This document shows positions 1 through 64,000 of a stretch of 64,000 bases of DNA, piece by piece. Source of the DNA: Anaerolineaceae bacterium (lineage in GTDB: Bacteria > Chloroflexota > Anaerolineae > Anaerolineales > Anaerolineaceae); contig JAURZL010000016.1 in NCBI GenBank assembly GCA_030653365.1, positions 1 to 64,000 on the forward strand. Direction: 5' to 3'. The first letter of the stretch is position 1, and every line of letters starts with the position of its first letter. The position numbers and the translations under genes are program-made. A model generated the notes under the pieces. The model saw only the letters and a list, made by a program, of their open reading frames with translations. It was not told where the DNA came from and made no database searches.

Positions 1-72
1 AGGATCGCTATCGAAAGCTCTTTTCCAATTATTGTAATCTGGCACACTATGTTCAATACGCAACTGATACAT
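1..72 (-). CDS. Partial CDS, unknown protein (5' end only)
   Basis: The minus strand reads MYQLRIEHSVPDYNNWKRAF and continues off the left edge after 24 codons. The start was chosen because GGAGG lies five bases before the ATG at 72. An upstream in-frame ATG at 132 lacks such a site. The opening resembles short single-domain proteins that begin with a strand followed by 'VPxYxxWKxAFDSDP', which I associate with small alpha/beta-barrel (monooxygenase-like) proteins. That link is a recollection and not shown by the sequence. It has the same orientation as the rest of the accessory zone. Confidence 0.55.
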   Translation of the reverse strand, partial: MYQLRIEHSVPDYNNWKRAFDSDP

Positions 73-132
73 GCCTTCCTCCATTTCACTTGTTCTACTT
101 GGCTCAACTACATTATAGATAAAATTAGTCAT

Positions 133-529
133 AATTACAACTCATTAGATGATGATGATTTAACCAATTTCCCGTTCACTTTTGTCGTACAACCTGAGTT
201 TCTCATTTTTGAAAAATAAACCCATTTTACGACTGGAAAACCTGTTTTCTGGGCACTAAAGGATGATCAACTAGCAGTTCTTAGTACCCGGGGAGTTCAA
301 TCCAAGCGGAACATGATATATATTGAGATCGCCAGTGGTTGAAACCACAGGCTCAATTTAGTACGAAACCAGTTGGATAAAACCATAGGTATAAAGCGGG
401 TTGTGGGGTTGTAAACCTGCTTTTGCTGGTTTTAAATTTGCCAGAAATGGATTTCAATCCATAGCAGAAACCAATTCGCAATAATCCATGAATTACGCAA
501 CAATTCCGTCGCGGTGATCAATTCAACAA
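133..529. other. Non-coding interval with two hairpins
   Basis: No credible reading frame is present. Two short perfect hairpins are visible: GTGGTT-GA-AACCAC at 335-348 and ATGGATT-TC-AATCCAT at 447-462. Each is preceded by 'GCCAG', so they may be the ends of one folded repeat of about 130 bases. No attC-type consensus pair was found here, unlike other spacers of this zone. Confidence 0.4.
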
Positions 530-946
530 TCAATTATCTTTTGCAAAGGAAAAATGCATCTGGACGATAACCCAACGTTCATCCCTTTTTTCCAAAATAC
601 CTGTCCAGCGACAATTATCCCACCCAATTGGTTGTCCATTCCATTCGGCGTGGTCATCCAACATGCATGAAAACCAGGCTACATTTCCCAATTTTGCATA
701 ATTTAGCCGCAAATCTTTAATGGAGTAATCAGTAGCCTTGAATGCATCATTCATCCACGAGCGTTTGCCGAGTTCTTTAAAGGAATCAAAACCAACAATG
801 GTGCTGCGGGAATCAGGATGAAAAATAAAGAAATTTTCATCCTGTGCCATGATGGAAAACAATCGATCTATATCCTTGTTCAATGCCCAACCAATGGCAT
901 CTTGGATACATTGTGAAACTTCCAGACGATCATTTTCATCGACCAT
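530..946 (-). CDS. SnoaL-like / NTF2-fold protein
   Basis: A 138-residue single-domain protein. The N-terminal helical part (residues 5-35), the 'FSIMAQDENFFIFHPD' strand and the C-terminal 'WTGILEKRDERWVIVQMHFSF' pattern are typical of the SnoaL/DUF4440 branch of the NTF2-like superfamily. Members are small cone-shaped barrels that bind or convert small hydrophobic molecules, and substrates cannot be guessed. AGAAGGAG lies seven bases before the ATG. It is a stand-alone gene in the minus-strand accessory array, followed by a long spacer. Confidence 0.7.
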   Translation of the reverse strand: MVDENDRLEVSQCIQDAIGWALNKDIDRLFSIMAQDENFFIFHPDSRSTIVGFDSFKELGKRSWMNDAFKATDYSIKDLRLNYAKLGNVAWFSCMLDDHAEWNGQPIGWDNCRWTGILEKRDERWVIVQMHFSFAKDN

Positions 947-1154
947 TTTATACTCCTTCTGTTATCTAATTATACGAACCTCCAATTTGTTTGCATCACG
1001 AAAAAGTGCCCTCCAATTCGAGAGCGCTTTATCATTTATATGCGAGCCTATTATTTTACGACCTTGACATCACAGAACTGAATTTACGACCAAAGGAAGT
1101 CCTTTGGATACCTGCACATGCGACTCGGCCTGCACAGCGAATGTGAGTGTGTCA

Positions 1155-1227
1155 ACCTAACGGCAGGCATCAGCCGCCCCATCAACGAGCTGACAGCGAG
1201 CGAAGCGGCGCTGGCTGCACGTTAGGC
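1155..1227 (-). repeat. attC-like imperfect inverted repeat
   Basis: The 73-base element opens with ACCTAAC and closes with GTTAGGC, the RYYYAAC/GTTRRRY pair that bounds integron attC sites. Inside, GGCAGGCATCAGCCGCC on the left pairs imperfectly with GCGGCGCTGGCTGCAC on the right, leaving unpaired bases and a central loop. The TAA stop of the gene at 1222-1647 lies inside the closing GTTAGGC, an arrangement common in integron cassettes. This is the clearest of the attC-like elements in the window. No integrase gene is present. Confidence 0.6.
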
Positions 1228-1647
1228 TTCCACTTGTGGGTTGCCACAATATTGTTCAAAATACACTTTCACATCTCCTGCCTGATCTTCTCCAAGTGCC
1301 TGGATGTAATGTCGTTGTTTTGCTTCGCGTGTTCTGAACCAAATTGTGTATTCCCCATTTCTAGAATACTCTAAGCCCCACGATTCAACTTGCTCCCAAG
1401 AATACTGCCAACGGGTAAAAAAGGCCTTGCTTTGGAGACCAACGGAGGTGAAAATGGTAACAAAGGAACCACTCCAAAGCACAAAAAGCATAAAACATGT
1501 GATAAGAATCATAAAACCCATGGTAGCGAACTGAAAGGGTCCACGGAGGCTCAAGGAACCAATGCCCAGTAGAATCATGCAGACAAACAATGCGATCAGT
1601 ACTGTGATTCGTGATTGTTTTATGACCAAAGGGTTATTCTGAGTCAT
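1222..1647 (-). CDS. Small two-TM membrane protein, PH-like C-terminus
   Basis: 141 residues. Two hydrophobic helices (about residues 14-34 and 38-62) are followed by a soluble part with 'SKAFFTRWQYSWEQVESWGLEY ... YTIWFRTREAKQRHYI', the strand pattern of bacterial PH-like domains such as YcxB/YdbT-type proteins. The role is unknown. AAGGA lies nine bases before the ATG. The stop codon falls within the attC-like repeat at 1155-1227, so gene and repeat form a cassette-like unit. Confidence 0.6.
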   Translation of the reverse strand: MTQNNPLVIKQSRITVLIALFVCMILLGIGSLSLRGPFQFATMGFMILITCFMLFVLWSGSFVTIFTSVGLQSKAFFTRWQYSWEQVESWGLEYSRNGEYTIWFRTREAKQRHYIQALGEDQAGDVKVYFEQYCGNPQVEA

Positions 1648-1740
1648 TAGATTGAGTCCTTATCAATCACTACTGGTACTCTCATGTAGAGCTAACAATT
1701 AATTACTCGGGCTTTTGAGACGCTGTATTTATGTTTTTTA

Positions 1741-1795
1741 GCCAACTTAAAGAATTATGCTATTCTGCAATTACATTTGGTTATTTCAAAAATGA
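1741..1795 (-). promoter_or_regulatory. Recurring leader element, copy 1 (putative promoter)
   Basis: One of five diverged copies of a leader with the plus-strand core 'CTRTTCTGCAATTAnncTTGGTTA'. Other copies are at 9409-9440, 10918-10985, 11890-11960 and 22075-22140. On the minus strand a -10-like hexamer (TGTAAT here, 1770-1775) follows ACCAA. The copy lies about 120 bases upstream of the start at 1647. Its role as a promoter is inferred from this recurring position. Confidence 0.4.
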
Positions 1796-2080
1796 TACTG
1801 CGATCCCATTGTATAAATTATATAATATCATCCTTTTGGATCGCAACAATCTGAGCCAGTAATCCACTCCAAAACAAAATTCCTTGATCAGTTTGGGATG
1901 TAATCCGTTTAATGCATCATTTTTAGCCACTGAGAAAACCTATGTTATCTGGGTCAGGCTGAAGACCTTTTCACAAAAAAAGTTACCCGGGTATGGGCTT
2001 CTTCGGAAACACGACTTCGATTATTGGCAAGACACCTTCAGCGGACGCGAATTGCCGGTGCTGTTCGGGAATGAGGTCGA

Positions 2081-2257
2081 CCCTAACGGTTTGTGTTCGC
2101 GAGGCATGGTGCTGGGATGGGAGTGGATTCGTTTTGAGATGTAAATTCTGCTTGGGAGCGGAGAAAACCCGAAGCCACGCATCGCAAAATACTTGACACC
2201 CAGCAAGCCGCAGGCGCAAAGCGTAGACCTCATCATCGAATGCACGCTTTGTTAAGC
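2081..2257 (-). repeat. Long attC-like repeat
   Basis: A 177-base element bounded by CCCTAAC and GTTAAGC. The ends can pair around TAAC, GTG and TTCG. It shares the inner block 'CGAAGCCACGCATnGC ... CTTGAC' with the elements at 7768-7935 and 8583-8739, so these three form one sequence family of unusually long attC-like repeats. Short frames on both strands through this element are incidental. The surrounding interval 1648-2500 otherwise holds only the leader element and no gene. Confidence 0.45.
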
Positions 2258-2500
2258 ATTTTTTGTTGTGTAAGACTTGATTTCCTAGAAAAGTCACCAC
2301 AGCCAGTGATTCTCACATCTTATCCATCTTCCTAGTTGTCTTCCGTATCTCTGTCCTCGCCCATCGGTAATGACTGCTTGTGCAGGAAATGAAATATGCG
2401 GCGAGGGCGTTATTTCTTGTCCAGGCGTAATGTCCGCGTGTGAATAATACATTTTCAGGAATGGTTTGGTATTATCTTTATGATCACTTTATTATTTTAC

Positions 2501-2989
2501 TTAATTTACTGCATCGGCAGGCTTCTTCGGAGTGGTTCGAGGAATCAGGATCCCTTCTTCTGCAACCACTAAAATGGGCATACCCTCACCATCGGTTCGC
2601 CATATTTTTGCCGGGTAACTGCCTGCAGCTGGTTGCCAATATTGAGGAATGAACTCATATTCCCAATCAGAATGTCCATCTTCTCGCACAGTAGCATGGT
2701 AGTGATTATCCATATCCCAGCTTGTGATAGAGATCGAAACTTCTCCGTCGGTTGGCGTGCCGGTATCGTAAGCCTTGATTGCCGCCAATATATTTGGACC
2801 GGCTTTTCGCTCGGCGAATCCGACTATACCTAGAAATATCGAAATCATTAATGGTACGGGGTGCCAAAAGACAACAGCTGCAATCAAACTTAATGCTGAT
2901 GCAGCTAGAAAGTAGCTGTGCATGTGTGCCGCGAACCCCGTCGTGGGTCTGAGTGCGGTAATTTGCTTTTCGACAGAAAGTATTTTCAT
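2501..2989 (-). CDS. Membrane-anchored hypothetical protein
   Basis: About 162 residues from the ATG at 2989. A longer frame from a TTG at 3037 would run into the repeat upstream and lacks conserved-looking sequence. One hydrophobic hairpin (about residues 25-65, 'YFLAASALSLIAAVVFW ... SIFLGIVGF') precedes a soluble domain rich in Trp and acidic residues ('SITSWDMDNHYHATVREDG', 'WEYEFIPQYWQPAAG'). I do not recognise the family. It is a single gene between repeat-bearing spacers. No clear ribosome-binding site supports either start. Confidence 0.55.
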   Translation of the reverse strand: MKILSVEKQITALRPTTGFAAHMHSYFLAASALSLIAAVVFWHPVPLMISIFLGIVGFAERKAGPNILAAIKAYDTGTPTDGEVSISITSWDMDNHYHATVREDGHSDWEYEFIPQYWQPAAGSYPAKIWRTDGEGMPILVVAEEGILIPRTTPKKPADAVN

Positions 2990-3023
2990 AAGGTAGCTAA
3001 TAATGGTTAGTGATCGCGAAGCA

Positions 3024-3144
3024 TGCCGTTGAGGCAAGTGAGGATTTAGTTTGAGGGCTGGAAAAACCCGAAGCGAAGAAATTGCTCAAAATGTCGCACT
3101 CCGCGAAAATGTAGTCCTCAACTTCTTTTGATACTGTGTTGGAC
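3024..3144 (-). repeat. Degenerate repeat related to the attC-like family
   Basis: Contains 'GGAAAAACCCGAAGC', matching the inner block of the repeats at 2081, 7768 and 8583, and ends in GTTGGAC, a legal GTTRRRY box. GTTGAGG near 3030 and CCTCAAC at 3115-3121 form an inverted pair. No proper RYYYAAC partner is found at the left end, so it is listed as a decayed copy. Confidence 0.3.
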
Positions 3145-3175
3145 TGAAATTATTTTCCTCATTATTTTAATTATA

Positions 3176-3583
3176 CTAAGTTAAATCCCTAAAGAATACT
3201 TCTACGATTGGACTTCCGTTGACTAGATCATCGATAGAGTCAACCTGATCACGGTACCATTTCGTTTCCGGAGCACTCATCAAATATCTACGATCTTCCG
3301 GATCAACAATTTCCACTGCTTTCGCTGGCAGTTCAATCTTTAGACTTTCTTTGAGACAAAATGTAAAATCAGGATTTGCTCTCAGGTTTGCTAACCAGTT
3401 CCTTGGGCTGTAATGACCTTTACCACCTTTAGCGTCAGGTGTTCCACAAATGATAATGCGACCATTCACATTGGTGAACCAGATTTCTATCCTCCTGGGT
3501 AACCCCGTTTTTGCACCAATGGTTATGATATCGATGGTTCGATCTTTACTCAGAGCATTTCTGATCTCGGTCTTGATATCCAT
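3176..3583 (-). CDS. Deazaflavin-type nitroreductase family protein
   Basis: 135 residues. The pattern 'TIGAKTGLPRRIEIWF' followed by 'GRIIICGTPDAKGGKGHYSPRNWLANLRANPDFTF' is characteristic of the F420/deazaflavin-dependent nitroreductase (DDN, DUF385) family with a split beta-barrel. Such proteins bind F420 or related flavins, and the substrate cannot be predicted. Whether this organism makes F420 is not shown by the window. AAAGGT lies just before the ATG. Encoded alone in the cassette-like zone. Confidence 0.7.
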   Translation of the reverse strand: MDIKTEIRNALSKDRTIDIITIGAKTGLPRRIEIWFTNVNGRIIICGTPDAKGGKGHYSPRNWLANLRANPDFTFCLKESLKIELPAKAVEIVDPEDRRYLMSAPETKWYRDQVDSIDDLVNGSPIVEVFFRDLT

Positions 3584-3625
3584 GATTCGTTTACCTTTAT
3601 CATTTTTATGTAGAATCCATCCAGA

Positions 3626-4030
3626 TTACCCAATCATGAAGTCATATCCATTGAGAACCTGGTACCAAATTGCAACGAAAGAGATGGTGAGGAGTATGTG
3701 TAGAAATATAAGCATCCACCGCCTGGAGCGCTTTGAGAAGAGAACAAATATGAGCAACAAAATCATGCCTGGGTAGATCAGAACAATCAGGAGAGTTACC
3801 AGACTCGACACGTTACCTTGAAGGAATAGATTAGCAAATCCTCCCAGGATGGCAAAAGGCCAACCAATCGTTGCGATGCCTTGCCAGAGGATTACTTCCA
3901 ACAAATTGTTCAATGAGTAAATACCAAAGGGGGGAACAGCAAGAGGTAAGATCGTCCAGGAAATCAGGAAATTGACGAGTAGTGATGCCCCTGAGATTTT
4001 TAATTTGGAATTGATTGCAGGCTTGATCAT
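3626..4030 (-). CDS. Four-TM hypothetical membrane protein
   Basis: 134 residues with four predicted hydrophobic segments (about 15-35, 50-68, 75-97 and 107-127) and a short basic loop 'FSKRSRRW' near residue 100. No motif points to a function. GAGGTG lies six bases before the ATG at 4030, within three bases of the stop of the gene at 4034-4300, so the two are almost certainly co-transcribed and possibly interacting small membrane proteins. Confidence 0.6.
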   Translation of the reverse strand: MIKPAINSKLKISGASLLVNFLISWTILPLAVPPFGIYSLNNLLEVILWQGIATIGWPFAILGGFANLFLQGNVSSLVTLLIVLIYPGMILLLIFVLFSKRSRRWMLIFLHILLTISFVAIWYQVLNGYDFMIG

Positions 4031-4033
4031 AAT

Positions 4034-4300
4034 TCACCTCGGATCAAGGTTGCTCTTTTCTTTTTTTCCATACGAACGGACCAATAGCCGCCCTCGAATA
4101 GCACTGCGCAAGAGGGATACACCCGTGGACATGATGACGAGAAGAAGGAAACCGGAAATCAATCTCAGCCACTCTCCTTGAGTCACAAACCAAATCTCTC
4201 TCACTGCGAGAAACAATCCAGTACCACCGACAAGAATTCCTAGTGCGCCGATTAAAAATCGGTAGACTGGTCTGATGGAAACTTCACGGGTCTTGAACAT
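4034..4300 (-). CDS. Two-TM hypothetical membrane protein
   Basis: 88 residues. A basic N-terminus (MFKTREVSIRPVYR) is followed by two hydrophobic helices (about 13-32 and 45-63) and a basic C-terminal tail with 'RGRLLVRSYGKKEK'. No family is recognised. It precedes the four-TM gene by three bases in the same direction. A weak AGGTGA site lies ahead of the ATG. Confidence 0.55.
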   Translation of the reverse strand: MFKTREVSIRPVYRFLIGALGILVGGTGLFLAVREIWFVTQGEWLRLISGFLLLVIMSTGVSLLRSAIRGRLLVRSYGKKEKSNLDPR

Positions 4301-4380
4301 CGTATTGAGTCACCTGTCCTTGTCCGCTTACACGCGGTTTTGGGTGGAGTGTTGATCTATTAGGTTCATTTCAACATTCT

Positions 4381-4659
4381 TCACATATTAGCATCATAGT
4401 CCTCGAAAGTAAACCACTTAAGCTCACGGTACACAGGAAAATGACTCACTGATAGAGGTACTGGCCATTCGTATTCGTAAGCCATATCAAACGACAAATT
4501 ATTGGAATAATAATTGAGTAGAGTTTTATAAACTGCACGGGCATTGGGATTCCTGGAAAAACCTTCTTCAAGGTGATTGTGTTGAACTCTACCTGCGCAA
4601 ACCAGGAGACCGACTGGATCGCCAGGCACGATGAGGAGGTTGAAGCTCCCTTTGAGCAC
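4381..4659 (-). CDS. Doubtful small ORF, possible gene remnant
   Basis: 92 residues from a GTG start. The C-terminal half ('NPNARAVYKTLLNYYSNNL', 'YEYEWPVPLSVSHFPVYREL') looks protein-like, while the first 30 residues do not. It starts 39 bases after the stop of the metallophosphatase gene. It may be the 3' part of a decayed gene. I recognise no family. Confidence 0.3.
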   Translation of the reverse strand: MLKGSFNLLIVPGDPVGLLVCAGRVQHNHLEEGFSRNPNARAVYKTLLNYYSNNLSFDMAYEYEWPVPLSVSHFPVYRELKWFTFEDYDANM

Positions 4660-4698
4660 CGAAGTTTTTCAATGCGAGCTCGCGATTACACGAATACC

Positions 4699-6147
4699 CT
4701 ATACCGCGACGTACGTGCCACGAAGTTCCGCATGCAATGGGCGATGTTTGGCCAGATACGCCTTCAGCGCTTCTATGCTTTGCTCAGTGTGCTTTTGGCG
4801 ATTGCGACCGTATTTCTTCGCGACTCCTTGTTCAGTGACAAAGGCCGTGGGGTAGTAGCGACCAGGTTGTAGCGGTTCGCTGCCTACAAATACTTGCTGC
4901 ACGCGCTGTCCGGCTGGATTTTCGATCTTGATATAGGCATTGAAACCGAGACCGCGTTTGACGTAACCACCCATCTGGCTGTACGGATCACATGCAAATG
5001 TTCGCTCCAGATTCTCCTCCAGCATCGCAACAATTTCCTCGCCCGTCAGCTCGACCGTTGAGATTGGCGGGTTCATCGGGATGATGTTGTAAAGGCCATT
5101 CATCGTCACCTCACCGGGAATTATCGGTGCGCCAAATCGCCAACCATTCGAAAATGCCAATTGCGCGCCGGTGCTTTCCAGCGTTGCCTGCAACAGAAAA
5201 TTGTCCATCGTCGATTCCAACATGGTCGCCCGGTTGAGCGCCGTTACCGTTTCACCCACAACCGTTGATAGTTCTTCCTGAAAAGGCGCGAGCGCCAGGT
5301 TGACAAGATCAGCTACCATGGGATCGGGATCTGTATCCGCTGTTACCTCGATAAGTTCATGCTTGTAGTCAGCGATCCGTCCTCCCTCAATTTCCAGATC
5401 CAGGCGGCCTAGGAAAGAACCATGGCTGCCCGACTGCATGATCAACGTTTTCCCCTGGAGGACCGGTTTATACAGGCGGTGATGGGTGTGGCCGCTCAGG
5501 CAAACATCGATACCCTGCACCTCAGACACCAGCTTCATGTCCTGGGGAAACCCGAGGTGGGAAATGAGGACAACAAGGTCAACCTTCTCCTGGGTGCGCA
5601 GAACATGGATGATGGAAGGGAGTTCTTCCCGACCCAGGGTAAAGTAGATCCCTTCGCTGAAGGAAGGTGGCATGGCCTTGTCGACAATATTGGAGGCGAT
5701 GCCCACGAGACCGATCCGTAACCCGCCGATTTCCTTCACGCAGTATGGTGGAAAGAACAGCTCCCTGGTTGCTTGATCATAGACATTGATTGCCAGCATC
5801 GGATAGTTGAGTTTCGCTGCGCACTTCTTGAAGGTCTCCGGACCATAAGCGAATTCCCAGTGGGCTGTCATGGCTTCGAGACCCAAAGAATTCAAGATAG
5901 GGATCAAAGCCTCTCCCTGCGTCTTCTGGGCGGGATGGGTGCCGTGGAGGGTATCCCCGCAATCGCAAAAGAGCGTACTCTCCTGGTTCGCGGTGCGAAT
6001 CTTCTTTACAATAGTGGCAATACGGGCAAACCCTCCCGCGGGGCGATAAACTGCCTGACCACCTTGCCAGAACATCTCCTGGTGTAAGTCACAATAGGCA
6101 TGACTATCGTTTAGTTGTAAGACAGTCAGCGACCTTCCATTTGCCAT
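4699..6147 (-). CDS. SoxB-like metallophosphatase / 5'-nucleotidase family protein
   Basis: 482 residues with the two-domain layout of the UshA/SoxB family: an N-terminal calcineurin-like metallophosphatase with LNDSHAY (11-18), DCGDTLHG (62-69), HWEFAYG (96-102) and GHTHHR near 220, and a C-terminal 5'-nucleotidase domain with 'FSNGWRFGAPIIPGEVT'. The HWEFAYG form, replacing the usual GNHE-F/D motif, is what SoxB thiosulfohydrolases carry. No Tat or Sec signal is seen, although SoxB and UshA are periplasmic, and no other sox gene is nearby. The substrate is therefore open (nucleotide or S-sulfo compound). GGAAGGAG precedes the ATG. The gene is visibly GC-richer than its neighbours, which suggests recent transfer. 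Confidence 0.8.
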   Translation of the reverse strand: MANGRSLTVLQLNDSHAYCDLHQEMFWQGGQAVYRPAGGFARIATIVKKIRTANQESTLFCDCGDTLHGTHPAQKTQGEALIPILNSLGLEAMTAHWEFAYGPETFKKCAAKLNYPMLAINVYDQATRELFFPPYCVKEIGGLRIGLVGIASNIVDKAMPPSFSEGIYFTLGREELPSIIHVLRTQEKVDLVVLISHLGFPQDMKLVSEVQGIDVCLSGHTHHRLYKPVLQGKTLIMQSGSHGSFLGRLDLEIEGGRIADYKHELIEVTADTDPDPMVADLVNLALAPFQEELSTVVGETVTALNRATMLESTMDNFLLQATLESTGAQLAFSNGWRFGAPIIPGEVTMNGLYNIIPMNPPISTVELTGEEIVAMLEENLERTFACDPYSQMGGYVKRGLGFNAYIKIENPAGQRVQQVFVGSEPLQPGRYYPTAFVTEQGVAKKYGRNRQKHTEQSIEALKAYLAKHRPLHAELRGTYVAV

Positions 6148-6425
6148 TTTCTACACTCCTTCCCTTTCGTGCAATCCAAAATACGGTAGCAACTCTCTCC
6201 GTAGAGGATAACTCTAATTATAGAGGATTATGGCAAGATAACTGGCTTTCTTTACCTCGTTTGAAGAAATGTAGCCTGATTGAGTCCGCCCTTATCAACT
6301 TGGTCCACTTTGGGGATGCTAACGCGATCCACGCACCGGGTGTGAAAGTATCGAATCCAAGATGGCCTTGTTATGGATGGTTCGGTATCATTCTTATTTG
6401 AGTCAACATTACACCTAAAGTTTGA

Positions 6426-7253
6426 TTATTTTGAGGCGTTATGAGTTCGCCGGATTTCCTCGCGTAAGGCGATCACTTCTTCCCGGAGGGCGGTCAGTTG
6501 ATTGGTACCCGCAAGCTCGGCTTCTTCATTCTCCGCGTCGCGACCGATGAAGAAGGTTGCGAGCGTCGCCGTCACGTAGCCGAAGACGCCAAAACCATAC
6601 AGCGCCAGGAAGATGCACAGGATGCGCCCTTCGAGCGTCTGCGGCCAGTACTGCGAGCCAATTGTTGTGAGGATCATCGTGGTCCACCACAGCGCTTCAC
6701 CGTAGCTATTGATGCCATCGGGAGTCACATTCTCGAAAGCGTACATCCCTGCCGCGCCGGTGAAAACGACCAGTACCGTGAGGGCGATAACGTAGCCGAA
6801 ACCCCGCCGGCTCAGGCTCGCGCCAAGTGCACGCATGCCACGGTTCAGCGAGCTAACGACGCGCAGTAAACTCAAACTCCGCCCCACACGGGTCAGCCGC
6901 AGCAGCCGGAACACCCGGAAGACGCGGAAGAGGCGCAGCGCCGGCACCACCAGCGAAATGGCGACCAGCCAATTCTTCTTTAGGTAATCGATCTTTTGCG
7001 GAGCCAGGACGAATTCCACCGCGAAATTGAGAATGAAAATGATCCAAATGACCGTGCCAATGACTTCGAACAACAGGCTCTCGCCCCAAATCAACTCCAC
7101 GACCAACAATGCTAACCATAAGAAGGCGAGAACCAACATCGGTATTTCCAGCGAGTCCTCCACGCGCTTGAGTAGCTCGTAGCGCTCTTTTTTTAGTGCT
7201 TCCTTGACAGAGGCTGCCTCATCCTGCTTATCTCGGGTGCTCAAGTCATTCAT
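6426..7253 (-). CDS. Voltage-gated ion channel with atypical filter
   Basis: 275 residues with six membrane segments. S4 is a clear voltage-sensor helix with regularly spaced arginines (about residues 104-135, 'ALRLFRVFRVFRLLRLTR'). The pore loop reads TTIGSQYWP (196-204), where potassium channels have TVGYGD, so the Tyr-Gly of the selectivity filter is replaced by Ser-Gln. The C-terminus is a charged, probably coiled-coil tail (about 240-275). It acts in the cytoplasmic membrane and ion selectivity is uncertain. GAGGAG precedes the ATG. GC-rich like the gene at 4699-6147 and separated from it by 278 bases, it may have arrived with it. Confidence 0.8.
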   Translation of the reverse strand: MNDLSTRDKQDEAASVKEALKKERYELLKRVEDSLEIPMLVLAFLWLALLVVELIWGESLLFEVIGTVIWIIFILNFAVEFVLAPQKIDYLKKNWLVAISLVVPALRLFRVFRVFRLLRLTRVGRSLSLLRVVSSLNRGMRALGASLSRRGFGYVIALTVLVVFTGAAGMYAFENVTPDGINSYGEALWWTTMILTTIGSQYWPQTLEGRILCIFLALYGFGVFGYVTATLATFFIGRDAENEEAELAGTNQLTALREEVIALREEIRRTHNASK

Positions 7254-7767
7254 CGGAACTCCTCACCTCAGAACCGCCAGAAGCCCTACCGCCTATCTAT
7301 TTTATACAGTCATCTGTATAAAACCGTGATTGGTTCCTATACGGTTATTTGGCTATATAAAAATTAATAGTTCAATAATTCTAGCATAAAGGAAAGTGAA
7401 AACGCGAAAAGAGCCTTACAACCCAGGGCAAAAAACTCCTTGAAGATGCACGATCAGATACGCGACAAACAATATTCATGCTGAAAAAAATAATTTACCT
7501 TCCCTTTGGTGGGGAATACGTTCTCTATCATAACTTGGAATTTAAACCGGGAAAGGTTGCTTAAAATTCTATTTTTTCTCACTTTTTAGGAGAGAGAAGA
7601 GGCTTGCATCTCGAACCAGGCATTTAGTATAGGTAAAACAAAAAAAAAGCGCCTTCCAGAAGCGATAGTGATTTTTCCTACATACTTACAGCTCTATGCC
7701 TATATGACAGCTCGGAACTTACGCCCATATATACGACTTAGTCCACTTTGTTGATTTTAGAGAGTTG
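7254..7767. other. Gene-free spacer
   Basis: About 510 AT-rich bases with no credible ORF. A run of ten adenines at 7641-7650 precedes 'GCGCCTTCCAGAAGCG', a possible short hairpin terminator on the minus strand. It resembles the terminators found in the tail repeats of this zone, but pairing is weak. Confidence 0.3.
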
Positions 7768-7935
7768 ATCTACCGGTTTGGGTTATACCCCTTGGGGTAC
7801 GTGTGGGCAAAAATGGATACATTTTAGGAGAAAAAGAAACATGAAGCCATGCATGCGCAATATGCCTGACTGCAAAGCGTGCGGTACGCCGCGTAGCTGC
7901 AAGTCTCCCCAAGCGTCCAGTGCGATTTGTTAGGC
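7768..7935 (-). repeat. Long attC-like repeat
   Basis: A 168-base element that closes with GTTAGGC (7929-7935), 22 bases beyond the stop of the gene at 7958. The left end (ATCTACC) is a degenerate RYYYAAC box. The interior shares 'GAAGCCATGCATGCGCAA ... TGACTGC' with the elements at 2081 and 8583. 'CCCCTTGGGG' on the left and 'CTTGGGGA' on the complement of the right arm give partial pairing. An 80-residue frame through it (7824-8066) is not considered a gene. Confidence 0.5.
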
Positions 7936-7957
7936 AGTTTATAATTCCAAAATAAAG

Positions 7958-8470
7958 TTAATGAATTATGTTGAAAAATACCAATACAGTGTGCCAAATA
8001 TGAAATATCAGAAAGATGGAGGCAATTAATAAATAAATAGCACGATGCCAAGGAATTGGGAGCCAACTCCGCTTACATACTAGCCCAATGCCTGCAAACC
8101 AAAACAAAGTTGACCAGGCAAGCGCAGTAAAACCAATTATGCTTTGACTCCATGTACTGTCAGGATATACGATTTGCGCTAAATAACTCGAAAGATATAC
8201 TGCCAATCCACCGATGTATAAAAAACAGCCCAAAGGTTGACCCGTTTCTTTTTTTCCAAAATACAAGATTCCTGGAAGGCTAAAAACTAAAACACGAAAT
8301 ATGTTTTCGAATAAACCCAACCATTTAGGTATGTCCTTCCAAAATATGTCGGGGCTATAGACCGCAGGTAATGCTCCCCAAAGTCCAATTGAAATGATCA
8401 TCGGAGGAATAATTAAAAGCACACCATTTCTGAGTAATTTGCTTGCAGGTAATGAATCAGGTTTATACAT
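7958..8470 (-). CDS. Multi-TM hypothetical membrane protein
   Basis: About 170 residues from the ATG at 8470. A TTG five codons upstream is possible but less likely. Five hydrophobic segments are spread over residues 15-165, including 'VLVFSLPGILYFG', 'FLYIGGLAVYLSSYLAQIVY' and 'AIYLLIASIFLIFHIWHTVLVFF'. Composition and layout resemble many small uncharacterised bacterial membrane proteins, and no function can be given. It ends 22 bases before an attC-like repeat and is flanked on the 5' side by a second one, so it looks like a single-gene cassette. Confidence 0.6.
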   Translation of the reverse strand: MYKPDSLPASKLLRNGVLLIIPPMIISIGLWGALPAVYSPDIFWKDIPKWLGLFENIFRVLVFSLPGILYFGKKETGQPLGCFLYIGGLAVYLSSYLAQIVYPDSTWSQSIIGFTALAWSTLFWFAGIGLVCKRSWLPIPWHRAIYLLIASIFLIFHIWHTVLVFFNIIH

Positions 8471-8582
8471 TCTTTTACATCTCAATTTGTCAAGTTGTTG
8501 AAAGGATGAAATAATCTGGTGACGTAAAGTATAGTGCTATATCTTTTGAATCTCGTTTTCATCTATTGTTACGCCTTTTGCC

Positions 8583-8739
8583 GCCTAACGGTTTGCGTTA
8601 TATCCCTTCGGGGCATGTGTGGGCTGGTGTGGAAAATGTTTGGGAGCAGAAAAAACACGAAGCCACGCATGCGCGAAATGCTTGACTGCCGCTACGTGGC
8701 GTGGCGACGATTCCCGCCCGTGAGTTGCATGCTGTCTAA
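8583..8739 (-). repeat. Long attC-like repeat
   Basis: Begins with a perfect GCCTAAC (8583-8589) and ends near GTCTAAG (8733-8739), a poor GTTRRRY match. It shares 'CGAAGCCACGCATGCGC' and 'GCTTGACTGC' with the other long repeats. The 3' end of the DHFR-like gene reads into it: the last 13 codons of that frame are repeat sequence. The overlap of gene end and repeat parallels the element at 1155-1227. Confidence 0.5.
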
Positions 8740-9309
8740 GGTGGCTATTCTCTGCATAGTTCGATAACGGAGGTAAACTGTACCATTGGCGAAGCGACGT
8801 TCCTCCAAAAGCTCGAGATCCAATCGCACGTTGGCAGGCAGTGCTGACTTACCACCTCCCACAAGAATGGGGATAATGAACAAATGACACTCGTCGATCA
8901 ATTCGGCCCGAAAGGCGTGTGCGGCGAGTTCAGGACCCCCGATGAGAATGTCATGTTCGCTTACCGCTTTAAGTTGTCGAATCGCTTCCGGATCGAATGT
9001 TTGCTCAAGCTGCGTTTTGCGAGTGGATATAGTCTTTAACGTTCTGGAGTATACGATTTTGTTGGCGGCTTGCCAGATCTCCGCGAATTCGCGCCGGAGT
9101 GGAGATACAGCGGCAAGATTGGGATCAGTCTCCCACACCATCATGGATTCATACATTCGCCGTCCATAGAGAAGAGTGCGGGGTGCCCGTACGAGATTTG
9201 TGATAAACGTGAAATATTCCTCACTTGGCTCTGTCCAGTCAAACGTACCATCTTGATCCTCTGTGTATCCATCAAGTGATGTATTCGCCACGTAAATCAA
9301 ATTGGCCAT
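8692..9309 (-). CDS. Dihydrofolate reductase-like (RibD C-terminal domain) protein
   Basis: About 205 residues. 'MANLIYVANTSLDGYTED' at the start, 'TLLYGRRMYESM' (near 50), 'IVYSRTL', and 'DILIGGPELAAHAFRAELIDE' followed by 'PILVGGGKSALP' are hallmarks of the stand-alone RibD-C/DHFR-like reductases that bind NADPH. The physiological substrate is unknown. The start at 9309 is preferred over an ATG nine codons upstream because GGAGG lies seven bases before it. The family normally ends near 'YLRYRT', and the last 13 residues here come from the attC-like repeat. Encoded as a single-gene cassette. Confidence 0.8.
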   Translation of the reverse strand: MANLIYVANTSLDGYTEDQDGTFDWTEPSEEYFTFITNLVRAPRTLLYGRRMYESMMVWETDPNLAAVSPLRREFAEIWQAANKIVYSRTLKTISTRKTQLEQTFDPEAIRQLKAVSEHDILIGGPELAAHAFRAELIDECHLFIIPILVGGGKSALPANVRLDLELLEERRFANGTVYLRYRTMQRIATLDSMQLTGGNRRHAT

Positions 9310-9408
9310 AATCAACCTCCATCCACCTGTATTCAAATTTCTTCAACAAACCACAAGAATATACTAAGAGCGATAAAACAAATAATTATTTGGACTTTTG
9401 ATACACTG

Positions 9409-9440
9409 GCATTATTCCGTATAGCTTATTGAAAGAAGCT
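9409..9440 (-). promoter_or_regulatory. Recurring leader element, copy 2 (partial)
   Basis: Plus-strand 'CATTATTCCGTATAGC' followed by 'GAAGCTGTTATTTC' matches the leader elements at 10918 and 11890 but is shorter. It lies 100 bases upstream of the DHFR-like start at 9309 and directly beyond the 3' end of the gene at 9442. A promoter role is inferred only from its repeated placement. Confidence 0.3.
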
Positions 9441-9441
9441 G

Positions 9442-9723
9442 TTATTTCTTTTTTCCATCCAACTTCAAAACATTCGACTCATCACGATGGACTCCATCTG
9501 ACCCGACATGTTTGTCGCCGATTTCTGCACCATTCTTGATAACGTGAACGATTGCCATAGCATGACCACGGCCTAAACCGTAATCTTCTTTAAGCCATGC
9601 AATAATGTCCCCAGCTTTTGTCTTCGGGTTGTCAAATCCTTTTTCTTTTGCCATCGCAATAAAATCATTAGGGGTTTTGCCGGTTTTTTCTTCAATATTG
9701 TCGAGATATGCTTGAAAAGACAT
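9442..9723 (-). CDS. DUF4287 family protein
   Basis: 93 residues covering the whole domain: 'MSFQAYLDNIEEKTGKTP', 'TKAGDIIAWLKEDYGLGRGHAMAIVHVIKNG' and a lysine-rich end. This is the pattern of DUF4287, a small helical domain of unknown function often found next to or fused to DUF5655. A weak TGGAGT site precedes the ATG. It stands alone between spacers on the minus strand. Confidence 0.75.
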   Translation of the reverse strand: MSFQAYLDNIEEKTGKTPNDFIAMAKEKGFDNPKTKAGDIIAWLKEDYGLGRGHAMAIVHVIKNGAEIGDKHVGSDGVHRDESNVLKLDGKKK

Positions 9724-9884
9724 GTTAACTCCATTCCAGATATAAAAAAGGGTGAAATCGTTCTGTAGTGACTTCTAATTATGGTGGTGTGGCGCTGAAC
9801 GATTGTGAAATCTATATTAAACTAAAACGATCTAAAAGCTCCAATATTAACGATGACAAAACCAGACGAAGGCAGAAATAACTG

Positions 9885-10316
9885 TTATGACTTAATTGTC
9901 AATTGATCGCGAGCAATGGACACTACATTCTGTAAAGTATCAATATCTAGATCATTCAAATTTTTAAAACTAATGCTCGCTTTTCCGACCTTGACCTTAC
10001 CCAATTTGGAGCGATACTTTTCCGCTACGTACTGCCCATCCTCGACTGCATTCACATATATGCTAATATAATTCTTCTGAAGTGCTAGCCCAACCATAAA
10101 CCATTCAATTATTTTCCCACGAGATTGTGTTTGAGTGAGATCGCCGTAGCCAATGATTGCTTGCTCGGATCCGCCCCAGAAGGGGCCCTCCCACAATACT
10201 CGGGAATGTCCAACCATGATGTCAGATATGATTTTATCCAAGTGTTTAATGGTATGGCGGAATTCATCAGGCAATGAGTCAATGTGGGCAGAAATATCTT
10301 TCTTCGTTCTATTCAT
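9885..10316 (-). CDS. DUF1801 (YdhG-like) family protein
   Basis: 143 residues. 'LPDEFRHTIKHLDKIISDIMVGHSRVLWEGPFWGG' and 'YISIYVNAVEDGQYVAEKYRSKLGKVKVGKASISFKNLNDLDIDTLQNVV' fit the DUF1801 domain (YdhG/YdeI-like fold), a frataxin-like alpha/beta module whose biochemical role is unsettled. AAGGAGG lies six bases before the ATG at 10316. Single gene in the cassette-like region. Confidence 0.7.
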   Translation of the reverse strand: MNRTKKDISAHIDSLPDEFRHTIKHLDKIISDIMVGHSRVLWEGPFWGGSEQAIIGYGDLTQTQSRGKIIEWFMVGLALQKNYISIYVNAVEDGQYVAEKYRSKLGKVKVGKASISFKNLNDLDIDTLQNVVSIARDQLTIKS

Positions 10317-10347
10317 TGTGCCTCCTTTTTTGGAATAAATCGTGTAT

Positions 10348-10698
10348 TTAAGAATTTAGGAGAAAGATCACCACGGCGATCAGAAGACCAAGAACGATAA
10401 AAAAAATAAGCCGTCTGTAGCCAATCAGCCACGCAACAAGGCCGACTTTATGTCCCAAGGATTCCAATTTAGACTTGAGTTCTCCAACAGTCGGCTCAGT
10501 CAAAGTGCTACCATCGGGAAAGACAAGCGTAGGTACGCTTGCATTTCCGTTATTGATTTCGCGCACACGAGTGGCAGCAACGCTATCCTGATGAATGTCA
10601 ATATATTCAAAATTGACCTTCGATTGTGTAAGTAACCCTTTGATTGGTCCGAGGGATGGGCAAGTTTGGTGACCATAGATAATAATCGTGTCTATCAT
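10348..10698 (-). CDS. Glutaredoxin-like protein with C-terminal membrane anchor
   Basis: 116 residues. The first 80 form a glutaredoxin fold with 'IIIYGHQTCPSLGP' (motif CPSL, a single active cysteine at residue 13), 'FEYIDIHQD', 'VPTLVFPDGSTLTEPT' (cis-Pro region). Residues 95-115 are one transmembrane helix. A monothiol CPSx motif suits mycoredoxin-like or NrdH-like thiol exchange at the membrane surface. The thiol partner is unknown. The ATG directly follows the TAA of a 41-codon gene upstream, so the two are translationally coupled. Confidence 0.75.
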   Translation of the reverse strand: MIDTIIIYGHQTCPSLGPIKGLLTQSKVNFEYIDIHQDSVAATRVREINNGNASVPTLVFPDGSTLTEPTVGELKSKLESLGHKVGLVAWLIGYRRLIFFIVLGLLIAVVIFLLNS

Positions 10699-10824
10699 TT
10701 ATCCCACTCCTAATGCAATATTATTAAGTGCCACACCGAGTGCTGCTCCGATTTCAATGCCGATTGCAACTCCTGAACTTAATTTAATCGTACTCATCGG
10801 TTGCGAAGGAGGTTTTTGTTTCAT
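10699..10824 (-). CDS. 41-residue glycine-zipper small protein
   Basis: A short ORF on the minus strand with GGAG nine bases before its ATG at 10824. Its TAA abuts the ATG of the glutaredoxin-like gene. After a polar start (MKQKPPSQPMSTIKL) the protein is one small-residue-rich hydrophobic helix with 'GVAIGIEIGAALGVALNN', a glycine-zipper pattern seen in small membrane-associating proteins. The tight coupling suggests it works with the membrane-anchored glutaredoxin-like protein. Real coding status is likely from the ribosome-binding site and the junction. Confidence 0.6.
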   Translation of the reverse strand: MKQKPPSQPMSTIKLSSGVAIGIEIGAALGVALNNIALGVG

Positions 10825-10917
10825 GGCTGATTTCTCCTTTTTTCCTTCAAGACTTAAGAAGGTTGCTGACTGTGTAAGCTGCCCAATTATTAATTAACTG
10901 ACTTTTAAAATGCCACT

Positions 10918-10985
10918 ACTATTCCGTAAAGCCACTTAATAAAAGTAAGCTGTTCTGCAATTATGCTTGGTTATTTTAAAAAATC
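10918..10985 (-). promoter_or_regulatory. Recurring leader element, copy 3 (putative promoter)
   Basis: Plus-strand 'ATTCCGTAAAGCCACTTAA', then 'CTGTTCTGCAATTATGCTTG', matching the copies at 1741, 11890 and 22075. On the minus strand CATAAT (10960-10965) follows ACCAAG as a -10 candidate, about 136 bases upstream of the 41-codon gene. Confidence 0.45.
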
Positions 10986-11084
10986 AACTCCAAACTTAAC
11001 CTTAAATGTATAAATTCCTGAATCGTAAAGTCAAGCCCATGACCGTTCAATCACCTCCAACACCTAAAAAACTTCCATACTCAA

Positions 11085-11747
11085 TTAGGGTATAAACTGC
11101 TTCCAATTTCCTTCAGAGACTACTTCGACGGTTCCATTGACGACCTTGATGGCTGTCTGTTCGTCGATGGCATAGGCCGGGATGCCAATGTCGGCCGCCC
11201 ACCGCTCTGCGTCAGCCAGGGTGTTAGTCGGGAAAGCGTTCAGGTGCGGGAAGATTGAGAAATTAACGACTCCCAGGGTGCGGTCGTCCGGGGCGGACAG
11301 CCACTCGACAAAGTACGCTCCGATCCGTGGCGTCATCACCAAGCTTCCGGCACTCACTCCCACCCAGACCGTGTCTGGCAGCGAAGGCAGCAGATCGGCC
11401 AGCCCGGACTCCCTCATTCAGTGGCATAGGTAGGTCGCGTCGCCGCCGTCAACCAGGAGTACGTCTGCCTCTTGAAGCCAGGGCACCCATCGCCCCGCAC
11501 CGATGGTGGGCAATGCGGTGAGCTCGAGGACACCAAGCGACGCCCAGCCTAGGCCGGACAGGTATCGGAATTCGGTTCCGGCGGCTATGAAGTCTCGCAC
11601 CGTTGTTGGACCGCACATCGGGTGACCCCACTGTGCAGTTGGGATACAGAGGGCGTGACACTCGGCGATTGGCTTGCCCAGCAGGTCGACCAGTGCATCG
11701 TGGATGCTAGTGTTTGTGACACCCCCGGAAGTGAGAAGAAGTTTCAT
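11085..11747 (-). pseudogene. S51 family (peptidase E-like) peptidase with in-frame TGA
   Basis: The frame starts at the ATG at 11747 (AAGGAG ten bases upstream; MKLLLTSGGVTNTSI) and ends at 11085. A TGA at 11418-11420 interrupts it after 'DATYLCH', and the same frame continues with 'MRESGLADLLPSL'. The family usually has Trp at this point, so a single TGG-to-TGA change explains it. The catalytic serine motif GVSAGS lies in the second half. Full length would be about 220 residues, normal for Asp-dipeptidase-like S51 enzymes that cut N-terminal Asp-X bonds. Likely inactive. GC-rich compared with its neighbours, and flanked by leader elements. Confidence 0.8.
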
Positions 11748-11889
11748 GATGGCACTCCTTGCCAATGGAATGAGACCTAAAAGGCCCATCCAGCTTGTAC
11801 GACAACCAACGTTTCCAAAAAAAAAGAGAAAATTCTTTTTTTGTTGTCTGCCGCACAACTATTAATTATACAGACTCTTGATTCGCTGC

Positions 11890-11960
11890 AATTATTCCGT
11901 ATAGCCATTTAGCAATGGTATGTTATATTGCTATTATCCTTGGTTGCTTCTAATAATCCG
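11890..11960 (-). promoter_or_regulatory. Recurring leader element, copy 4 (putative promoter)
   Basis: Plus-strand 'AATTATTCCGTATAGCCATT' and 'ATTATCCTTGGTTGCTTC' match the other copies. On the minus strand GATAAT (11933-11938) follows ACCAAG, about 185 bases upstream of the S51 start. The sequence further right, to about 12010, continues to match the copy next to the DUF35 gene ('CAACCAAAGC', 'AAAATTACCAAACACCTTCT'). Confidence 0.45.
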
Positions 11961-12043
11961 CTGCAACCAAAGCGTAAAATTACCAAACACCTTCTCTTTT
12001 TATAACAAACCGTCTATTTGTGATTCATCAGCTCCAAACAAAT

Positions 12044-12150
12044 ACCTCCCTCAAGAAATAGATGGAGGTTTTAATTTTCAATTCGCAGGTATCCTAAATT
12101 TTTTTACTCCATCATAAGCCTGAATTTATATCCGTAGATTGAACTCGGTA
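12044..12150 (-). repeat. Copy of the DUF35 gene 3' tail with terminator
   Basis: 'GCCTGAATTTATATCCGTAG' (from about 12122) matches the last codons of the DUF35 gene at 22286-22684. The downstream hairpin CCTCC ... GGAGG (12046-12070) corresponds to the native terminator at 22226-22256. The match runs on into the leader copy at 11890, so this is one long diverged duplicate of the 21.9-22.3 kb region. It sits immediately downstream of the gene at 12307. Confidence 0.55.
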
Positions 12151-12306
12151 TCGGCTAGGGAATAATGAAAATTTTCTAGGTTCATGCTTTAAATGAAACT
12201 AGAGGTAAAAAGTTTACCTAGCCAATAAAGCATTAAAACTTGCGAGGTTTCTAGCTAACACACAACAACGCTTTCGGAAGCTCTCTTTTTTTGGTATGTT
12301 AATGAC

Positions 12307-13014
12307 CTACATTCGTTTAGCTATCTCGAAATCATCATGCGTGATAATTCCATGTGTTACATTGTTGATGAAGTATTTCCTTTTATCAGAATTAATAGAG
12401 GCAGCGATTTCTTTATAAGTTGGAATTTTGATCATTGGTTTAGTAGCTGTTGCCAATAAAAGGTGGAATTCATCAATCGTGTTTTTATCACTACTTAGAA
12501 GTGGAGTTACCCAATTAATATCCAACTTCAAAGAAGGAGTTACACAACTTCTCTCTCTTCCAACTTTATATTCAAAAGTATTTATTTTCTGGTTTATTTT
12601 TTGTTGATTAAAGAGTTTGGTAATTCCTTTCTTAGCGCTTGCTTCGATAATTGACTCGTTTGTCAACCAGGCTAATACTCCCCAATCATTAACAAAATTT
12701 CCTTGCATACCTTCTGCTCTTGATAAAGCTATACACTCACATAGTAATTCATTCGGATTGTTAATTTTCTCCCGTAATGGGACAACATAAGCGAAACCAA
12801 TTCTTTTTGCCATTCGATTTGAGAAAACCATGGTCATTCCAGATTTCGATTTTCTTCCGTATCGAATTGGCACTTTGACAGAAATTTTATCTTCAACACT
12901 TAAATGAGAATTTCTCCAGTTCAGTCTTAAGTTATCACCCTCATCGTTAAGGTAATTTTGCCATAATAAAGATCCAATAATTATTACTCCACATTTCAAG
13001 TTCCAATTCATCAT
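12307..13014 (-). CDS. Unknown protein, possibly gamma-glutamylcyclotransferase-like fold
   Basis: 235 residues. The opening 'CGVIIIGSLLWQNYL' recalls the 'GxGSLL' loop of the GGCT/AIG2 fold, followed by 'VPIRYGRKSKSGMTMVFSN' and 'GFAYVVPL'. No further motif allows a function. GAGG lies before the paired ATGs at 13014. It is the last gene of a three-gene minus-strand operon with the double-DUF262 protein (70 bases upstream) and the AlbA_2 protein, all AT-rich. In that context a role in defence is inferred. A copy of the DUF35 tail follows its 3' end. Confidence 0.55.
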   Translation of the reverse strand: MMNWNLKCGVIIIGSLLWQNYLNDEGDNLRLNWRNSHLSVEDKISVKVPIRYGRKSKSGMTMVFSNRMAKRIGFAYVVPLREKINNPNELLCECIALSRAEGMQGNFVNDWGVLAWLTNESIIEASAKKGITKLFNQQKINQKINTFEYKVGRERSCVTPSLKLDINWVTPLLSSDKNTIDEFHLLLATATKPMIKIPTYKEIAASINSDKRKYFINNVTHGIITHDDFEIAKRM

Positions 13015-13083
13015 TTTCCTCTTTTATTTTATTGGTTTGAAACTGGCCAATCGAAAATTGTTTGGTTTGGTTTTAGTGAAGAC

Positions 13084-15483
13084 CTAATCCGATAAAAACA
13101 ACCCTTCAAAACCATCAGGTTTAATACTTTTGATTAAATTTGCAAAGTACAAATATCCTTTATTTTCACTTATCATGGTTTCAGGAACATTTTTCATAAA
13201 ATTAAATACGGAGGCGATTTGTTCATATACAGGTGGTTCTTTTATGGAATCAATATCCATTTCATCAAGAATGCTCCAAAGGATATAAAAGTCTTGAAGA
13301 GTCCTCTGATGATATTTTCGCTTTGAGCCTGATGATAACAAGTGGTCGAGTTTGTCTCTTAGAACGGACGGATCGTCATGTTTTGAATTCAATAAGGCCT
13401 CAGTTTTTTTTAGAAAAAATTCAATATTGCTGATACTTTTCAAAAAATCAGTTTTAGTTTCATTATTGCCAGTCACATCAAATAATAATGATGTCACTTC
13501 TTTTTTCTCTTTTATGCGCGCATTAATACGTTCACCTTTTTGATATATATCTAAAAAACTTGAAATCGATTTCTTTTGAGACTTCCTATAATCGAAATAA
13601 GTCAAAATTGAAAACAGCTCTTCATTGGTCATTCTATCTCTAAACATATCTTTATTCACATTTTTGATAAAAAACCAATTTTGGTTTTTTCTAAAGATAG
13701 CTTTAATAGAATCAATTACATCTTTATCAACCCATGAATTCCACATTTCGAATGAATTCTCACGAATTGGGTATGGTTTATCATTCAATCGTATAAATAA
13801 ATCAACAGGGTTAAAAGAAGGATTAAGGATTTCTTCAATCTCTACTACCAAAAGCTCAAAATCCCATATTTTTTCTTTCATATCTTCACTGAGTTGATCA
13901 AAATTCTTCCCATTTAAATTCTTTAAAATTTTCAGATTCTTTAACTTGAAAGAGTTATTTTTCGAATAAGAAAAGTTGTTGTTTTCATCTAAGTATTTCT
14001 CCCCCATAAAACCAAGAATGGTCAAAAGTCTTTGTTGTCCATCTATAATTTCACTGATTCCATCACGGCGTTTGAAAATAAAAATGGCAGGAAGCATTAT
14101 TCCCAGAAGGATACTTTCAATAATTGCGGATGCCTTTGTTTGATCAATCACTTCTGACCGTTGATAAGAGGGTCTAATCAAGAACCGATTCTTGCTCATT
14201 GAACGATGGATATCCTCGACCGAATTTCGTGAGGGATCTGGCTTTGTAATTCTGAGAGTTTGAAGTTTCTCTAATTCAGTAGACGTATCATTTTTCTTAG
14301 CTCTTATTTGCGCAACCTCTTCCCTCGATTCGTTGTCACCTTGAACATATTGAGAAACTGTCAACCCAAAGCAATCTTTTATGTAATTTTCAAAAATAGA
14401 AAAACGGTTAAGGGTTTCTTTACGATAATGAGAATCGGTTAATTCGAAAGCGCTTGCGTTATCCAAAAATAATTTGGTTAGCGAGCGTACAAATTTATCT
14501 TCGCCAAGCTGTCGAAAATCCACTTCCTCTTGTTCAAGTAAATGAGATGCCCACAATAGCCCTTCCAAAAATAAACGGTTAGAGTAAGATATTTCAGGCT
14601 GAATTCTTTCATTAATACTATTAATTAATTCGACTTTCTCAAGAAAACCTTCATATACATGTTCAGGTTGGTCATGATCGTTGTAAGTGTATTCGTAAAA
14701 TTTGCTGATTAATTCGGATCTTGCCGCACCACCAGCATAATACTTTATGGGGAACTTAAAAAGAACAAGCGATTTTCGTATAAATTGTAGAATACTTTCG
14801 ATATTTTGTGAACTAGTATTTTTACTTTGACGTAAAAAAAGATCGGAAATAATTTGCCTATGCCTAGGATTTTCCCGAAATTTTTTCTTAAAATATCGCG
14901 AGACTGAGTCAGAGTCATAGATTGCATTATCTATTTCAGCTTTTCTTAATGGGGTAATACCTGAGTTGTATCTACCGAATATTTCTTTCTTGAGTCTATC
15001 AATTAATATTGGGTTGCTTGGAGGTTGATTAATTAGCTCAAACTCAATGATCCTGATTTTTGCATCAAGAAATGTTTGATAAATCTCTGGGGATTCTTGT
15101 CTAATAACATCAAAGTCCTTTTTTGAAAAATCAAGAAGAGAAACCAACCCCTTTTTTGTCAGTTTAAATTCTCCCTCAATAAATCTTTTTAACGTTTCAA
15201 ACCTCTGCCTCCCATCAATTACTTCAGTTTCTTTATCTCCTTTAAAAAAAATTAATGGGGGAATCTCTGTTCCAAGAAGAATACTCTCGACAAAATATGT
15301 CGCCTTCGAATCATCCCAGACATAATTTCTCTGATAATAAGGTTTGTAATCAATCCTTCCCAATTTTCTTTTATTAAAAAAAATACTTTCAATGGATTTG
15401 GGGTATGTTTGGATTTTGATGTGTGATTTAAAAATTTCTTCGAATTGCTCTTCGCTTAGAAAAATGTTGTTAGTCGATTTCAT
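13084..15483 (-). CDS. Double DUF262 (GmrS/SspE-like) domain protein
   Basis: 799 residues with two DUF262 domains in tandem. The first (about 25-150) has YYQRNYVW (49-56), ESILLGTEIPP and DGRQR (90-94). The second (about 420-560) has SYQRSEV (439-445), ESILLGIMLPA and DGQQR (481-485). DUF262 is an NTP-hydrolysing module of modification-dependent restriction factors (GmrSD) and the phosphorothioation-linked SspE. Those also carry a DUF1524 HNH nuclease, and no HNH motif is visible here; the last 200 residues are helical and unassigned. The start codon lies two bases past the stop of the AlbA_2 gene, indicating coupling. An antiphage role is inferred. Confidence 0.75.
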   Translation of the reverse strand: MKSTNNIFLSEEQFEEIFKSHIKIQTYPKSIESIFFNKRKLGRIDYKPYYQRNYVWDDSKATYFVESILLGTEIPPLIFFKGDKETEVIDGRQRFETLKRFIEGEFKLTKKGLVSLLDFSKKDFDVIRQESPEIYQTFLDAKIRIIEFELINQPPSNPILIDRLKKEIFGRYNSGITPLRKAEIDNAIYDSDSVSRYFKKKFRENPRHRQIISDLFLRQSKNTSSQNIESILQFIRKSLVLFKFPIKYYAGGAARSELISKFYEYTYNDHDQPEHVYEGFLEKVELINSINERIQPEISYSNRLFLEGLLWASHLLEQEEVDFRQLGEDKFVRSLTKLFLDNASAFELTDSHYRKETLNRFSIFENYIKDCFGLTVSQYVQGDNESREEVAQIRAKKNDTSTELEKLQTLRITKPDPSRNSVEDIHRSMSKNRFLIRPSYQRSEVIDQTKASAIIESILLGIMLPAIFIFKRRDGISEIIDGQQRLLTILGFMGEKYLDENNNFSYSKNNSFKLKNLKILKNLNGKNFDQLSEDMKEKIWDFELLVVEIEEILNPSFNPVDLFIRLNDKPYPIRENSFEMWNSWVDKDVIDSIKAIFRKNQNWFFIKNVNKDMFRDRMTNEELFSILTYFDYRKSQKKSISSFLDIYQKGERINARIKEKKEVTSLLFDVTGNNETKTDFLKSISNIEFFLKKTEALLNSKHDDPSVLRDKLDHLLSSGSKRKYHQRTLQDFYILWSILDEMDIDSIKEPPVYEQIASVFNFMKNVPETMISENKGYLYFANLIKSIKPDGFEGLFLSD

Positions 15484-15485
15484 TA

Positions 15486-16322
15486 TTACAAGTCCAAGTT
15501 AATCCTTTTACGATCCGAGGCTATAATTAGTCGGGTATTCAGTAATATTCCAATTCTTTCATTTTCAGTCAACCATACATCTCTTACAAGGCTAAATGGA
15601 ATATTAATTACAATTCCGCTTATTTTCAGTGAGAACTCATAGCTTGAAACATTATTAAGAACAATGACAGTTTCCAGTACATCCCATTTTTCAGGTTTAT
15701 CAATTGGTTCCTTCTCAATTTTGGGGTATAAAGTAACTTCTCGGGTATGCCTACATAAATCTTCAAGTTTAATTGGAACACTTCGGTTGCTTGTTGACAT
15801 TCTTTTTTCTACTTCTAATGGATGAAAATATTTTTTCCCGTATGGAGTTCTATAAGGAAATTTTTGGGAATAGGGAGGAGAAATATTGTAAACACATGAA
15901 ATCCCTAAAGCAAGTGGTAATACATTTATTGCCATTAGCTGAGTGTTGCTTGGGCTTTCAAGACACATTAATTCTACCTTAACTTCTTTTGGAAAAATTA
16001 AAGGCAAAACAGAATCATTGATAAATTGAGATAATTCTTCAAAATTAGTTATCCCAGGAAAGTCCTGTGCTACCTTTTTCCCAGTTGCTGCACTTTTCGT
16101 TTCATCGACACCAAATAATAACACTCCCCCCCATGTATTTGCAAATTGGCAAATATCTAATGCGAATTCTTCTGCAGCTGATTTTTTCTTCGATGGTGAA
16201 GAAATATCAATATTCAGCTTGAAATCCATAAAAATAGATTCGGTAGTGATCCCTAATTGAATATTATTTTTTAGGTCTGAAGAATTTCTGATATATTTGG
16301 GTTCAATATAATTTTCAATCAT
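15486..16322 (-). CDS. Schlafen-type AlbA_2 domain protein
   Basis: About 278 residues from the ATG at 16322 (a TTG three codons upstream is also open). The core 'TTESIFMDFKLN' (residues 30-41), 'EFALDICQFANTWGGVLLFG' and 'VDETKSA' is the AlbA_2 (Schlafen AlbA, formerly AAA_4) nucleic-acid-binding domain. The C-terminal 100 residues are unassigned. AlbA_2 proteins occur in defence islands and as regulators. First gene of the three-gene operon with the double-DUF262 protein, whose ATG follows this TAA almost directly. Confidence 0.75.
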   Translation of the reverse strand: MIENYIEPKYIRNSSDLKNNIQLGITTESIFMDFKLNIDISSPSKKKSAAEEFALDICQFANTWGGVLLFGVDETKSAATGKKVAQDFPGITNFEELSQFINDSVLPLIFPKEVKVELMCLESPSNTQLMAINVLPLALGISCVYNISPPYSQKFPYRTPYGKKYFHPLEVEKRMSTSNRSVPIKLEDLCRHTREVTLYPKIEKEPIDKPEKWDVLETVIVLNNVSSYEFSLKISGIVINIPFSLVRDVWLTENERIGILLNTRLIIASDRKRINLDL

Positions 16323-16370
16323 TCGATTCAAGCCCTGATATTGTTTTTACTTTGCACTTCCAATAAATTA

Positions 16371-16850
16371 AGATATGATATTCTTCATTTCCGAGGATTT
16401 CGTCGGAGTTGAACTGAGATCTCTTATCGAACACCTGGTATTTGAAATTGAAAACACACCTATAATTTAATACCCTGTGATTAAAAAATAGAACTATGTG
16501 AATTGTACAATCAAAAAGGAAATAAACGCAAGCCAAAAGAGAATAAAAAAACATTCGGGAGAGGTATAATTGGGTAACCACCTTGAATTCTAGTTGCATG
16601 ATTGATTAATAGATCCATCTGAAAAACAAAGCGAGAATCTTTCTTTTTGGAGAGGCTAGTAAGATGGATAGTGCGTTGAAGGAGGAGATGCCGTCAAAAA
16701 TTCAAGTAACATAATATTTGTCTCCCACCACCAATTCAATCAATTGATCAATTCAGGATAATCATAAACTCCCTTCATTTCAGAAGCACGTTTTTATCGT
16801 TCTGTTTCTTTTATCCCATTATTGGGTAGAAATTGTATCCATATATACTA
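16371..16850 (-). repeat. Long diverged repeat, copy 1 (pairs with 18573-19060)
   Basis: About 480 non-coding bases align along their length with 18573-19060. The clearest block is 'GTGAATTGTACAATCAAAAA' followed by 'AAATAAACGCAAGC'. Others are 'GTTGAACT', 'AATAATATTTGTCTC', a terminator-like 'CTCCCTTCATTTCAGAAGCACG' split by mismatches, and 'TTGTATCCATATATA' at the right end, a weak match to the DUF35 3' tail. A 94-codon frame across it is not credible. Confidence 0.55.
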
Positions 16851-16881
16851 TTTGGTTCGTGTATAGATAATTTAAGTGATT

Positions 16882-16995
16882 GTCCAACGACTTGCGTTAC
16901 TTGAGCGTGGGCGACCGTGGACTCTGTTTTCTCGAAACCAAAAATATGGTGAAATGCTGCCGAATCCGAAACTTCAGTTACACGCTTTGTTAGCC
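16882..16995 (-). repeat. attC-like repeat
   Basis: 114 bases bounded by GTCCAAC (16882-16888) and GTTAGCC (16989-16995), both legal RYYYAAC/GTTRRRY boxes. The arms 'GCGTTACTTGAG' (left) and 'CTTCAGTTACACGC' (right) are near-complementary with a few unpaired bases. It sits ten bases past the stop of the gene at 17006, the position expected for a cassette attC site. Confidence 0.5.
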
Positions 16996-17005
16996 CGATT
17001 ATTGC

Positions 17006-18451
17006 TTAAGGATTCACTATACGGCGAATAGCATTTGCCTTAGAATTAATGTGTGTGTCATCTTTCATGTTTTCCAAAGCACCAGTATAACTATCAATAT
17101 CACTTACCAATTCTTTCATTACTGGAATTGTTACTTTATCTCTCATTAAATCCACTAACCTGCGAAACTGTCTTTGACAAAGTGGAAATTGCAATCTGCT
17201 CGATATTGTTTTATTAACAAATGAAAAGACAGCAATTGAAGCCTGCGTTGAGTCGAATTGGTTGAGCAATTCAATATATGTAATTTCTGCATTCCATGCA
17301 ACACCGTTTCCGTTTGTTAAAAATGCTTCTACTATACTTAATACAAACTTGATATTGATTTCATTTGGAACTTTTCCTGTTTCACCTACTTGACGTTGTA
17401 ACTGACGGGCAAAGGCTGGTTCATTGTAAAAATTATTCAATCCCCTGTGTGCGGTCAGTAGATTTTCAATCGCATTTCCAATTTCAACTACTCTAATTCC
17501 TTTTGGTAAGTATTGTGCACCAGAAACCACATCTAAAAATTCACGGGCTAATTTTTGGCGGTCTTGGTCATTTGTAGCAATAAACCTAGCATATCGAACA
17601 CCAAACTCATTCCGTGTAATCTCGTCCACCATTTCCCATAACAGCGGAATCAATAATTGAATATTTTGGCGCGTCTGCGTAGTTGTATCAAGTTGAATAT
17701 AAATTCCATAAAGACCAGCCGCTAAAGTGTTTGCTTTTTCTTGAGTAAGACCAGCAAAGAAAACTGCAATTTGCGAGGCTTCATCTTGAGTAATTTTGTT
17801 ATTCTTGATGTTTCCAAGTAATTGCTTGATTTCGACAACTACATTAGAAAGTGGAAGTTTGATTACCTCCACGACGCATGTTTCAAACATGCTAATTAAT
17901 TGTAAGCCAGTAATTTGATTTTGATTTGGGTGTGCTGCACTTGCCCAATTTCGCATATAACGAACAAAATCAAGATGGCGAAAACCTAAATCGGAAATCA
18001 ATCCAATTTCATTTGAGCCTTTGATAAGGTCGCTGTCGTCAATCCTTTGTAAATCGTCTTCTGTGCTAAGTCTTCTTCGCTTTTCTGTGCTACTTCCTAC
18101 TGCGACATCGTAAAAATAAGCCAAGTCGTATTGTGCTACACGCATTCTAAGTTCGTAGATGGTTTCATCCCATAGGTAGTTTAAGGCGGCATCAAATAAA
18201 CCTGACGCGGTAGCCGCAATAAATTTTGAAATGTAAACTGATTTACTCAAACGTTCATTATCAATTCGATTAAGAACGGTGTCTATATTTCGGATTACAA
18301 CCTGTCGCTGACCAACATCAACAAGAACAGTTTCGGTTGGAAGTCCTTGTTCACCAATAAAAGAAAGTAGTGATTTTTCAAACTCCAAAAGTTGAATGCT
18401 TATAGCACCACTTTGAACTGTGATGATTTTATTTTCATCTTCATCAGACAT
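17006..18451 (-). CDS. Large helical protein with a HEPN-like Rx6H motif
   Basis: 481 residues, almost wholly helical. At 167-175 it reads RNWASAAHP. Arg followed by a polar residue and a His six residues later fits the R(x4-6)H signature of HEPN RNases, which often appear as 'RN...AHP' in toxins and abortive-infection proteins. The rest (helical repeats to residue 481) is not recognised. AAGGA precedes the ATG at 18451. Stand-alone gene with an attC-like repeat at its 3' end and long diverged repeats on both sides. A defence RNase role is plausible but inferred from one motif and context. Confidence 0.6.
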   Translation of the reverse strand: MSDEDENKIITVQSGAISIQLLEFEKSLLSFIGEQGLPTETVLVDVGQRQVVIRNIDTVLNRIDNERLSKSVYISKFIAATASGLFDAALNYLWDETIYELRMRVAQYDLAYFYDVAVGSSTEKRRRLSTEDDLQRIDDSDLIKGSNEIGLISDLGFRHLDFVRYMRNWASAAHPNQNQITGLQLISMFETCVVEVIKLPLSNVVVEIKQLLGNIKNNKITQDEASQIAVFFAGLTQEKANTLAAGLYGIYIQLDTTTQTRQNIQLLIPLLWEMVDEITRNEFGVRYARFIATNDQDRQKLAREFLDVVSGAQYLPKGIRVVEIGNAIENLLTAHRGLNNFYNEPAFARQLQRQVGETGKVPNEINIKFVLSIVEAFLTNGNGVAWNAEITYIELLNQFDSTQASIAVFSFVNKTISSRLQFPLCQRQFRRLVDLMRDKVTIPVMKELVSDIDSYTGALENMKDDTHINSKANAIRRIVNP

Positions 18452-18572
18452 AAATTACCATCCTTTTATTATATTGGAAGTGGCAGGCTACCGAAATAAG
18501 GATTGATTTCCTATGTTCCTCAGGATAACATGGTGGAGGAGGACAAAATCGAAGGTCTGTTCAACGTACCAC

Positions 18573-19060
18573 CACATCAATCATTCATTTCTCAGGACCT
18601 AGCCCGAGTTGAACTAAGGCGCATTTGAGAACACTTGCTATTTGGAATTTAAGAAACACTAATCATTTAAAACTCTGGTTATGCAGACGAATATAGGTGA
18701 ATTGTACAATCAAAAAGAAAATAAACGCAAGCTGGAAATGAGACATAAAAATATTAAGGTGAGTCGGATATTAAATTATTTGAATTGAAATCTGGCTTCA
18801 AAATTGAAACTTGCATCCATCGAAAAACAAATCGAGAACCGTTCTAATGACTCATGGAGGGTAGTGTTCAGTGGGTTGAATGGTGCGCAAGAAGAGTAGC
18901 TATCGTCCACAGTCCAAGCAATAATATTTGTCTCTAACCATCTTTTGAATTTATTGATCAACATTATTGGGCAAACAAAAAACGCCCTCCATCTCTGAAG
19001 TGCGTTTTATCTTTACTGAATTCGTTTTTCCAATTCACCTGCATAAACTTATATCCATAA
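18573..19060 (-). repeat. Long diverged repeat, copy 2
   Basis: Counterpart of 16371-16850. It includes 'GTGAATTGTACAATCAAAAA' (18708 onward) and a terminator hairpin read on the minus strand (about 18985-19008, AACGC ... GCG followed by T6). It runs on into the clear DUF35 tail copy at 19038-19112. A 62-codon frame (18776-18964) is incidental. Confidence 0.6.
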
Positions 19061-19112
19061 ATAATGATTCCCCGATCATCCATATCCGTTAGGATCTTGC
19101 GGGTGACCATTT
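19038..19112 (-). repeat. Copy of the DUF35 gene 3' end (about 75 bases)
   Basis: Near-identical to 22296-22370, the last 25 codons of the DUF35 gene, with an uninterrupted 20-base match 'TTATATCCATAAATAATGAT' and then 'CCCCGATCATCCAT'. The copy stops abruptly at 'ACCATTT' and is joined directly to the 3' flank of the truncated gene at 19117. With the native end at 22286 it forms a direct repeat bracketing 3.2 kb. Confidence 0.8.
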
Positions 19113-19116
19113 ACTT

Positions 19117-19640
19117 TTACGACACAGTTACATAAATTAAATCCGTCCCATTTCCTTGAGCTGTAGGTGGTGGTGCCAATTGTCGCCAATCTTGAAAACT
19201 CATCCCTGAACGATGTATCATCGCCAATTCTGATTCATACATCGCCAAACGATTTTCATTTTCTACCATCGATTCCATTAACCCCAGTATTGCTGGTAAA
19301 TGACCATAAATCTCCATTTCAGGAGATTGTGTTACCGCTTCTTGAGAACCCATTTTCGATCCTGAAAATTTAGATATCTTACCTGGAATTGCCCCTATAA
19401 ACTTTTTAGATTGTTTGGCAAACCCGTTTAGCACATTTGTTTGGCTGGTAACTTTTGGAATACGAATGGCTTGTGGGAGTGAGACAATCCAATTTTCCGG
19501 TTTCTGAGCTAAATTGAATAGATTATCCCGTTGCATTTCAAAGACATCGCACTCATTTATACCTGGTTTTAGCCATTGATAAACATTGGTCAGACGTTTC
19601 AACCCAAATTGTTCCTGTAAACTTGGGTGAAAATAGTGGC
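19117..19640 (-). pseudogene. 5'-truncated paralogue of the 407-residue helical protein
   Basis: The last ~175 residues match the C-terminus of the gene at 20752-21975 closely ('VYQWLKPGINE', 'NWIVSLPQAIRIPKV', 'GNGTDLIYVTVS'). Homology begins at about 19640 ('FHPSLQEQFGLKRL'), and nothing of the N-terminal 230 residues remains. An internal ATG gives a 161-codon frame, but it lacks a ribosome-binding site. It probably arose by duplication and deletion with the insertion of the zinc-ribbon gene, or by recombination between two modules. Confidence 0.75.
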
Positions 19641-19695
19641 AGGATTTGAGGCTCTTATCTACCTTAAATCATCAAAAATGGCCTTATCCCATATT

Positions 19696-20520
19696 CTACT
19701 TATTCTTGGGCTGGTCAATAGAGATAACCGCTTCATCCGGAGGAGGACTGGTTTTCTTATTTCGGTGGAATTTACTTCGTATCCATTTTTTTGCGGAAAT
19801 CCAGATTTCTGCGTTGGGAGTTAACCCGTATACAAAACCGATGATACTGATCAAAAAAATGAGTAATGACGCGGCGGTAAAGATTGGACCCGAAGTTCCC
19901 TCACTTCCACTGGTTCTGACCTCGTTAAATAACGATTTATCCAGCGCTTGGGCTGGAATGCCAATTAAACAAGTGAAAACAATCAATACCAGGAACCACG
20001 TTAAGCAGCCTCGACCAAGTGAAGAGAGTCCGCCGCGTGGCTTGGGGGGTAGTTGTTGTAGCCCTGCATTCAAATGGGCTTGGGCGGTTTCTTTATTAGG
20101 AAATGAGTCACCCAAAGCCAATTGCAATTTATTTATCCGATTCCACAGAGAAGTCTCCGCCTGGCTCAACCCTTTTAGCTGGCCTTTAATCTTGCGGTCG
20201 GCCTTTTGGCGTTGCAAGGATCGGATTTCGGCTTGGATACTTGCAAGTTGAATTTGCAAAGATGATATTTCCTGCCCAAGCTGCAATCGTTTTAATTCAC
20301 TTTGTGTCACCTGGGTGCTTTCCCGAATCGTCGATTGGGTTTGTGCACCGGAATCCTGGATGGATTTGGTCACTTGCTCCATTAATTTGAGGGCAACATA
20401 GCCATCGCCACGCTTAACCATCAAGTTAGCCCCACAAAATGCACAATTGAAATTATCCAATTCGGGTGGTACTTTAATCGGCGCACCACAAGAAGCACAA
20501 TTGATGGTTACAATTTCCAA
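19696..20520 (-). CDS. Zinc-ribbon, coiled-coil membrane protein
   Basis: 274 residues starting at TTG (20520) with GGAG six bases upstream. The N-terminus is a zinc ribbon, CASC (8-11) and CAFC (26-29), followed by 'GANLMVKRGDGYVAL', then a coiled coil (about 50-130, 'SLQIQLASIQAEIRSLQRQ'), two membrane helices (about 170-192 and 213-233) and a basic, proline-containing tail. No family-specific function is known to me. It lies between the full and truncated copies of the 407-residue gene and may belong to the same functional module. Confidence 0.65.
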   Translation of the reverse strand: MEIVTINCASCGAPIKVPPELDNFNCAFCGANLMVKRGDGYVALKLMEQVTKSIQDSGAQTQSTIRESTQVTQSELKRLQLGQEISSLQIQLASIQAEIRSLQRQKADRKIKGQLKGLSQAETSLWNRINKLQLALGDSFPNKETAQAHLNAGLQQLPPKPRGGLSSLGRGCLTWFLVLIVFTCLIGIPAQALDKSLFNEVRTSGSEGTSGPIFTAASLLIFLISIIGFVYGLTPNAEIWISAKKWIRSKFHRNKKTSPPPDEAVISIDQPKNK

Positions 20521-20751
20521 TATTTCTCCTTTTTGCCCGTCAATCGATCTAATTTGCTATTCAACCTCTGGAGCAAGCGGGGGGCATCTAACTTAATCTT
20601 CAAATCGGTTGTCCGGCTGCAGATAGGTGAAATTATCGTTTGCTACAAGAACAAAATCTGGCGGACAAAGTCATCAAGCACTGAATCCGACCACGAGGTA
20701 GATTGCGCAATCCCGAAAGTGAACTCGCGGTGTTGCACGGCCTTTTTGCTT

Positions 20752-21975
20752 TTACGACACAGTAACATAAATTAAATCCGTCCCATTTCCTTGAGCATTA
20801 TCTGTTGGTGCTAATTGTTGCCACTCTTGGAAACTCATCCCTAACCGATGTATTGTCGACACTTCTGATTCATACATCGCCATACGATTATAATTTTCAA
20901 CCATTGACCCCATTAATACCATCATCGCTGGTAAATGACTATAAATCTCCATTTCAATTGATTGGGTTAACGCTTCTTGTGAACCGGTTTTCGATCCTGA
21001 AAATTTAGATATCTTACCTGGAATTGCCCCTAAAAACTTTTTAGATTGTTTGGCAAACCCGTTCAGCACATTTGTTTGGCTGGCAACTTTTGGAATACGA
21101 ATGGCTTGTGGGAGGGAGACAATCCAATTTTCCGGTTTCTGAGCCAAATTGAATAAATTTTCCCGTTGCATGTCAAAAATATCGTTCTCATCTACACCTG
21201 GTTTTAACCATTGATAAACTTTAGTCAGATGTTTCAACCCAACTTGTTCTTTTACACTTGGGTGTAAATAAGCAGCTGGGTTAGAAGTCAACAATGTGTT
21301 GATGTGCTTTTCAAAACGAGGTCGAAGTACAACCGCGCTTTCTTGCAGGCGGCGTCGAGCAGTATCAAGTTCTTCTAATTCAAGGTAACAACGAACTTCA
21401 GTAATATAGGCCAAGCACAATGTCGTAAGGTATTCATCCGCTACCTGGCTACCATTGCCAATTTCTATATCCGTAAGTTTGGTATAGTGATGTTCTGCCT
21501 CCAAAAAACGGTTAATGGCTTGCATAGCACTCATTTTGCGGGTTTCAGAGTTAGTCATCGTAAAAGCGTTAAAGGCTAAATCAAGGGCAGCTCGAAAGTT
21601 AGCATAAAAAGACAAATCAATTTTATAATCAATGGCTTGAAGAACTTCCTGGGCTTGTTCAAGTTGGTGTTCAATGTCACCTAAACGTTTTAGAACTATA
21701 GCAAAGCCCATTGTTGAAACTGCCAAATTTAGAATACTGGCTACATTGCTCAGATTACTGACCACATTACTAAGATTATTTGCTGCAGCGTTCACTGATG
21801 AAAGAGCCGAAGAATTTGATAAGACCGAATCGCTTTTCACGTTCTCTCGCAACCAGGCAACAACTTGTTTCGACCCTATCTCTCGCACTACCCCGCCTAC
21901 ACGTTCATAAGTTCCATTTGATAAACCTTGTGCAATCTGTACTGGAATATTAAAAGTGGCATCAATTGTAGTCAT
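20752..21975 (-). CDS. Conserved helical protein of unknown function (407 aa)
   Basis: 407 residues. 'IPVQIAQGLSNGTYERVGGVVRE' and 'KQVVAWLRENV' open the protein. Residues 58-100 are a small-residue-rich amphipathic or hydrophobic helix pair ('SNVVSNLSNVASILNLAVST'), then a long helical region with 'DYKIDLSFYANFRAALDLAFNAF' and a C-terminal domain ending 'GNGTDLIYVTVS'. I recall similar unassigned proteins in other filamentous or multicellular bacteria but no function. The helical hydrophobic segment is compatible with a membrane-acting effector, which is speculation. GGAGAAG precedes the ATG. First gene after the DUF35 terminator on the minus strand, with a leader element about 145 bases upstream. 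Confidence 0.65.
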   Translation of the reverse strand: MTTIDATFNIPVQIAQGLSNGTYERVGGVVREIGSKQVVAWLRENVKSDSVLSNSSALSSVNAAANNLSNVVSNLSNVASILNLAVSTMGFAIVLKRLGDIEHQLEQAQEVLQAIDYKIDLSFYANFRAALDLAFNAFTMTNSETRKMSAMQAINRFLEAEHHYTKLTDIEIGNGSQVADEYLTTLCLAYITEVRCYLELEELDTARRRLQESAVVLRPRFEKHINTLLTSNPAAYLHPSVKEQVGLKHLTKVYQWLKPGVDENDIFDMQRENLFNLAQKPENWIVSLPQAIRIPKVASQTNVLNGFAKQSKKFLGAIPGKISKFSGSKTGSQEALTQSIEMEIYSHLPAMMVLMGSMVENYNRMAMYESEVSTIHRLGMSFQEWQQLAPTDNAQGNGTDLIYVTVS

Positions 21976-22074
21976 TGATTCTTCTCCAAATTTGACTTAA
22001 CATAAATTGAAAAACAAAAAAAACGAGATATTCAACCAGACCATCTATTAATTTTCCGGACTCATGGTACGCTG

Positions 22075-22140
22075 AAATTAAAACGTTTAGCTAACCAAGA
22101 GAAGTATGCTATGACGAGATTATACTTGGTTACTTCAAAA
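22075..22140 (-). promoter_or_regulatory. Recurring leader element, copy 5 (putative promoter)
   Basis: On the minus strand a perfect TATAAT (22119-22124) follows 'AAGTAACCAAG', the best -10 box of the five copies. TTGCAG lies 22 bases further upstream, too far for a classical -35. It stands between the DUF35 terminator and the gene at 20752-21975 and is presumably the promoter of that gene. Confidence 0.5.
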
Positions 22141-22225
22141 AGTAAGCTGCAACCAAAGCTTACAATTACCAAACACCTTCTCTAATTAGAACAAACTGTC
22201 AATATGCAATCCATCAGCTCCTAAC

Positions 22226-22256
22226 AAAAACCGCCCTTCAGAAACAGAGGACGGTT
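22226..22256 (-). terminator. Rho-independent terminator of the mevalonate operon
   Basis: Read on the minus strand, CCGTCC ... GGGCGG with a 12-base loop is followed by TTTTTGTT. It lies 30 bases beyond the DUF35 stop. Diverged copies of this hairpin together with the gene tail recur at about 12046, 16772 and 18985. Confidence 0.75.
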
Positions 22257-22285
22257 TAATCTTCAATATGTAGGATTTTATAATT

Positions 22286-22684
22286 TTAACCCATAACCGG
22301 CCTGAATTTATATCCATAAATAATGATCCCCCGATCATCCATGTCGGTGCGGATTTTGCGGGTCACCATTTCGACTGGCATGCCAATTTCCACATCCTGG
22401 TCTCCTAAATCGGTCAGTTGGGCGGTCACAACCGGACCTTCTTCCAATTGCACCAATGCCATGGTATAAGGAGCGGATTGTTCGTAACCGGTTGGGACAC
22501 TGGTCATCTGTGTAAAACTATAAATCTGACCGCGGCCGCTGAATGCAAATTGTGTTTTTGCTTCTCCACCGCAATAGGGGCAAACATCGCGTGGTGGAAA
22601 AATTTTAGAACTACAATGGGGACAAACTTCACCCACCAATGCGTAACGTTGTTTTTTTAATCTCCAATGACGTGGTACTTCCAT
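22286..22684 (-). CDS. Zn-ribbon OB-fold (DUF35) protein of the thiolase/HMG-CoA synthase complex
   Basis: 132 residues. Zinc ribbon CPHC (21-24) and CPYC (35-38), then an OB fold ('GRGQIYSFTQMTSVPTGYE', 'PVVTAQLTD'). In archaea a protein of this family bridges acetoacetyl-CoA thiolase and HMG-CoA synthase and shares their substrate pocket, and the operon context here is the same. AAGGAG precedes the ATG. It is separated from the thiolase by 300 bases containing two perfect palindromes. Its last 25 codons are copied at 19038-19112 and more weakly elsewhere, pointing to use of this gene end as an insertion target. Confidence 0.85.
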   Translation of the reverse strand: MEVPRHWRLKKQRYALVGEVCPHCSSKIFPPRDVCPYCGGEAKTQFAFSGRGQIYSFTQMTSVPTGYEQSAPYTMALVQLEEGPVVTAQLTDLGDQDVEIGMPVEMVTRKIRTDMDDRGIIIYGYKFRPVMG

Positions 22685-22746
22685 TTTCTGTTACTCCTTT
22701 TCATCCATCATGATGATCTATGCCACTTTACTCTTCCAGGGTTGGC

Positions 22747-22786
22747 GGGTGTTTTTGGGCGGGTAATTACCCGCCCAAAAACACCC
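22747..22786. repeat. Perfect 40-base palindrome with GTTTTTGG/CCAAAAAC arms
   Basis: The sequence from GGGTGTTTTTGGGCGGGTAA to its exact reverse complement forms a 20-bp perfect inverted repeat without a loop. GGGTT to the left and AACCC to the right extend the pairing. It belongs to the hairpin family also seen at 22922, 34721, 36099, 38687 and 40420. It lies inside the mevalonate operon between thiolase and DUF35 gene and could attenuate or stabilise the message. Confidence 0.85.
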
Positions 22787-22921
22787 TAACCCATAATAAT
22801 TGATAATAATTCGATCTATGCCAGTTTAATCGTTAACTTCTATCAATTCCTATCAAAACTGCCCAATTTCCTATCTTCTTAGCTGCTTTTAATATTTTTC
22901 AGACGAATCAACGGGTTTAGT

Positions 22922-22961
22922 GAGTGTTTTTGGAAGGCGCATGCGCCTTCCAAAAACACTC
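22922..22961. repeat. Second perfect 40-base palindrome
   Basis: GAGTGTTTTTGGAAGGCGCA followed by its exact reverse complement. The arms share GTGTTTTTGG with the palindrome at 22747 while the centre differs but is itself symmetric, so compensatory change has kept the hairpin. It starts 21 bases beyond the thiolase stop. Confidence 0.85.
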
Positions 22962-22982
22962 GGACTTTAAAATGAAAAGATG

Positions 22983-24146
22983 TTAAGCAGGCATCCTTTC
23001 CAAAACATGAGTCACTGCCGTGGAGGCGGGACCACCCAGACTCTGTACCAGTGCCAGACGGGCATTGGAAATCTGGTTTTCTCCAGCTTCCCCGCGTAAT
23101 TGCAGCACAGCTTCAACCAGCTGATAGGCTCCTGTAGCACCCAGCGGATACCCACGGGCTTTCAGGCCACCCATGGTGTTGATCGGTAAATCGCCTTTCA
23201 GCGTTAGTTTGTCGCCTAATGCCAGTTTCCAACCTTCCCCACGAGATGCAAATCCTGCTGCTTCGAGTGAAAGCACCCCATAAATACTGAATGCGTCATG
23301 TAACTCAAACAAATCCACATCACTGGGTAATATGCCAGCTTGTGAGCAGGCATTTTCAACGGAGACTCCAGCTGCCCGGAATGCCAGCGGATCAGGACGG
23401 TCATGTAACGCCAGAGTATCAATGGCCACATCTGATCCAATGACCCGCACCAATGGGTGACCCACCTGGCTGGCTATCTCAGGAGTGGTTAAGATTAACG
23501 CAGCGGCACCATCTGCATACGGCGCACTATCGAACATATTCATCGGTGAGGAAACCATCCCGGCTTTTTCATACACTTCCGGTCTGATTGCTTTTCGAAA
23601 CATCGCATTTGGATTATTAACCGCATTCTTATGTCCTATTAAAGGAAAGGCACCAAATGCCATGCGATCAACATCGGGGTATTCATGAATATAGCGCTTC
23701 ATTAATAAGGCTGCTTGCGATGTCAGAGTCTGGCCAATATAGACTTCGTAATCGTAATCCATCACCAAGCGGGTGGGTTCGTCCATACTATCACCAGCCA
23801 GATCGGTATATTTTTCCATCCCCACAGCCATAGCAATATCCACCCAGCCGGATGCGACCGCCAGGTATGCCAACCGGAAGGCAGCAGCAGCTGATGCTTC
23901 ACCAGCTTCCACGGTGTAGGCTTCTATTCCTTCCATATAAGTATTGTCAGTTACCAGAGCGCCCAGGTTTGCCTGGTGAGAAGCAACAGAGGCAATTAAA
24001 TTCCCAATATAAACCGCTTCGGGAATTAATCCACCTGCATCTTTTTTGGCAGCCTGTACCGCTCTGGCAGAGATATTGCGTAAAGAAAGGTCCCAGTGTT
24101 CGCCCACCGGGGTCTGTCCGATTCCTGCAATCACAACTTCGCGCAT
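22983..24146 (-). CDS. Thiolase-family protein of the mevalonate operon, nucleophilic Cys missing
   Basis: 387 residues of the SCP2/archaeal acetyl-CoA C-acetyltransferase type: 'VVIAGIGQTPVGEHW' at the start, 'ELHDAFSIYGVLSLEA' (the HxAF motif), 'NTMGGLKARGYPLGATGAY' and 'LVQSLGGPAST'. The nucleophile motif, normally VExACASG, reads VEAGEASA (79-86), so Cys is replaced by Glu. By position it should supply acetoacetyl-CoA to HMG-CoA synthase, but the missing Cys leaves its activity in doubt. GGGAGG precedes the ATG, ten bases after the synthase stop. Third gene of the operon. Confidence 0.8.
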   Translation of the reverse strand: MREVVIAGIGQTPVGEHWDLSLRNISARAVQAAKKDAGGLIPEAVYIGNLIASVASHQANLGALVTDNTYMEGIEAYTVEAGEASAAAAFRLAYLAVASGWVDIAMAVGMEKYTDLAGDSMDEPTRLVMDYDYEVYIGQTLTSQAALLMKRYIHEYPDVDRMAFGAFPLIGHKNAVNNPNAMFRKAIRPEVYEKAGMVSSPMNMFDSAPYADGAAALILTTPEIASQVGHPLVRVIGSDVAIDTLALHDRPDPLAFRAAGVSVENACSQAGILPSDVDLFELHDAFSIYGVLSLEAAGFASRGEGWKLALGDKLTLKGDLPINTMGGLKARGYPLGATGAYQLVEAVLQLRGEAGENQISNARLALVQSLGGPASTAVTHVLERMPA

Positions 24147-24156
24147 GGATCCTCCC

Positions 24157-25236
24157 TTACCGCATTGTCAATTTCCCGCGTAAACGCGTATAAGTGGCAT
24201 AATCGATCTCAGTTCGACGGGCAATGTAATCCTGGGTCTTCAAGGCTTTGTCTCGTCGTTCGAAAATTCGATCGGTTACTGTGATGTCCATGGCATCCGA
24301 TCCGGCACCGGAACCGAAAGAGACCAACAGAATGCGATCACCGGGTTCCGCTTCGTCCAGAATGGCAGTCAATCCAATAATTGCCGCACCAGCATAGGTG
24401 TTTCCAATCATGGGTGACAATAAACCAGTAGTATATTGCTCTTTGGAGAAACCAAGCATACTGGCAACACGTTGTGGAAATTTTGTGTTGGGTTGGTGAA
24501 AGACTGCATATTTATAATCCGCTGCGGTGGTATTCATCGCTTGCATCATATGTTTGCCAGCTTCCGTGATATGTTTGAAATAAGCCGGATCGCCGGTGAA
24601 GCGTTGGCCATGCTCCGGATAATGTTGTTCTGGTCTGCGCCAGAAATCAGGGGTATCGCTGACATAGGAGAATGTGGAATTAATGACGGCAACCGCTTCC
24701 TCTGCCGGGCTTAAAATGAATGCAGCGCCACCAGCGGCAGCTGTATATTCCAGGGCATCCCCAGGGCGACCCTGAGCAGTATCCATACCGATCGCCAGCG
24801 CATATTTTGCCATACGGGATCCAACCAGTCCAATCGCCGCTACCATTGCTTCTGTACCGGCTTTGCAGGCAAACTCCCAGTCACCAGCCTGAATGTGGGG
24901 TGAACATCCAATTGCTTCTCCCACAATGGTGGAAGAGGGTTTGACAGCATAAGGATGAGATTCGCTGCCAATCCATACCGCTCGAATTTCTTTCGGGTCG
25001 ATGGCTGCCCGTTTCAATGCATTGCGGGAGGCTTCAATTGACATGGTGATGGTATCTTCATCCATCCCGGGTACTGCTTTTTCTTTGATCGGCAGGCCTT
25101 CGCCATCTCCGCCTTTCCATAATCTTGCAACTTCTGAGGCTGGTAAACGGTAACGGGGGACATAAGCCCCATATCCGATGATACCAACCGGGTTTCTGGG
25201 TTTTAACAAAATTGGATCGGTAGCATAATCATTCAT
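24157..25236 (-). CDS. Hydroxymethylglutaryl-CoA synthase, archaeal type
   Basis: 359 residues. Condenses acetyl-CoA and acetoacetyl-CoA to HMG-CoA. Catalytic features are present: acidic residue in '[14 protein letters not shown]' (57-70), the acylated Cys124 in [13 protein letters not shown], and His247 in [11 protein letters not shown]. The length and '[12 protein letters not shown]' opening match the archaeal branch of the family rather than the animal or Gram-positive one. It begins seven bases after the reductase stop and is followed after ten bases by the thiolase-family gene, so the three are one transcript. Confidence 0.9.
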
Positions 25237-25243
25237 CTTTAAT

Positions 25244-26536
25244 TTATTTTCTCCATTCTGCTAATATTTCCTGGGCGCGTTCCACCCGTACATTTTTCTC
25301 CTGAGCCAGCTGCGCTGACAGTCGCGCGATTTCATCTCCATCAGCACCGGCTGTGATAGCCACCTGACGAGCGTGCAGGCTCATATGTCCCCGTTGGATA
25401 CCTTCTGTTGACAATGCGCGTAGTGCTGCCAGATTCTGCGCCAATCCTGCCGATACAATGATTTCAGCCAGTTGGCTTGCGGTTTCGATCTTCATTAATA
25501 TCAATGATGCTTTCGCTGCGGGATGTACACGCGTCGCACCACCCACTATGCCGACCGCCATTGGCATTTCGATCGTTCCCACCAGGTTACCATCTTTGTC
25601 CTTCGCCCAGGTGGTCAGGCTGGTATATTTTCCTGAACGAGCTGCATAGGCATGGGCTCCGGCTTCGACTGCACGCCAATCATTTCCGGTTGCAATCACG
25701 ATCGGATCGATCGCATTCATGATGCCTTTATTGTGGGTTGCCGCGCGATAAGGGTCCACGGAAGAGAATGCCCAGGCTGCGATAATTCCATCGCGTACTT
25801 CTTCGGCATTGAAATCACCAAAAGCAAGATTTTCTTTCAGAATAGTTACCCTTGCCCTTGCCAGCCGCCGGTCTGCCAGGTTTGAGAGAATCCGCAGGTG
25901 AACCTTGCCACCTGTCAGGTTTTCAATTTCGGGTGCCAGTGTTTCAGCAGCTGTATTAACTGCATTGGCACCCATGGCATCGCGTACATCAAAAATCAAG
26001 TGCACTACCAGGAAGGGTCCAATGGGTGAGTCCTTGAACAATCTCACTTCAATATCTCGGGGACCGCCACCATATTTACTCAGCACCGGGTCAACTTTCC
26101 CGGCTATTTCCATCAAATCTTGTTTGGCTTCCAGTATTTTTAATCTCGCACTGTGGATTTCATCCAGCGCAATGACCTGAATTTGAGCAATCATTTCCGG
26201 GGCACTGGTATGTGCAAAAAATCCGCCGGACGGGCGGGCAAGTTTTGCCATGAAGGAAGCACTGGCAACCACTGATGGTTCTTCAATCACCATTGGGACT
26301 AACACTTCTTTACCATTGACAATAAAATTATGAGCGATACCCAATGGCAAACCAAAAATTCCGATCACATTTTCAATCATGTGGTCAGCCTGTTCAATTT
26401 TTAATCCATTTTCACCACTGAGAATGGAGACTGTGTTTGCGTCCAGATGGTGCGATTTTTGCAGCCATTCATGGCGTTCGACCAGGCTCAAATTATAAAA
26501 TTTTTCTTTTTCTTCTTTCCCTGGCATTGGCTCCAT
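25244..26536 (-). CDS. mvaA: Hydroxymethylglutaryl-CoA reductase, class II
   Basis: 430 residues. Reduces HMG-CoA to mevalonate in the cytosol. The class II signature '[16 protein letters not shown]' (53-68) is present. Catalytic residues are visible: Glu in [10 protein letters not shown] (85/86), Lys in [10 protein letters not shown], Asp in TGNDWRAVE, His in [10 protein letters not shown]. Class II enzymes were first known from mevalonate degraders, but the operon with HMG-CoA synthase argues for biosynthesis. CCGGAGGA lies before the ATG. First gene of the mevalonate operon. The 230 bases upstream should hold its promoter, which I could not define. Confidence 0.9.
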
Positions 26537-26769
26537 GAATCCTCCGGATTTTCATCCATTTTTTGCTTATTCGAGCAAATTGTAGTTGACAAAGGCTGGC
26601 AAAACCTATCAACTTTCAATAAAATTTGTCTCTTCACCTACTGTTTTAAACCAATTTCAAAAGCCTGTTTTGACAACTGGATCATTAATAATAATATATT
26701 GATTTTATATTTAACCTTATACAAAATCGATATATTGTATAATCTTTGTCTCAATTAGTTAAAACGATT

Positions 26770-27456
26770 CTAAAGTTTGTACGATTCCCCTGGTTTCAAT
26801 ATATGAACCTGGGACTCAGTTTCTTCTTCCACCCTGCTTGCCCAGGCAGGTCCATCCTGAGAAATTAAATCCCAGGTATTGAAGTGAATCGGAATAACAT
26901 GTTTTGGTTGGATCAATTTAACTGCCCGAAGCGCATCCTCCGGTCCCATTGTGTAGTTGTCCCCGATGGGGATGACAGCCAGATCAATGCCTTCTTCCCC
27001 GATCAATTTCATATCTCCAAACAAGCCTGTGTCTCCAGCCAGATAGATTTTTTTCTGATCATTGGTTGTTAATAAAAAACCAGCTGGATTTCCACCATTG
27101 GATCCATCCGGAAGTGCAGAACCATGGAGTGCAAGCGTTAATTTTAAATAACCAAATGGATATTTAAACCCACCGCCCAAATGTTGTCCATGCGTCTTTT
27201 TCACCCCCTGTTTGCTGATCCAATTTACGATTTCAGCATTTGAGATCACTTCTGCGTTTGTCCGTTGGGCGATGGCTATACTATCCCCAACATGATCTCC
27301 ATGCCCATGGGTGATTAAGAGATAATCAGCCTGAACCTGATCGGCTTTTATGGGAGAGGAAGGGTTACCAGTAAAATATGGATCAATGATTAATTTGTAT
27401 CCAAAAGTATTAATTCCCAGGGTCGCATGCCCATACCAGGTAATTTGTGTGTTCAT
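26770..27456 (-). CDS. UPF0173-type metal-dependent hydrolase (MBL fold)
   Basis: 228 residues of the metallo-beta-lactamase fold: 'WYGHATLGINTFGYKLIIDP' (strand with the first His), HGHGDH (about 50-55), 'GHQLGGG'-like His region at 90, 'LAGDTGLF' (Asp ligand) and 'IPIHFNTWD' near 195. The full-length match is to the UPF0173/YtkL group, whose substrate is not established. AGGAGG lies four bases before the ATG. It follows the PBP-like gene by 23 bases and precedes the HMG-CoA reductase, all on the minus strand. Confidence 0.85.
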   Translation of the reverse strand: MNTQITWYGHATLGINTFGYKLIIDPYFTGNPSSPIKADQVQADYLLITHGHGDHVGDSIAIAQRTNAEVISNAEIVNWISKQGVKKTHGQHLGGGFKYPFGYLKLTLALHGSALPDGSNGGNPAGFLLTTNDQKKIYLAGDTGLFGDMKLIGEEGIDLAVIPIGDNYTMGPEDALRAVKLIQPKHVIPIHFNTWDLISQDGPAWASRVEEETESQVHILKPGESYKL

Positions 27457-27479
27457 TTTTCCTCCTGAAAAGCTAATAA

Positions 27480-30362
27480 TTATTCAACCACAAATTCAAA
27501 CTCACTGGAAATTGTTTCATTGCCTGCCAGATCATATATTTTCATGAACACGCTGTGTTTTCCAGCATTAATGCTGATAGGATAACTATACGGTATTTGG
27601 TTAATACTGACAACTTTTTTTCCATCCAGCCACCATTCAACCCGATCGATCCCTGCCTGGTCGAATACTTCTGCCTGTAAGGTAATGGTTCCTTGAGAGG
27701 ATCTGGGAATCGTTTGATCTGCAAGGGGATAAATGATCTTTCCAATCGGGATTGTATTATCCACAGAGACCTGTAAAGTGTGTGTGTCAACCTGAAAATT
27801 TTCACGGATTACCAATAAGCGTAATGCATAAAGTCCATCTTCAATATTTGTAGTATCCCAGTCAACAATCTTCCGGTTTGAAATCTTGCGGGTGTTATCT
27901 TCACCAATCTGAAGCCAGCTTTCCGGATTCAATCCCTGTCCAACCTGGATACGGAAACTGGTCATATCGTCTGTAAGTACTGTGCCTAGAATCTCAACTA
28001 CTCCATTTACAAAACTATAATTGGCAGGGGTTGTAATGACAACATCCAATGAAGGATTTGGTGCCTGAATCAAATCATAATTTTTTGGGGGTATCGAAAT
28101 TCCATTTTCAACAGCCCAGTCGATTGCATCTTCAGGGATCATCATGAAAGTTCTGGTTTCGATTGTTTCTGGTGGTGTAAATACAGTTGCCAGTAGTCCT
28201 GTTTCACGATTGATATCATAACTTTTGAACAGTGTGTCATAGCCAACTGGTTGGGTTCCATCAATAAAACGTTCGGTTATCGTTGAAGGACATTCTCTGG
28301 TTGGCAGTAAGCCGGACAAATTACAGACAACAACCTCAGTGATGCCGGTTGGTTCTTGCCAATTTTCTACAGGCAGATTCTGATGTAGCCATTGCATCAT
28401 AGCGTACCAGACACCACCAGCAATTTTTGGGTTCAGGATTTCACTGTGATCGTCTGACTGCCCAAACCAGATCACACTCACATATTGGGGGGTGTAGCCA
28501 GCTGTCCAGATTTCATCTTTTTCAAATGTAGTTCCAAATTTTGCTCCACTTGGTCGCCCAATTTCTAATAGATTTGGATAGCCAAGTGTTTCTCTGCGTT
28601 CAAAATCATCTCTGAGGATATCATGTACCAGGTAAGCCAGTTGTGGGCTCAGGATCACCTGTGATTCTATTAAAAACGTATCCATTGGTAAACCATCCGC
28701 CAGTTCCACTTGCCTGATTATGATCGGCTCAATCAATCCATTAGCAGGATTCTTTTTGCCGTTGCGGATTCCCTGTGTGGCGAAAATTCGATAAAAATCA
28801 GCCACTTCCACAATAGTAGCGTTTTCTCCAGCATAAAGAAAATCCTGAACATTTTCCATCGTGCTGATTGTAATTAATCCAAACGATTGTGAACTGCGGG
28901 ATACCACATCCGTTCCGAGTTGTTGCAATAATTTATTTACGCCGGTGAGGTAATCATTGGCAAGCGCAGTCCGTAATCGCATGGGACCTTTATATTCATC
29001 AACTGGTAAGTGAAAAGTTGATAGATCATCTGGTAAATTTGCCGGGATATCCCAAACCTGGGTGGCAGGTGAAAAACCTCTGGCAAATGCATTCACTGCA
29101 ACCAGGGGAGATAAAATCGAACCTGCTTGATGGACTGTGATAAAACTGGATTCCTGTTGGCCATCCAAATTCCCAACCATTGCGATGATTTCACCGGTCC
29201 TGGGTTCGAGAATTATGCCACTACCTTCCAAACCGATATCTTCCAGGGTTTCATCAAACAAAGAAGGTAAAAATCTTTCAGGTGAACAACTTGACTGGTT
29301 ATTGGCTGTCCCGTTCAATCGATCGAGTTGGGCTTCCAATGTGCATTGCAATGCTGTTTGAATTTCGAAATCCAGGCTTGTAATAACGCGTAAACCTCCC
29401 AATTCCACTCGTTCTCGCCCATAAATCTCAAATAATTCTTGCATTACCAATGAGGCAAATGCACTCGCGATTTCATTCTTTTCCTGAATTTCAGAAACGA
29501 GTTCAAGTTCTGTGCTGGTGCTATACTGATAATCTTCATCAGCAATAAACCCATCCTCATGCAATTGATTTAATAAGTTTGATTGATTTTCCTCAGCAGC
29601 CTGCGGGGCATCGAGCGGGTTGAGGGCTGGCGTCTGAGAAACTGCTACCAATAACGCAGCTTCTGCCAGATTCAGTTCACTTGCTTTTTTATTAAGATAA
29701 AGACGAGCAGCTGAATCAATTCCAATTGTGTTATGGCCATATCCACTACTATTCAGGAACCACTCGAGTACTTGCGCCCTGCCATACCGTTTTGTTATCT
29801 GAGATGCCAGTAATCGCATCTGTAGGATCTTACTCAGGTTGTCTGGCTCATCCCAAAGCAATAATTTTTCCACCAATCTCTCAGCGATCGTACGTTCTGT
29901 TCCAGTGGATAATAAATTCCGGTTGTAACCGGGGCTTGTCCAGAAATCTGGTTGATAAACAGCAACCGTCAGTTGCACTACATAAGGACTGATGAATTCT
30001 GTCTGGTTTGGATCAAGCGAAAGAAAGCGTCTGTTCGCTCCCAGCTCTTCCAACCAAAATATTTCTTTTTCCCCACGCTGATCCAACAAAACAGTTGGTG
30101 CTAATAATACGCCATTATCCGGATCAAGCAATGCTGGAATCCATTCAACCGAAGGTAAATCATTCGTTAGTTGCGTGTAAAAGTAACCACCTATCACCGG
30201 AATACTTGCCAGTAATATTAACAACACAATCAAAAAAACAAGACTAATCTGGCGTAAAGAATGCCGTGTGTCGACTGATCTTTGAGAACGCCTTCTTATT
30301 CTGTCTTTAACGATGAGAAGTGTTTGTAAACGTGATTTCATTTTATGAGAACCATCAATCAC
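27480..30362 (-). CDS. PBP1A-like protein with degenerate active sites
   Basis: 960 residues: cytoplasmic basic tail, one membrane helix (about 37-60), GT51-like domain (110-260), transpeptidase-like domain (380-700) and two Ig-like domains (about 770-960). All key motifs are changed. The glycosyltransferase EDxxF is YQPDFW (136-141) and QGGSTITQQ is TGTERTIAER. In the transpeptidase SxxK is SILS (415-418), SxN is lost (DYL) and KTG is KFG (608-610). The structural frame ('GRAQVLEWFLN', 'GIDSAARLYLNKKASELNLAEAALLVA') is intact. It is probably a non-enzymatic wall or surface scaffold. The GTG start overlaps the TGA of the TPR gene. An alternative ATG lies seven codons downstream. Confidence 0.85.
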   Translation of the reverse strand: MIDGSHKMKSRLQTLLIVKDRIRRRSQRSVDTRHSLRQISLVFLIVLLILLASIPVIGGYFYTQLTNDLPSVEWIPALLDPDNGVLLAPTVLLDQRGEKEIFWLEELGANRRFLSLDPNQTEFISPYVVQLTVAVYQPDFWTSPGYNRNLLSTGTERTIAERLVEKLLLWDEPDNLSKILQMRLLASQITKRYGRAQVLEWFLNSSGYGHNTIGIDSAARLYLNKKASELNLAEAALLVAVSQTPALNPLDAPQAAEENQSNLLNQLHEDGFIADEDYQYSTSTELELVSEIQEKNEIASAFASLVMQELFEIYGRERVELGGLRVITSLDFEIQTALQCTLEAQLDRLNGTANNQSSCSPERFLPSLFDETLEDIGLEGSGIILEPRTGEIIAMVGNLDGQQESSFITVHQAGSILSPLVAVNAFARGFSPATQVWDIPANLPDDLSTFHLPVDEYKGPMRLRTALANDYLTGVNKLLQQLGTDVVSRSSQSFGLITISTMENVQDFLYAGENATIVEVADFYRIFATQGIRNGKKNPANGLIEPIIIRQVELADGLPMDTFLIESQVILSPQLAYLVHDILRDDFERRETLGYPNLLEIGRPSGAKFGTTFEKDEIWTAGYTPQYVSVIWFGQSDDHSEILNPKIAGGVWYAMMQWLHQNLPVENWQEPTGITEVVVCNLSGLLPTRECPSTITERFIDGTQPVGYDTLFKSYDINRETGLLATVFTPPETIETRTFMMIPEDAIDWAVENGISIPPKNYDLIQAPNPSLDVVITTPANYSFVNGVVEILGTVLTDDMTSFRIQVGQGLNPESWLQIGEDNTRKISNRKIVDWDTTNIEDGLYALRLLVIRENFQVDTHTLQVSVDNTIPIGKIIYPLADQTIPRSSQGTITLQAEVFDQAGIDRVEWWLDGKKVVSINQIPYSYPISINAGKHSVFMKIYDLAGNETISSEFEFVVE

Positions 30363-32137
30363 TTTGTAGGCGTGACTGTAGGAGTATTTGATGGCTGGAT
30401 TGTTGATGAGCTTGTTGGAATTCTTGATGTTGGTGTTGGCGTTGCAGTGTAATATTGGTTTAAGTAAAACTCAGCGGTTGCCTTCCATTCTGGCAATATA
30501 GCTTCCGGATCCAACTCTAACATACGCTCCCAATCGCGTTTGGCAACATCGTTTTTCAATGCTTCCAGTGCAACGGCTCTAACAAAGTACATATGTGCTA
30601 ATTCCTGATCATTTTCAGCTAATTTCTGACAATCACTCGCTTGTTGATAGGCGTTCCCCGGTTTATTCAAAGGGAAATTTGCTTCACTGAGAATAATGCA
30701 AACATCAAATGATTTTGGCACCAATTTGAATGCGCTTTCATAATCCTCGTATGCTTTACTAAATTCATCCATCGAAGTATAAATTAAACCACGTTGCATA
30801 AACCCTTCATAATACATTCGATCTTTATTGAGGATTGCATCTAACAACTTAATCGCTTCTTCAAAATTGTTATTGGCTGCATAAGCGTTTGCTAATAGAA
30901 TATCAGCCTGCGGATCAGAGGTGGAATTGTATCGGTAATAAATCAACAATGGATCAAGGGATGCCTTTGCATTTCCACTCGTCTGATAAACCTCACCCAA
31001 AAATTTATAGGCTTCCAATAAGGTTAAATCTTTCTCTAGCGCATTTTTTGCGTAATCGATCGCCAGGTTAAAGTCATTTTCTGATAAAGCGATTCGTCCG
31101 TTTGCCAGGTCATATAATGGGGATTCAGGTAATAATCTTTCAATCTCTACGATGAGATCGCGGGCTTTTTCTATGTCTTCTTCCTTTAGATAGGACTGTA
31201 CCAGTGACAGGTATGCTTCACCATATTCCGGATCAAGCTCGATGCAAATTAGTAAGTCATCAATCGCATCAACCACCGTTTCATTCCTTAAAAGATTTGT
31301 CTTTGCTCTACCGTAATAACCCGGGGCAAAATCAGCATCCAATTTGATCGATTCTTCATATGCTGATCGTGCATTTACGATTTCCCCATTCATTAGATAA
31401 GCTTCTCCAAGATGATAATACAAATCAGGCGCATCTTTTTGCGTTTGAATTGCCTGTGTAAAAAACTTGATTGCCTCATTCCAATCATTTTTCTGATAAT
31501 TACGCATGCCAATACTGTAAGCTTCAATTATCGGATGCGGTGTATAAACATAGATAGGAGTGGGCGTATAGGTGCTCTGCAGGATATCCCATGGTGCGGT
31601 TGGCTCAATGATGCGCGGGGTCAGCGTGATTGTAGGTGTTGCACTGGGAGGATAGGTTGGTGTAGGAATAGCAGTCCCCATGGCAAGCAAGTTGCGACCA
31701 CGAAAAGTCCACAGCCGGTTAGAATTAATCGCCATGATGATCAACACAACGGCAGCCATTAGACCGAGAGATGTTAAACCAACTTTCAACCAGGGTATTC
31801 TTGCTTGCGGTTTTTCAAGTGGCGTAATCGGAGGCAATTGCCATTTTCGCTTCTGGGCTTCATAAGGGATGATAAAACTTTCATCAGGGGGTAGGTCACC
31901 CAGCAAAATCAAACCTCTGCGGGCCATTTGATTATCAGGATCAAATTTGATGCTCTGGTTAAGGCAATAACGTCTTTCTTTTGTTGAATCGACCACTGCA
32001 CTCATCCACAACCAGTACTCAGCATTATCCTGGTCCTGTTTTATCAATCGGGTTAACAGGTCTTTTCCGCGAACTTTATTCCCTTCATTAATTGCATCCA
32101 CGGCTTCCTGGAACATTTTTTCTTCAGCAGTTGTCAT
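30359..32137 (-). CDS. TPR protein with one membrane helix
   Basis: 592 residues. A cytoplasmic N-terminal helical region (1-80, 'AEYWLWMSAVVDSTKERRYCL') is followed by a membrane helix (about 122-142), a Pro/Thr-rich linker ('PTPTYPPSATPTITLTP'), and some ten tetratricopeptide repeats (about 205-560; e.g. 'APDLYYHLGEAYLMNGE'). The C-terminus is again Pro/Thr/Ser-rich. It probably organises proteins outside the membrane. It overlaps the PBP-like gene by four bases (GTGA), so the two are translationally coupled and likely act together at the cell envelope. Confidence 0.85.
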   Translation of the reverse strand: MTTAEEKMFQEAVDAINEGNKVRGKDLLTRLIKQDQDNAEYWLWMSAVVDSTKERRYCLNQSIKFDPDNQMARRGLILLGDLPPDESFIIPYEAQKRKWQLPPITPLEKPQARIPWLKVGLTSLGLMAAVVLIIMAINSNRLWTFRGRNLLAMGTAIPTPTYPPSATPTITLTPRIIEPTAPWDILQSTYTPTPIYVYTPHPIIEAYSIGMRNYQKNDWNEAIKFFTQAIQTQKDAPDLYYHLGEAYLMNGEIVNARSAYEESIKLDADFAPGYYGRAKTNLLRNETVVDAIDDLLICIELDPEYGEAYLSLVQSYLKEEDIEKARDLIVEIERLLPESPLYDLANGRIALSENDFNLAIDYAKNALEKDLTLLEAYKFLGEVYQTSGNAKASLDPLLIYYRYNSTSDPQADILLANAYAANNNFEEAIKLLDAILNKDRMYYEGFMQRGLIYTSMDEFSKAYEDYESAFKLVPKSFDVCIILSEANFPLNKPGNAYQQASDCQKLAENDQELAHMYFVRAVALEALKNDVAKRDWERMLELDPEAILPEWKATAEFYLNQYYTATPTPTSRIPTSSSTIQPSNTPTVTPTK

Positions 32138-32191
32138 GCATTGAGTTTAGCATAGGCACTTAAGCAGGACAAGGGATTTGTGGGAGAAACA

Positions 32192-33184
32192 ATGAATTCA
32201 AAACATGGTATGATTCCAAACATGAAATTGAAGTCAATAATTAAACTATTAGTCATCCCTTTGATAATTATCCTTACCAGCTGTGTTCCGTCTGGTCAGC
32301 TATCTTTGCCAGATAGTGCCTTCACAAGAATTCCAGCAACAGCTACGATTGCACCTACTCTGACACCAACCATAACACTGACAACTGCCCCGGTGCTTTC
32401 ACCAACCGCATTGCCATCACCAACCTCAACACCCCAAGTTCATACCATCAAATTAGGAGAAACACTTGGAGGGATCGCCTGGATTTATGGCGTCTCTTTG
32501 GATGCCTTGAAGGAAATGAACCCGGATACCAATCCGAATGTCATGATTGTTGGAGAAACATTGCTTATCCCGGTTGAGATGCTTCCCCCAGCCAATCAGA
32601 CACCAGTACCGACTCCTATCCAATTACCCCTGGAGGGTCTGAATTGTGTAGCGGTTGTGGATGGAGGTGCCTGGTGTTTTGTGTGGGTTCATAATACCAG
32701 TACAGAGTCATATGAGAATGTGAATGTCAGTTTTAATATGGCAGATCAACAGGCTTCGCAAGTCTTTTCCAGGCAGGCTACCGCTCCACTCAATATTCTT
32801 TTGGTTGATGAAAAGATGCCGATTGCCATATATTTTCCTGGCCCAATCCCGCAACCGTTCCAAAAAAGTGCGCAGTTTTCCTCCGCGATTCCATACAACC
32901 CAGAATCCGGGCGATATCTCAACATAGAAATTAACGTTGATTCGGAACATTCAATACTTGATGGACAACTACTAACCATTCGAGGCGATTTCACCCTGAA
33001 TGAACCTGCTTCTATCGTTAGCATCGTCGCTGTCGGTCTGGATGATCAGGGTCAGCTTATTGGTCTTCGTCGCTGGCAATCTTCCTTAACTAATCCAGCC
33101 TTGCAGGGTGAATTTTTGATTGAATTGGCTTCTGTTTCCGGGAACATTGCAGAGTATCAATTATTTGCTGAAGCACAACCTTGA
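32192..33184 (+). CDS. LysM-domain lipoprotein
   Basis: About 330 residues from the ATG at 32192, chosen because GGGAGA lies six bases upstream; a GTG at 32180 is also open. A lipobox LTSC (Cys31) ends the signal peptide. A Pro/Thr-rich spacer (about 50-83) leads to one LysM domain (about 85-132, 'HTIKLGETLGGIAWIYG'), which binds glycan with N-acetyl groups, and a C-terminal beta domain. Outer face of the membrane or cell wall. Divergent from the TPR/PBP-like operon with only 54 bases between, so both promoters must share that gap. Confidence 0.85.
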   Translation: MNSKHGMIPNMKLKSIIKLLVIPLIIILTSCVPSGQLSLPDSAFTRIPATATIAPTLTPTITLTTAPVLSPTALPSPTSTPQVHTIKLGETLGGIAWIYGVSLDALKEMNPDTNPNVMIVGETLLIPVEMLPPANQTPVPTPIQLPLEGLNCVAVVDGGAWCFVWVHNTSTESYENVNVSFNMADQQASQVFSRQATAPLNILLVDEKMPIAIYFPGPIPQPFQKSAQFSSAIPYNPESGRYLNIEINVDSEHSILDGQLLTIRGDFTLNEPASIVSIVAVGLDDQGQLIGLRRWQSSLTNPALQGEFLIELASVSGNIAEYQLFAEAQP

Positions 33185-33186
33185 TA

Positions 33187-34608
33187 TCACCAGATCAAAT
33201 AACTGTCCTTAATACAGATTGGTTCATCAGAAGGCACATCCAGACATAAGGCGTAAGTAAGCACGCTTCCGTTCTGAACTCTTTTAATCGCTGGTATTGT
33301 AATCTGAGTTATTCCATATTCATCGGTTGCTGGAACTGAGTAATTGTATTCACTGCCATTTGGTAAAGTAATTTTGAGTTTTGCCTCAATATTTTGAAGT
33401 GGTGTTTGGTCTCCCGATCGCAGAATTTGAATTTTCAATTCTTGTGCTTCGTTTAAGGCTACATGCTGTGATTTTTCACTGACCTGTATGATAACCGTCT
33501 CAGAAGAATATTCAAAATGCACCACATCTTCTGTCTCGATATTCATAGTTTGTAAGAATTGTTGTCCCAGGTCGACCATTCTAACATCTTTTGCATTCGG
33601 GAAATAATCCAGGCAATAATTTTGATAACATTGGCGGATTCGATCACCTTCCTGATAAACCTCGCTCAACGGATTGCCTGAGAGTTCTCTTCCACCATGC
33701 TGGGTGATAAATTGATCAAAAACAGTAGGAACATGAAATCCATAGGGACTACTAACAATATAGAAAACCATATTGTCTTCTGATGAATAAATCTGGGGTC
33801 CAGGCGAATCCTGTTTGAATCCCAGGCGTACCGGTAAATCTAAAAGGTGGATTGTTTCAGGCAAATCTGGATTTCCAAGTAAAACAACATTCTTAAAAAC
33901 CTGCTGGTACAATCCCGATTGGATTTCAAGCGGTGCGGTCAGAGGTTCGCCAAAGGCATTCAGATATTCAAATCTTGCCATAAATGGTAGAAATGGCAGG
34001 GAAACTACTTGCGCATTAACATTAACAGCAGATCCATATTTTGCAGTGAAACGGCATTTTTCATCACATGCATAAACCCCGTAGGCTAATAAATTTGATT
34101 TTCGATCATCTAATTTTTGGTAAAAACCAATATTCTCAAAGTATTGTTCAATCCGTTTTTCCTGTATATTGTATCCTGCAATTGTCATTGGTTTACCTGT
34201 TGTTGCTTCTCCTCCAACAAGCTCATATAAATTTCTGAATTCTTCATAAACCTGAATAGTTGATCCATTTGTTCCAGCATTATCAATTCCAAAGAGCACA
34301 CCGATTGGGAATAAAAGATAACCATCATTCTGGTTAAACGTTGGGTTGAAACACATTAATGCATTTTCTGTATATTGACACTGATTTTCTTCAAAGGTGA
34401 ATACTTCCGAAATAATGCTTCCGAAAACTTCAGTACCCCCTAATTTTTTATAATAATCACGGAATATTTTATCGACCGCATAAACCCTGTTATTCGGATG
34501 ATTGTTGGTAGCGCTCAAATTATTCTGATTACAGGCTGATAGCAAGAAAATTAAAAAAATGAAGGTAACCAGTGGTTTGAGAATGGAATTTTTGATCTTC
34601 ACAGCCAT
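33187..34608 (-). CDS. Lipoprotein with LGFP-like repeats
   Basis: About 473 residues from the ATG at 34608; a 12-codon extension upstream lacks signal-peptide character. Signal peptide with lipobox LSAC (residue ~26). Repeats of the type 'YYKKLGGTEVFGSIISEVF' and 'FITQHGGRELSGNPLSEVY' ending in a Tyr/Phe-rich 'FENIGFYQ' or 'YFPNA' segment resemble LGFP-type cell-wall repeats. The C-terminal 100 residues look like an Ig-like domain ('LKITLPNGSEYNYSVPATDE'). It ends two bases from the convergent LysM lipoprotein. Likely surface-exposed; function unknown. Confidence 0.75.
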   Translation of the reverse strand: MAVKIKNSILKPLVTFIFLIFLLSACNQNNLSATNNHPNNRVYAVDKIFRDYYKKLGGTEVFGSIISEVFTFEENQCQYTENALMCFNPTFNQNDGYLLFPIGVLFGIDNAGTNGSTIQVYEEFRNLYELVGGEATTGKPMTIAGYNIQEKRIEQYFENIGFYQKLDDRKSNLLAYGVYACDEKCRFTAKYGSAVNVNAQVVSLPFLPFMARFEYLNAFGEPLTAPLEIQSGLYQQVFKNVVLLGNPDLPETIHLLDLPVRLGFKQDSPGPQIYSSEDNMVFYIVSSPYGFHVPTVFDQFITQHGGRELSGNPLSEVYQEGDRIRQCYQNYCLDYFPNAKDVRMVDLGQQFLQTMNIETEDVVHFEYSSETVIIQVSEKSQHVALNEAQELKIQILRSGDQTPLQNIEAKLKITLPNGSEYNYSVPATDEYGITQITIPAIKRVQNGSVLTYALCLDVPSDEPICIKDSYLIW

Positions 34609-34720
34609 CCAATATCTACATAAGAGAAAGAAATACGATAACACTTAATTTGATGTCCCCAAAAAGTATATCAAATTCACTACTTAATAACAAACAAAAG
34701 GGGTAGATTCATTATAGCGG

Positions 34721-34765
34721 TTAGTGTGTTTTTTGTGAGAATCACCGCCAAAAACACCCACCAGC
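34721..34765. repeat. Hairpin repeat, imperfect copy
   Basis: GTGTGTTTTTTG on the left and CCAAAAACACCC on the right form an interrupted inverted repeat, followed by 'CACCAATTTATTGAG'. Arms and trailing sequence match the palindrome family at 22747 and 38687. It lies between two minus-strand genes. Confidence 0.6.
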
Positions 34766-34817
34766 ACCAATTTATTGAGATGATGGCAAAAAGGCTTTTT
34801 ATAAAAATCTTAAATGT

Positions 34818-35756
34818 TTATATCGAATTCTTTGCTTTGGTTCGAATGTCAGTTTCGTAAATTTCTTGTAAACCAATCTCCAGTGGGGTCATCGGATAAA
34901 AATTGAGTTTTTCTCTTGCCATAGAAATGTCAGCGCACATTCGGTTTGGTCCACCATCATTGCGGACATTGTAGACAATCTCGGGACTTTTTCCGGTAAT
35001 CTCCCCAACCAGACGGGTTAATTCTCGAATGCTCGTTTCCCTACCGCTGCCAATGTTGATTGTCCCACGATTAATATTTTTTGCGGAAGATGCAGCAATC
35101 AACCCATTGACGACGTCGTTAATAAAGATATAGTCACGTGTTTGTGAACCATCGCCATGGACGACCAGTGTGGAATTAAGCTGTGCTTGTTTTAAAAAAT
35201 AGGGGATCACTGGCGGATGGGTAGGGCGGATTTGTTGCCCAGGACCATAGGCATTAAAAATTCGCAGGTTGACTGTTTCGATTTCCCACAATTTTCCAAT
35301 GGTATGAATGTAATATTCAGCGGATAATTTTGATACTGCATACGGGGAGTGGGGTTGGGGAAGAGCAGACTCTTTAACTGGTTGAGTGGATTGATTTCCA
35401 TATATAGCTCCTGAGGAGGTGAATACCACACGACGAACACCAACATCCCGCATGGCTTCCATTAAAGTAACTGTTCCACCGACATTTACCAAATTGTATT
35501 CCCTTGGGTACAATACTGATTCAGGCACAACAACCCGGGCAGCCGTATGATAAATACAATCAATATCCTGCAATAATGACCATAATTTTGGGCGGTCATT
35601 GATATCACCACGAATGAATTCAACCTCAGGTAATAATTTATCAGGATCACCGGTTGAAAGGTCATCCAAACCGCGAACATAATGATTTTCCTGAACCAAT
35701 TTGTTTGCTAATGCTGAGCCGATAAATCCAGCTACGCCAGTAATAAAGATGCGCAT
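34818..35756 (-). CDS. NAD-dependent sugar-nucleotide epimerase/dehydratase
   Basis: 312 residues of the extended SDR family. Rossmann motif GVAGFIGS (7-14), 'GDIND', 'YHTAARV', catalytic Ser-Tyr-Lys in 'VFTSSGAIYG' and 'SPYAVSKLSAEYY', and 'RIFNAYGPGQQ' are present. It resembles UDP-glucose 4-epimerases and related enzymes, and the exact sugar cannot be told. GGGAGA precedes the ATG. It probably supplies activated sugars to the polysaccharide cluster further right. Confidence 0.9.
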   Translation of the reverse strand: MRIFITGVAGFIGSALANKLVQENHYVRGLDDLSTGDPDKLLPEVEFIRGDINDRPKLWSLLQDIDCIYHTAARVVVPESVLYPREYNLVNVGGTVTLMEAMRDVGVRRVVFTSSGAIYGNQSTQPVKESALPQPHSPYAVSKLSAEYYIHTIGKLWEIETVNLRIFNAYGPGQQIRPTHPPVIPYFLKQAQLNSTLVVHGDGSQTRDYIFINDVVNGLIAASSAKNINRGTINIGSGRETSIRELTRLVGEITGKSPEIVYNVRNDGGPNRMCADISMAREKLNFYPMTPLEIGLQEIYETDIRTKAKNSI

Positions 35757-36196
35757 AGTCTCCCTGCTATTTTAATTAATGATGAGATTTTTTCAGATAT
35801 TTATGTGTGTCCAAAAATAATGGTTTTAGTAGTCACAATTAACAAATAATTATCAAAATCTCTTGTTTTCGAATTTTAGTCATTATAGCACATCAAATTT
35901 TTTAACTTATTTTTTTCCGATATCATTGGTGCATTTTCCCTTTTAAATAGGTTGCATTGATCTCCTGACCCCTATCAAAATTTGAATCATTAGTAACTTT
36001 CCAATAATAAACAGTTTAGGTAGATCGCTGGCATTCGTCGCTAAAAACACCAACCAACCCCGGCTTTTGAGTTTATACTTTTCGTCTTAACTATCACGGT
36101 GGTTTTGGTTGGTATTTCACACCAAAACCTCAACCCGAACCCTGTTTTTTGAGTTGATACTATAATTATCTATAAACAACTAAAGCGTAGTTTTCT
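35757..36196. other. Intergenic region between divergent genes with hairpin repeats
   Basis: 440 bases between the epimerase and BtrH-like genes. A right half-copy of the hairpin family ('CTAAAAACACCAACC' from about 36034) and an imperfect full copy, GGTTTTGG ... CCAAAACC at 36099-36129, are each followed by 'CCnnnTTTTGAGTTnATACT'. The rest is AT-rich and must hold both promoters, which I could not assign. Confidence 0.5.
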
Positions 36197-37258
36197 ATGA
36201 AGCATATCATTGAAGGGTTCATTCCATTATCTGGTAAAAACGATACCACATCGGCAATCCGGGAGGTAATCAAATATTATGGCGTTAATTTGAGTGAAGA
36301 AATGCTCTTTGGTCTTGGCGCAGGTCTTCATTTTTATTATTTTAGTATTCGTAATTTACCACACCCGTTAATCGGTGGCCGCATGCTGCCAAGAAAATTT
36401 GAAGAAAATCTTACTCAACATAGCCATATCAATATCCACATAAAAACCACAACCGGAGAACAATCAGCCTGGAATTCCATTAAAAGTCAACTTATCCTCA
36501 ACCATCCCATAATTGTTTATGTGGAAATGTCAGCATTGGAATATTTGCATATGCCGGAAGATCAGCGCTTTGGTAGTCATTGTGTTACCGTTTTTGGATT
36601 TGATGAGGAAGAGAATGTTGTATATGTATCCGATCGTGATCAAGTCGGATATCCCATCACAGTTTCATCATTAGAACATCCCCAAAATCACCACATTGTC
36701 CCAATTCCGGAGTTATCCAAAGCGCGTGTTTCGAAAATGGAACCATTTCCACCGGATAACACCTGGTTGGAGATTGAATGGAATTTTTACCATTTTCTAA
36801 CCCGATATCAAATATTTTCTGCGGTACGGGAGAATATGATTCAATTCTTAAATGCTCCAAATACGAATGAAGGATTACGTGCCATTTTACTTTTCGCCAG
36901 GTCGATGGATCAATGGAAGAATTGGAGCGCTGAAAAATTAAATCATGCTGCGTTGAATGCCTTTATGATGATCGATCAAATTGGTGGCACCGGAGGTGGT
37001 GCATTCCGAAAAATGTATGGTCTATTTTTATTAGAAGCAGCTCACCAGGCAGCAGCCCCAGCACTGGGTGCGATAGGTGAGCAATACTTGTTCTTAGGTG
37101 AGCAGTGGGATGAAGTTGGCCATCTGTTTTTTAATCTTTATCAGGGGGAACAACCCGATATCCTTCAGGACATAAAAATTAAATTGAACCAAATAGCTAT
37201 CGTTGAAAAAGGTCTCGCCAATCAATTGCTTTCTGTTATTGGCGCAATCAGTGAATAA
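36197..37258 (+). CDS. BtrH N-terminal / DUF4872-like protein lacking the Cys
   Basis: 353 residues. 'LSEEMLFGLGAGLHFYYF' (33-50), 'GRMLPRKFEENL' and 'FGSHCVTVFGFDEEENVVYVSD' (about 121-142) match the BtrH acyltransferase/cysteine-peptidase-like N-terminal domain. The C-terminal half ('GTGGGAFRKMYGLFLLEAA') matches the helical DUF4872 region. In the family the first motif carries a Cys before 'xSxALR'; here it reads GKNDTTSAIR (13-22), so the nucleophile is absent. The His remains. Function is unknown and an acyl-transfer role is unlikely without the Cys. No clear ribosome-binding site. Confidence 0.75.
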   Translation: MKHIIEGFIPLSGKNDTTSAIREVIKYYGVNLSEEMLFGLGAGLHFYYFSIRNLPHPLIGGRMLPRKFEENLTQHSHINIHIKTTTGEQSAWNSIKSQLILNHPIIVYVEMSALEYLHMPEDQRFGSHCVTVFGFDEEENVVYVSDRDQVGYPITVSSLEHPQNHHIVPIPELSKARVSKMEPFPPDNTWLEIEWNFYHFLTRYQIFSAVRENMIQFLNAPNTNEGLRAILLFARSMDQWKNWSAEKLNHAALNAFMMIDQIGGTGGGAFRKMYGLFLLEAAHQAAAPALGAIGEQYLFLGEQWDEVGHLFFNLYQGEQPDILQDIKIKLNQIAIVEKGLANQLLSVIGAISE

Positions 37259-37260
37259 AT

Positions 37261-37884
37261 TTAACCGGCTTTTTTACTCTCAATACAAGTCTGAATGGCA
37301 ATCTCGATAGCCTTCAGACTCAATTCAATATGCATTGAAGGAGAGGCAGCATCCTTTTCAACTATTTGTTCTGGTAAAGGTGGAAGATGGATAAAACCAC
37401 ATTGATTTTTCTTTTCAAAAAACTTTGAATAAAATAATCCAGTATAAAACAATTGGTTGCATAAAAAAGCACCGGCAGTTAATGAAATTTCAGCAGGAAT
37501 ACCAACGGTTTTTAATGCTGAAAAAATTTCACTTACCGGTAGAGTTGAAAATAATCCATCCGTTCCTTCTTTAACGACAGATGTATCAAATAATTGGTTC
37601 CCTGAATTATCAGGAATTTGAAAATCCATCCAATTGACCGCAATTTTCTCAATGGATACAACCGGTCTTAATGAAGCTTCCCCCAGCATGATGATGATAT
37701 CCGGTTGCTGATCAAGGATCACCCTCTTCATCCAATCAATCGCTACTACACTATCGACTGGTAGGACCCGACGAATAAGCTTGTGCTCTGGGAATAAACC
37801 GTGTGTTATGCGATTAACGACCTCAGCAGAAGGATTGACTTTGCTGCCATTAAAAGGTTCAAAACCGGTTAGTATTATCTTCAT
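37261..37884 (-). CDS. pcp: Pyroglutamyl-peptidase I (C15 family)
   Basis: 207 residues. Removes N-terminal pyroglutamate from peptides in the cytosol. 'ILTGFEPFNGSKVNPS' opens the protein. The catalytic triad is visible: Glu in SIEKIAVNWMDF (about 78-89), Cys in SLTAGAFLCNQLFY (about 142) and His in CGFIHLPPLPEQ (about 165). Length is typical. Converges with the BtrH-like gene (two bases apart). Anaerolineae-like context gives no further hint of role beyond peptide turnover. Confidence 0.85.
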   Translation of the reverse strand: MKIILTGFEPFNGSKVNPSAEVVNRITHGLFPEHKLIRRVLPVDSVVAIDWMKRVILDQQPDIIIMLGEASLRPVVSIEKIAVNWMDFQIPDNSGNQLFDTSVVKEGTDGLFSTLPVSEIFSALKTVGIPAEISLTAGAFLCNQLFYTGLFYSKFFEKKNQCGFIHLPPLPEQIVEKDAASPSMHIELSLKAIEIAIQTCIESKKAG

Positions 37885-38188
37885 AAATCACTCTTCAATT
37901 CATTTTTCCTTTTAGTGTAACATTTAATTTTATCTTTTCCATTATTAATAGTCTTGGAATTTTTGACGCGTATCACCACCGATTTCCTGCCTGCTCCAGT
38001 TTATTGATTTATACAAGAATTGAATGTACCAAATCAATTAACCTGGTCTTTTGACCAGGTGTCAACTCGCTTTAGGTACGAATTTGAATCTAAACTTCAG
38101 TGGGTTGTTCAACTCTCATCCATGGATTAAAGTTAAACAAATATCAAGATTGTTTATTTTGAGAAAAGAGAGAAGAAATGGTAAAGAA

Positions 38189-38650
38189 ATGATTAAATTG
38201 ATGATTGCTGATGACGATGCTAAAGTACGTTCTGCAATCAACCTGTTATTAGATCAGGATCGTGCTTGCTGGCAAGTCGTCGCTGAAGTTCGTACAGTAA
38301 ATGAATTATTCTTAACAGTAGAAAAAATTAAACCAAAATTATTGTTATTGGATTGGGAATTGCCAGAAGAGTGTTGTGGGGGAATTCAGCCAACATATAT
38401 TAGTATGAAAGACCGACTAAACCATCTGAGAAAAATTAACCCTGGTATGTATATTATCGTTTTGAGCAGCAAACCACAGGTCAAGACTGAAGCACTAATA
38501 GCCGGTGCAAACAGTTTCGTATCAAAAGGTGATCCACCAGAGGTCTTTTTGAATGCATTGTATTCAATTTGTGAAGAACCTTTAATAATTGCAAGTGATG
38601 ATCTGGTAAGAATTAAGAAACGAAGGAAACCAGTGTCATTATTTTTGTGA
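38189..38650 (+). CDS. Single-domain response regulator
   Basis: 153 residues from the ATG at 38189; a longer frame to 38051 has no receiver-like sequence. Receiver domain: acidic pocket D8-D10 (MIADDD), phosphorylatable Asp55 in LLLLDWELPE, Ser/Thr in 'VLSSKP' and Lys in 'FVSKGDPPEVF'. A loop insertion 'ECCGGIQPTYISMKDR' lies after the Asp. No DNA-binding domain follows, only a basic tail (RIKKRRKP), so it acts by protein contact or as part of a phosphorelay. No histidine kinase is nearby. The 300 bases upstream contain a decayed hairpin repeat at about 37950-38015. Confidence 0.8.
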   Translation: MIKLMIADDDAKVRSAINLLLDQDRACWQVVAEVRTVNELFLTVEKIKPKLLLLDWELPEECCGGIQPTYISMKDRLNHLRKINPGMYIIVLSSKPQVKTEALIAGANSFVSKGDPPEVFLNALYSICEEPLIIASDDLVRIKKRRKPVSLFL

Positions 38651-38686
38651 TTTCAAAGATAAAGATTCTTTTCACTTTTGTGGTCA

Positions 38687-38735
38687 GGATGTTTTTGGTT
38701 GGGTTATCCACCAAAAATTCTCGTCAACCCGAGTT
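38687..38735. repeat. Hairpin repeat, imperfect copy
   Basis: 'GTTTTTGGTTGGG' and 'CCACCAAAAATT' make an imperfect stem (38691-38718), followed by 'CAACCCGAGTTAATTGAGGT', the trailing block shared with the copies near 34721 and 36130. It lies between the response regulator and glycerol kinase genes and could act as a 3' end hairpin for the former. Confidence 0.6.
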
Positions 38736-38882
38736 AATTGAGGTAATACTAGTCGTGGTTTAAAGGTAAATTCACCTGAATTTATTCATCAATTTCGATA
38801 TGACTGAATATAATAAGATATAGATCTCGGTCGCCCGACCAATATACTTTTTTCCCTTATCATAAACAAGGAGGTTATTCGG

Positions 38883-40376
38883 ATGTATATTGCTGCAATC
38901 GATCAAGGCACCACCAGTACTCGCTTCATATTATTTGATCAACAGGGGAAGATTGTTGCTGTAGATCAAAAAGAACATCAACAGATTTATCCACAACCCG
39001 GTTGGGTCGAACATGATCCTTTAGAAATCTGGCAGAACACACAGGAGTTGATATCCAGTGTCCTCTTAAAAAGTGGTATTCGCTCCAGTGATGTTGCAGC
39101 AGTGGGAATCACCAACCAACGTGAAACAGCAGTTCTTTGGGAAAAATCCACCGGAAAACCAGTCCATCCAGCTATTGTCTGGCAAGATACCCGTACTGAT
39201 AAAATTTGCAATGCTTTTTCTTTGGATGGTGGTCAGGATCGTTTTCGCTCTACAACAGGGTTACCTTTGGCGACCTATTTTTCCGGACCAAAAATCAAAT
39301 GGATTCTGGATAATTTTGCAGGTTTTCGGGAGCAAGCTCAGAATGGAGAAATCCTTTTTGGCACCATAGACTCCTGGTTGATTTGGAATCTCACCGGTGG
39401 TCCCGAGAATGGTTTGCATATCACCGATGTGACGAATGCGTCCCGGACACTTTGCATGAATCTCGAATCACTGGATTGGGACGCTGAAATATTAAAAACC
39501 ATGGATATTCCACGTGCCATGTTGCCACAAATCCGGTCATCCAGTGAAATTTATGGAAAAATAAATCTTGGACAATTGGCTGGTGTACCGATCGCCGGTG
39601 TCTTAGGTGACCAACAAGCAGCTCTCTTTGGTCAGACATGTTTTGATGTTGGGGAAGCCAAGAATACATATGGAACCGGTTGCTTCATGTTGCTCAATAC
39701 AGGCACAAGAGCTGTACAATCACAAAACGGTTTATTGACCACTCTTGGATATAAAATCGGAGATTCTGCGGCAGTCTATGCATTGGAAGGTTCCATCGCA
39801 ATTACTGGTGCTTTGGTGCAATGGCTGCGTGATAATTTTGGTCTGATACAAAACTCCTCCGATATTGAACCACTCGCAAAATCAGTTAACGACAGTGGTG
39901 GTATTTATTTTGTTCCAGCTTTTTCTGGATTATATGCACCGTATTGGCGTAGTGATGCCCGTGGAGTCATAGTGGGTTTGACACGTTACATCAACAAAGG
40001 GCATCTTGCACGTGCAGTTCTTGAATCGACTGCATACCAAACCCGTGAGGTTTTGGATGCCATGAATAAGGACTCTGGTGTCGATTTAAAAGCACTTAAG
40101 GTTGATGGGGGGATGGTCTTCAATAACACATTAATGCAATTTCAAGCGGATATTCTTGGCGTTCCCGTTATCCGCCCGACCGTATCAGAAACTACTGCCT
40201 TGGGAGCAGCTTATGCGGCCGGACTCGCAGTTGGCGTTTGGAAAAAAATCGATGATCTTCGAGCTAATTGGGGTCGTGATGCAATCTGGCGACCACAGAT
40301 GGAAATGGATGAACGTAAAAAACTATATGCTGGTTGGAAGAAAGCCGTAACACGCTCATTTGACTGGATTGAGTAA
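38883..40376 (+). CDS. glpK: Glycerol kinase
   Basis: 497 residues, normal for the family. Phosphorylates glycerol to sn-glycerol 3-phosphate with ATP. FGGY hallmarks are present: '[16 protein letters not shown]' (phosphate-binding loop), '[10 protein letters not shown]', '[17 protein letters not shown]', 'WQDTRT', '[14 protein letters not shown]' and '[20 protein letters not shown]'. AAGGAGG lies nine bases before the ATG. It is followed by the dehydrogenase operon after a 156-base gap holding a hairpin repeat, so the product feeds directly into the next enzyme. Confidence 0.95.
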
Positions 40377-40417
40377 ACTCTACTTTCGTTAAAATAATGG
40401 TATGATCTCGATTACAC

Positions 40418-40472
40418 GAGGTTGGCAGGGACTTTTTGGCAGTTATGTTACCACCAAAAACATCCATACAAC
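40418..40472. repeat. Hairpin repeat, imperfect copy
   Basis: 'GACTTTTTGGC' and 'CCACCAAAAACATCC' form an interrupted stem with the same arms as the family at 22747 and 38687. It lies between glpK and glpA and may set the relative expression of the two. Confidence 0.55.
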
Positions 40473-40532
40473 TAGATGAAAAGATAGATAATGATAAGAT
40501 TGTGAAAATGAAACAATGGAGCAACTAAGAAA

Positions 40533-41714
40533 ATGAAACCTCATGCAATTGTGATCGGTGCTGGATTCACTGGAGTGGCGGTCGCATATGATCTGGCACA
40601 GCGTGGATTCGAAGTTACCGTTCTGGAACGCGGACCACTCGTTAATGGCACCTCCGGCCGTACTCATGGCCTGCTGCACAGTGGAGCTCGTTATGCGGTT
40701 GATGATCAGGAATCAGCCATTGAATGTATTGATGAGAACCTGATCCTGCGGAAGATTGTTCCACAGGTGATCGAACCTAACGGCGGTCTTTTTATTGCAC
40801 TCAATGAATCTGATATGGCATACCGGGATTCATTTATTAGGGGGTGTGTCGAATGTCATATCCCGATCGAAGAATTGAATCCAAAACAAGCTTTAGAGAT
40901 TGAACCACATCTCAATCCTAACCTAATCACTGCTTTTAGAGTTCCTGATGGCACATTCGATCCTCTCCGATTGGCGATGGCGTTTGGAGCATCAGCGAAT
41001 ACACATGGAGCCCGCTTTAAACTCTTTTGCGAGATGATTGATTTCATCTTTAATGGGAAAGGGAATATCACTGGTGTCAAATATACCGATCGTTCAGATA
41101 ACCATGTCAAAGAGTTAAAAGCTGAAATCGTGATTAATGCTGCAGGTGTTTGGGCAGGAGAGATAGCAGGTCATGCTGGAACCATCGACCTTCCCATCAA
41201 ACCAACGCCAGGCGTAATGGTCACATACGATCAACGTCTCTGTGACCGGGTTATTAATCGTCTCGATGAACCTGGAGATGGAGATATTATTGTTCCACAA
41301 CGTCAAATGATAACGGTTGGTACGACATCATTTGATGCAGACAATCTTGATTACATTCCAGTCTTTGAAGATCAGGTCAAACTTATGTTTGATCGTGGTT
41401 GTGAATTGATCCCTGAGATTCGAAATACTAAAGAGAGGGGTGCTTTTATGGCCTCCAGACCTCTTTTGGACTCCAGGACAAAGGGTCACAGCCTCACACG
41501 CACCTTTAAATGTTTTGATCATAAAGAGACTGATAATGTCGATGGTCTGGTTACCATCACAGGAGGGAAAGCTACCACCATGCGCTTAATGGCGGAAAAA
41601 ACTGCTGACATTGTATGCCAGAAATTAGGTTTGAATTTTCCCTGTCAGACTTCAGAAATACCTGTTCTTTCCTATCGAAGGTTTCGAATTGCAAACAACC
41701 AGGAGGTTTTATGA
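40533..41714 (+). CDS. glpA: Glycerol-3-phosphate dehydrogenase, GlpA-type flavoprotein
   Basis: 393 residues of the FAD-dependent DAO family: 'IVIGAGFTGVAVAYDLAQRG' (FAD site), 'GRTHGLLHSGARYAV', 'VINAAGVWAGEIA' and 'ITGGKATTMRLMAEKTADIV'. It oxidises glycerol 3-phosphate to dihydroxyacetone phosphate. The opening is that of anaerobic GlpA, but the C-terminal BFD-type [2Fe-2S] region of longer GlpA proteins is absent. Its TGA overlaps the ATG of an SdhB-like iron-sulfur gene. No GlpB or GlpC is present. Electrons probably pass to the next three subunits and to quinone. Confidence 0.88.
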   Translation: MKPHAIVIGAGFTGVAVAYDLAQRGFEVTVLERGPLVNGTSGRTHGLLHSGARYAVDDQESAIECIDENLILRKIVPQVIEPNGGLFIALNESDMAYRDSFIRGCVECHIPIEELNPKQALEIEPHLNPNLITAFRVPDGTFDPLRLAMAFGASANTHGARFKLFCEMIDFIFNGKGNITGVKYTDRSDNHVKELKAEIVINAAGVWAGEIAGHAGTIDLPIKPTPGVMVTYDQRLCDRVINRLDEPGDGDIIVPQRQMITVGTTSFDADNLDYIPVFEDQVKLMFDRGCELIPEIRNTKERGAFMASRPLLDSRTKGHSLTRTFKCFDHKETDNVDGLVTITGGKATTMRLMAEKTADIVCQKLGLNFPCQTSEIPVLSYRRFRIANNQEVL

Positions 41715-42424
41715 CGCCAAACTGGCATGTTACATTCGAGGTTTTTCGTAAAAAAGGTGATCAAACGGGACATTTTGAACGCTTTGAAATGGAAGTAGAT
41801 CCGGATGAATATGTTTTGGATGGGATTGAGCGGATTTGGGCATTTACTGACCGTTCTTTAGTCTTTTCTCATGCCTGTCATCATTCAACCTGTGGAGCCT
41901 GTGGAATGGTGGTAAATGGCGTTGAGAAATTGACCTGCATAACATCCATTCGCTTGGTAACGAAAGATGGTGGCACCATTCGGGTGGAACCGATGCGCAA
42001 TTTCCCCATCATCAGTGATTTATCTGTAGATATGACCGTCTTTTATCAAAGAATGGAGAGTGTTGGTCACCAACCAATAGTTCCTGCCGGATATGAGAAC
42101 AGCAAAGGGAAATTTGATCCTGAGGATGATTTATTAAGGCTCTCGGATTGCATCGAATGTGGGCTGTGTATCAGCGCCTGTCCTATTGCGTTGACCACAC
42201 CAGCCTACCTGGGACCGGCAGTTCTGGCTGGAGCGCAGCAATCCGTTGATCTTAATCCCTGTGTGTTAGAACTGGTTGATTCGGAAAATGGAGCCTGGCG
42301 TTGTCACAGTGCCTATGAATGCACGGAAGTTTGCCTATCGTATGTCGACCCAGCCTGGCGAATTATGGATTTACGTAAAAAATTAGTTACAAAACGAATT
42401 AAGAAATTTTTTGGTGTGAAATAG
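41711..42424 (+). CDS. SdhB/FrdB-like iron-sulfur protein coupled to GlpA
   Basis: 237 residues from the ATG at 41711 (AGGAGG six bases upstream; ATGA overlap with glpA). Three clusters can be read. [2Fe-2S] ligands are in HACHHSTCGACG plus the Cys of KLTC; [4Fe-4S] in CIECGLCISACPI; and the third in CHSAYECTEVCLSYVDP, with the C-x5-C-x3-C spacing of the [3Fe-4S] site but Leu where SdhB has Pro. Normally this subunit serves succinate dehydrogenase. Here no SdhA is encoded, so its flavoprotein partner should be the GlpA-type enzyme. Peripheral membrane, cytoplasmic face. Confidence 0.88.
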   Translation: MTPNWHVTFEVFRKKGDQTGHFERFEMEVDPDEYVLDGIERIWAFTDRSLVFSHACHHSTCGACGMVVNGVEKLTCITSIRLVTKDGGTIRVEPMRNFPIISDLSVDMTVFYQRMESVGHQPIVPAGYENSKGKFDPEDDLLRLSDCIECGLCISACPIALTTPAYLGPAVLAGAQQSVDLNPCVLELVDSENGAWRCHSAYECTEVCLSYVDPAWRIMDLRKKLVTKRIKKFFGVK

Positions 42425-42432
42425 GAGTAACA

Positions 42433-42819
42433 ATGGCAGAGCAATCGCAAAAACCTGCGAATTTTATTAAATGGTTTGACCCCCGTAACAAAAGCCTTGG
42501 TTCCTGGGCATTTATTCTCAATCGTATTACCGGACTTGGTCTGACCCTTTATCTTTTCCTTCATTTAATCATGTTGGGACAATTGGCAAAAGGTCCAGAA
42601 GCCTATGATGGTTTCATCGCGTTGGTTAAAAACCCCATCTTTCTGACTGGCGAATTGTTGGTAATAGCTGCCGCCTTAATTCATGGTTTAAATGGAATTC
42701 GTATTGGTTTGACCAGTTTTGGAATTGCTGGTGGTAAGCAAAAACAGCTTTTTATTGGTTTAATGACCGTTGCGTTTCTTGCAATTGTTTATTTTGCTTT
42801 CCGTATGTTCACCCATTAA
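42433..42819 (+). CDS. SdhC-like cytochrome b subunit
   Basis: 128 residues, three membrane helices (about 24-48, 67-88 and 103-124). 'SWAFILNRITGLGLTLYLFLH' matches the quinone-site Ser/Arg region of SdhC, and 'ALIHGLNGIRIG' supplies the heme b His. AGGAGT precedes the ATG, nine bases after the iron-sulfur gene. Together with the next gene it should anchor the complex and reduce (mena)quinone. Confidence 0.85.
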   Translation: MAEQSQKPANFIKWFDPRNKSLGSWAFILNRITGLGLTLYLFLHLIMLGQLAKGPEAYDGFIALVKNPIFLTGELLVIAAALIHGLNGIRIGLTSFGIAGGKQKQLFIGLMTVAFLAIVYFAFRMFTH

Positions 42820-42836
42820 AAAGGAAGGAGAGGAAT

Positions 42837-43211
42837 ATGAGAGACGGATTTGATGTAACTCCTCGTTCGGGTGAAGGTGCCGGACTCTGGTTTTTGAAAA
42901 TTTTTACTGGTTTTTTGGTCATTGTTGTTTTGATTATTCATCTGGTTGTTAACCATCTGTTTGTGGAAGGTGGGTTGTTAAGCTATGCAGATGTTGTACG
43001 CTATTATCAAATCGCGATCATTCCAATCATGGAGATCGCTTTCCTGATCTTTGTAGTGGTTCATGCTTTGATTGGGTTACGCAGTGTACTGCTCGACCTG
43101 CAACCGTCTAATAGAGCACTCCGTCTGATGAACTATGGATTAGGATTACTGGGTACAGTTTCTATTGCTTACGGTATCTGGCTGGTGGTGGTGATTGCAG
43201 GCAGGGGGTAG
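42837..43211 (+). CDS. SdhD-like membrane anchor subunit
   Basis: 124 residues, three membrane helices (about 18-40, 58-80 and 96-120). 'FLIFVVVHALIGLRSVLLD' carries a His and Arg in the positions of the heme-binding helix of succinate dehydrogenase anchors. GGAAGGAG lies before the ATG, 17 bases after the SdhC-like gene. Last gene of the operon; no terminator is clear in the AT-rich 225 bases that follow. Confidence 0.8.
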   Translation: MRDGFDVTPRSGEGAGLWFLKIFTGFLVIVVLIIHLVVNHLFVEGGLLSYADVVRYYQIAIIPIMEIAFLIFVVVHALIGLRSVLLDLQPSNRALRLMNYGLGLLGTVSIAYGIWLVVVIAGRG

Positions 43212-43437
43212 AATTTTGTGCAAAATAAGAAGAAAAGTAAAGATATTAACAAAATTCATCGTCATGACTAGTTAGATGTTATCAATTTTATGAAGTCTAG
43301 ATAAATCAAAAAATTAATAAAATTTTAAATGTGTGTAACCATACCTATGTTATTTAAACAGCCATCTATTTTTTTTAATTTTTCATTGAAACTTGAAAAA
43401 TTTTATTTTGTTTACAATTATTTTACATAAAATCAAA

Positions 43438-45405
43438 TTAAGGCTGTTGGCTGGCACCGATGTTAGTATTGTCAGATGCTTTATTTACAATTAGGTTCCC
43501 ATAAGCATTATCAAGAGGTTTACTGCAGCTTATTATCGTTTCCTTAAGTTCTTCGAGAGATAATGTGCTTAAGTAGCTTGGAGCACATTCTCCATCGATC
43601 TTTAATGGGGAAGTGGCTGGTTGAAAGGATCCGATCGGATTACTTGGCATAAAAATAGAGTGGACTTCGAAAATTGAATTTTGTCCAGATTCACAAAATA
43701 TAGTTACTCCTGCAATGGCAATGGTACAACTGCCAGTAATTTTTTTGTTTGGGTAATAGGCATTATAATCGCTTGTGGCAGGTTTATAAGTAGTAGTTTG
43801 GGTAATAAAACTCGCTTTTGTCCCTCTATAACCAATAATCAAATTGTTAGTAATGCTGGATGAAATTGCATCACTGATGATTCCAAAGTCATTTCCCCCA
43901 ACAATTGTGTTGTGATCAATGGTATTGGCCGCTGATTTGATGTGATTATTAATAGCTGGAAGATAATTATCGCCTTGTGAGTAGTAAATGTAGTTATGGT
44001 GGATTATATTGCGGAAGCTGCAAATGTAACCAGTAGATTTTGGATACAATAACATACTGTTTCCAAATTCATCGTTTGGAGGATTGGTGCAAAGAGTTTC
44101 ATCCACTGTTCGTATCCCAGTTTTGGAAAATTGATTATCCCCAAAAATAACATTTCCGGAAACATCGTTGTACGCCGATCTAATATCAATAGCTACGATT
44201 TCCAATCCGGCAGAATTTTTAAGCAGATTATCTTTAACTATGGTTCGAATGGCATCAGGTTTTAATTCGATTCCCTCATTCATAGCTTCAAAAATTATAT
44301 TATTTTCAACAACATTTCCGGTAGCCCACGTCCGGGGAGGATAGCCTGTCCCACAAGAATTTGTATTAATCTGCCCTGCAGTTCCAATGTAAATTCCTTC
44401 ATCCACATGTTCGATTCTATTTCCATACAATAAATTATTCTGAGACTTACACATGTAAATTCCTGTATTCTGAGATCCATCATGTTCTAGAATATAATTT
44501 CCTAAATTATCAATACGCCCTTTAATCTGACCGGTACCACTGCCATCTGATTTGCACTTAGGGAGGCCTTCGCCTGATTTGCACAATCCTTCAAATGAGA
44601 GGTGCATATAATTATTTTTGATAATTACATTATTTGAAAGGTAAATTGCAATTCCAGTATTTATAAAATCTTTAAACTCAAACCCATCAATAATGACATA
44701 GGAAGAATTGACTATCCGAAAACCTGCGGAACGATTTACAATCACCGGTTTTTGAGTGGGATCATATGCCCGGATGATGATTTCTTGATTTGGCAGTCCG
44801 TTTTTGTTTTCAATTCTGAAAGAATCATTGGATTGTGTGGAGGTGCTGTGATATTCTCCAGGCATCACCAAAATCAAATCGCCTGGATTATTAGCTAAAT
44901 TGATCGCATACTGAATACTCTTAAACGGTCTATCCAGAGTTCCGGGGTTAGAGTCACTTCCAGTCTGGGATACATAAAATACACTAGCCGTGGAAATCTC
45001 CGTTGTGGCACCTATGGTCTTGTTACTGTCCATGGTGATGATCATTGGATTTGTTTCTCCATTAATATCACCATCCCATCCAGTAAAAATATAACCTGGA
45101 GATACGATAGCTGTTGCAGTAACTTGCTCGCCAACTGTATAAGGTCCAGTTGGTTCCACAATAATCTCATAACCGTCAGATTGAATGATTGTTAAGTTCA
45201 TTTTGGTAGAGTCAGTCTGAATAAATGGTAAATAAACGATATTAGTAGTGTCTGATAATTGCGGAGATGGGGCGTTGGGATCATTTGTTATTTCTTCTTT
45301 ACTTGTTGAACTGTTTAAAATGGTTGTATCAGCTGCATTCACTTGACCAAGTGGTAGTAATAATAAAGAAAAAATTAGAATAATAAATTGATATTTTTTT
45401 AGCAT
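43438..45405 (-). CDS. Secreted right-handed beta-helix protein with InlB-like repeat
   Basis: 655 residues from the ATG at 45405 (GAGGA ten bases upstream). Signal peptide about 1-25 ending QVNA. Then a linker with NIVYLPFIQ, one divergent InlB B-repeat ('FTGWDGDINGETNPMIITMDSNK'), and from about 150 a parallel beta-helix of the pectate-lyase/DUF1565 type ('FYVSQTGSDSNPGTLDRPF', 'NQEIIIRAYDPTQKP', many 'NNIIF' and 'NHNTIVGG' turns). Probably a cell-surface polysaccharide-binding or -cleaving protein; no catalytic residues can be assigned. A cyclic-di-GMP riboswitch with terminator precedes it, so expression should follow the second messenger. Confidence 0.85.
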   Translation of the reverse strand: MLKKYQFIILIFSLLLLPLGQVNAADTTILNSSTSKEEITNDPNAPSPQLSDTTNIVYLPFIQTDSTKMNLTIIQSDGYEIIVEPTGPYTVGEQVTATAIVSPGYIFTGWDGDINGETNPMIITMDSNKTIGATTEISTASVFYVSQTGSDSNPGTLDRPFKSIQYAINLANNPGDLILVMPGEYHSTSTQSNDSFRIENKNGLPNQEIIIRAYDPTQKPVIVNRSAGFRIVNSSYVIIDGFEFKDFINTGIAIYLSNNVIIKNNYMHLSFEGLCKSGEGLPKCKSDGSGTGQIKGRIDNLGNYILEHDGSQNTGIYMCKSQNNLLYGNRIEHVDEGIYIGTAGQINTNSCGTGYPPRTWATGNVVENNIIFEAMNEGIELKPDAIRTIVKDNLLKNSAGLEIVAIDIRSAYNDVSGNVIFGDNQFSKTGIRTVDETLCTNPPNDEFGNSMLLYPKSTGYICSFRNIIHHNYIYYSQGDNYLPAINNHIKSAANTIDHNTIVGGNDFGIISDAISSSITNNLIIGYRGTKASFITQTTTYKPATSDYNAYYPNKKITGSCTIAIAGVTIFCESGQNSIFEVHSIFMPSNPIGSFQPATSPLKIDGECAPSYLSTLSLEELKETIISCSKPLDNAYGNLIVNKASDNTNIGASQQP

Positions 45406-45454
45406 TTTGATTAAGTCCTCATACATAATGTCTTTTCATAATTTAAAATGAAAA

Positions 45455-45482
45455 ACGAGTCCGGTAGACATACCAGACTCGT
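45455..45482 (-). terminator. Riboswitch-associated terminator hairpin
   Basis: On the minus strand ACGAGTCTGGTA ... TACCGGACTCGT forms a 12-bp stem with a GT pair and four-base loop, followed by TTTTTC. It stands between the aptamer (45512-45592) and the start codon at 45405, the position of an expression platform that stops transcription early. Confidence 0.85.
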
Positions 45483-45511
45483 CCTTGAGATTTGTAAAAT
45501 CAGTAGATAAT

Positions 45512-45592
45512 TCGGCGGTCTGGCAGCCATTTCCTTACGGTTTTAGGCCCATAACTTTGCGTCCCCGACTTTCGTCAGGTTTGCCTTTTCGT
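45512..45592 (-). promoter_or_regulatory. Cyclic-di-GMP-I (GEMM-I) riboswitch aptamer
   Basis: On the minus strand the conserved GEMM-I elements appear in order: GGCAAACC, a GAAA tetraloop in CTGACGAAAGTCGG, GGACGCAAAG, GGGCCTAA with its short stem, then ATGGCTGCCAGACCGCC closing the second arm. It senses cyclic di-GMP. With the terminator downstream it should switch the secreted beta-helix protein on or off at transcription level. Confidence 0.9.
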
Positions 45593-45678
45593 ATTAATAA
45601 TTTAATCTTAACATATAACTAACCAATATTCAACATACAAAAATGAAATGTGGCTGTAATTAATTTCTATTTATTTAG

Positions 45679-47453
45679 AGTTCACTGAAAAAAGTCTAAA
45701 AATTGATCAAAATTGATGATTCACAAAAACGGAAAACTTTAATACAATTAGGGGATGTTCAGAAAAAACACAAAACACCAACAACCAGCACTAATCAGTG
45801 CTGCCAGTGAACTCCCAGAAAAACAACGTAAGCGCCTGGAAAAATCATGGGCATACACATTCTACACAGAGTTCTTTAGTCGAATTGATTAGGAAGCCTT
45901 TTCTCCATTGTACTCCAGCATAGGCTCAAGACCAAACCTCCCAGTAAATGTACTGGTAGGATTGGAAGCACTCAAAGCCGGATTTGGGTGGAGTGATCAG
46001 GAATTGTATGAAAATTATTGTTTCAATTTACAGGTGCGCTATAGCCTGGGATATGATCGATTGGGAGATGGAGACTTTAAAATCCGATCTCTAAACAATT
46101 TTCGCGAACGGCTGAGTCGATACAATGCTGAACAGGGGATCAACCTGCTGGAGAAAGCCTTCGAAGGGATTACAGATGCGCAGATCAGCGCGTTGAAAAT
46201 ACGGACAGGCATACAAAGGATGGATTCAACCCAGATTGCCAGCAACATGGTAACAGCCAGCAGGTTGCAACTTCTGGTGGAGAGCCTGCAGCGTGTGGAA
46301 AGAATGCTAACAGCTGAAGATAAGCAGCAGTACGCCGAGAAGTTTACACCTTACCTACGAGATAGTGCTGGTCACTTTGCATACCGTGTAAAAGGCAAAG
46401 AAGCCATAGAGGGGCACATGATCCAAATCGGGGAAACCATGCAGGCGTTGATCTGCGAGCTGCATGAGCGCTACCAGGAGCAAAGTGCGTTCAAGGTAAT
46501 GGAACGTCTCTTTGGAGAAAACTTTATCCTGGAGGATAAAAAGTTCAGGGTCAAGGAAAACCAGGAACTGGATTCCGACAGCTTGCAATCTGTGGATGAT
46601 CTGGAAGCATCCTACCGGGTGAAAGGGAAGAATCATTACAGAGGTTATGTAGCCAACATCACTGAAACGTGCGATCCTGAGAACGAGTTTCAGCTGATTA
46701 CCAAGGTTCAGGTAGCACCGAATAATGTAGAGGACACTAAACTATTATTGGATGCAATGGAACCCATCATCGAGAGAACCGAGTTGAAAACGTTGTATAC
46801 CGACGGAGCCTATGGAAGTCCTGAGGTTGACAATGTAATGATAGAAGAAAAGGTGGAGCAAATCCAGACCGGTATCAAGGGCAGAGAGCCACATCAGGAG
46901 AAATTGCACTTGACAGAATTCGAGATAAAACTCTCAGGGAATGGAAAACCAACCCGCATTCAATGTCCGCAAGGTCAGGTGGTTGAGATGCAAAGCAACA
47001 ATAAGAAGAATACTTACGTAGCACATTTCTCCCCAGATGTCTGCGAGACCTGTCCATTAGTTGAAAAGTGTCCATCCAGGCAGGGAGTGCGGGATAAGCG
47101 TTGGCATTTACGTTGTACACAAGCGCAGATAAATGTTTCCCAGAGGAGAAAGCGCAACCAGGAAAACAAGCAAGCAGGAAGAAACATGAGAGCTGCTGTG
47201 GAATCCACAGTTCGTGAGGTAAAGCATCGTTTTCGGAGGGGAAAACTTCCGGTCAGGGGGTTATTCAGAATGAGCAGCATGATGATTGAATCCGCTATGA
47301 TGAGTAACGTCAGGCGCATCCATCGCTGCCTGGAGCACAAGGAATTGGGGGCACATCAGGGAATAGGAGCATAAAAAGAGGGGCATATCCCCTTTTGTAG
47401 GCATGAAAATTGGATAGTTTTGCATAAAGACTAACCATTTCGAGTTGTGAACT
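45679..47453 (+). mobile_element. IS1182-like insertion sequence
   Basis: Bounded by short inverted ends: AGTTCACTGAAAAAAGTCT on the left and, read on the complement, AGTTCAC ... TTAGTCTTT on the right (outermost AGTTCAC/GTGAACT match perfectly). The single transposase frame fills it. I could not define a clear target-site duplication. The insertion lies between the riboswitch-controlled gene and the exopolysaccharide cluster. A small hairpin (GGGGCATATCCCC at 47384-47396) follows the gene. Confidence 0.75.
45755..47374 (+). pseudogene. IS1182 family transposase with in-frame TAG
   Basis: Frame begins at the ATG at 45755 and runs 45 codons to 'FYTEFFSRID', then TAG at 45890-45892, then continues in the same frame 'EAFSPLYSSIGSRPN ... 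' to 47374, about 539 codons in all. An internal ATG at 45908 would give 488 residues. The DDE domain is otherwise whole: 'RMDSTQIASNM', 'TDGAYGSPEV', 'ESTVREVKHRF' and a Cys-rich segment CETCPLVEKCPS. The start of the family domain precedes the stop, so the enzyme is probably inactive unless the TAG is read through. Confidence 0.8.
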
Positions 47454-47739
47454 AGTTCTTTCCATAAGAAGTGCTCTTATTAATTTGGTTAAAATGGACT
47501 TAATTCAGTAGACTCTATTTAGTAATTGTTGATAATAGTGAAAATTTGACATTAATAACATATTGGATAATATTAAAATTTTTTTAACTAAACAATAACA
47601 AATTAGTAACAATTCAGTAACACTATAGTAACGATTCGTCTTGAATCGATGTTGTAATCAAGTTCGAATTATTATATAATTTATGTAATTGATAAAGCAG
47701 TTATTATTATTTCACAGTTATGCAATTAATTTGAATACG

Positions 47740-47826
47740 GGGGCAGGGATCTAAAGATTGAGTTTGGTCGCACAGCATGGGGTTAACATGCGTAGATCTT
47801 TAGGGAGCCAATTGCGAAACCGACCT
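47740..47826 (+). ncRNA. Candidate structured RNA in the leader of the polysaccharide cluster
   Basis: CTAAAGAT (47751-47758) pairs with ATCTTTAG (47796-47803). Inside, GCATG/CATGC makes a hairpin. GGTCG (47766-47770) can pair with CGACC (47821-47825) outside the stem as a pseudoknot, or TCGCA with TGCGA. GGC/GCC extends the outer stem. The compact nested stems plus pseudoknot look like a riboswitch or regulatory RNA, but I cannot match a known class. The next gene starts 160 bases downstream. Confidence 0.4.
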
Positions 47827-47860
47827 AATATATTGTGTTGGATTATTTTGAGAGTTTGTA

Positions 47861-47967
47861 ATTCCGATATTTTTTATCTATAGAATAATTGATATCGGAA
47901 TACTTAATCTCAATGATCTTCAATCGACCGCCACCGTTAAGTGAAGTTTTTTCAAACGGAATGGCGG
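47861..47967 (+). promoter_or_regulatory. Two further hairpins upstream of the polysaccharide cluster
   Basis: ATTCCGATAT (47861-47870) and ATATCGGAAT (47892-47901) form a perfect 10-bp inverted repeat with a 21-base AT-rich loop. CCGCC-A-CCGTT (47928-47938) pairs with AACGG-AAT-GGCGG (to 47967) just before the ribosome-binding region of the gene at 47990. They may be an operator and a translation-masking hairpin, respectively. The rest of 47454-47739 is AT-rich and presumably holds the promoter. Confidence 0.45.
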
Positions 47968-47989
47968 AGCTTACATAAGAGGGAAATGA

Positions 47990-48859
47990 ATGAAGAATAT
48001 TAGGTTCCTAATTTTATTACTTACTGTCTGGTTAATCATATTTTTTAATGTAAAACACTTGTTCAATTTATTTGAAAACAACAATGTTTTTTATTTTGCA
48101 GTATTGATAGTTTCGGTTTTGATTATTCTGATACCAGGATCTCATAAGGTTTCAGGTTGGTTAATCATCTTATTACCTACCTTATTTTTTTTGGTTGCTA
48201 ACATTTGGAGTGGAGGATATGAATCGATTGTTGAAATTACGTTGACAATAAGTGAAACATTTACGATTATCGTAACTCTTCTTCTTTCCTATTGGGTAAA
48301 TTTATCATTTCGAAAATTTGAAAAGAACACCTTCGAGACTACTAATAATATCCCAGAAAAAATATTGTCTAAAGAGACAAATGGACTTGGATATATATAT
48401 AGGGAAGTCCGACGAGCGCGTAATCATAATCATCCTATAGCATTGTTAGCAATCGAAATAGACGAAAAATGTCAGGAACCAACAAACAGTACTTCAAAAA
48501 AACCTTCAAGATACGCAAAAAGTAAGGAAAAAAAATTCACCGAAATTGGTAACATTCTTTGTAACGAACTTGAGGATTGTGCAATTGTTGTTCAAGAAGA
48601 TTGCCACTTCCTGGTTGCATTACCTGAAACAAAACCCAATGAAGTTCCTTTCATTATTGAACGAATAAAAAACCAGGTAATTAAAAAACTTAACACGAAT
48701 TTAAGAATTGGTTCAGCTTCACTCCCAATCGATGGTTATACATTTGAAGGACTTTTTGAAAAAGCAACTTCCGAAATAAAAGTAAATCTAGCTTCTCAAT
48801 TATTCAACAAGGTGAAGAAGAAATCTTCAGAATACCCTGTGGCATCTGGAAAAAATTAA
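47990..48859 (+). CDS. Membrane protein with degenerate GGDEF-like domain
   Basis: 289 residues. Four membrane helices (about 5-23, 33-51, 57-75 and 83-103), then from about 130 a domain with the GGDEF fold ('GLGYIYREVRRARNHNHPIALLAIEID', 'FTEIGNILCNELEDCAIVVQEDCHFLVALPET', 'RIGSASLPIDGYTFEGLFEKA'). The signature GGDEF is replaced by QEDCH, so no cyclic-di-GMP synthesis is expected. It may bind a nucleotide or partner and regulate polysaccharide output. First gene of the cluster. Confidence 0.7.
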   Translation: MKNIRFLILLLTVWLIIFFNVKHLFNLFENNNVFYFAVLIVSVLIILIPGSHKVSGWLIILLPTLFFLVANIWSGGYESIVEITLTISETFTIIVTLLLSYWVNLSFRKFEKNTFETTNNIPEKILSKETNGLGYIYREVRRARNHNHPIALLAIEIDEKCQEPTNSTSKKPSRYAKSKEKKFTEIGNILCNELEDCAIVVQEDCHFLVALPETKPNEVPFIIERIKNQVIKKLNTNLRIGSASLPIDGYTFEGLFEKATSEIKVNLASQLFNKVKKKSSEYPVASGKN

Positions 48860-48868
48860 GATATTAAA

Positions 48869-49546
48869 ATGGATTATATAATTCTTAACCAACCACGTGT
48901 TGTACCTCACAAAAAATATTACTCCATAATAAAAAAAGTGATGGATTATGGAATGTGTATCTTATTATTGCCATTTGCTTTACCCATTATGGCAATTTGT
49001 GCAATTGCCATCTACATCGATGATCCTAAAGGACCAGTTTTCTTGTTTCAAGAGCGTATTGGTAAGGGGGGGCGTCCTTTTAAGATGTATAAATTTCGAA
49101 CAATGAAGATTAACGCTGATGATCCTCAATCCAGAGCTTATATGAAAGCATATGTAAGAGGTGAATTAAGAATTGATGACAATGGTAATACTATTTATAA
49201 GCCTATTTCTTCCAATAAAATATTTCGAATAGGACGTTTATTACGGAAAATAAGTTTGGATGAACTTCCTCAAATATTCAATGTATTAAAAGGAGAAATG
49301 AGTATTGTTGGTCCTCGCCCAAATGTTCCTTGGGAAGTCGAAGAGTATCGTCCCTGGCACTATGAAAGGTTAGAAGTATTACCGGGTATAACAGGACTGG
49401 CTCAGGTTCGTGGAAGAAGTAGTATAAATTTCAATTCTCTAGCAAGATACGATATTGCATATATTGAAAATCGTAGTATTGCTTTGGATCTCAAAATCCT
49501 TTTCCGGAGTCTAAAAGCAATCATAATTGGTAATGGGGCAAAGTAA
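48869..49546 (+). CDS. Initiating sugar-phosphate transferase (WcaJ/PssA type)
   Basis: 225 residues. Transfers the first sugar-1-phosphate to undecaprenyl phosphate at the inner face of the membrane. One N-terminal membrane or re-entrant helix (about 25-50) and the catalytic block: 'GPVFLFQERIGKGGRPFKMYKFRTM' (55-79), 'LDELPQIFNVLKGEMSIVGPRP' (about 130-151) and 'LPGITGLAQVRGR'. It is the short form lacking the extra N-terminal helices. Nine bases after the GGDEF-like gene. Confidence 0.9.
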   Translation: MDYIILNQPRVVPHKKYYSIIKKVMDYGMCILLLPFALPIMAICAIAIYIDDPKGPVFLFQERIGKGGRPFKMYKFRTMKINADDPQSRAYMKAYVRGELRIDDNGNTIYKPISSNKIFRIGRLLRKISLDELPQIFNVLKGEMSIVGPRPNVPWEVEEYRPWHYERLEVLPGITGLAQVRGRSSINFNSLARYDIAYIENRSIALDLKILFRSLKAIIIGNGAK

Positions 49547-49671
49547 AAGAATTGAAGAATAATTAATTGGTTTTTGGTTTGTCCAACATGTATAATTCTA
49601 AATCCAACGATTACAAAGCAAACTCATAATGCATGATTTTTTTTATCAATTTACTATGGAAAAATAGACTT

Positions 49672-51204
49672 ATGGATATAAAAAGTTATTTAGCAATCCT
49701 CAGAGGAAATCGGTGGGTGATTATTACGACATCAATTGTTACCTTGGCTGTGGTAATATTCTTGTCATTCACAATCACACCTACTTATATCACAACAACA
49801 ACTTTGCGAATTGCAACCTCTTCAACGGGTGTGGTAGGTTATTCAGATTATATGTATGCTGATAGATTAATGAATACATACACAAAACTGGCTACCAGTA
49901 GACCAGTCTTGGATGAACTGGGAAGTAAACTTAATATAACAATTTTGCCGAAAATAGAAGTTAAGACTATCTCCAACACAGAATTGATAATAATCACAGT
50001 TGAAAGTTCAAACCCGACTATTGCCAAGGACTCAGCGAATGCATTGGCTGAAATCTTAATCATCCAAGGGCGAGAATTATATTCTGGTGGCGGAAAAAGT
50101 GTCCAGGAGATTTTGAGTGAACAACTTATTCAAGCTGAAAAAGAACTAAAGGATGCGCGCCAAGAATATGATGCTTTTGTATTAGAGAATCCCAAAGAAA
50201 CAGATCAAATCGCTTTATTTTTTGAAAAAGTGAAATTAAAAGAGAGTACTTATACCACATTGCTGGATCAGTATGATGAAGCACGCTTGAAAGAAAGAAT
50301 AAGAGAGAACATCATAACCGTCGTTGAACCGGCAATTGAACCACTAAAGCCTTCGAAACCAAATAAATTATTGAACATTAGTCTGGGGTTTATTGTCGGA
50401 TTGATAGGTGGTATTGGCCTCGCCTTTCTCTTTGAAAATTTAGGAACAAAACTCTACACTTCAAAACAAATAGAATCCGTTGCCGAAATAAATATCATAG
50501 GAAAAATTCCAGCATTACCGAAAAAGAGATTATTTCGCTTATTGAAAGCAAATGACGAAAATATGAACACCTCGTTTAAAGAGGCTTTTCGGCGTTTGCA
50601 TATTCAAATTGCAACCCAAAATCCGAAGAGAGATGATGGATCATCATTAAAAACGATACTCATAACCAGCTCTGAACCAGGTGAAGGAAAATCGATAATT
50701 ACATTCAATTTGGCAAAAGCCATTGCACAATCAGGAAAAAAGGTGATCATCATAGATTGCGATTTACATATTCCTAAACAACATATTATCAATGGATTTT
50801 CCAACGAAATAGGTTTAAGTACTGTCCTGAATAAGAAAACGAATTTTATTGATACTGTTCAAAAGACCCAGTATCCTGGTATGCACGTTCTCACAAGTGG
50901 GCCAATCCCTCCGAACCCTGAGAAGTTATTGGGATCTACGCAGATGAAATCTCTGATTAAGTTTCTATCAGAACAATATTATATGGTCATATTGGATACT
51001 CCCGCTCTGCTGTCGATCTCAGATTCTATTTCACTGATACCCATAGTTGAAGGAATATTATTGGTTGCCAGACGTAATGTCATCCGCGAAGAAGCCTTAC
51101 GCGAAGCCTGCAAACAGCTTGTAGAAATTAATGGACGGATGCTTGGCTTGGTTGTAAATGAAGCTGAACGAATTACCTCATATTATTATGATCGAAATAA
51201 ATAG
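49672..51204 (+). CDS. Wzz-type chain-length protein fused to BY-kinase
   Basis: About 510 residues from the ATG at 49672 (MDIKSYLAILRGNRW); the 13 codons upstream look like non-coding. Wzz domain with two membrane helices (about 15-35 and 230-252) and a coiled coil (140-200). A bacterial tyrosine kinase domain follows: Walker A SSEPGEGKS, Walker A' VIIIDCDLHIPKQ, Walker B MVILDTPAL, and a C-terminal SYYYDRN cluster for autophosphorylation. Regulates chain length and export of the polysaccharide. Confidence 0.9.
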   Translation: MDIKSYLAILRGNRWVIITTSIVTLAVVIFLSFTITPTYITTTTLRIATSSTGVVGYSDYMYADRLMNTYTKLATSRPVLDELGSKLNITILPKIEVKTISNTELIIITVESSNPTIAKDSANALAEILIIQGRELYSGGGKSVQEILSEQLIQAEKELKDARQEYDAFVLENPKETDQIALFFEKVKLKESTYTTLLDQYDEARLKERIRENIITVVEPAIEPLKPSKPNKLLNISLGFIVGLIGGIGLAFLFENLGTKLYTSKQIESVAEINIIGKIPALPKKRLFRLLKANDENMNTSFKEAFRRLHIQIATQNPKRDDGSSLKTILITSSEPGEGKSIITFNLAKAIAQSGKKVIIIDCDLHIPKQHIINGFSNEIGLSTVLNKKTNFIDTVQKTQYPGMHVLTSGPIPPNPEKLLGSTQMKSLIKFLSEQYYMVILDTPALLSISDSISLIPIVEGILLVARRNVIREEALREACKQLVEINGRMLGLVVNEAERITSYYYDRNK

Positions 51205-51293
51205 GAAATAATAACAATTTTAATTCTGATAATCCAATATTTTCATTGTGAAATACCTTCAGTGAATTTTATCATTTTTTATTAAGGTGAAGA

Positions 51294-52808
51294 TTGATTT
51301 TTTACAATAAGAATTTCTTGGCAATTTTTAACAAACGGAAATTTATTGAGTTTGGCGTTTCCTTAGTCGTTGGTTCATTACTAGGAACTTTGGTTATGAT
51401 TCCTCCATACCTCCCTTTGCCTGAAACCTGGCGACCGCTAGTCTTTGTAATTCCATTTGCTTTTGCCATCGTCATGCTTTTTAACAACCTCGAAAAATTA
51501 ATTTTAGCTGCCATCGCTATCGGTGTTCCACTCAATCTAGATTTTTCTCTGATAGTGAGTCCTTATGCAGCTAATTATGAAAATATCGCCAGAGGATCTC
51601 GAACTCTAATAACTATCACAGAATTGCGATTGTCACTTTTATCAATTATGGTAATGATTGGTTATGTACTATGGTTAGTCAGACGAGAACAATCTGAAAG
51701 AATACCAATCCGTTTTTATCCAGCCACAACCATTCCTGCCCTTGGGTTTATTTTTTTTTCCATTCTTTCAGGTGTTCAAGCTCTAGATAAGCAATTATGG
51801 TTTTTCCGAATAGCACAATTAGTTGATGCATTCCTGGTTTATTTTTACCTTGCAAATCATATTCGAACTAAAAAAGATATGTGGTTTTTTTCCCTTTTTC
51901 TACTCTGTGGACTCCTAATGGAAAGTGTTTTGATAATCATCCAGTCATTAACTGACATGAAAACATTTATATTTGCTGGTGTTCAGGTGGTGAGTTTAGG
52001 AAGATGGCGAGTTGCAGGGACGATGGGGAATCCTGGCCCAGCAGCTGGTTATCTATCTGGTATGGTGATGATCGCATTAGCTATGGGTTGGTATTACCAA
52101 AAATCACTAAAAAAGTTATTAATTGGTTGTGTTTTTTTAAGTATTATTGCCCTGATATGCACAGGTTCCCGCATCGGACTTGTTGGTTTTTTAGTATCAA
52201 TAATACTTTTTTTCTTAATCGGTCTACATCAAGGCTGGATAAAAAAAAGTACATTTTTGTTTTTAATCGTGTCTATATTTTTAATTATTATTGTTTTTTT
52301 TGGAGTAATTTCCTCTCGATTTTCAACACTGACTGATAGTTCAACCCAATCACGACCGATGATGTGGAGACTTGCTTGGAGGACTATTCAAGCACATCCC
52401 TGGCTTGGAGTTGGTGCGGGAAATTACGCGTTGGTAACCAGGGACTATTTCACTGCTGATATTGGTGTTCCCGGAGAAGTGTACGATAAAATTGTTCATA
52501 ATGCCTATCTGGGAATTTGGGCTGAAAGCGGAACATTTTCCATTTTATGCTATATTGGTTTATTAGGCTCTGCAATACTGAAAGCATGGTCATATAACAG
52601 GTTAAAGCCCAATTTCGTATCTTTTTTGGGGATTGGGCTTGCGTTAGCGCTGGCTTCACTTAGCATCCAGATGGTTACTGGAACCTTCCATACTCGCCCA
52701 ATTACTTATTTTGTTTGGATATTAATTGCATTGGTTGCCTGCTTATCCAATCTTGAGGAAATACAAAATCCCCTTCAATCTGGCCAATTACATCTATTTG
52801 ATGAATAG
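51294..52808 (+). CDS. O-antigen ligase/polymerase family (Wzy-like)
   Basis: 504 residues with about 12 membrane helices. 'SGVQALDKQLWFFRIAQLVDAF', 'GTMGNPGPAAGYLSGMVMIALA' and the large loop 'RTIQAHPWLGVGAGNYALVTRD ... VHNAYLGIWAESG' are the usual Wzy/WaaL patterns. Polymerises repeat units on the outer face of the membrane. A TTG start at 51294 is supported by AAGGTG four bases upstream. Its place in the cluster fits a Wzx/Wzy pathway. Confidence 0.85.
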   Translation: MIFYNKNFLAIFNKRKFIEFGVSLVVGSLLGTLVMIPPYLPLPETWRPLVFVIPFAFAIVMLFNNLEKLILAAIAIGVPLNLDFSLIVSPYAANYENIARGSRTLITITELRLSLLSIMVMIGYVLWLVRREQSERIPIRFYPATTIPALGFIFFSILSGVQALDKQLWFFRIAQLVDAFLVYFYLANHIRTKKDMWFFSLFLLCGLLMESVLIIIQSLTDMKTFIFAGVQVVSLGRWRVAGTMGNPGPAAGYLSGMVMIALAMGWYYQKSLKKLLIGCVFLSIIALICTGSRIGLVGFLVSIILFFLIGLHQGWIKKSTFLFLIVSIFLIIIVFFGVISSRFSTLTDSSTQSRPMMWRLAWRTIQAHPWLGVGAGNYALVTRDYFTADIGVPGEVYDKIVHNAYLGIWAESGTFSILCYIGLLGSAILKAWSYNRLKPNFVSFLGIGLALALASLSIQMVTGTFHTRPITYFVWILIALVACLSNLEEIQNPLQSGQLHLFDE

Positions 52809-52850
52809 ACCTTTAATAATTTTTGAGAGATTACATAGACTGAGATTAAT

Positions 52851-54413
52851 GTGATACAAGCAAAAAATAAGGAGAGTAAGTTAACCGAGGCTCGCCAGCG
52901 ATTACCGCTCAATATGATTTCCAATATAACCTGGTTTGTGTTGAACATAATTGTAGGCATATGGTATACACCTTACTTGATCGCTAACCTGGGTGTTGCT
53001 GTTTATGGTCTGGTTCCTTTGGTAAGTTCATTAACCAACTATTTGTCGTTAATAACGGATGGTTTCAACAGCGCAGCGAGTAGGTTTTTACAGATTGAAC
53101 TTGCTAAAGACGATACAAAAGCTGCGAATCGATTTTTTAACACTTCCGTTGCAGGTGCTTTGACCATTTTCGCGCTGATTATACCCATTGCAATCTTAGT
53201 ATCATCATTTGCATTGAAAATCTTTGACGTACCACTCGGTCATGAACAGGATGCGCAATGGCTCGTGCTGCTGACCATGCTTTCATTTGGACTCACTTTC
53301 TTTTCCAGTAGTTTTGCCATTTCTTCATTCGCAAATCACCGTTTTGATCTGCGTTTAGTTTTGAATATTGTGCGCCTGATTGCTCAAATGGGCTTGTTAG
53401 TAATATTATTTTCTGTGTTATCACCACAATTATGGCAAGTTGGAATTGGTATATTTATATCTGCATTATTCTATTTGTTAGGACATTATCTGCTTTGTCA
53501 AAGGTTAACTCCATTTCTTAAAATCAAATTAAAGATATTTGATTTTGCTAGTTTGGTTCAGATGTTGAAATTCAGCGGGTGGGTACTGGTTAATCAGTCA
53601 GGTGCACTACTTTTTCTGAGTATAGATCTGATTGTTGCCAATCTTGTTTTTGGTGCAACTGTTGCCGGGCGTTATGGCGCTGTATTAATATTTTCCGCTC
53701 TCCTTCGGTCGCTGGTAGGTACGATCAGCGCTGTTTTTGATCCCATCGTATTCACGTTGTTTGGCCAGAATAATTATTCAGGTTTGGCCCGTTTTAGCAA
53801 AATGACTATTAAATTCATGGGACTATTTGTTGCTTTACCAATCGGATTAATTGGTGGGTTAGCAAAACCGATTTTAATTGTGTGGTTAGGGCCTGAATAC
53901 AGTGATTTATCCTGGCTTGTTGTGGTGTTAGTAAGTCATTTATGCATTAATCTCGCAGTTTTACCGCTTTTTCCAGTCCAGGTTTCCACAAATCATGTTC
54001 GTGTTCCAGGATTAATGACATTATTTGCAGGGCTTACAAATGCTGCCCTGGCTGTTGCGCTCGCTTTGTGGAGCGGCTGGGGATACATCAGCATTGCTAT
54101 TTCAGGAGCAATTGTACTTACCGCAAAAAATGGGATCTTCACTCCTTTATATAATGCTCGAATTTTGCATCTACCTTGGTGGACATTTGTCAGCAGTATT
54201 GCTGCAAGTGTTCTGGCATGGTTCGGCGTTTTTCTTGTCAGTTTTTGGGTATCAAAGAACTTTGTTCTCACCAACCTGCTTCAAATTTCTTTGGCAGGCG
54301 CGGTCATAGGAGGACTTTACCTCTTAGTTGTATTTGTGATTGGTCTGTCAGCTTACGAGAGAAACTTCATTAAAGAAGAAATTCACAAAAGATTTGGGAG
54401 GTACAGATTTTAA
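52851..54413 (+). CDS. Oligosaccharide flippase (Wzx-like)
   Basis: 520 residues, about 14 membrane helices, MOP exporter superfamily. 'LPLNMISNITWFVLNIIVGIWYTPYLIANLGVAVYGLVPLV' at the start and 'DGFNSAASRFLQIELA' are typical of the polysaccharide transporter branch. It moves undecaprenyl-linked repeat units to the outer face. GTG start. The last codons GGG AGG may also serve as ribosome-binding site for the next gene. Confidence 0.88.
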   Translation: MIQAKNKESKLTEARQRLPLNMISNITWFVLNIIVGIWYTPYLIANLGVAVYGLVPLVSSLTNYLSLITDGFNSAASRFLQIELAKDDTKAANRFFNTSVAGALTIFALIIPIAILVSSFALKIFDVPLGHEQDAQWLVLLTMLSFGLTFFSSSFAISSFANHRFDLRLVLNIVRLIAQMGLLVILFSVLSPQLWQVGIGIFISALFYLLGHYLLCQRLTPFLKIKLKIFDFASLVQMLKFSGWVLVNQSGALLFLSIDLIVANLVFGATVAGRYGAVLIFSALLRSLVGTISAVFDPIVFTLFGQNNYSGLARFSKMTIKFMGLFVALPIGLIGGLAKPILIVWLGPEYSDLSWLVVVLVSHLCINLAVLPLFPVQVSTNHVRVPGLMTLFAGLTNAALAVALALWSGWGYISIAISGAIVLTAKNGIFTPLYNARILHLPWWTFVSSIAASVLAWFGVFLVSFWVSKNFVLTNLLQISLAGAVIGGLYLLVVFVIGLSAYERNFIKEEIHKRFGRYRF

Positions 54414-54562
54414 AGCCTAAAAATTTTTTCAAATCTCCAAGTAAATATGGACGAAATAATGCGTCTCTTCGATATTTCTTTTCCTGGCCATATCGAAAAA
54501 GTAAAAAGTTTGCTGTTCAAGTAAGAGGATTAGCTATTCATATCATCGACTCAGGATATGAT

Positions 54563-55501
54563 TTGGTCCGTTATATTCGCTATTCCAGTTCAGTGTATTA
54601 TTCACCTCACGACCTCAAAAGACTAGAAGCAGCGTTGTTCTTTTATTACCATAAAATTGAGAAAGCTCTATCTCTTCCAATTGTGAAACCATTGTTCGGT
54701 TTAGGTTATATTGAGAATACTTTAAAGTTAGTAGAGCAATGGGTGCAATTGACTGGTGATTATGATGCAGTTGTGTTTCGTGGTGCGTATTCAGCTTTGG
54801 TTAGTTACAAAAGCCATGTCGGTCAGTCACTCCAGAAGTCAAACCCTAAGATATATGAACGCCTTGAACAACTTATTTTCGAATACGAACGACCAGACAT
54901 TGATCTCAACCTGGGTGGCACTTTGGAGATCCACAATGAAAATTTGACAACAAACAATCGAATTCAAAAATTTGAGGAGCTAATTAGACAAAGACACAGT
55001 GTACGCGTTTTTACTGAAAAACACATTCCAGATGAAGAAATCTATAATGCGGTTAAATTAGCACAGCACACTCCTTCTGTCTGCAACCGTCAGTGTTGGC
55101 ACGTCCATGTTTTTACTTCCGATAAAGACAAAACTAAAATCCTTCAGCATCAAAATGGGAATCGAGGTTTTGGACATCTGGCAGACCGCGTACTTTTAAT
55201 CACAGCAGATCTGAAATGTTTCTTCACCAGTGGTGAGCGTCAACAGCCATCAATCGATGCAGGTATGTTTGCTATGTCATTGATTCTTTCCTTTGAAGCT
55301 ATGGGAATTGCCTCATGTTGTTTGAACTTAAATTTGAACGCTGGAAAAGAAAGCGCTTTTCGCAAAACCGCATTACTATCAAAATGGGAAAAACCTATTA
55401 TGCTAATTGTAATTGGGTACCCACCGAAGAGTCTGAAAGTAGCGGTTTCAGCTAGAAAATCGATAGAGTCTCTGTTAAGCTTCCGTGATTTAAATAATTA
55501 A
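54563..55501 (+). CDS. Nitroreductase-like protein of the polysaccharide cluster
   Basis: 312 residues from a TTG at 54563, but the frame stays open and protein-like upstream ('KYGRNNASLRYFFSWPYRKSKK' less two residues) to about 54407 with no NTG codon. An ATT at 54407 stands five bases after GGGAGG, so the true product may be about 364 residues with a rare start. Residues after ~135 form a nitroreductase fold ('RQRHSVRVFTEKHIPDEE', 'AQHTPSVCNRQCWHVHVFT', 'DAGMFAMSLILSFEAMGIASC'). Such proteins in polysaccharide clusters are known but their reaction is not. Flavin-dependent reduction is likely. Confidence 0.75.
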   Translation: MVRYIRYSSSVYYSPHDLKRLEAALFFYYHKIEKALSLPIVKPLFGLGYIENTLKLVEQWVQLTGDYDAVVFRGAYSALVSYKSHVGQSLQKSNPKIYERLEQLIFEYERPDIDLNLGGTLEIHNENLTTNNRIQKFEELIRQRHSVRVFTEKHIPDEEIYNAVKLAQHTPSVCNRQCWHVHVFTSDKDKTKILQHQNGNRGFGHLADRVLLITADLKCFFTSGERQQPSIDAGMFAMSLILSFEAMGIASCCLNLNLNAGKESAFRKTALLSKWEKPIMLIVIGYPPKSLKVAVSARKSIESLLSFRDLNN

Positions 55502-55538
55502 TTCTAAATTCATGAAGTAGTCAGGAAAGAATATCTTT

Positions 55539-56801
55539 ATGAAAGCACATACAATAGTTTTAGCAGGAAATGGTTCGTATTCCAATCGGGGTTGTGAGGC
55601 CATTCTACGCGGCACAACAACGCTGTTACGCAGTCAATTAGGTGAGTGTCGTTTTATTTCTAACTATTTTCCAACTCCTGGAAGTCATGATGAGGAAAAT
55701 GAAATTGATCCTTTGATCATTCATCGCCCATTTCCTCTCCTTAAAAAATACAGCCTAGCATGGTTTGAAGAGCAAATCACTCGTAAAGTATTTCAAAAAC
55801 CCTATGACTTTATCCGAGTAACTCGGACGTTTCGTCACTCTTTGCGTGATGCAGATGCTGTATTAATGTTGGGTGGAGACAATTTTAGCCTTGATTATCC
55901 AAACAGCGACGTACATTTCGGACTCTGCAGACTTGCAATTGAGGCAGATGTACCTGTGGTTATTTGGGGTGCTTCAATAGGACCTTTTGACAACAACCCA
56001 CCTTATGAGCAATGGGCAGTCAAAGAACTTAGCAAAGTTAACCTTATCTGCGCCCGCGAAACCGCTACTTTGCAATACCTGGCTGGTAATGGGATAACAA
56101 AAAATGTAATTCTTTCAGCTGATCCAGCTTTTTTTCTTCAGCCATCCTCATTGGAATTACCAACCAATATTGAAAAAGCCCTAGTAGATGGGTGCATTGG
56201 ATTAAACCTTTCTCCTCTCCTTAACAGATTTATGAAGATCTCAGGTATCCATTCAAACCTTTCAGCTTGGATTAAGGTTGCATCAGAGATCGTAAGTAGC
56301 CTCCTGAGTCATTTATCGCTGCCAATACTGTTGGTTCCCCATGTTACCTCAGAGGTAGGTTATATAAGCCGAGACGATTATTTGTTTCTATATCAGGTAG
56401 CAAAGATGCTAAATGAACCAGAACGCATTTTTATCTTGAACCCAAACTTGAATTCTTCTCAAACGAAATGGGTAATAAGCCAGGTGCGCGTTTTTGCTGG
56501 AGCTAGAACACATTCAACTTTAGCAGCTATTTCTACTTGTGTTCCGACAATCTGTATTGGTTACAGTATGAAAGCCAGGGGAATTGCAAAAGATGTATAT
56601 GGACACCTCGATTGGTTGATCTCAGGGCAGGATTTGGTTAATGATCCTGATGCGTTGCAAGATCGTCTTGACAAACTTCTTTCACAAGAAGACGAAATCC
56701 GATTACAACTTCGTCAAATAAATCCAGTTATGTTACAGCGTGCCAGGACTGCTGCCCATAAAGTTGCCAATATCATCGAAGATTGTGGTGTTGATGAATA
56801 A
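55539..56801 (+). CDS. Polysaccharide pyruvyl transferase family protein
   Basis: 420 residues. 'VLAGNGSYSNRGCEAILRGT' at the start, 'DADAVLMLGGDNFSLDYPN' (about 107-125), 'VVIWGASIGPF', 'ICARETATLQYL' and the late 'FAGARTHSTLAAISTCVPTICIGYSMKARG' match the WcaK/CsaB family, which adds ketal pyruvate or a related group to sugars. The acceptor cannot be predicted. AGGAAAG lies before the ATG. The next gene starts within its last codons. Confidence 0.88.
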   Translation: MKAHTIVLAGNGSYSNRGCEAILRGTTTLLRSQLGECRFISNYFPTPGSHDEENEIDPLIIHRPFPLLKKYSLAWFEEQITRKVFQKPYDFIRVTRTFRHSLRDADAVLMLGGDNFSLDYPNSDVHFGLCRLAIEADVPVVIWGASIGPFDNNPPYEQWAVKELSKVNLICARETATLQYLAGNGITKNVILSADPAFFLQPSSLELPTNIEKALVDGCIGLNLSPLLNRFMKISGIHSNLSAWIKVASEIVSSLLSHLSLPILLVPHVTSEVGYISRDDYLFLYQVAKMLNEPERIFILNPNLNSSQTKWVISQVRVFAGARTHSTLAAISTCVPTICIGYSMKARGIAKDVYGHLDWLISGQDLVNDPDALQDRLDKLLSQEDEIRLQLRQINPVMLQRARTAAHKVANIIEDCGVDE

Positions 56802-57861
56802 TAAAGTTTATTTGCAAAAGAAATCATCACTAAATCTATCAGTAGTAATTATCACTCACAATGAAGCACAAAACATCTCACGTACTATCGAATCAGTTCT
56901 TAATGCAGTAGAGAATTACCCAAATACGGAAATAATAATGGTTGATTCTGCATCAAGCGACGAGACAGTAGAAATCGCTAAGGGATATCCAATTAATATT
57001 TTGCGCCTAAAACCATCATGGTTTTTATCAGCAGCGTCAGGCCGGCATATTGGAACGATACATTCAAAAGGAGATTTGATTTTCTTTCTAGATGGTGATA
57101 TGGAATTGGATCCTTATTGGCTGAATAATGCAATCCCATTTGCCCAAGAACATCCTCAAGTAGCTGCCATTGGAGGTTATCGGCGTGATGTTCATATGAA
57201 AAATGGACGAATTATAAATGAAGTAGACTGGGGAAAAAACTCTCAAGGTTGCGTGCTGGAGGTAAAGTATGTTGGTGGTGCAATGCTTTGTCGACGTTCA
57301 GCAATACATCAAGTGGGTGGTTTCCAGCCTTTTTTGAAAAGCGAAGAAGAAGTTGATCTTTGTATGCGATTACGTTTCTCAGATTTTAAAATAGTAAATC
57401 TTCCGCATCTAGTTTGCCGTCATTATTGTATTCCTGTAGATTCTTTAGAAGGAAATCTTCGACGTTTCAAGTTAAATTTATGGTTTGGTTATGGACAAGT
57501 AACTCGTTATTACCTGGGAACCCCCATGCTCTGGAATTACGTAAATGAGAGAGGAACATTTATTGCCCCACTTATTTTTTTATCCCTATTGATAATAATT
57601 GTAATAATTTCGTTAGTTTCCAATAATTACACGCTTATTGGTATCTGGATATTCATTTGTGTTGTCACTCTTATAAGTTTTGCGATCAAAAAACACAGCT
57701 TTAGGAAAGCATTGGTGAGTTGTTTAACCCGAATATTGGTTACATTTGGTGCAATCCGTGGTTTTATGATGGTTCCAAAATTGAAGCAGGATTATCCGAT
57801 TGACCCTGACTTTATTAAAATAGTTGATCTTAGTGAAAACCATGAAATTGATGATCTTTAG
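56794..57861 (+). CDS. Family 2 glycosyltransferase with C-terminal membrane segments
   Basis: 355 residues from the ATG at 56794, which overlaps the pyruvyl transferase end by eight bases; a longer frame from 56740 would lie fully inside that gene. GT-A domain: 'LSVVIITHNEAQNISRTIESVL', 'IIMVDSASSDETVEIA', 'LIFFLDGDMELDPYWL' (DxD-type), 'GGAMLCRRSAIHQVGGF' and 'KSEEEVDLCMRLRF'. Two or three membrane helices at about 255-320. Adds a sugar to the lipid-linked unit in the cytosol. Confidence 0.88.
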   Translation: MNNKVYLQKKSSLNLSVVIITHNEAQNISRTIESVLNAVENYPNTEIIMVDSASSDETVEIAKGYPINILRLKPSWFLSAASGRHIGTIHSKGDLIFFLDGDMELDPYWLNNAIPFAQEHPQVAAIGGYRRDVHMKNGRIINEVDWGKNSQGCVLEVKYVGGAMLCRRSAIHQVGGFQPFLKSEEEVDLCMRLRFSDFKIVNLPHLVCRHYCIPVDSLEGNLRRFKLNLWFGYGQVTRYYLGTPMLWNYVNERGTFIAPLIFLSLLIIIVIISLVSNNYTLIGIWIFICVVTLISFAIKKHSFRKALVSCLTRILVTFGAIRGFMMVPKLKQDYPIDPDFIKIVDLSENHEIDDL

Positions 57862-57872
57862 TGTGAAGCAGT

Positions 57873-57954
57873 CATCAAGATTATTAATGAATATCATTAA
57901 TTATTTTGAATTCAAATTTAGGTTGAGCTTACCTAAATCATAATAATCTTGATG
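57873..57954. repeat. Branched inverted-repeat element
   Basis: CATCAAGATTATTA (57873-57886) and its exact reverse complement (57941-57954) enclose three small hairpins: AATGA-ATA-TCATT, the palindrome TTTGAATTCAAA, and TTTAGGT ... ACCTAAA. The whole could fold as a four-branched structure in RNA or a cruciform in DNA. It lies 12 bases beyond a stop codon and may act as a transcript end, though no T-run follows. Confidence 0.6.
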
Positions 57955-58115
57955 TCTAGTTTAGATACTCAACAAACAAGGTAACTTTTCTTTGAGGTTG
58001 AGAAAAATGATATAATTGATTTAAGGAAAATTACAAAGGAAATTATTTGTTATCAACCTTTGTTTTTTGTCACTAAAAGCTTAATCGAGCGTTTACTTGG
58101 CTAGAATCTAAGACA

Positions 58116-60497
58116 ATGAAAGTATTTAAAATCTATCATTTATTAATCTTCATGCTTAGTTTTGCTTTTCTTGCAAATGTTGGCCAAGTTGATTCAGTCG
58201 AATCTGCAAGTTTTCCTAATGGAGGTTTTGAGACCTTCCCGAGCGGAGGATTAAATGATTGGACTTGGCCTTCATCTTACTGGACTTGGGATGGAAGTAT
58301 TGCTCACAGTGGTACAAGATCAGCTCGAGTTTCTCGAAATTCAGGGTTAGATACAGCCAGTTTATGGTCTGCATATGTACCTATTCTACCTTCTAATGAG
58401 TATTCATTAATCTATTGGCTTCGTACCGCCAACGCTACCTGGTATCCACGGGTAGTGTTGTGGCAATATGACATTAATAAAAATTTCATTGGTACATATC
58501 TGGTTGCATATGCTAACATTGGTAATGGGAATAATGATTGGAAAGCAGTCAATTACCTTTTTCAGACGAGGCCGGATGCTGCCTATCTCCGGCTGCGGAT
58601 TTATTTAGACATAGATACGTCCGGAACATTTTGGTTTGATGACTTTAGTCTCAATGATGGTGGACCTGCACTTTTTCCATTTCAGACAGGTTTTCCTGTG
58701 TTGGCAACTGGTGCGGTCTGGCTTTCCTCTCCAACAGTTGCAGACATTAATCAGGATGGAAATAATGAATTACTAATTGGGGCAGGAAATGCAGTTAATG
58801 TTTGGACTAAGTTGGGTATTCCAATTTCAAGTTATAGAATCTCTTCCAGCGATAGATATATCCTTGCTCAGATTGCCATTGCTGATCTGGACAAAGACAA
58901 CCGTATGGAGATTGTTGCTGGTACACGGGCTCTCGAATTAGAAGGGCAATGCCGTGTCTTCGCCTGGAATGACGATGGTAGCCTCATGAGTGGTTGGCCG
59001 AAAAGTGTCGACTGGAATCCGCAATATTCGAATAGCAATTGTTGGATAACCTCTGTTGTTCTGGCAGATATCGATGGTGATAATGATCTGGAAATCGTGG
59101 CGAGTACTACAAATAATGGGGCAGCATATCCAACCTTACCTTTAGATACGCCGAATTTATATGCCTGGCATACAGATGGGTCACTGGTCTCTGGTTGGCC
59201 AAATCAACAGACGACGGCGGGAATTTATGGTGCAGTGGCGGTGGGGGATTTGCTTGGAGATGGAAAAGCCAACGTTGTTGTCGGCCGTGATTATCTCTAT
59301 CTAAACGCTTATGCATCGAATGGCATTTCTTTGCCGGGTTGGCCAATCCGTACTTTTGTAAACCGTAATGATGGGGACTATAATACAGAACAAAGAATTG
59401 AGTTTAGCGTTAATGCTCCGATCATCGCTGACTTAGATGGTGATGGCAATATGGAAATCATTGTAGCAGGCCATGTGAAAGGTCCAGGTAATGTCGATGT
59501 CAAGCTTAACAGTGCTCTGCTTGTTTTGGAACCAGATGGGATACGTCGTTCGGGATGGGAATCTGCCGCCCTGGGTAATGGTATTTTAGAACAGGTGGAT
59601 CTACCCTGGCAAGCCCCAGCTGTGGCTGATCTCAACCACGACGGCGACCTTGAGATTATAATAGCAACTGAAGATGGTTGGATCAGGGCTTATCAAGCAG
59701 ACAAATCAATAATTTGGGCGTTTAATTACACACAAGGTTCCAAGATATTTGCCACAGATCCCGTCGTTGGTGATATCGATGGAGATGGTGAATACGAAAT
59801 ATTGTTTGGTACGTATGTTCCAGAAATATTATCAAGTGATAAAGATGGACCTGTTAGACTTTGGGCTTTGAAATCAAATGGCTCGGTGATGCATGGCTTT
59901 CCTTTAATAGTACCCACCCCAGGAATGCGAGCAGCACCTACTTTGGCTGACCTGGATGGTGATGGTGATTTAGAAATTCTGGCTGCCACACGCAGCGGTC
60001 AGGTCTTTGTTTGGGATACCTCTACGTTATATGATCCTACAAGAATGCCATGGCCGATAGGTCGCCATGATTTACACCGAACAGCAACCTATAAAATTAT
60101 GAATCCACTGGAAGCTTCCCAAAAATCCGTGTCTCAGCGTTATGTTAATTTGAACGATGTTGTGACTTTTACCATCTCTTTGGTGAATAAATCTCTATCC
60201 AGTGAAACAGTTATTATGATAGATACAATCCCGAACGGGATTACCTATGTTTCTAATTCTTTAATTGTAAGTCCAAGTGGGGGGGCGACGATTACAGGCA
60301 ATGTCATAAATTGGAACGGAACTATCCCGGGCTCGTCAACAGTGGAGATTATCTATAAAGGCAAGGTATCTGCCGAGGTTCCTAAAGTTATAACCAATTC
60401 AGCGAAAATTAACGAGGGTACCAATATAGCGATAGTGAGATCAGCAACAATATACGCAAATTTCATATCCATTTTTTTGCCTTTATTAAGTCGGTAA
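58116..60497 (+). CDS. Secreted VCBS/FG-GAP repeat protein with DUF11-like domain
   Basis: 793 residues. Signal peptide about 1-30. A carbohydrate-binding-like jelly roll (about 33-185, 'NGGFETFPSGGLNDW', 'FWFDDFSLNDGG') precedes a beta-propeller of FG-GAP/VCBS repeats with calcium-type loops such as DINQDGNNELLIG, DIDGDNDLEIVA, DLDGDGNMEIIVA and DLDGDGDLEILAA (about 200-660). A DUF11-like domain ('VTFTISLVNKSLSSETVIM') ends the protein, with the tail SIFLPLLSR. Likely a surface or matrix protein exported with the polysaccharide. 254 bases from the preceding gene, so it may have its own promoter. Confidence 0.85.
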   Translation: MKVFKIYHLLIFMLSFAFLANVGQVDSVESASFPNGGFETFPSGGLNDWTWPSSYWTWDGSIAHSGTRSARVSRNSGLDTASLWSAYVPILPSNEYSLIYWLRTANATWYPRVVLWQYDINKNFIGTYLVAYANIGNGNNDWKAVNYLFQTRPDAAYLRLRIYLDIDTSGTFWFDDFSLNDGGPALFPFQTGFPVLATGAVWLSSPTVADINQDGNNELLIGAGNAVNVWTKLGIPISSYRISSSDRYILAQIAIADLDKDNRMEIVAGTRALELEGQCRVFAWNDDGSLMSGWPKSVDWNPQYSNSNCWITSVVLADIDGDNDLEIVASTTNNGAAYPTLPLDTPNLYAWHTDGSLVSGWPNQQTTAGIYGAVAVGDLLGDGKANVVVGRDYLYLNAYASNGISLPGWPIRTFVNRNDGDYNTEQRIEFSVNAPIIADLDGDGNMEIIVAGHVKGPGNVDVKLNSALLVLEPDGIRRSGWESAALGNGILEQVDLPWQAPAVADLNHDGDLEIIIATEDGWIRAYQADKSIIWAFNYTQGSKIFATDPVVGDIDGDGEYEILFGTYVPEILSSDKDGPVRLWALKSNGSVMHGFPLIVPTPGMRAAPTLADLDGDGDLEILAATRSGQVFVWDTSTLYDPTRMPWPIGRHDLHRTATYKIMNPLEASQKSVSQRYVNLNDVVTFTISLVNKSLSSETVIMIDTIPNGITYVSNSLIVSPSGGATITGNVINWNGTIPGSSTVEIIYKGKVSAEVPKVITNSAKINEGTNIAIVRSATIYANFISIFLPLLSR

Positions 60498-60525
60498 TTG
60501 AATTTGCCATCATGGTTTAACATAT

Positions 60526-61764
60526 ATGTCGACTCAACTCAAGATAGCTTACTATTTACCTCGATTTCCTAGACTAACAGAGACTTTTATCCTCAGGGAA
60601 ATGCTTGCTTTAATGGAGAAAGGTCATGAGGTGCAGGTATTTTCACTATTTCCTCCTAAACCTTCACCCATTATGCATAATCAAGTATATAAGATCATGT
60701 CATTTGTCCATTATTGTCCATTCTTATTTTCATTTAAATTGGTCAAGGCCCAATTTTATTTTTTATTACGGTCTCCTTTAAGATATTTGCGCGCCTTAAT
60801 GCATGCGGTCAGTCTTACATGGATGGAACCTTTAACCTTGATGCGTGTAATAATTCTGTTTCCAAAATCAGTTTTCTTTGCAAAACAAGTTAGAGATATG
60901 AAGATAGATCATATCCATGCACATTTTGTGTGGGTTAATGGTATAGCTGCACAAATTGCAGCTGATTTAATTGATATTACTTACAGCATTCACGCCCACG
61001 CATGGGATATTTTCCAACGCAAACCAGAATGCGTTAGACGTCAGATTGAACTGGCGAATGTAATTGTGACTATTTCTGATTACCATCGTAATTATCTCGC
61101 TACATTATGCCCTACTTATTCCATAGAAAAAATTCATGTAGTTCATTGCGGTTTAAACACCAAGGAATTTACTTCAACGCATATACCTGTAAACGATAAT
61201 TTAATTCGAATTGTCTCTGTAGGCAGTTTAATAGAAAAAAAAGGACATGAATATTTAATACATGCATGTGGTCACTTGTTAAGAAAAAAATATAAATTTC
61301 ATTGTTCAATAGTTGGTAGTGGCCCTCTGTATGAACAGCTTCAGGCTTGTATCAACGGCCTTGGTTTGCATGAATGTGTAACTTTGCTTGGTTCATTGAA
61401 ACAAAATGAAATTCTAGATCTATATAGACAAAGTGACATAAGTGTATTAGCTTGCGTGGAAGCTAAAAGTGGCGATAAGGATGGAATTCCAGTTGCATTA
61501 ATGGAAGCCATGGCTATGCAAGTTCCTGTTATATCAACACCTGTTGCAGGTATTCCCGAATTAATTGATAGTGAAGAAAATGGATTGTTGGTACCAGAAC
61601 ATGATGTAACTGCACTGGCAATCGCGATGGAAAGATTGATTAATGATTTAGAATTGCGAAATAAACTAGGATTAAAGGCTAGGAAAACCATAATAGCCAG
61701 ATTTGATATTCATCAGACATCTGACTTACTAGTTGGAATATTTCAAGAAATATGTCAGGATTAA
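60526..61764 (+). CDS. Family 4 glycosyltransferase
   Basis: 412 residues, GT-B fold. N-terminal domain 'IAYYLPRFPRLTETFILREMLALMEKGHEV', 'DHIHAHFVWVNGIAAQIA', 'SIHAHAWDIF'. C-terminal nucleotide-sugar site 'VSVGSLIEKKGHEYLIHA', 'GSGPLYEQLQ', and the EX7E-type 'ARSGDKDGIPVALMEAMAM'-like region at about 320-340. Cytosolic, retaining transferase of unknown donor and acceptor. 28 bases after the VCBS-repeat gene. Confidence 0.9.
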   Translation: MSTQLKIAYYLPRFPRLTETFILREMLALMEKGHEVQVFSLFPPKPSPIMHNQVYKIMSFVHYCPFLFSFKLVKAQFYFLLRSPLRYLRALMHAVSLTWMEPLTLMRVIILFPKSVFFAKQVRDMKIDHIHAHFVWVNGIAAQIAADLIDITYSIHAHAWDIFQRKPECVRRQIELANVIVTISDYHRNYLATLCPTYSIEKIHVVHCGLNTKEFTSTHIPVNDNLIRIVSVGSLIEKKGHEYLIHACGHLLRKKYKFHCSIVGSGPLYEQLQACINGLGLHECVTLLGSLKQNEILDLYRQSDISVLACVEAKSGDKDGIPVALMEAMAMQVPVISTPVAGIPELIDSEENGLLVPEHDVTALAIAMERLINDLELRNKLGLKARKTIIARFDIHQTSDLLVGIFQEICQD

Positions 61765-61816
61765 TAAATTTCTTTTGTGACAATGATTTTACCAAATACC
61801 ACTTAAGGATTGAAAA

Positions 61817-63115
61817 ATGACGAATCCGTTCGTAGTTGCATCCAAAGGTAAAGACCGAATTCATTTGATTAAACGTGCTCGAAATATCACTAATCGGTAT
61901 GGCTTAACATCAGCGTTAATGGATCTCGCATTACAGAAATTTTCTGATTTACTGGAAAAATTTGATTGCTATGCGACATTTCCGATCACGGCTGTTGCTC
62001 TGAAAAGACATAGAAAACTAATAAATAAGTACTTAGGACAGAATATTGAATTTGCAGTACATGGATATAATCATGTGGATTATTCTCAGTTCGATCCTAA
62101 AAGTCAGCTGGAACAACTTCAGCTTGCTCGTGATGTTTTTGAACGTGTGGGTATTAAACCTAAAGGATTTCGTTCTCCTTATCTAAGCCGAGACGATAAT
62201 CTTTCCAAAGCAATTGAAACTGCAGGTTATTCTTATGTGAGTAACCAACCAATTCTTTGGGAAGTTTTAAGTCAAGATGATATACCTCTTCGAGCTATAG
62301 TTGCTTATAAAAAAGCCTTAGCTTTTTATAAACCTTGGAAATCGAGTGAACGATTATCAATCCCAAAATTGTGTGGAAAATTAGTAGATATACCTGTTTC
62401 TTTACCCGATGATGAAATTCTGGTTGACCGATTGTCTGGATCTACAAATTTGGTTAAAAAGACATGGCTAAATATCCAATCTCAAGCTTATCACCGTGGA
62501 GAGTTGTTTACATTACAGTTACATCCTGAGAGAATTGGTTTTTGCGCAGACAGTCTCTCAGCGGTGCTGGCTGAAGCTAGAGTGCTTTCGCCAGCAGTGT
62601 GGTTTGCTAGATTGGATGAAATAGCAATCTGGTGGAAGACCAGACTAGAGGCCACCATTGATATTTCCAATTCAGAAGGTGGTCAATTTAATTGTATCGT
62701 GAACGGCCCAAGTGGGACAACAATTCTGGCTCGTGGAATTGAGATCAATGCGCCTAGCTCACCTTGGACTAATGGCTACCTGGAAGTGAACAAAATGAAT
62801 TTTTCTTTCAAGTCCTCAATCCGTCCAATTATCGGTGTAACACCATCCACGTCAAAAGAACTGGTGTTTTTCTTAAGGCAACAAGGATATATTGTTGAGA
62901 TCGCTCAACAACCCGAACATTATTCAATATTCTTGGATCAATATAAATTTGATTCCAACAATGAGATCTCAATCTTAGAACTAATTGAAGAAACTAATCA
63001 CCCATTGTTAAAGTTTGGACGTTGGCCAAATGGGTCAAAAAGTGCTTTAGCTATTACTGGGGATATTGATGCATTGACTATATGGGATTATGTTTATAGA
63101 TTATTTGGAAGATGA
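61817..63115 (+). CDS. Polysaccharide deacetylase-like protein with rearranged motifs
   Basis: 432 residues. The N-terminal part holds NodB-like elements: 'DCYATFPITAVALKRH', 'EFAVHGYNHVDYSQF' (His pair, residues ~78-86), 'KGFRSPYLSRDDN'. The Asp-rich motif that opens classical NodB domains appears only at the very end, 'SALAITGDIDALTIWDY' (about 410-426). The middle 250-400 is a separate alpha/beta region, perhaps acetyltransferase-like. It may thus be a permuted or two-part deacetylase that removes N-acetyl groups from the polysaccharide. Its TGA overlaps the next ATG by four bases. Confidence 0.7.
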   Translation: MTNPFVVASKGKDRIHLIKRARNITNRYGLTSALMDLALQKFSDLLEKFDCYATFPITAVALKRHRKLINKYLGQNIEFAVHGYNHVDYSQFDPKSQLEQLQLARDVFERVGIKPKGFRSPYLSRDDNLSKAIETAGYSYVSNQPILWEVLSQDDIPLRAIVAYKKALAFYKPWKSSERLSIPKLCGKLVDIPVSLPDDEILVDRLSGSTNLVKKTWLNIQSQAYHRGELFTLQLHPERIGFCADSLSAVLAEARVLSPAVWFARLDEIAIWWKTRLEATIDISNSEGGQFNCIVNGPSGTTILARGIEINAPSSPWTNGYLEVNKMNFSFKSSIRPIIGVTPSTSKELVFFLRQQGYIVEIAQQPEHYSIFLDQYKFDSNNEISILELIEETNHPLLKFGRWPNGSKSALAITGDIDALTIWDYVYRLFGR

Positions 63116-64000
63116 ATAGTCAAATGTTTAAGAATGTAAATGGTAACAACCAGAAACAACTTCGTCATTGTATGATCGTTCATGCAATATACCCTCTCGG
63201 TGAAACTCGTGTTCAAAGAGAAGCTGAAGCATTAGTAAAAAGAGGATATGATGTTGATGTAATTTGTTTACGTAACCCTGGTAGTCTCGCAGTAGATAGT
63301 TATAAAGATGTCAAGATTTATCGTGAGAATTACCGCTCACTTATAAAATTTGTAAAAAAGGATGGACTGTTAGAACAATTTCTGAAATATATAAATTTTT
63401 TTTTCTCTGCTACTTTTCGATTGATCCAATTGAATATCACGAGCCGTTACGATTCGATTCAGGTTCATAATTTACCAGATTTCCTAGTCTTCTGTGCTAT
63501 CATCCCTAAGCTACAAAAGATTCCGATCATTCTTGATCTCCATGATCTGATGCCTGAATTCTATTCCAGTCGGTTTCGCAACAATAGGTCGCTATTAGCT
63601 GGGTTAATCCGTTTACAGGAGCGTCTGGCATGTCGATTTTCAGACCATGTTATAACAGTCAGTGAACATTGGCGTCAGGCATTAATTCAACGCGGGGTAC
63701 CAGATGAAAAATGTAGTGTGGTGATGAATGTCGCTGATGATAGTATATTCCATCCCTCAGACAAAGTTTTCCTTCAGAATCAGGATGAAAATAATTTCCG
63801 ACTTATTTATCACGGTGCAATAGTTGAACGTTATGGACTGGATCTCATCATTAATGCAATCAACCTGGTAAAAAGTGATATTCCAGGTATTCATTTAACC
63901 TTGGTTGGGTATGGAGATTTTTTACCACAAATGTTAGCCCTCGTTAAGAAACATAGGTTAGACCGGTATGTAACTTTTATGGATTCAATCTTGGCGGAGG
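63112..64000 (+). CDS. Family 4 glycosyltransferase, cut by window end
   Basis: The frame opens with an ATG overlapping the preceding stop (ATGA) and runs 296 codons to the edge. 'MIVHAIYPLGETRVQREAEALVKRGYDVDVICLR' (GT4 N-terminal strand and helix), 'IQVHNLPDFLVFCAI', 'IILDLHDLMPEFYSS', 'HVITVSEHWRQALIQRGVPDEKCSVVMN' and the start of the second Rossmann domain 'RLIYHGAIVERYGLDLI', 'GIHLTLVGYGDFLPQ' are clear. Translationally coupled to the deacetylase-like gene. Confidence 0.88.
   Translation, partial: MNSQMFKNVNGNNQKQLRHCMIVHAIYPLGETRVQREAEALVKRGYDVDVICLRNPGSLAVDSYKDVKIYRENYRSLIKFVKKDGLLEQFLKYINFFFSATFRLIQLNITSRYDSIQVHNLPDFLVFCAIIPKLQKIPIILDLHDLMPEFYSSRFRNNRSLLAGLIRLQERLACRFSDHVITVSEHWRQALIQRGVPDEKCSVVMNVADDSIFHPSDKVFLQNQDENNFRLIYHGAIVERYGLDLIINAINLVKSDIPGIHLTLVGYGDFLPQMLALVKKHRLDRYVTFMDSILAE

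Follow-up and report, generated by a model that had tools for sequence, protein, structure and literature searches.

A DUF35 gene and a row of copies of its 3′ end

The window analysed here is a 64,000-nt stretch of an Anaerolineaceae bacterium (GCA_030653365.1, contig JAURZL010000016.1, positions 1-64,000, forward strand). It carries a DUF35 gene and six DUF35-tail sites, all on one strand: the native gene end (T0) and five copies (T1-T5), with leaders, cargo genes and repeats between them. The features are as follows.

22286-22684, minus strand: DUF35 (ChsH2-type) gene, the proposed insertion target, whose 3′ end is T0 (Pfam OB_ChsH2_C 4e-19, zf-ChsH2 1.3e-8; site-model match 22279-22322)
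22224-22258, minus strand: terminator-like hairpin after T0 (read directly)
22042-22230, minus strand: flank A0, attI-like leader, decayed, core ~22045 (AATTAATAG^ATGGTC); 75% to flank A3
20752-21975, minus strand: 407-codon cargo gene (PADLOC JukB 1.2e-6; homologue behind an attI-like site in genome G002, locus L021, 12550-13776)
19696-20520, minus strand: cargo, zinc-ribbon protein, 274 aa (Zn_ribbon_FGT1_2 1.3e-5, below its cut-off)
19110-19635, minus strand: partial duplicate of the 3′ part of the 407-codon gene, joined to T1 (self-comparison)
19022-19112, minus strand: T1, copy of the DUF35 tail that includes gene interior but no arm (identity 0.87 to the DUF35 ends of both G003 and G006)
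18485-18960, minus strand: flank B1, leader with promoter-like TTGCGT-N18-TACAAT (flank comparison; promoter read by eye)
17006-18451, minus strand: cargo, 481-aa protein of unknown family (nothing significant in Pfam or PADLOC)
16805-16861, minus strand: T2, hybrid site of decayed arm and tail (site model E=3.5e-6)
16384-16751, minus strand: flank B2 (67% to flank B1)
15486-16331, minus strand: cargo, SLFN_AlbA_2 protein (Pfam 6.9e-7)
13084-15483, minus strand: cargo, double DUF262 (GmrSD_N) protein (Pfam 5.4e-29, two stretches; PADLOC NsnA 3.9e-58)
12307-13014, minus strand: cargo, 235-aa protein, no family in Pfam or PADLOC
12093-12174, minus strand: T3, hybrid site of arm and tail (site model, training site)
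11856-12040, minus strand: flank A3, attI-like leader, core 11859 (GTATAATTAATAG^TTGTGCGGC; flank comparison)
10878-10993, minus strand: attI-like repeat without tail (self- and flank comparison)
9377-9425, minus strand: attI-like repeat without tail (flank comparison)
8581-8710, minus strand: attC-like repeat (aligned repeats; fold no better than shuffles)
7765-7934, minus strand: attC-like repeat directly before the T4 arm (aligned repeats)
7685-7767, minus strand: T4, hybrid site (site model E=3.6e-16, training site)
6296-6319, minus strand: weak arm-only remnant (site model E=0.012)
2047-2258, minus strand: attC-like repeat (aligned repeats)
1694-1792, minus strand: attI-like repeat without tail, core 1696 (flank and attI comparison)
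1152-1227, minus strand: attC-like hairpin (GCCTAAC..GTTAGGT) before the T5 arm (DNA fold z=-2.65, equalled by 1 of 200 shuffles)
1065-1149, minus strand: T5, hybrid site with a 22-nt insertion (site model E=3.5e-6)

The initial annotation had proposed that defence-like modules entered in succession at the DUF35 3′ end, with tail copies at ~19 kb, at ~12 kb with adjoining leader sequence and, weakly, near 16.8 kb. A search of the whole 4.5-Mb genome recovered the first as T1 (19037-19112, 86% identity to DUF35 22296-22371, E=5.8e-18) and the second as the T3 region (11856-12139, 74% to 22042-22321 across tail, terminator and leader, E=1.2e-43). The weak copy also held: 16384-16847 matches 18584-19063 in self-comparison (E=1e-25), and T2 was found by a site model (R1) that had not been trained on it. 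With T4 and T5 added, the sites outnumber those first claimed. R1 was trained on nine of ten listed sites, T5 being left out because of its insertion; its E-values for the window sites refer to 24 kb searched with filters off, and those of T3 and T4 are flattering, as both were among the nine. Chance similarity of the tails was ruled out by the whole-genome matches, the site-model scores and the spread of matches over the family. As for a tRNA target, the window contains no tRNA.

Read in the DUF35-forward orientation, the tail of nearly all copies starts at the codons TAT-GGA-TAT-AAA, about ten codons before the stop. In T2-T5 this start is preceded by an arm foreign to DUF35, with the consensus GCGGACCGAGTCG-ATGTACGGGTATAAG, much like an attR; these four sites are hybrid junctions. 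T1 is a different kind of junction: it starts 53 nt earlier, within true DUF35 interior, lacks the arm and is joined to the 3′ end of the partial duplicate of the 407-codon gene (88% to 20745-21270), so that it looks like a later rearrangement. Serial insertion restoring the gene end therefore stands for T2-T5 and not for T1. Because T1 is not a junction of the arm-and-tail kind, the border between the first two of the three modules that the tail copies had been said to bracket has no support as an insertion; the stack extends over the greater part of 1-22 kb, and defence makes up only part of it.

Several smaller observations concern the same region. The 22-nt insertion in T5 has counterparts in other genera, where short inserts lie at the same place (loci L136, L138 and L140). 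Two perfect 40-nt palindromes (..TTTTTGGGCGGG..) lie between DUF35 and the thiolase gene, at 22747-22786 and 22922-22961, and a palindrome similar to the TTTTTGGGCGGG pair interrupts a copy of flank B in G006 (L033). The DUF35 C-termini differ within the genus, ending in MG, MQA, LAGPR or M.

The stack carries mixed cargo behind two kinds of leader

The leaders fall into two distinct sequences, with flank A at T0 and T3 and flank B at T1 and T2. The AlbA_2 and DUF262 (GmrSD_N) assignments made from the letters hold in Pfam, in which the gene called HEPN-like gave nothing significant. At 11085-11858, a Peptidase S51-like gene lies in two frames and is probably a pseudogene (weak Pfam match, 0.078).

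We then tallied array proteins, using 148 of the 149 listed frames. The commonest Pfam families, among the best 25 of 189, were RibD, methyltransferases, CAAX proteases, HTH and AbiEii, and PADLOC returned Mads parts, PD-Lambda-2, AbiE and AriA among its best 25 of 234. The array cargo is thus a mix, of which defence is one part.

The site recurs across the family at a fixed place

Matches to the site model were found in 67 of 121 family genomes, the organism's own included, and in 29 of 40 genera, some of them being the native DUF35 end alone. In a class-wide control of 150 drawn genomes, the own genome and 3 of the 149 others matched, the three coming from three other families. The arm was present in 69 of 101 model rows, and within each locus all rows lay on one strand. 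Within the genus, seven of eight genomes had a non-native site, the exception being G006, in which the contig ends 7.5 kb after DUF35; the arm pattern, allowing 3 mismatches, gave nine matches in five of these eight genomes versus two for the reversed pattern. The arm site was absent from viral contigs, searched with one exact pattern, and from plasmids, searched with one 141-nt query.

A set of 80 named DUF35 loci, with titles mostly of Anaerolineaceae, Anaerolineales or Chloroflexi (e.g. Leptolinea, Bellilinea, Ornatilinea, Longilinea), gave the same orientation throughout. All 72 matches lay on the DUF35 strand. Of these, 52 are native ends; the other 20, found in 15 loci, lie farther downstream and include the end of a second DUF35-like gene (L184). 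Gene families upstream of DUF35 were common to 33, 32, 31 and 29 of 62 loci, whereas those downstream were common to at most five (5, 4 and 4) of 60. Among the relatives compared, no pair of strains with an empty and a filled site was seen.

A serine recombinase lies at the DUF35 3′ end in relatives

In Leptolinea sp. HRD-7 (G050; AP024710.1), the strand opposite to DUF35 encodes, at the 3′ end of that gene and overlapping it, a 542-aa serine recombinase. Its Resolvase (1.3e-19) and Recombinase (1.1e-8) domains both score above cut-off, and the first arm site lies ~21.5 kb beyond DUF35 and the recombinase; between DUF35 and that arm site, the island also encodes a PF00589 protein. Relatives of the recombinase occur in 11 of the 121 family genomes, nine of which have it at the DUF35 3′ end (G033, G038, G050, G055, G056, G066, G081, G095 and G100). 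The gene is full length in G050, G055, G056 and G095, a fragment in G038 and cut by contig ends in some others, and it overlaps DUF35 in all three cases measured. G084 holds a recombinase remnant beside an arm site, and G045 has no DUF35 in the 13 kb covered. Eight of the 80 named loci have a recombinase at the 3′ end, and two of the eight have two consecutive copies. In L220 and L232 (10422-13704), two serine recombinase genes stand in tandem 3′ of DUF35, perhaps as two stacked islands or as a pair.

Comparison of island ends located both junctions at the same core. Of nine left ends, we compared the six that carry one and the same type of recombinase (G050, G056, G066, G033, G081 and G038): DUF35 identity was 71-83% in the 110 nt leading up to TATAAG and 95-98% beyond it. 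At the right junctions of four ends picked for looking alike (G003, G005, G056 and G104), identity was 91-95% before the core and 47-65% after. The window has junctions of the right type only (T2-T5). In G056, both ends belong to one island of ~34 kb, with DUF35 and the recombinase at C23 ~11.5-13.4 kb (recombinase C23:11818-13440) and the arm at C23:46150-46221; it bears defence genes, a scan of ten cargo proteins having returned a TOTE-type primase-helicase, a type I methylase and restriction subunit, an Mrr-type endonuclease and AbiEii. G003 shares 2.4 kb of the right part of this island at 92% and has no PF07508 match; what it carries is probably a derivative of the island without the enzyme. 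A unit of ~0.5 kb is present twice in G003 (89.8% over 510 nt), with tail and arm at its borders. An 825-aa protein of G003 (L017, 12978-15455) reads like the TOTE primase-helicase of the G056 island (L254, 12151-14607; Pfam match).

The initial annotation had seen no integrase. This holds for the genome of the window, which has no PF07508 match (E<=1e-4) and no such recombinase, but not for the relatives, in which the serine recombinase sits at the DUF35 3′ end. PF07508 was absent from 13 of the 21 genomes searched, a set made up mainly of genomes with arrays; this is a count to be read with the fact that fragments in G066 and G084 escape the model; the PF07508 matches of G001, G002, G004, G036 and G082 lie away from the DUF35 site. 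The enzyme is therefore absent where stacking is best seen.

Integrons share the site

In G006, an intact intI (481.5 bits; cut-off 265), whose product is ~53% identical to plasmid IntI1, lies directly 3′ of DUF35 and is followed by attI and cassette-type genes. G069 shows the order DUF35 tail, terminator, frameshifted intI, attI, an N6/N4 methylase with a CfrBI-type endonuclease, an attC-like end, arm and old tail. In G013, an intI remnant that runs into an attI core is separated from an arm site by 76 nt; in G073 a remnant lies within ~0.8 kb of a tail site, and in G004 one lies ~2 kb away. At E<=1e-25, intI was found in 6 of 121 family genomes, the copy in G031 being elsewhere; the genome of the window has only a 53-position remnant with two stops, on another contig.

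In the window, flank A with its core at 11859 belongs to the same family as the attI beside the intact G006 intI, with a degenerate box (GTTGTGC). The attC-like repeats align with one another; one of six folds well, some of the folded stretches being shorter than a full site, and two home-made attC scans did not detect them. Among the sites compared, a GTTRRRY box stands exactly 30 nt before GGACC, with six or more of seven matches in 27 of 57 sites and in at most five sites at any other offset (mean 4.9 of 7 matches at 30 nt versus 2.66, sd 0.40, elsewhere). These 57 sites were left from 173 model rows (34 + 67 + 72, some genomes overlapping) after rows without a loose arm motif, with less than 110 nt upstream or duplicated had been dropped, and related sites among them are non-independent. 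Integron arrays therefore often end directly at the arm. The attI itself has a weak likeness to the site (equalled by 10 of 1000 column shuffles) and none to the native tail (equalled by 165 of 1000).

In G004, flank B is matched 13 times, mostly away from tail sites. In that genome, L068 (C81, 7105-11014) encodes a 338-aa tyrosine recombinase (PF00589 4.1e-29) followed by three tandem copies of flank B, each preceding a single gene.

Probable serial insertion by a serine recombinase, and its alternatives

The hybrid sites, both junctions and the position of the recombinase in relatives, all obtained by computation together with the spread and orientation of the site, support serial insertion that restores DUF35. 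For T2-T5 this reading draws on the single strand, the fixed tail start, the conserved arm and, in relatives, the recombinase gene and the sharp junctions that both island ends make at one core. We consider it likely that the DUF35 3′ end is the attachment site of an island family moved by a large serine recombinase, and that repeated insertion builds the stack. A complete island would carry the recombinase gene just inside its left end, antisense to DUF35, such that the 3′ end of the recombinase gene would itself be the DUF35 tail copy brought by the island, and would close at its right end with an arm of ~60 nt. Recombination at or near TATAAR/TT would swap the last ~10 codons of the gene for those of the island and leave the old tail behind the arm; by repetition the stack would grow, from islands with or without a retained recombinase. 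The stack in the window consists of short units without the recombinase, several of them integron pieces with attI-like leader, cassettes and attC-like repeats, and in G006 and G069 an integron integrase takes the place occupied elsewhere by the serine recombinase.

The serine recombinase would thus be the catalyst. Since the genome of the window lacks such an enzyme, its units presumably arrived by the same route through an enzyme since lost, perhaps acting in trans, or in part by homologous recombination. Serine integrases usually need only a 2-bp common core; the long common tail fits the need to restore DUF35, though it had not been predicted. Three further points speak against this explanation: the misfit of T1, the IntI that stands in the recombinase's place in G006 and G069, and the PF00589 protein in the G050 island.

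An integron integrase that inserts a whole platform (tail, terminator, intI, attI, cassettes and arm) at the DUF35 tail was our first reading, and as sole driver it was given up, the gene next to DUF35 in G050 being a serine recombinase; because of that find, a reading at first given a fair chance, though less than an even one, became improbable. The intI genes next to DUF35 in G006 and G069, the G013 remnant and the box at its fixed offset speak for it. Yet the serine recombinase holds that place in nine genomes, with sharp left junctions, intI is present in six family genomes, one of them with its copy elsewhere, and the attI resembles the site only weakly and the native tail not at all. We judge homologous recombination between DUF35 genes and short tails, with no site-specific step, to be hardly more probable as the origin of some or all of the window units. 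T1, with its DUF35 interior and partial gene duplicate, and the missing recombinase in the window genome would suit it, but the common tails are just ~40 nt long and diverged, the arm core is conserved across many genera and the junctions fall at one place. Least probable of all is another recombinase acting in trans, such as an Xer enzyme: each of 12 genomes has at least four PF00589 matches, but a serine recombinase is already placed at the site, and the dif-like look of the site is a judgement by eye against the consensus.

With the serine recombinase as the preferred agent, the reason for the use of the DUF35 site by integrons is something we infer: platforms with tail and arm may be hitchhikers on the serine-recombinase site, inserted in trans by an island enzyme, a suggestion we make tentatively and hold to be somewhat short of an even chance.

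Relation to known elements and implications

Integrative mobilizable elements and ICEs with serine integrases have the recombinase at one end, a fixed target gene, elements in a row and integrase-less derivatives. The DUF35 islands are alike in all four respects; they differ in their target, the 3′ end of the DUF35 gene of a mevalonate-type operon, and in a recombinase gene that overlaps this target, with tail DNA common to both on opposite strands. Such elements also undergo tandem accretion; papers on the subject include PMC5704250 and PMC5357655.

The sedentary chromosomal integron of Xanthomonas, as summarized in PMC12444791, has intI downstream of ilvD through one ancestral acquisition. 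It shares with our locus an intI 3′ of one conserved gene and frequent intI loss, whereas here integron parts lie between gene-end copies and the site is also used by serine-recombinase islands. The integron-like elements at rulB in Pseudomonas likewise insert site-specifically at one protein gene with variable cargo; they have three recombinases and a 3-bp repeat, and the abstract mentions no gene-end copy (PMC4542609), which the DUF35 islands do carry. Copies of attI inside arrays are a feature common to our stacks and to the attI-type cassettes and attG recombination by IntI1, whose account, as far as consulted, contains neither a gene-tail site nor stacking at one gene (PMC12901181). In the portions seen, papers on sul4 report integrons adjoining that gene and Chloroflexi as its likely source, and do not mention a DUF35-type site. 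Judged by titles and abstracts, searches of the open literature listed no paper that deals with serine-recombinase islands, or with integron units, at the end of a DUF35 gene. The unusual part is the association of integrons with the DUF35 attachment site.

These findings explain a hypervariable hotspot common to much of a bacterial family and give its target, its ends and its probable enzyme, so that the borders of islands, and new defence genes, can be found there. A serine recombinase whose site lies within a conserved gene end could be useful for genome work in Chloroflexota as well. Integrons are not known to move between genomes otherwise than on a transposon or plasmid; if they hitchhike on the DUF35 site, they would have a route without either. 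Such hitchhiking would make a two-level system, with cassettes gathered in platforms and platforms in the stack, through which integrons would gain a mobility of their own.
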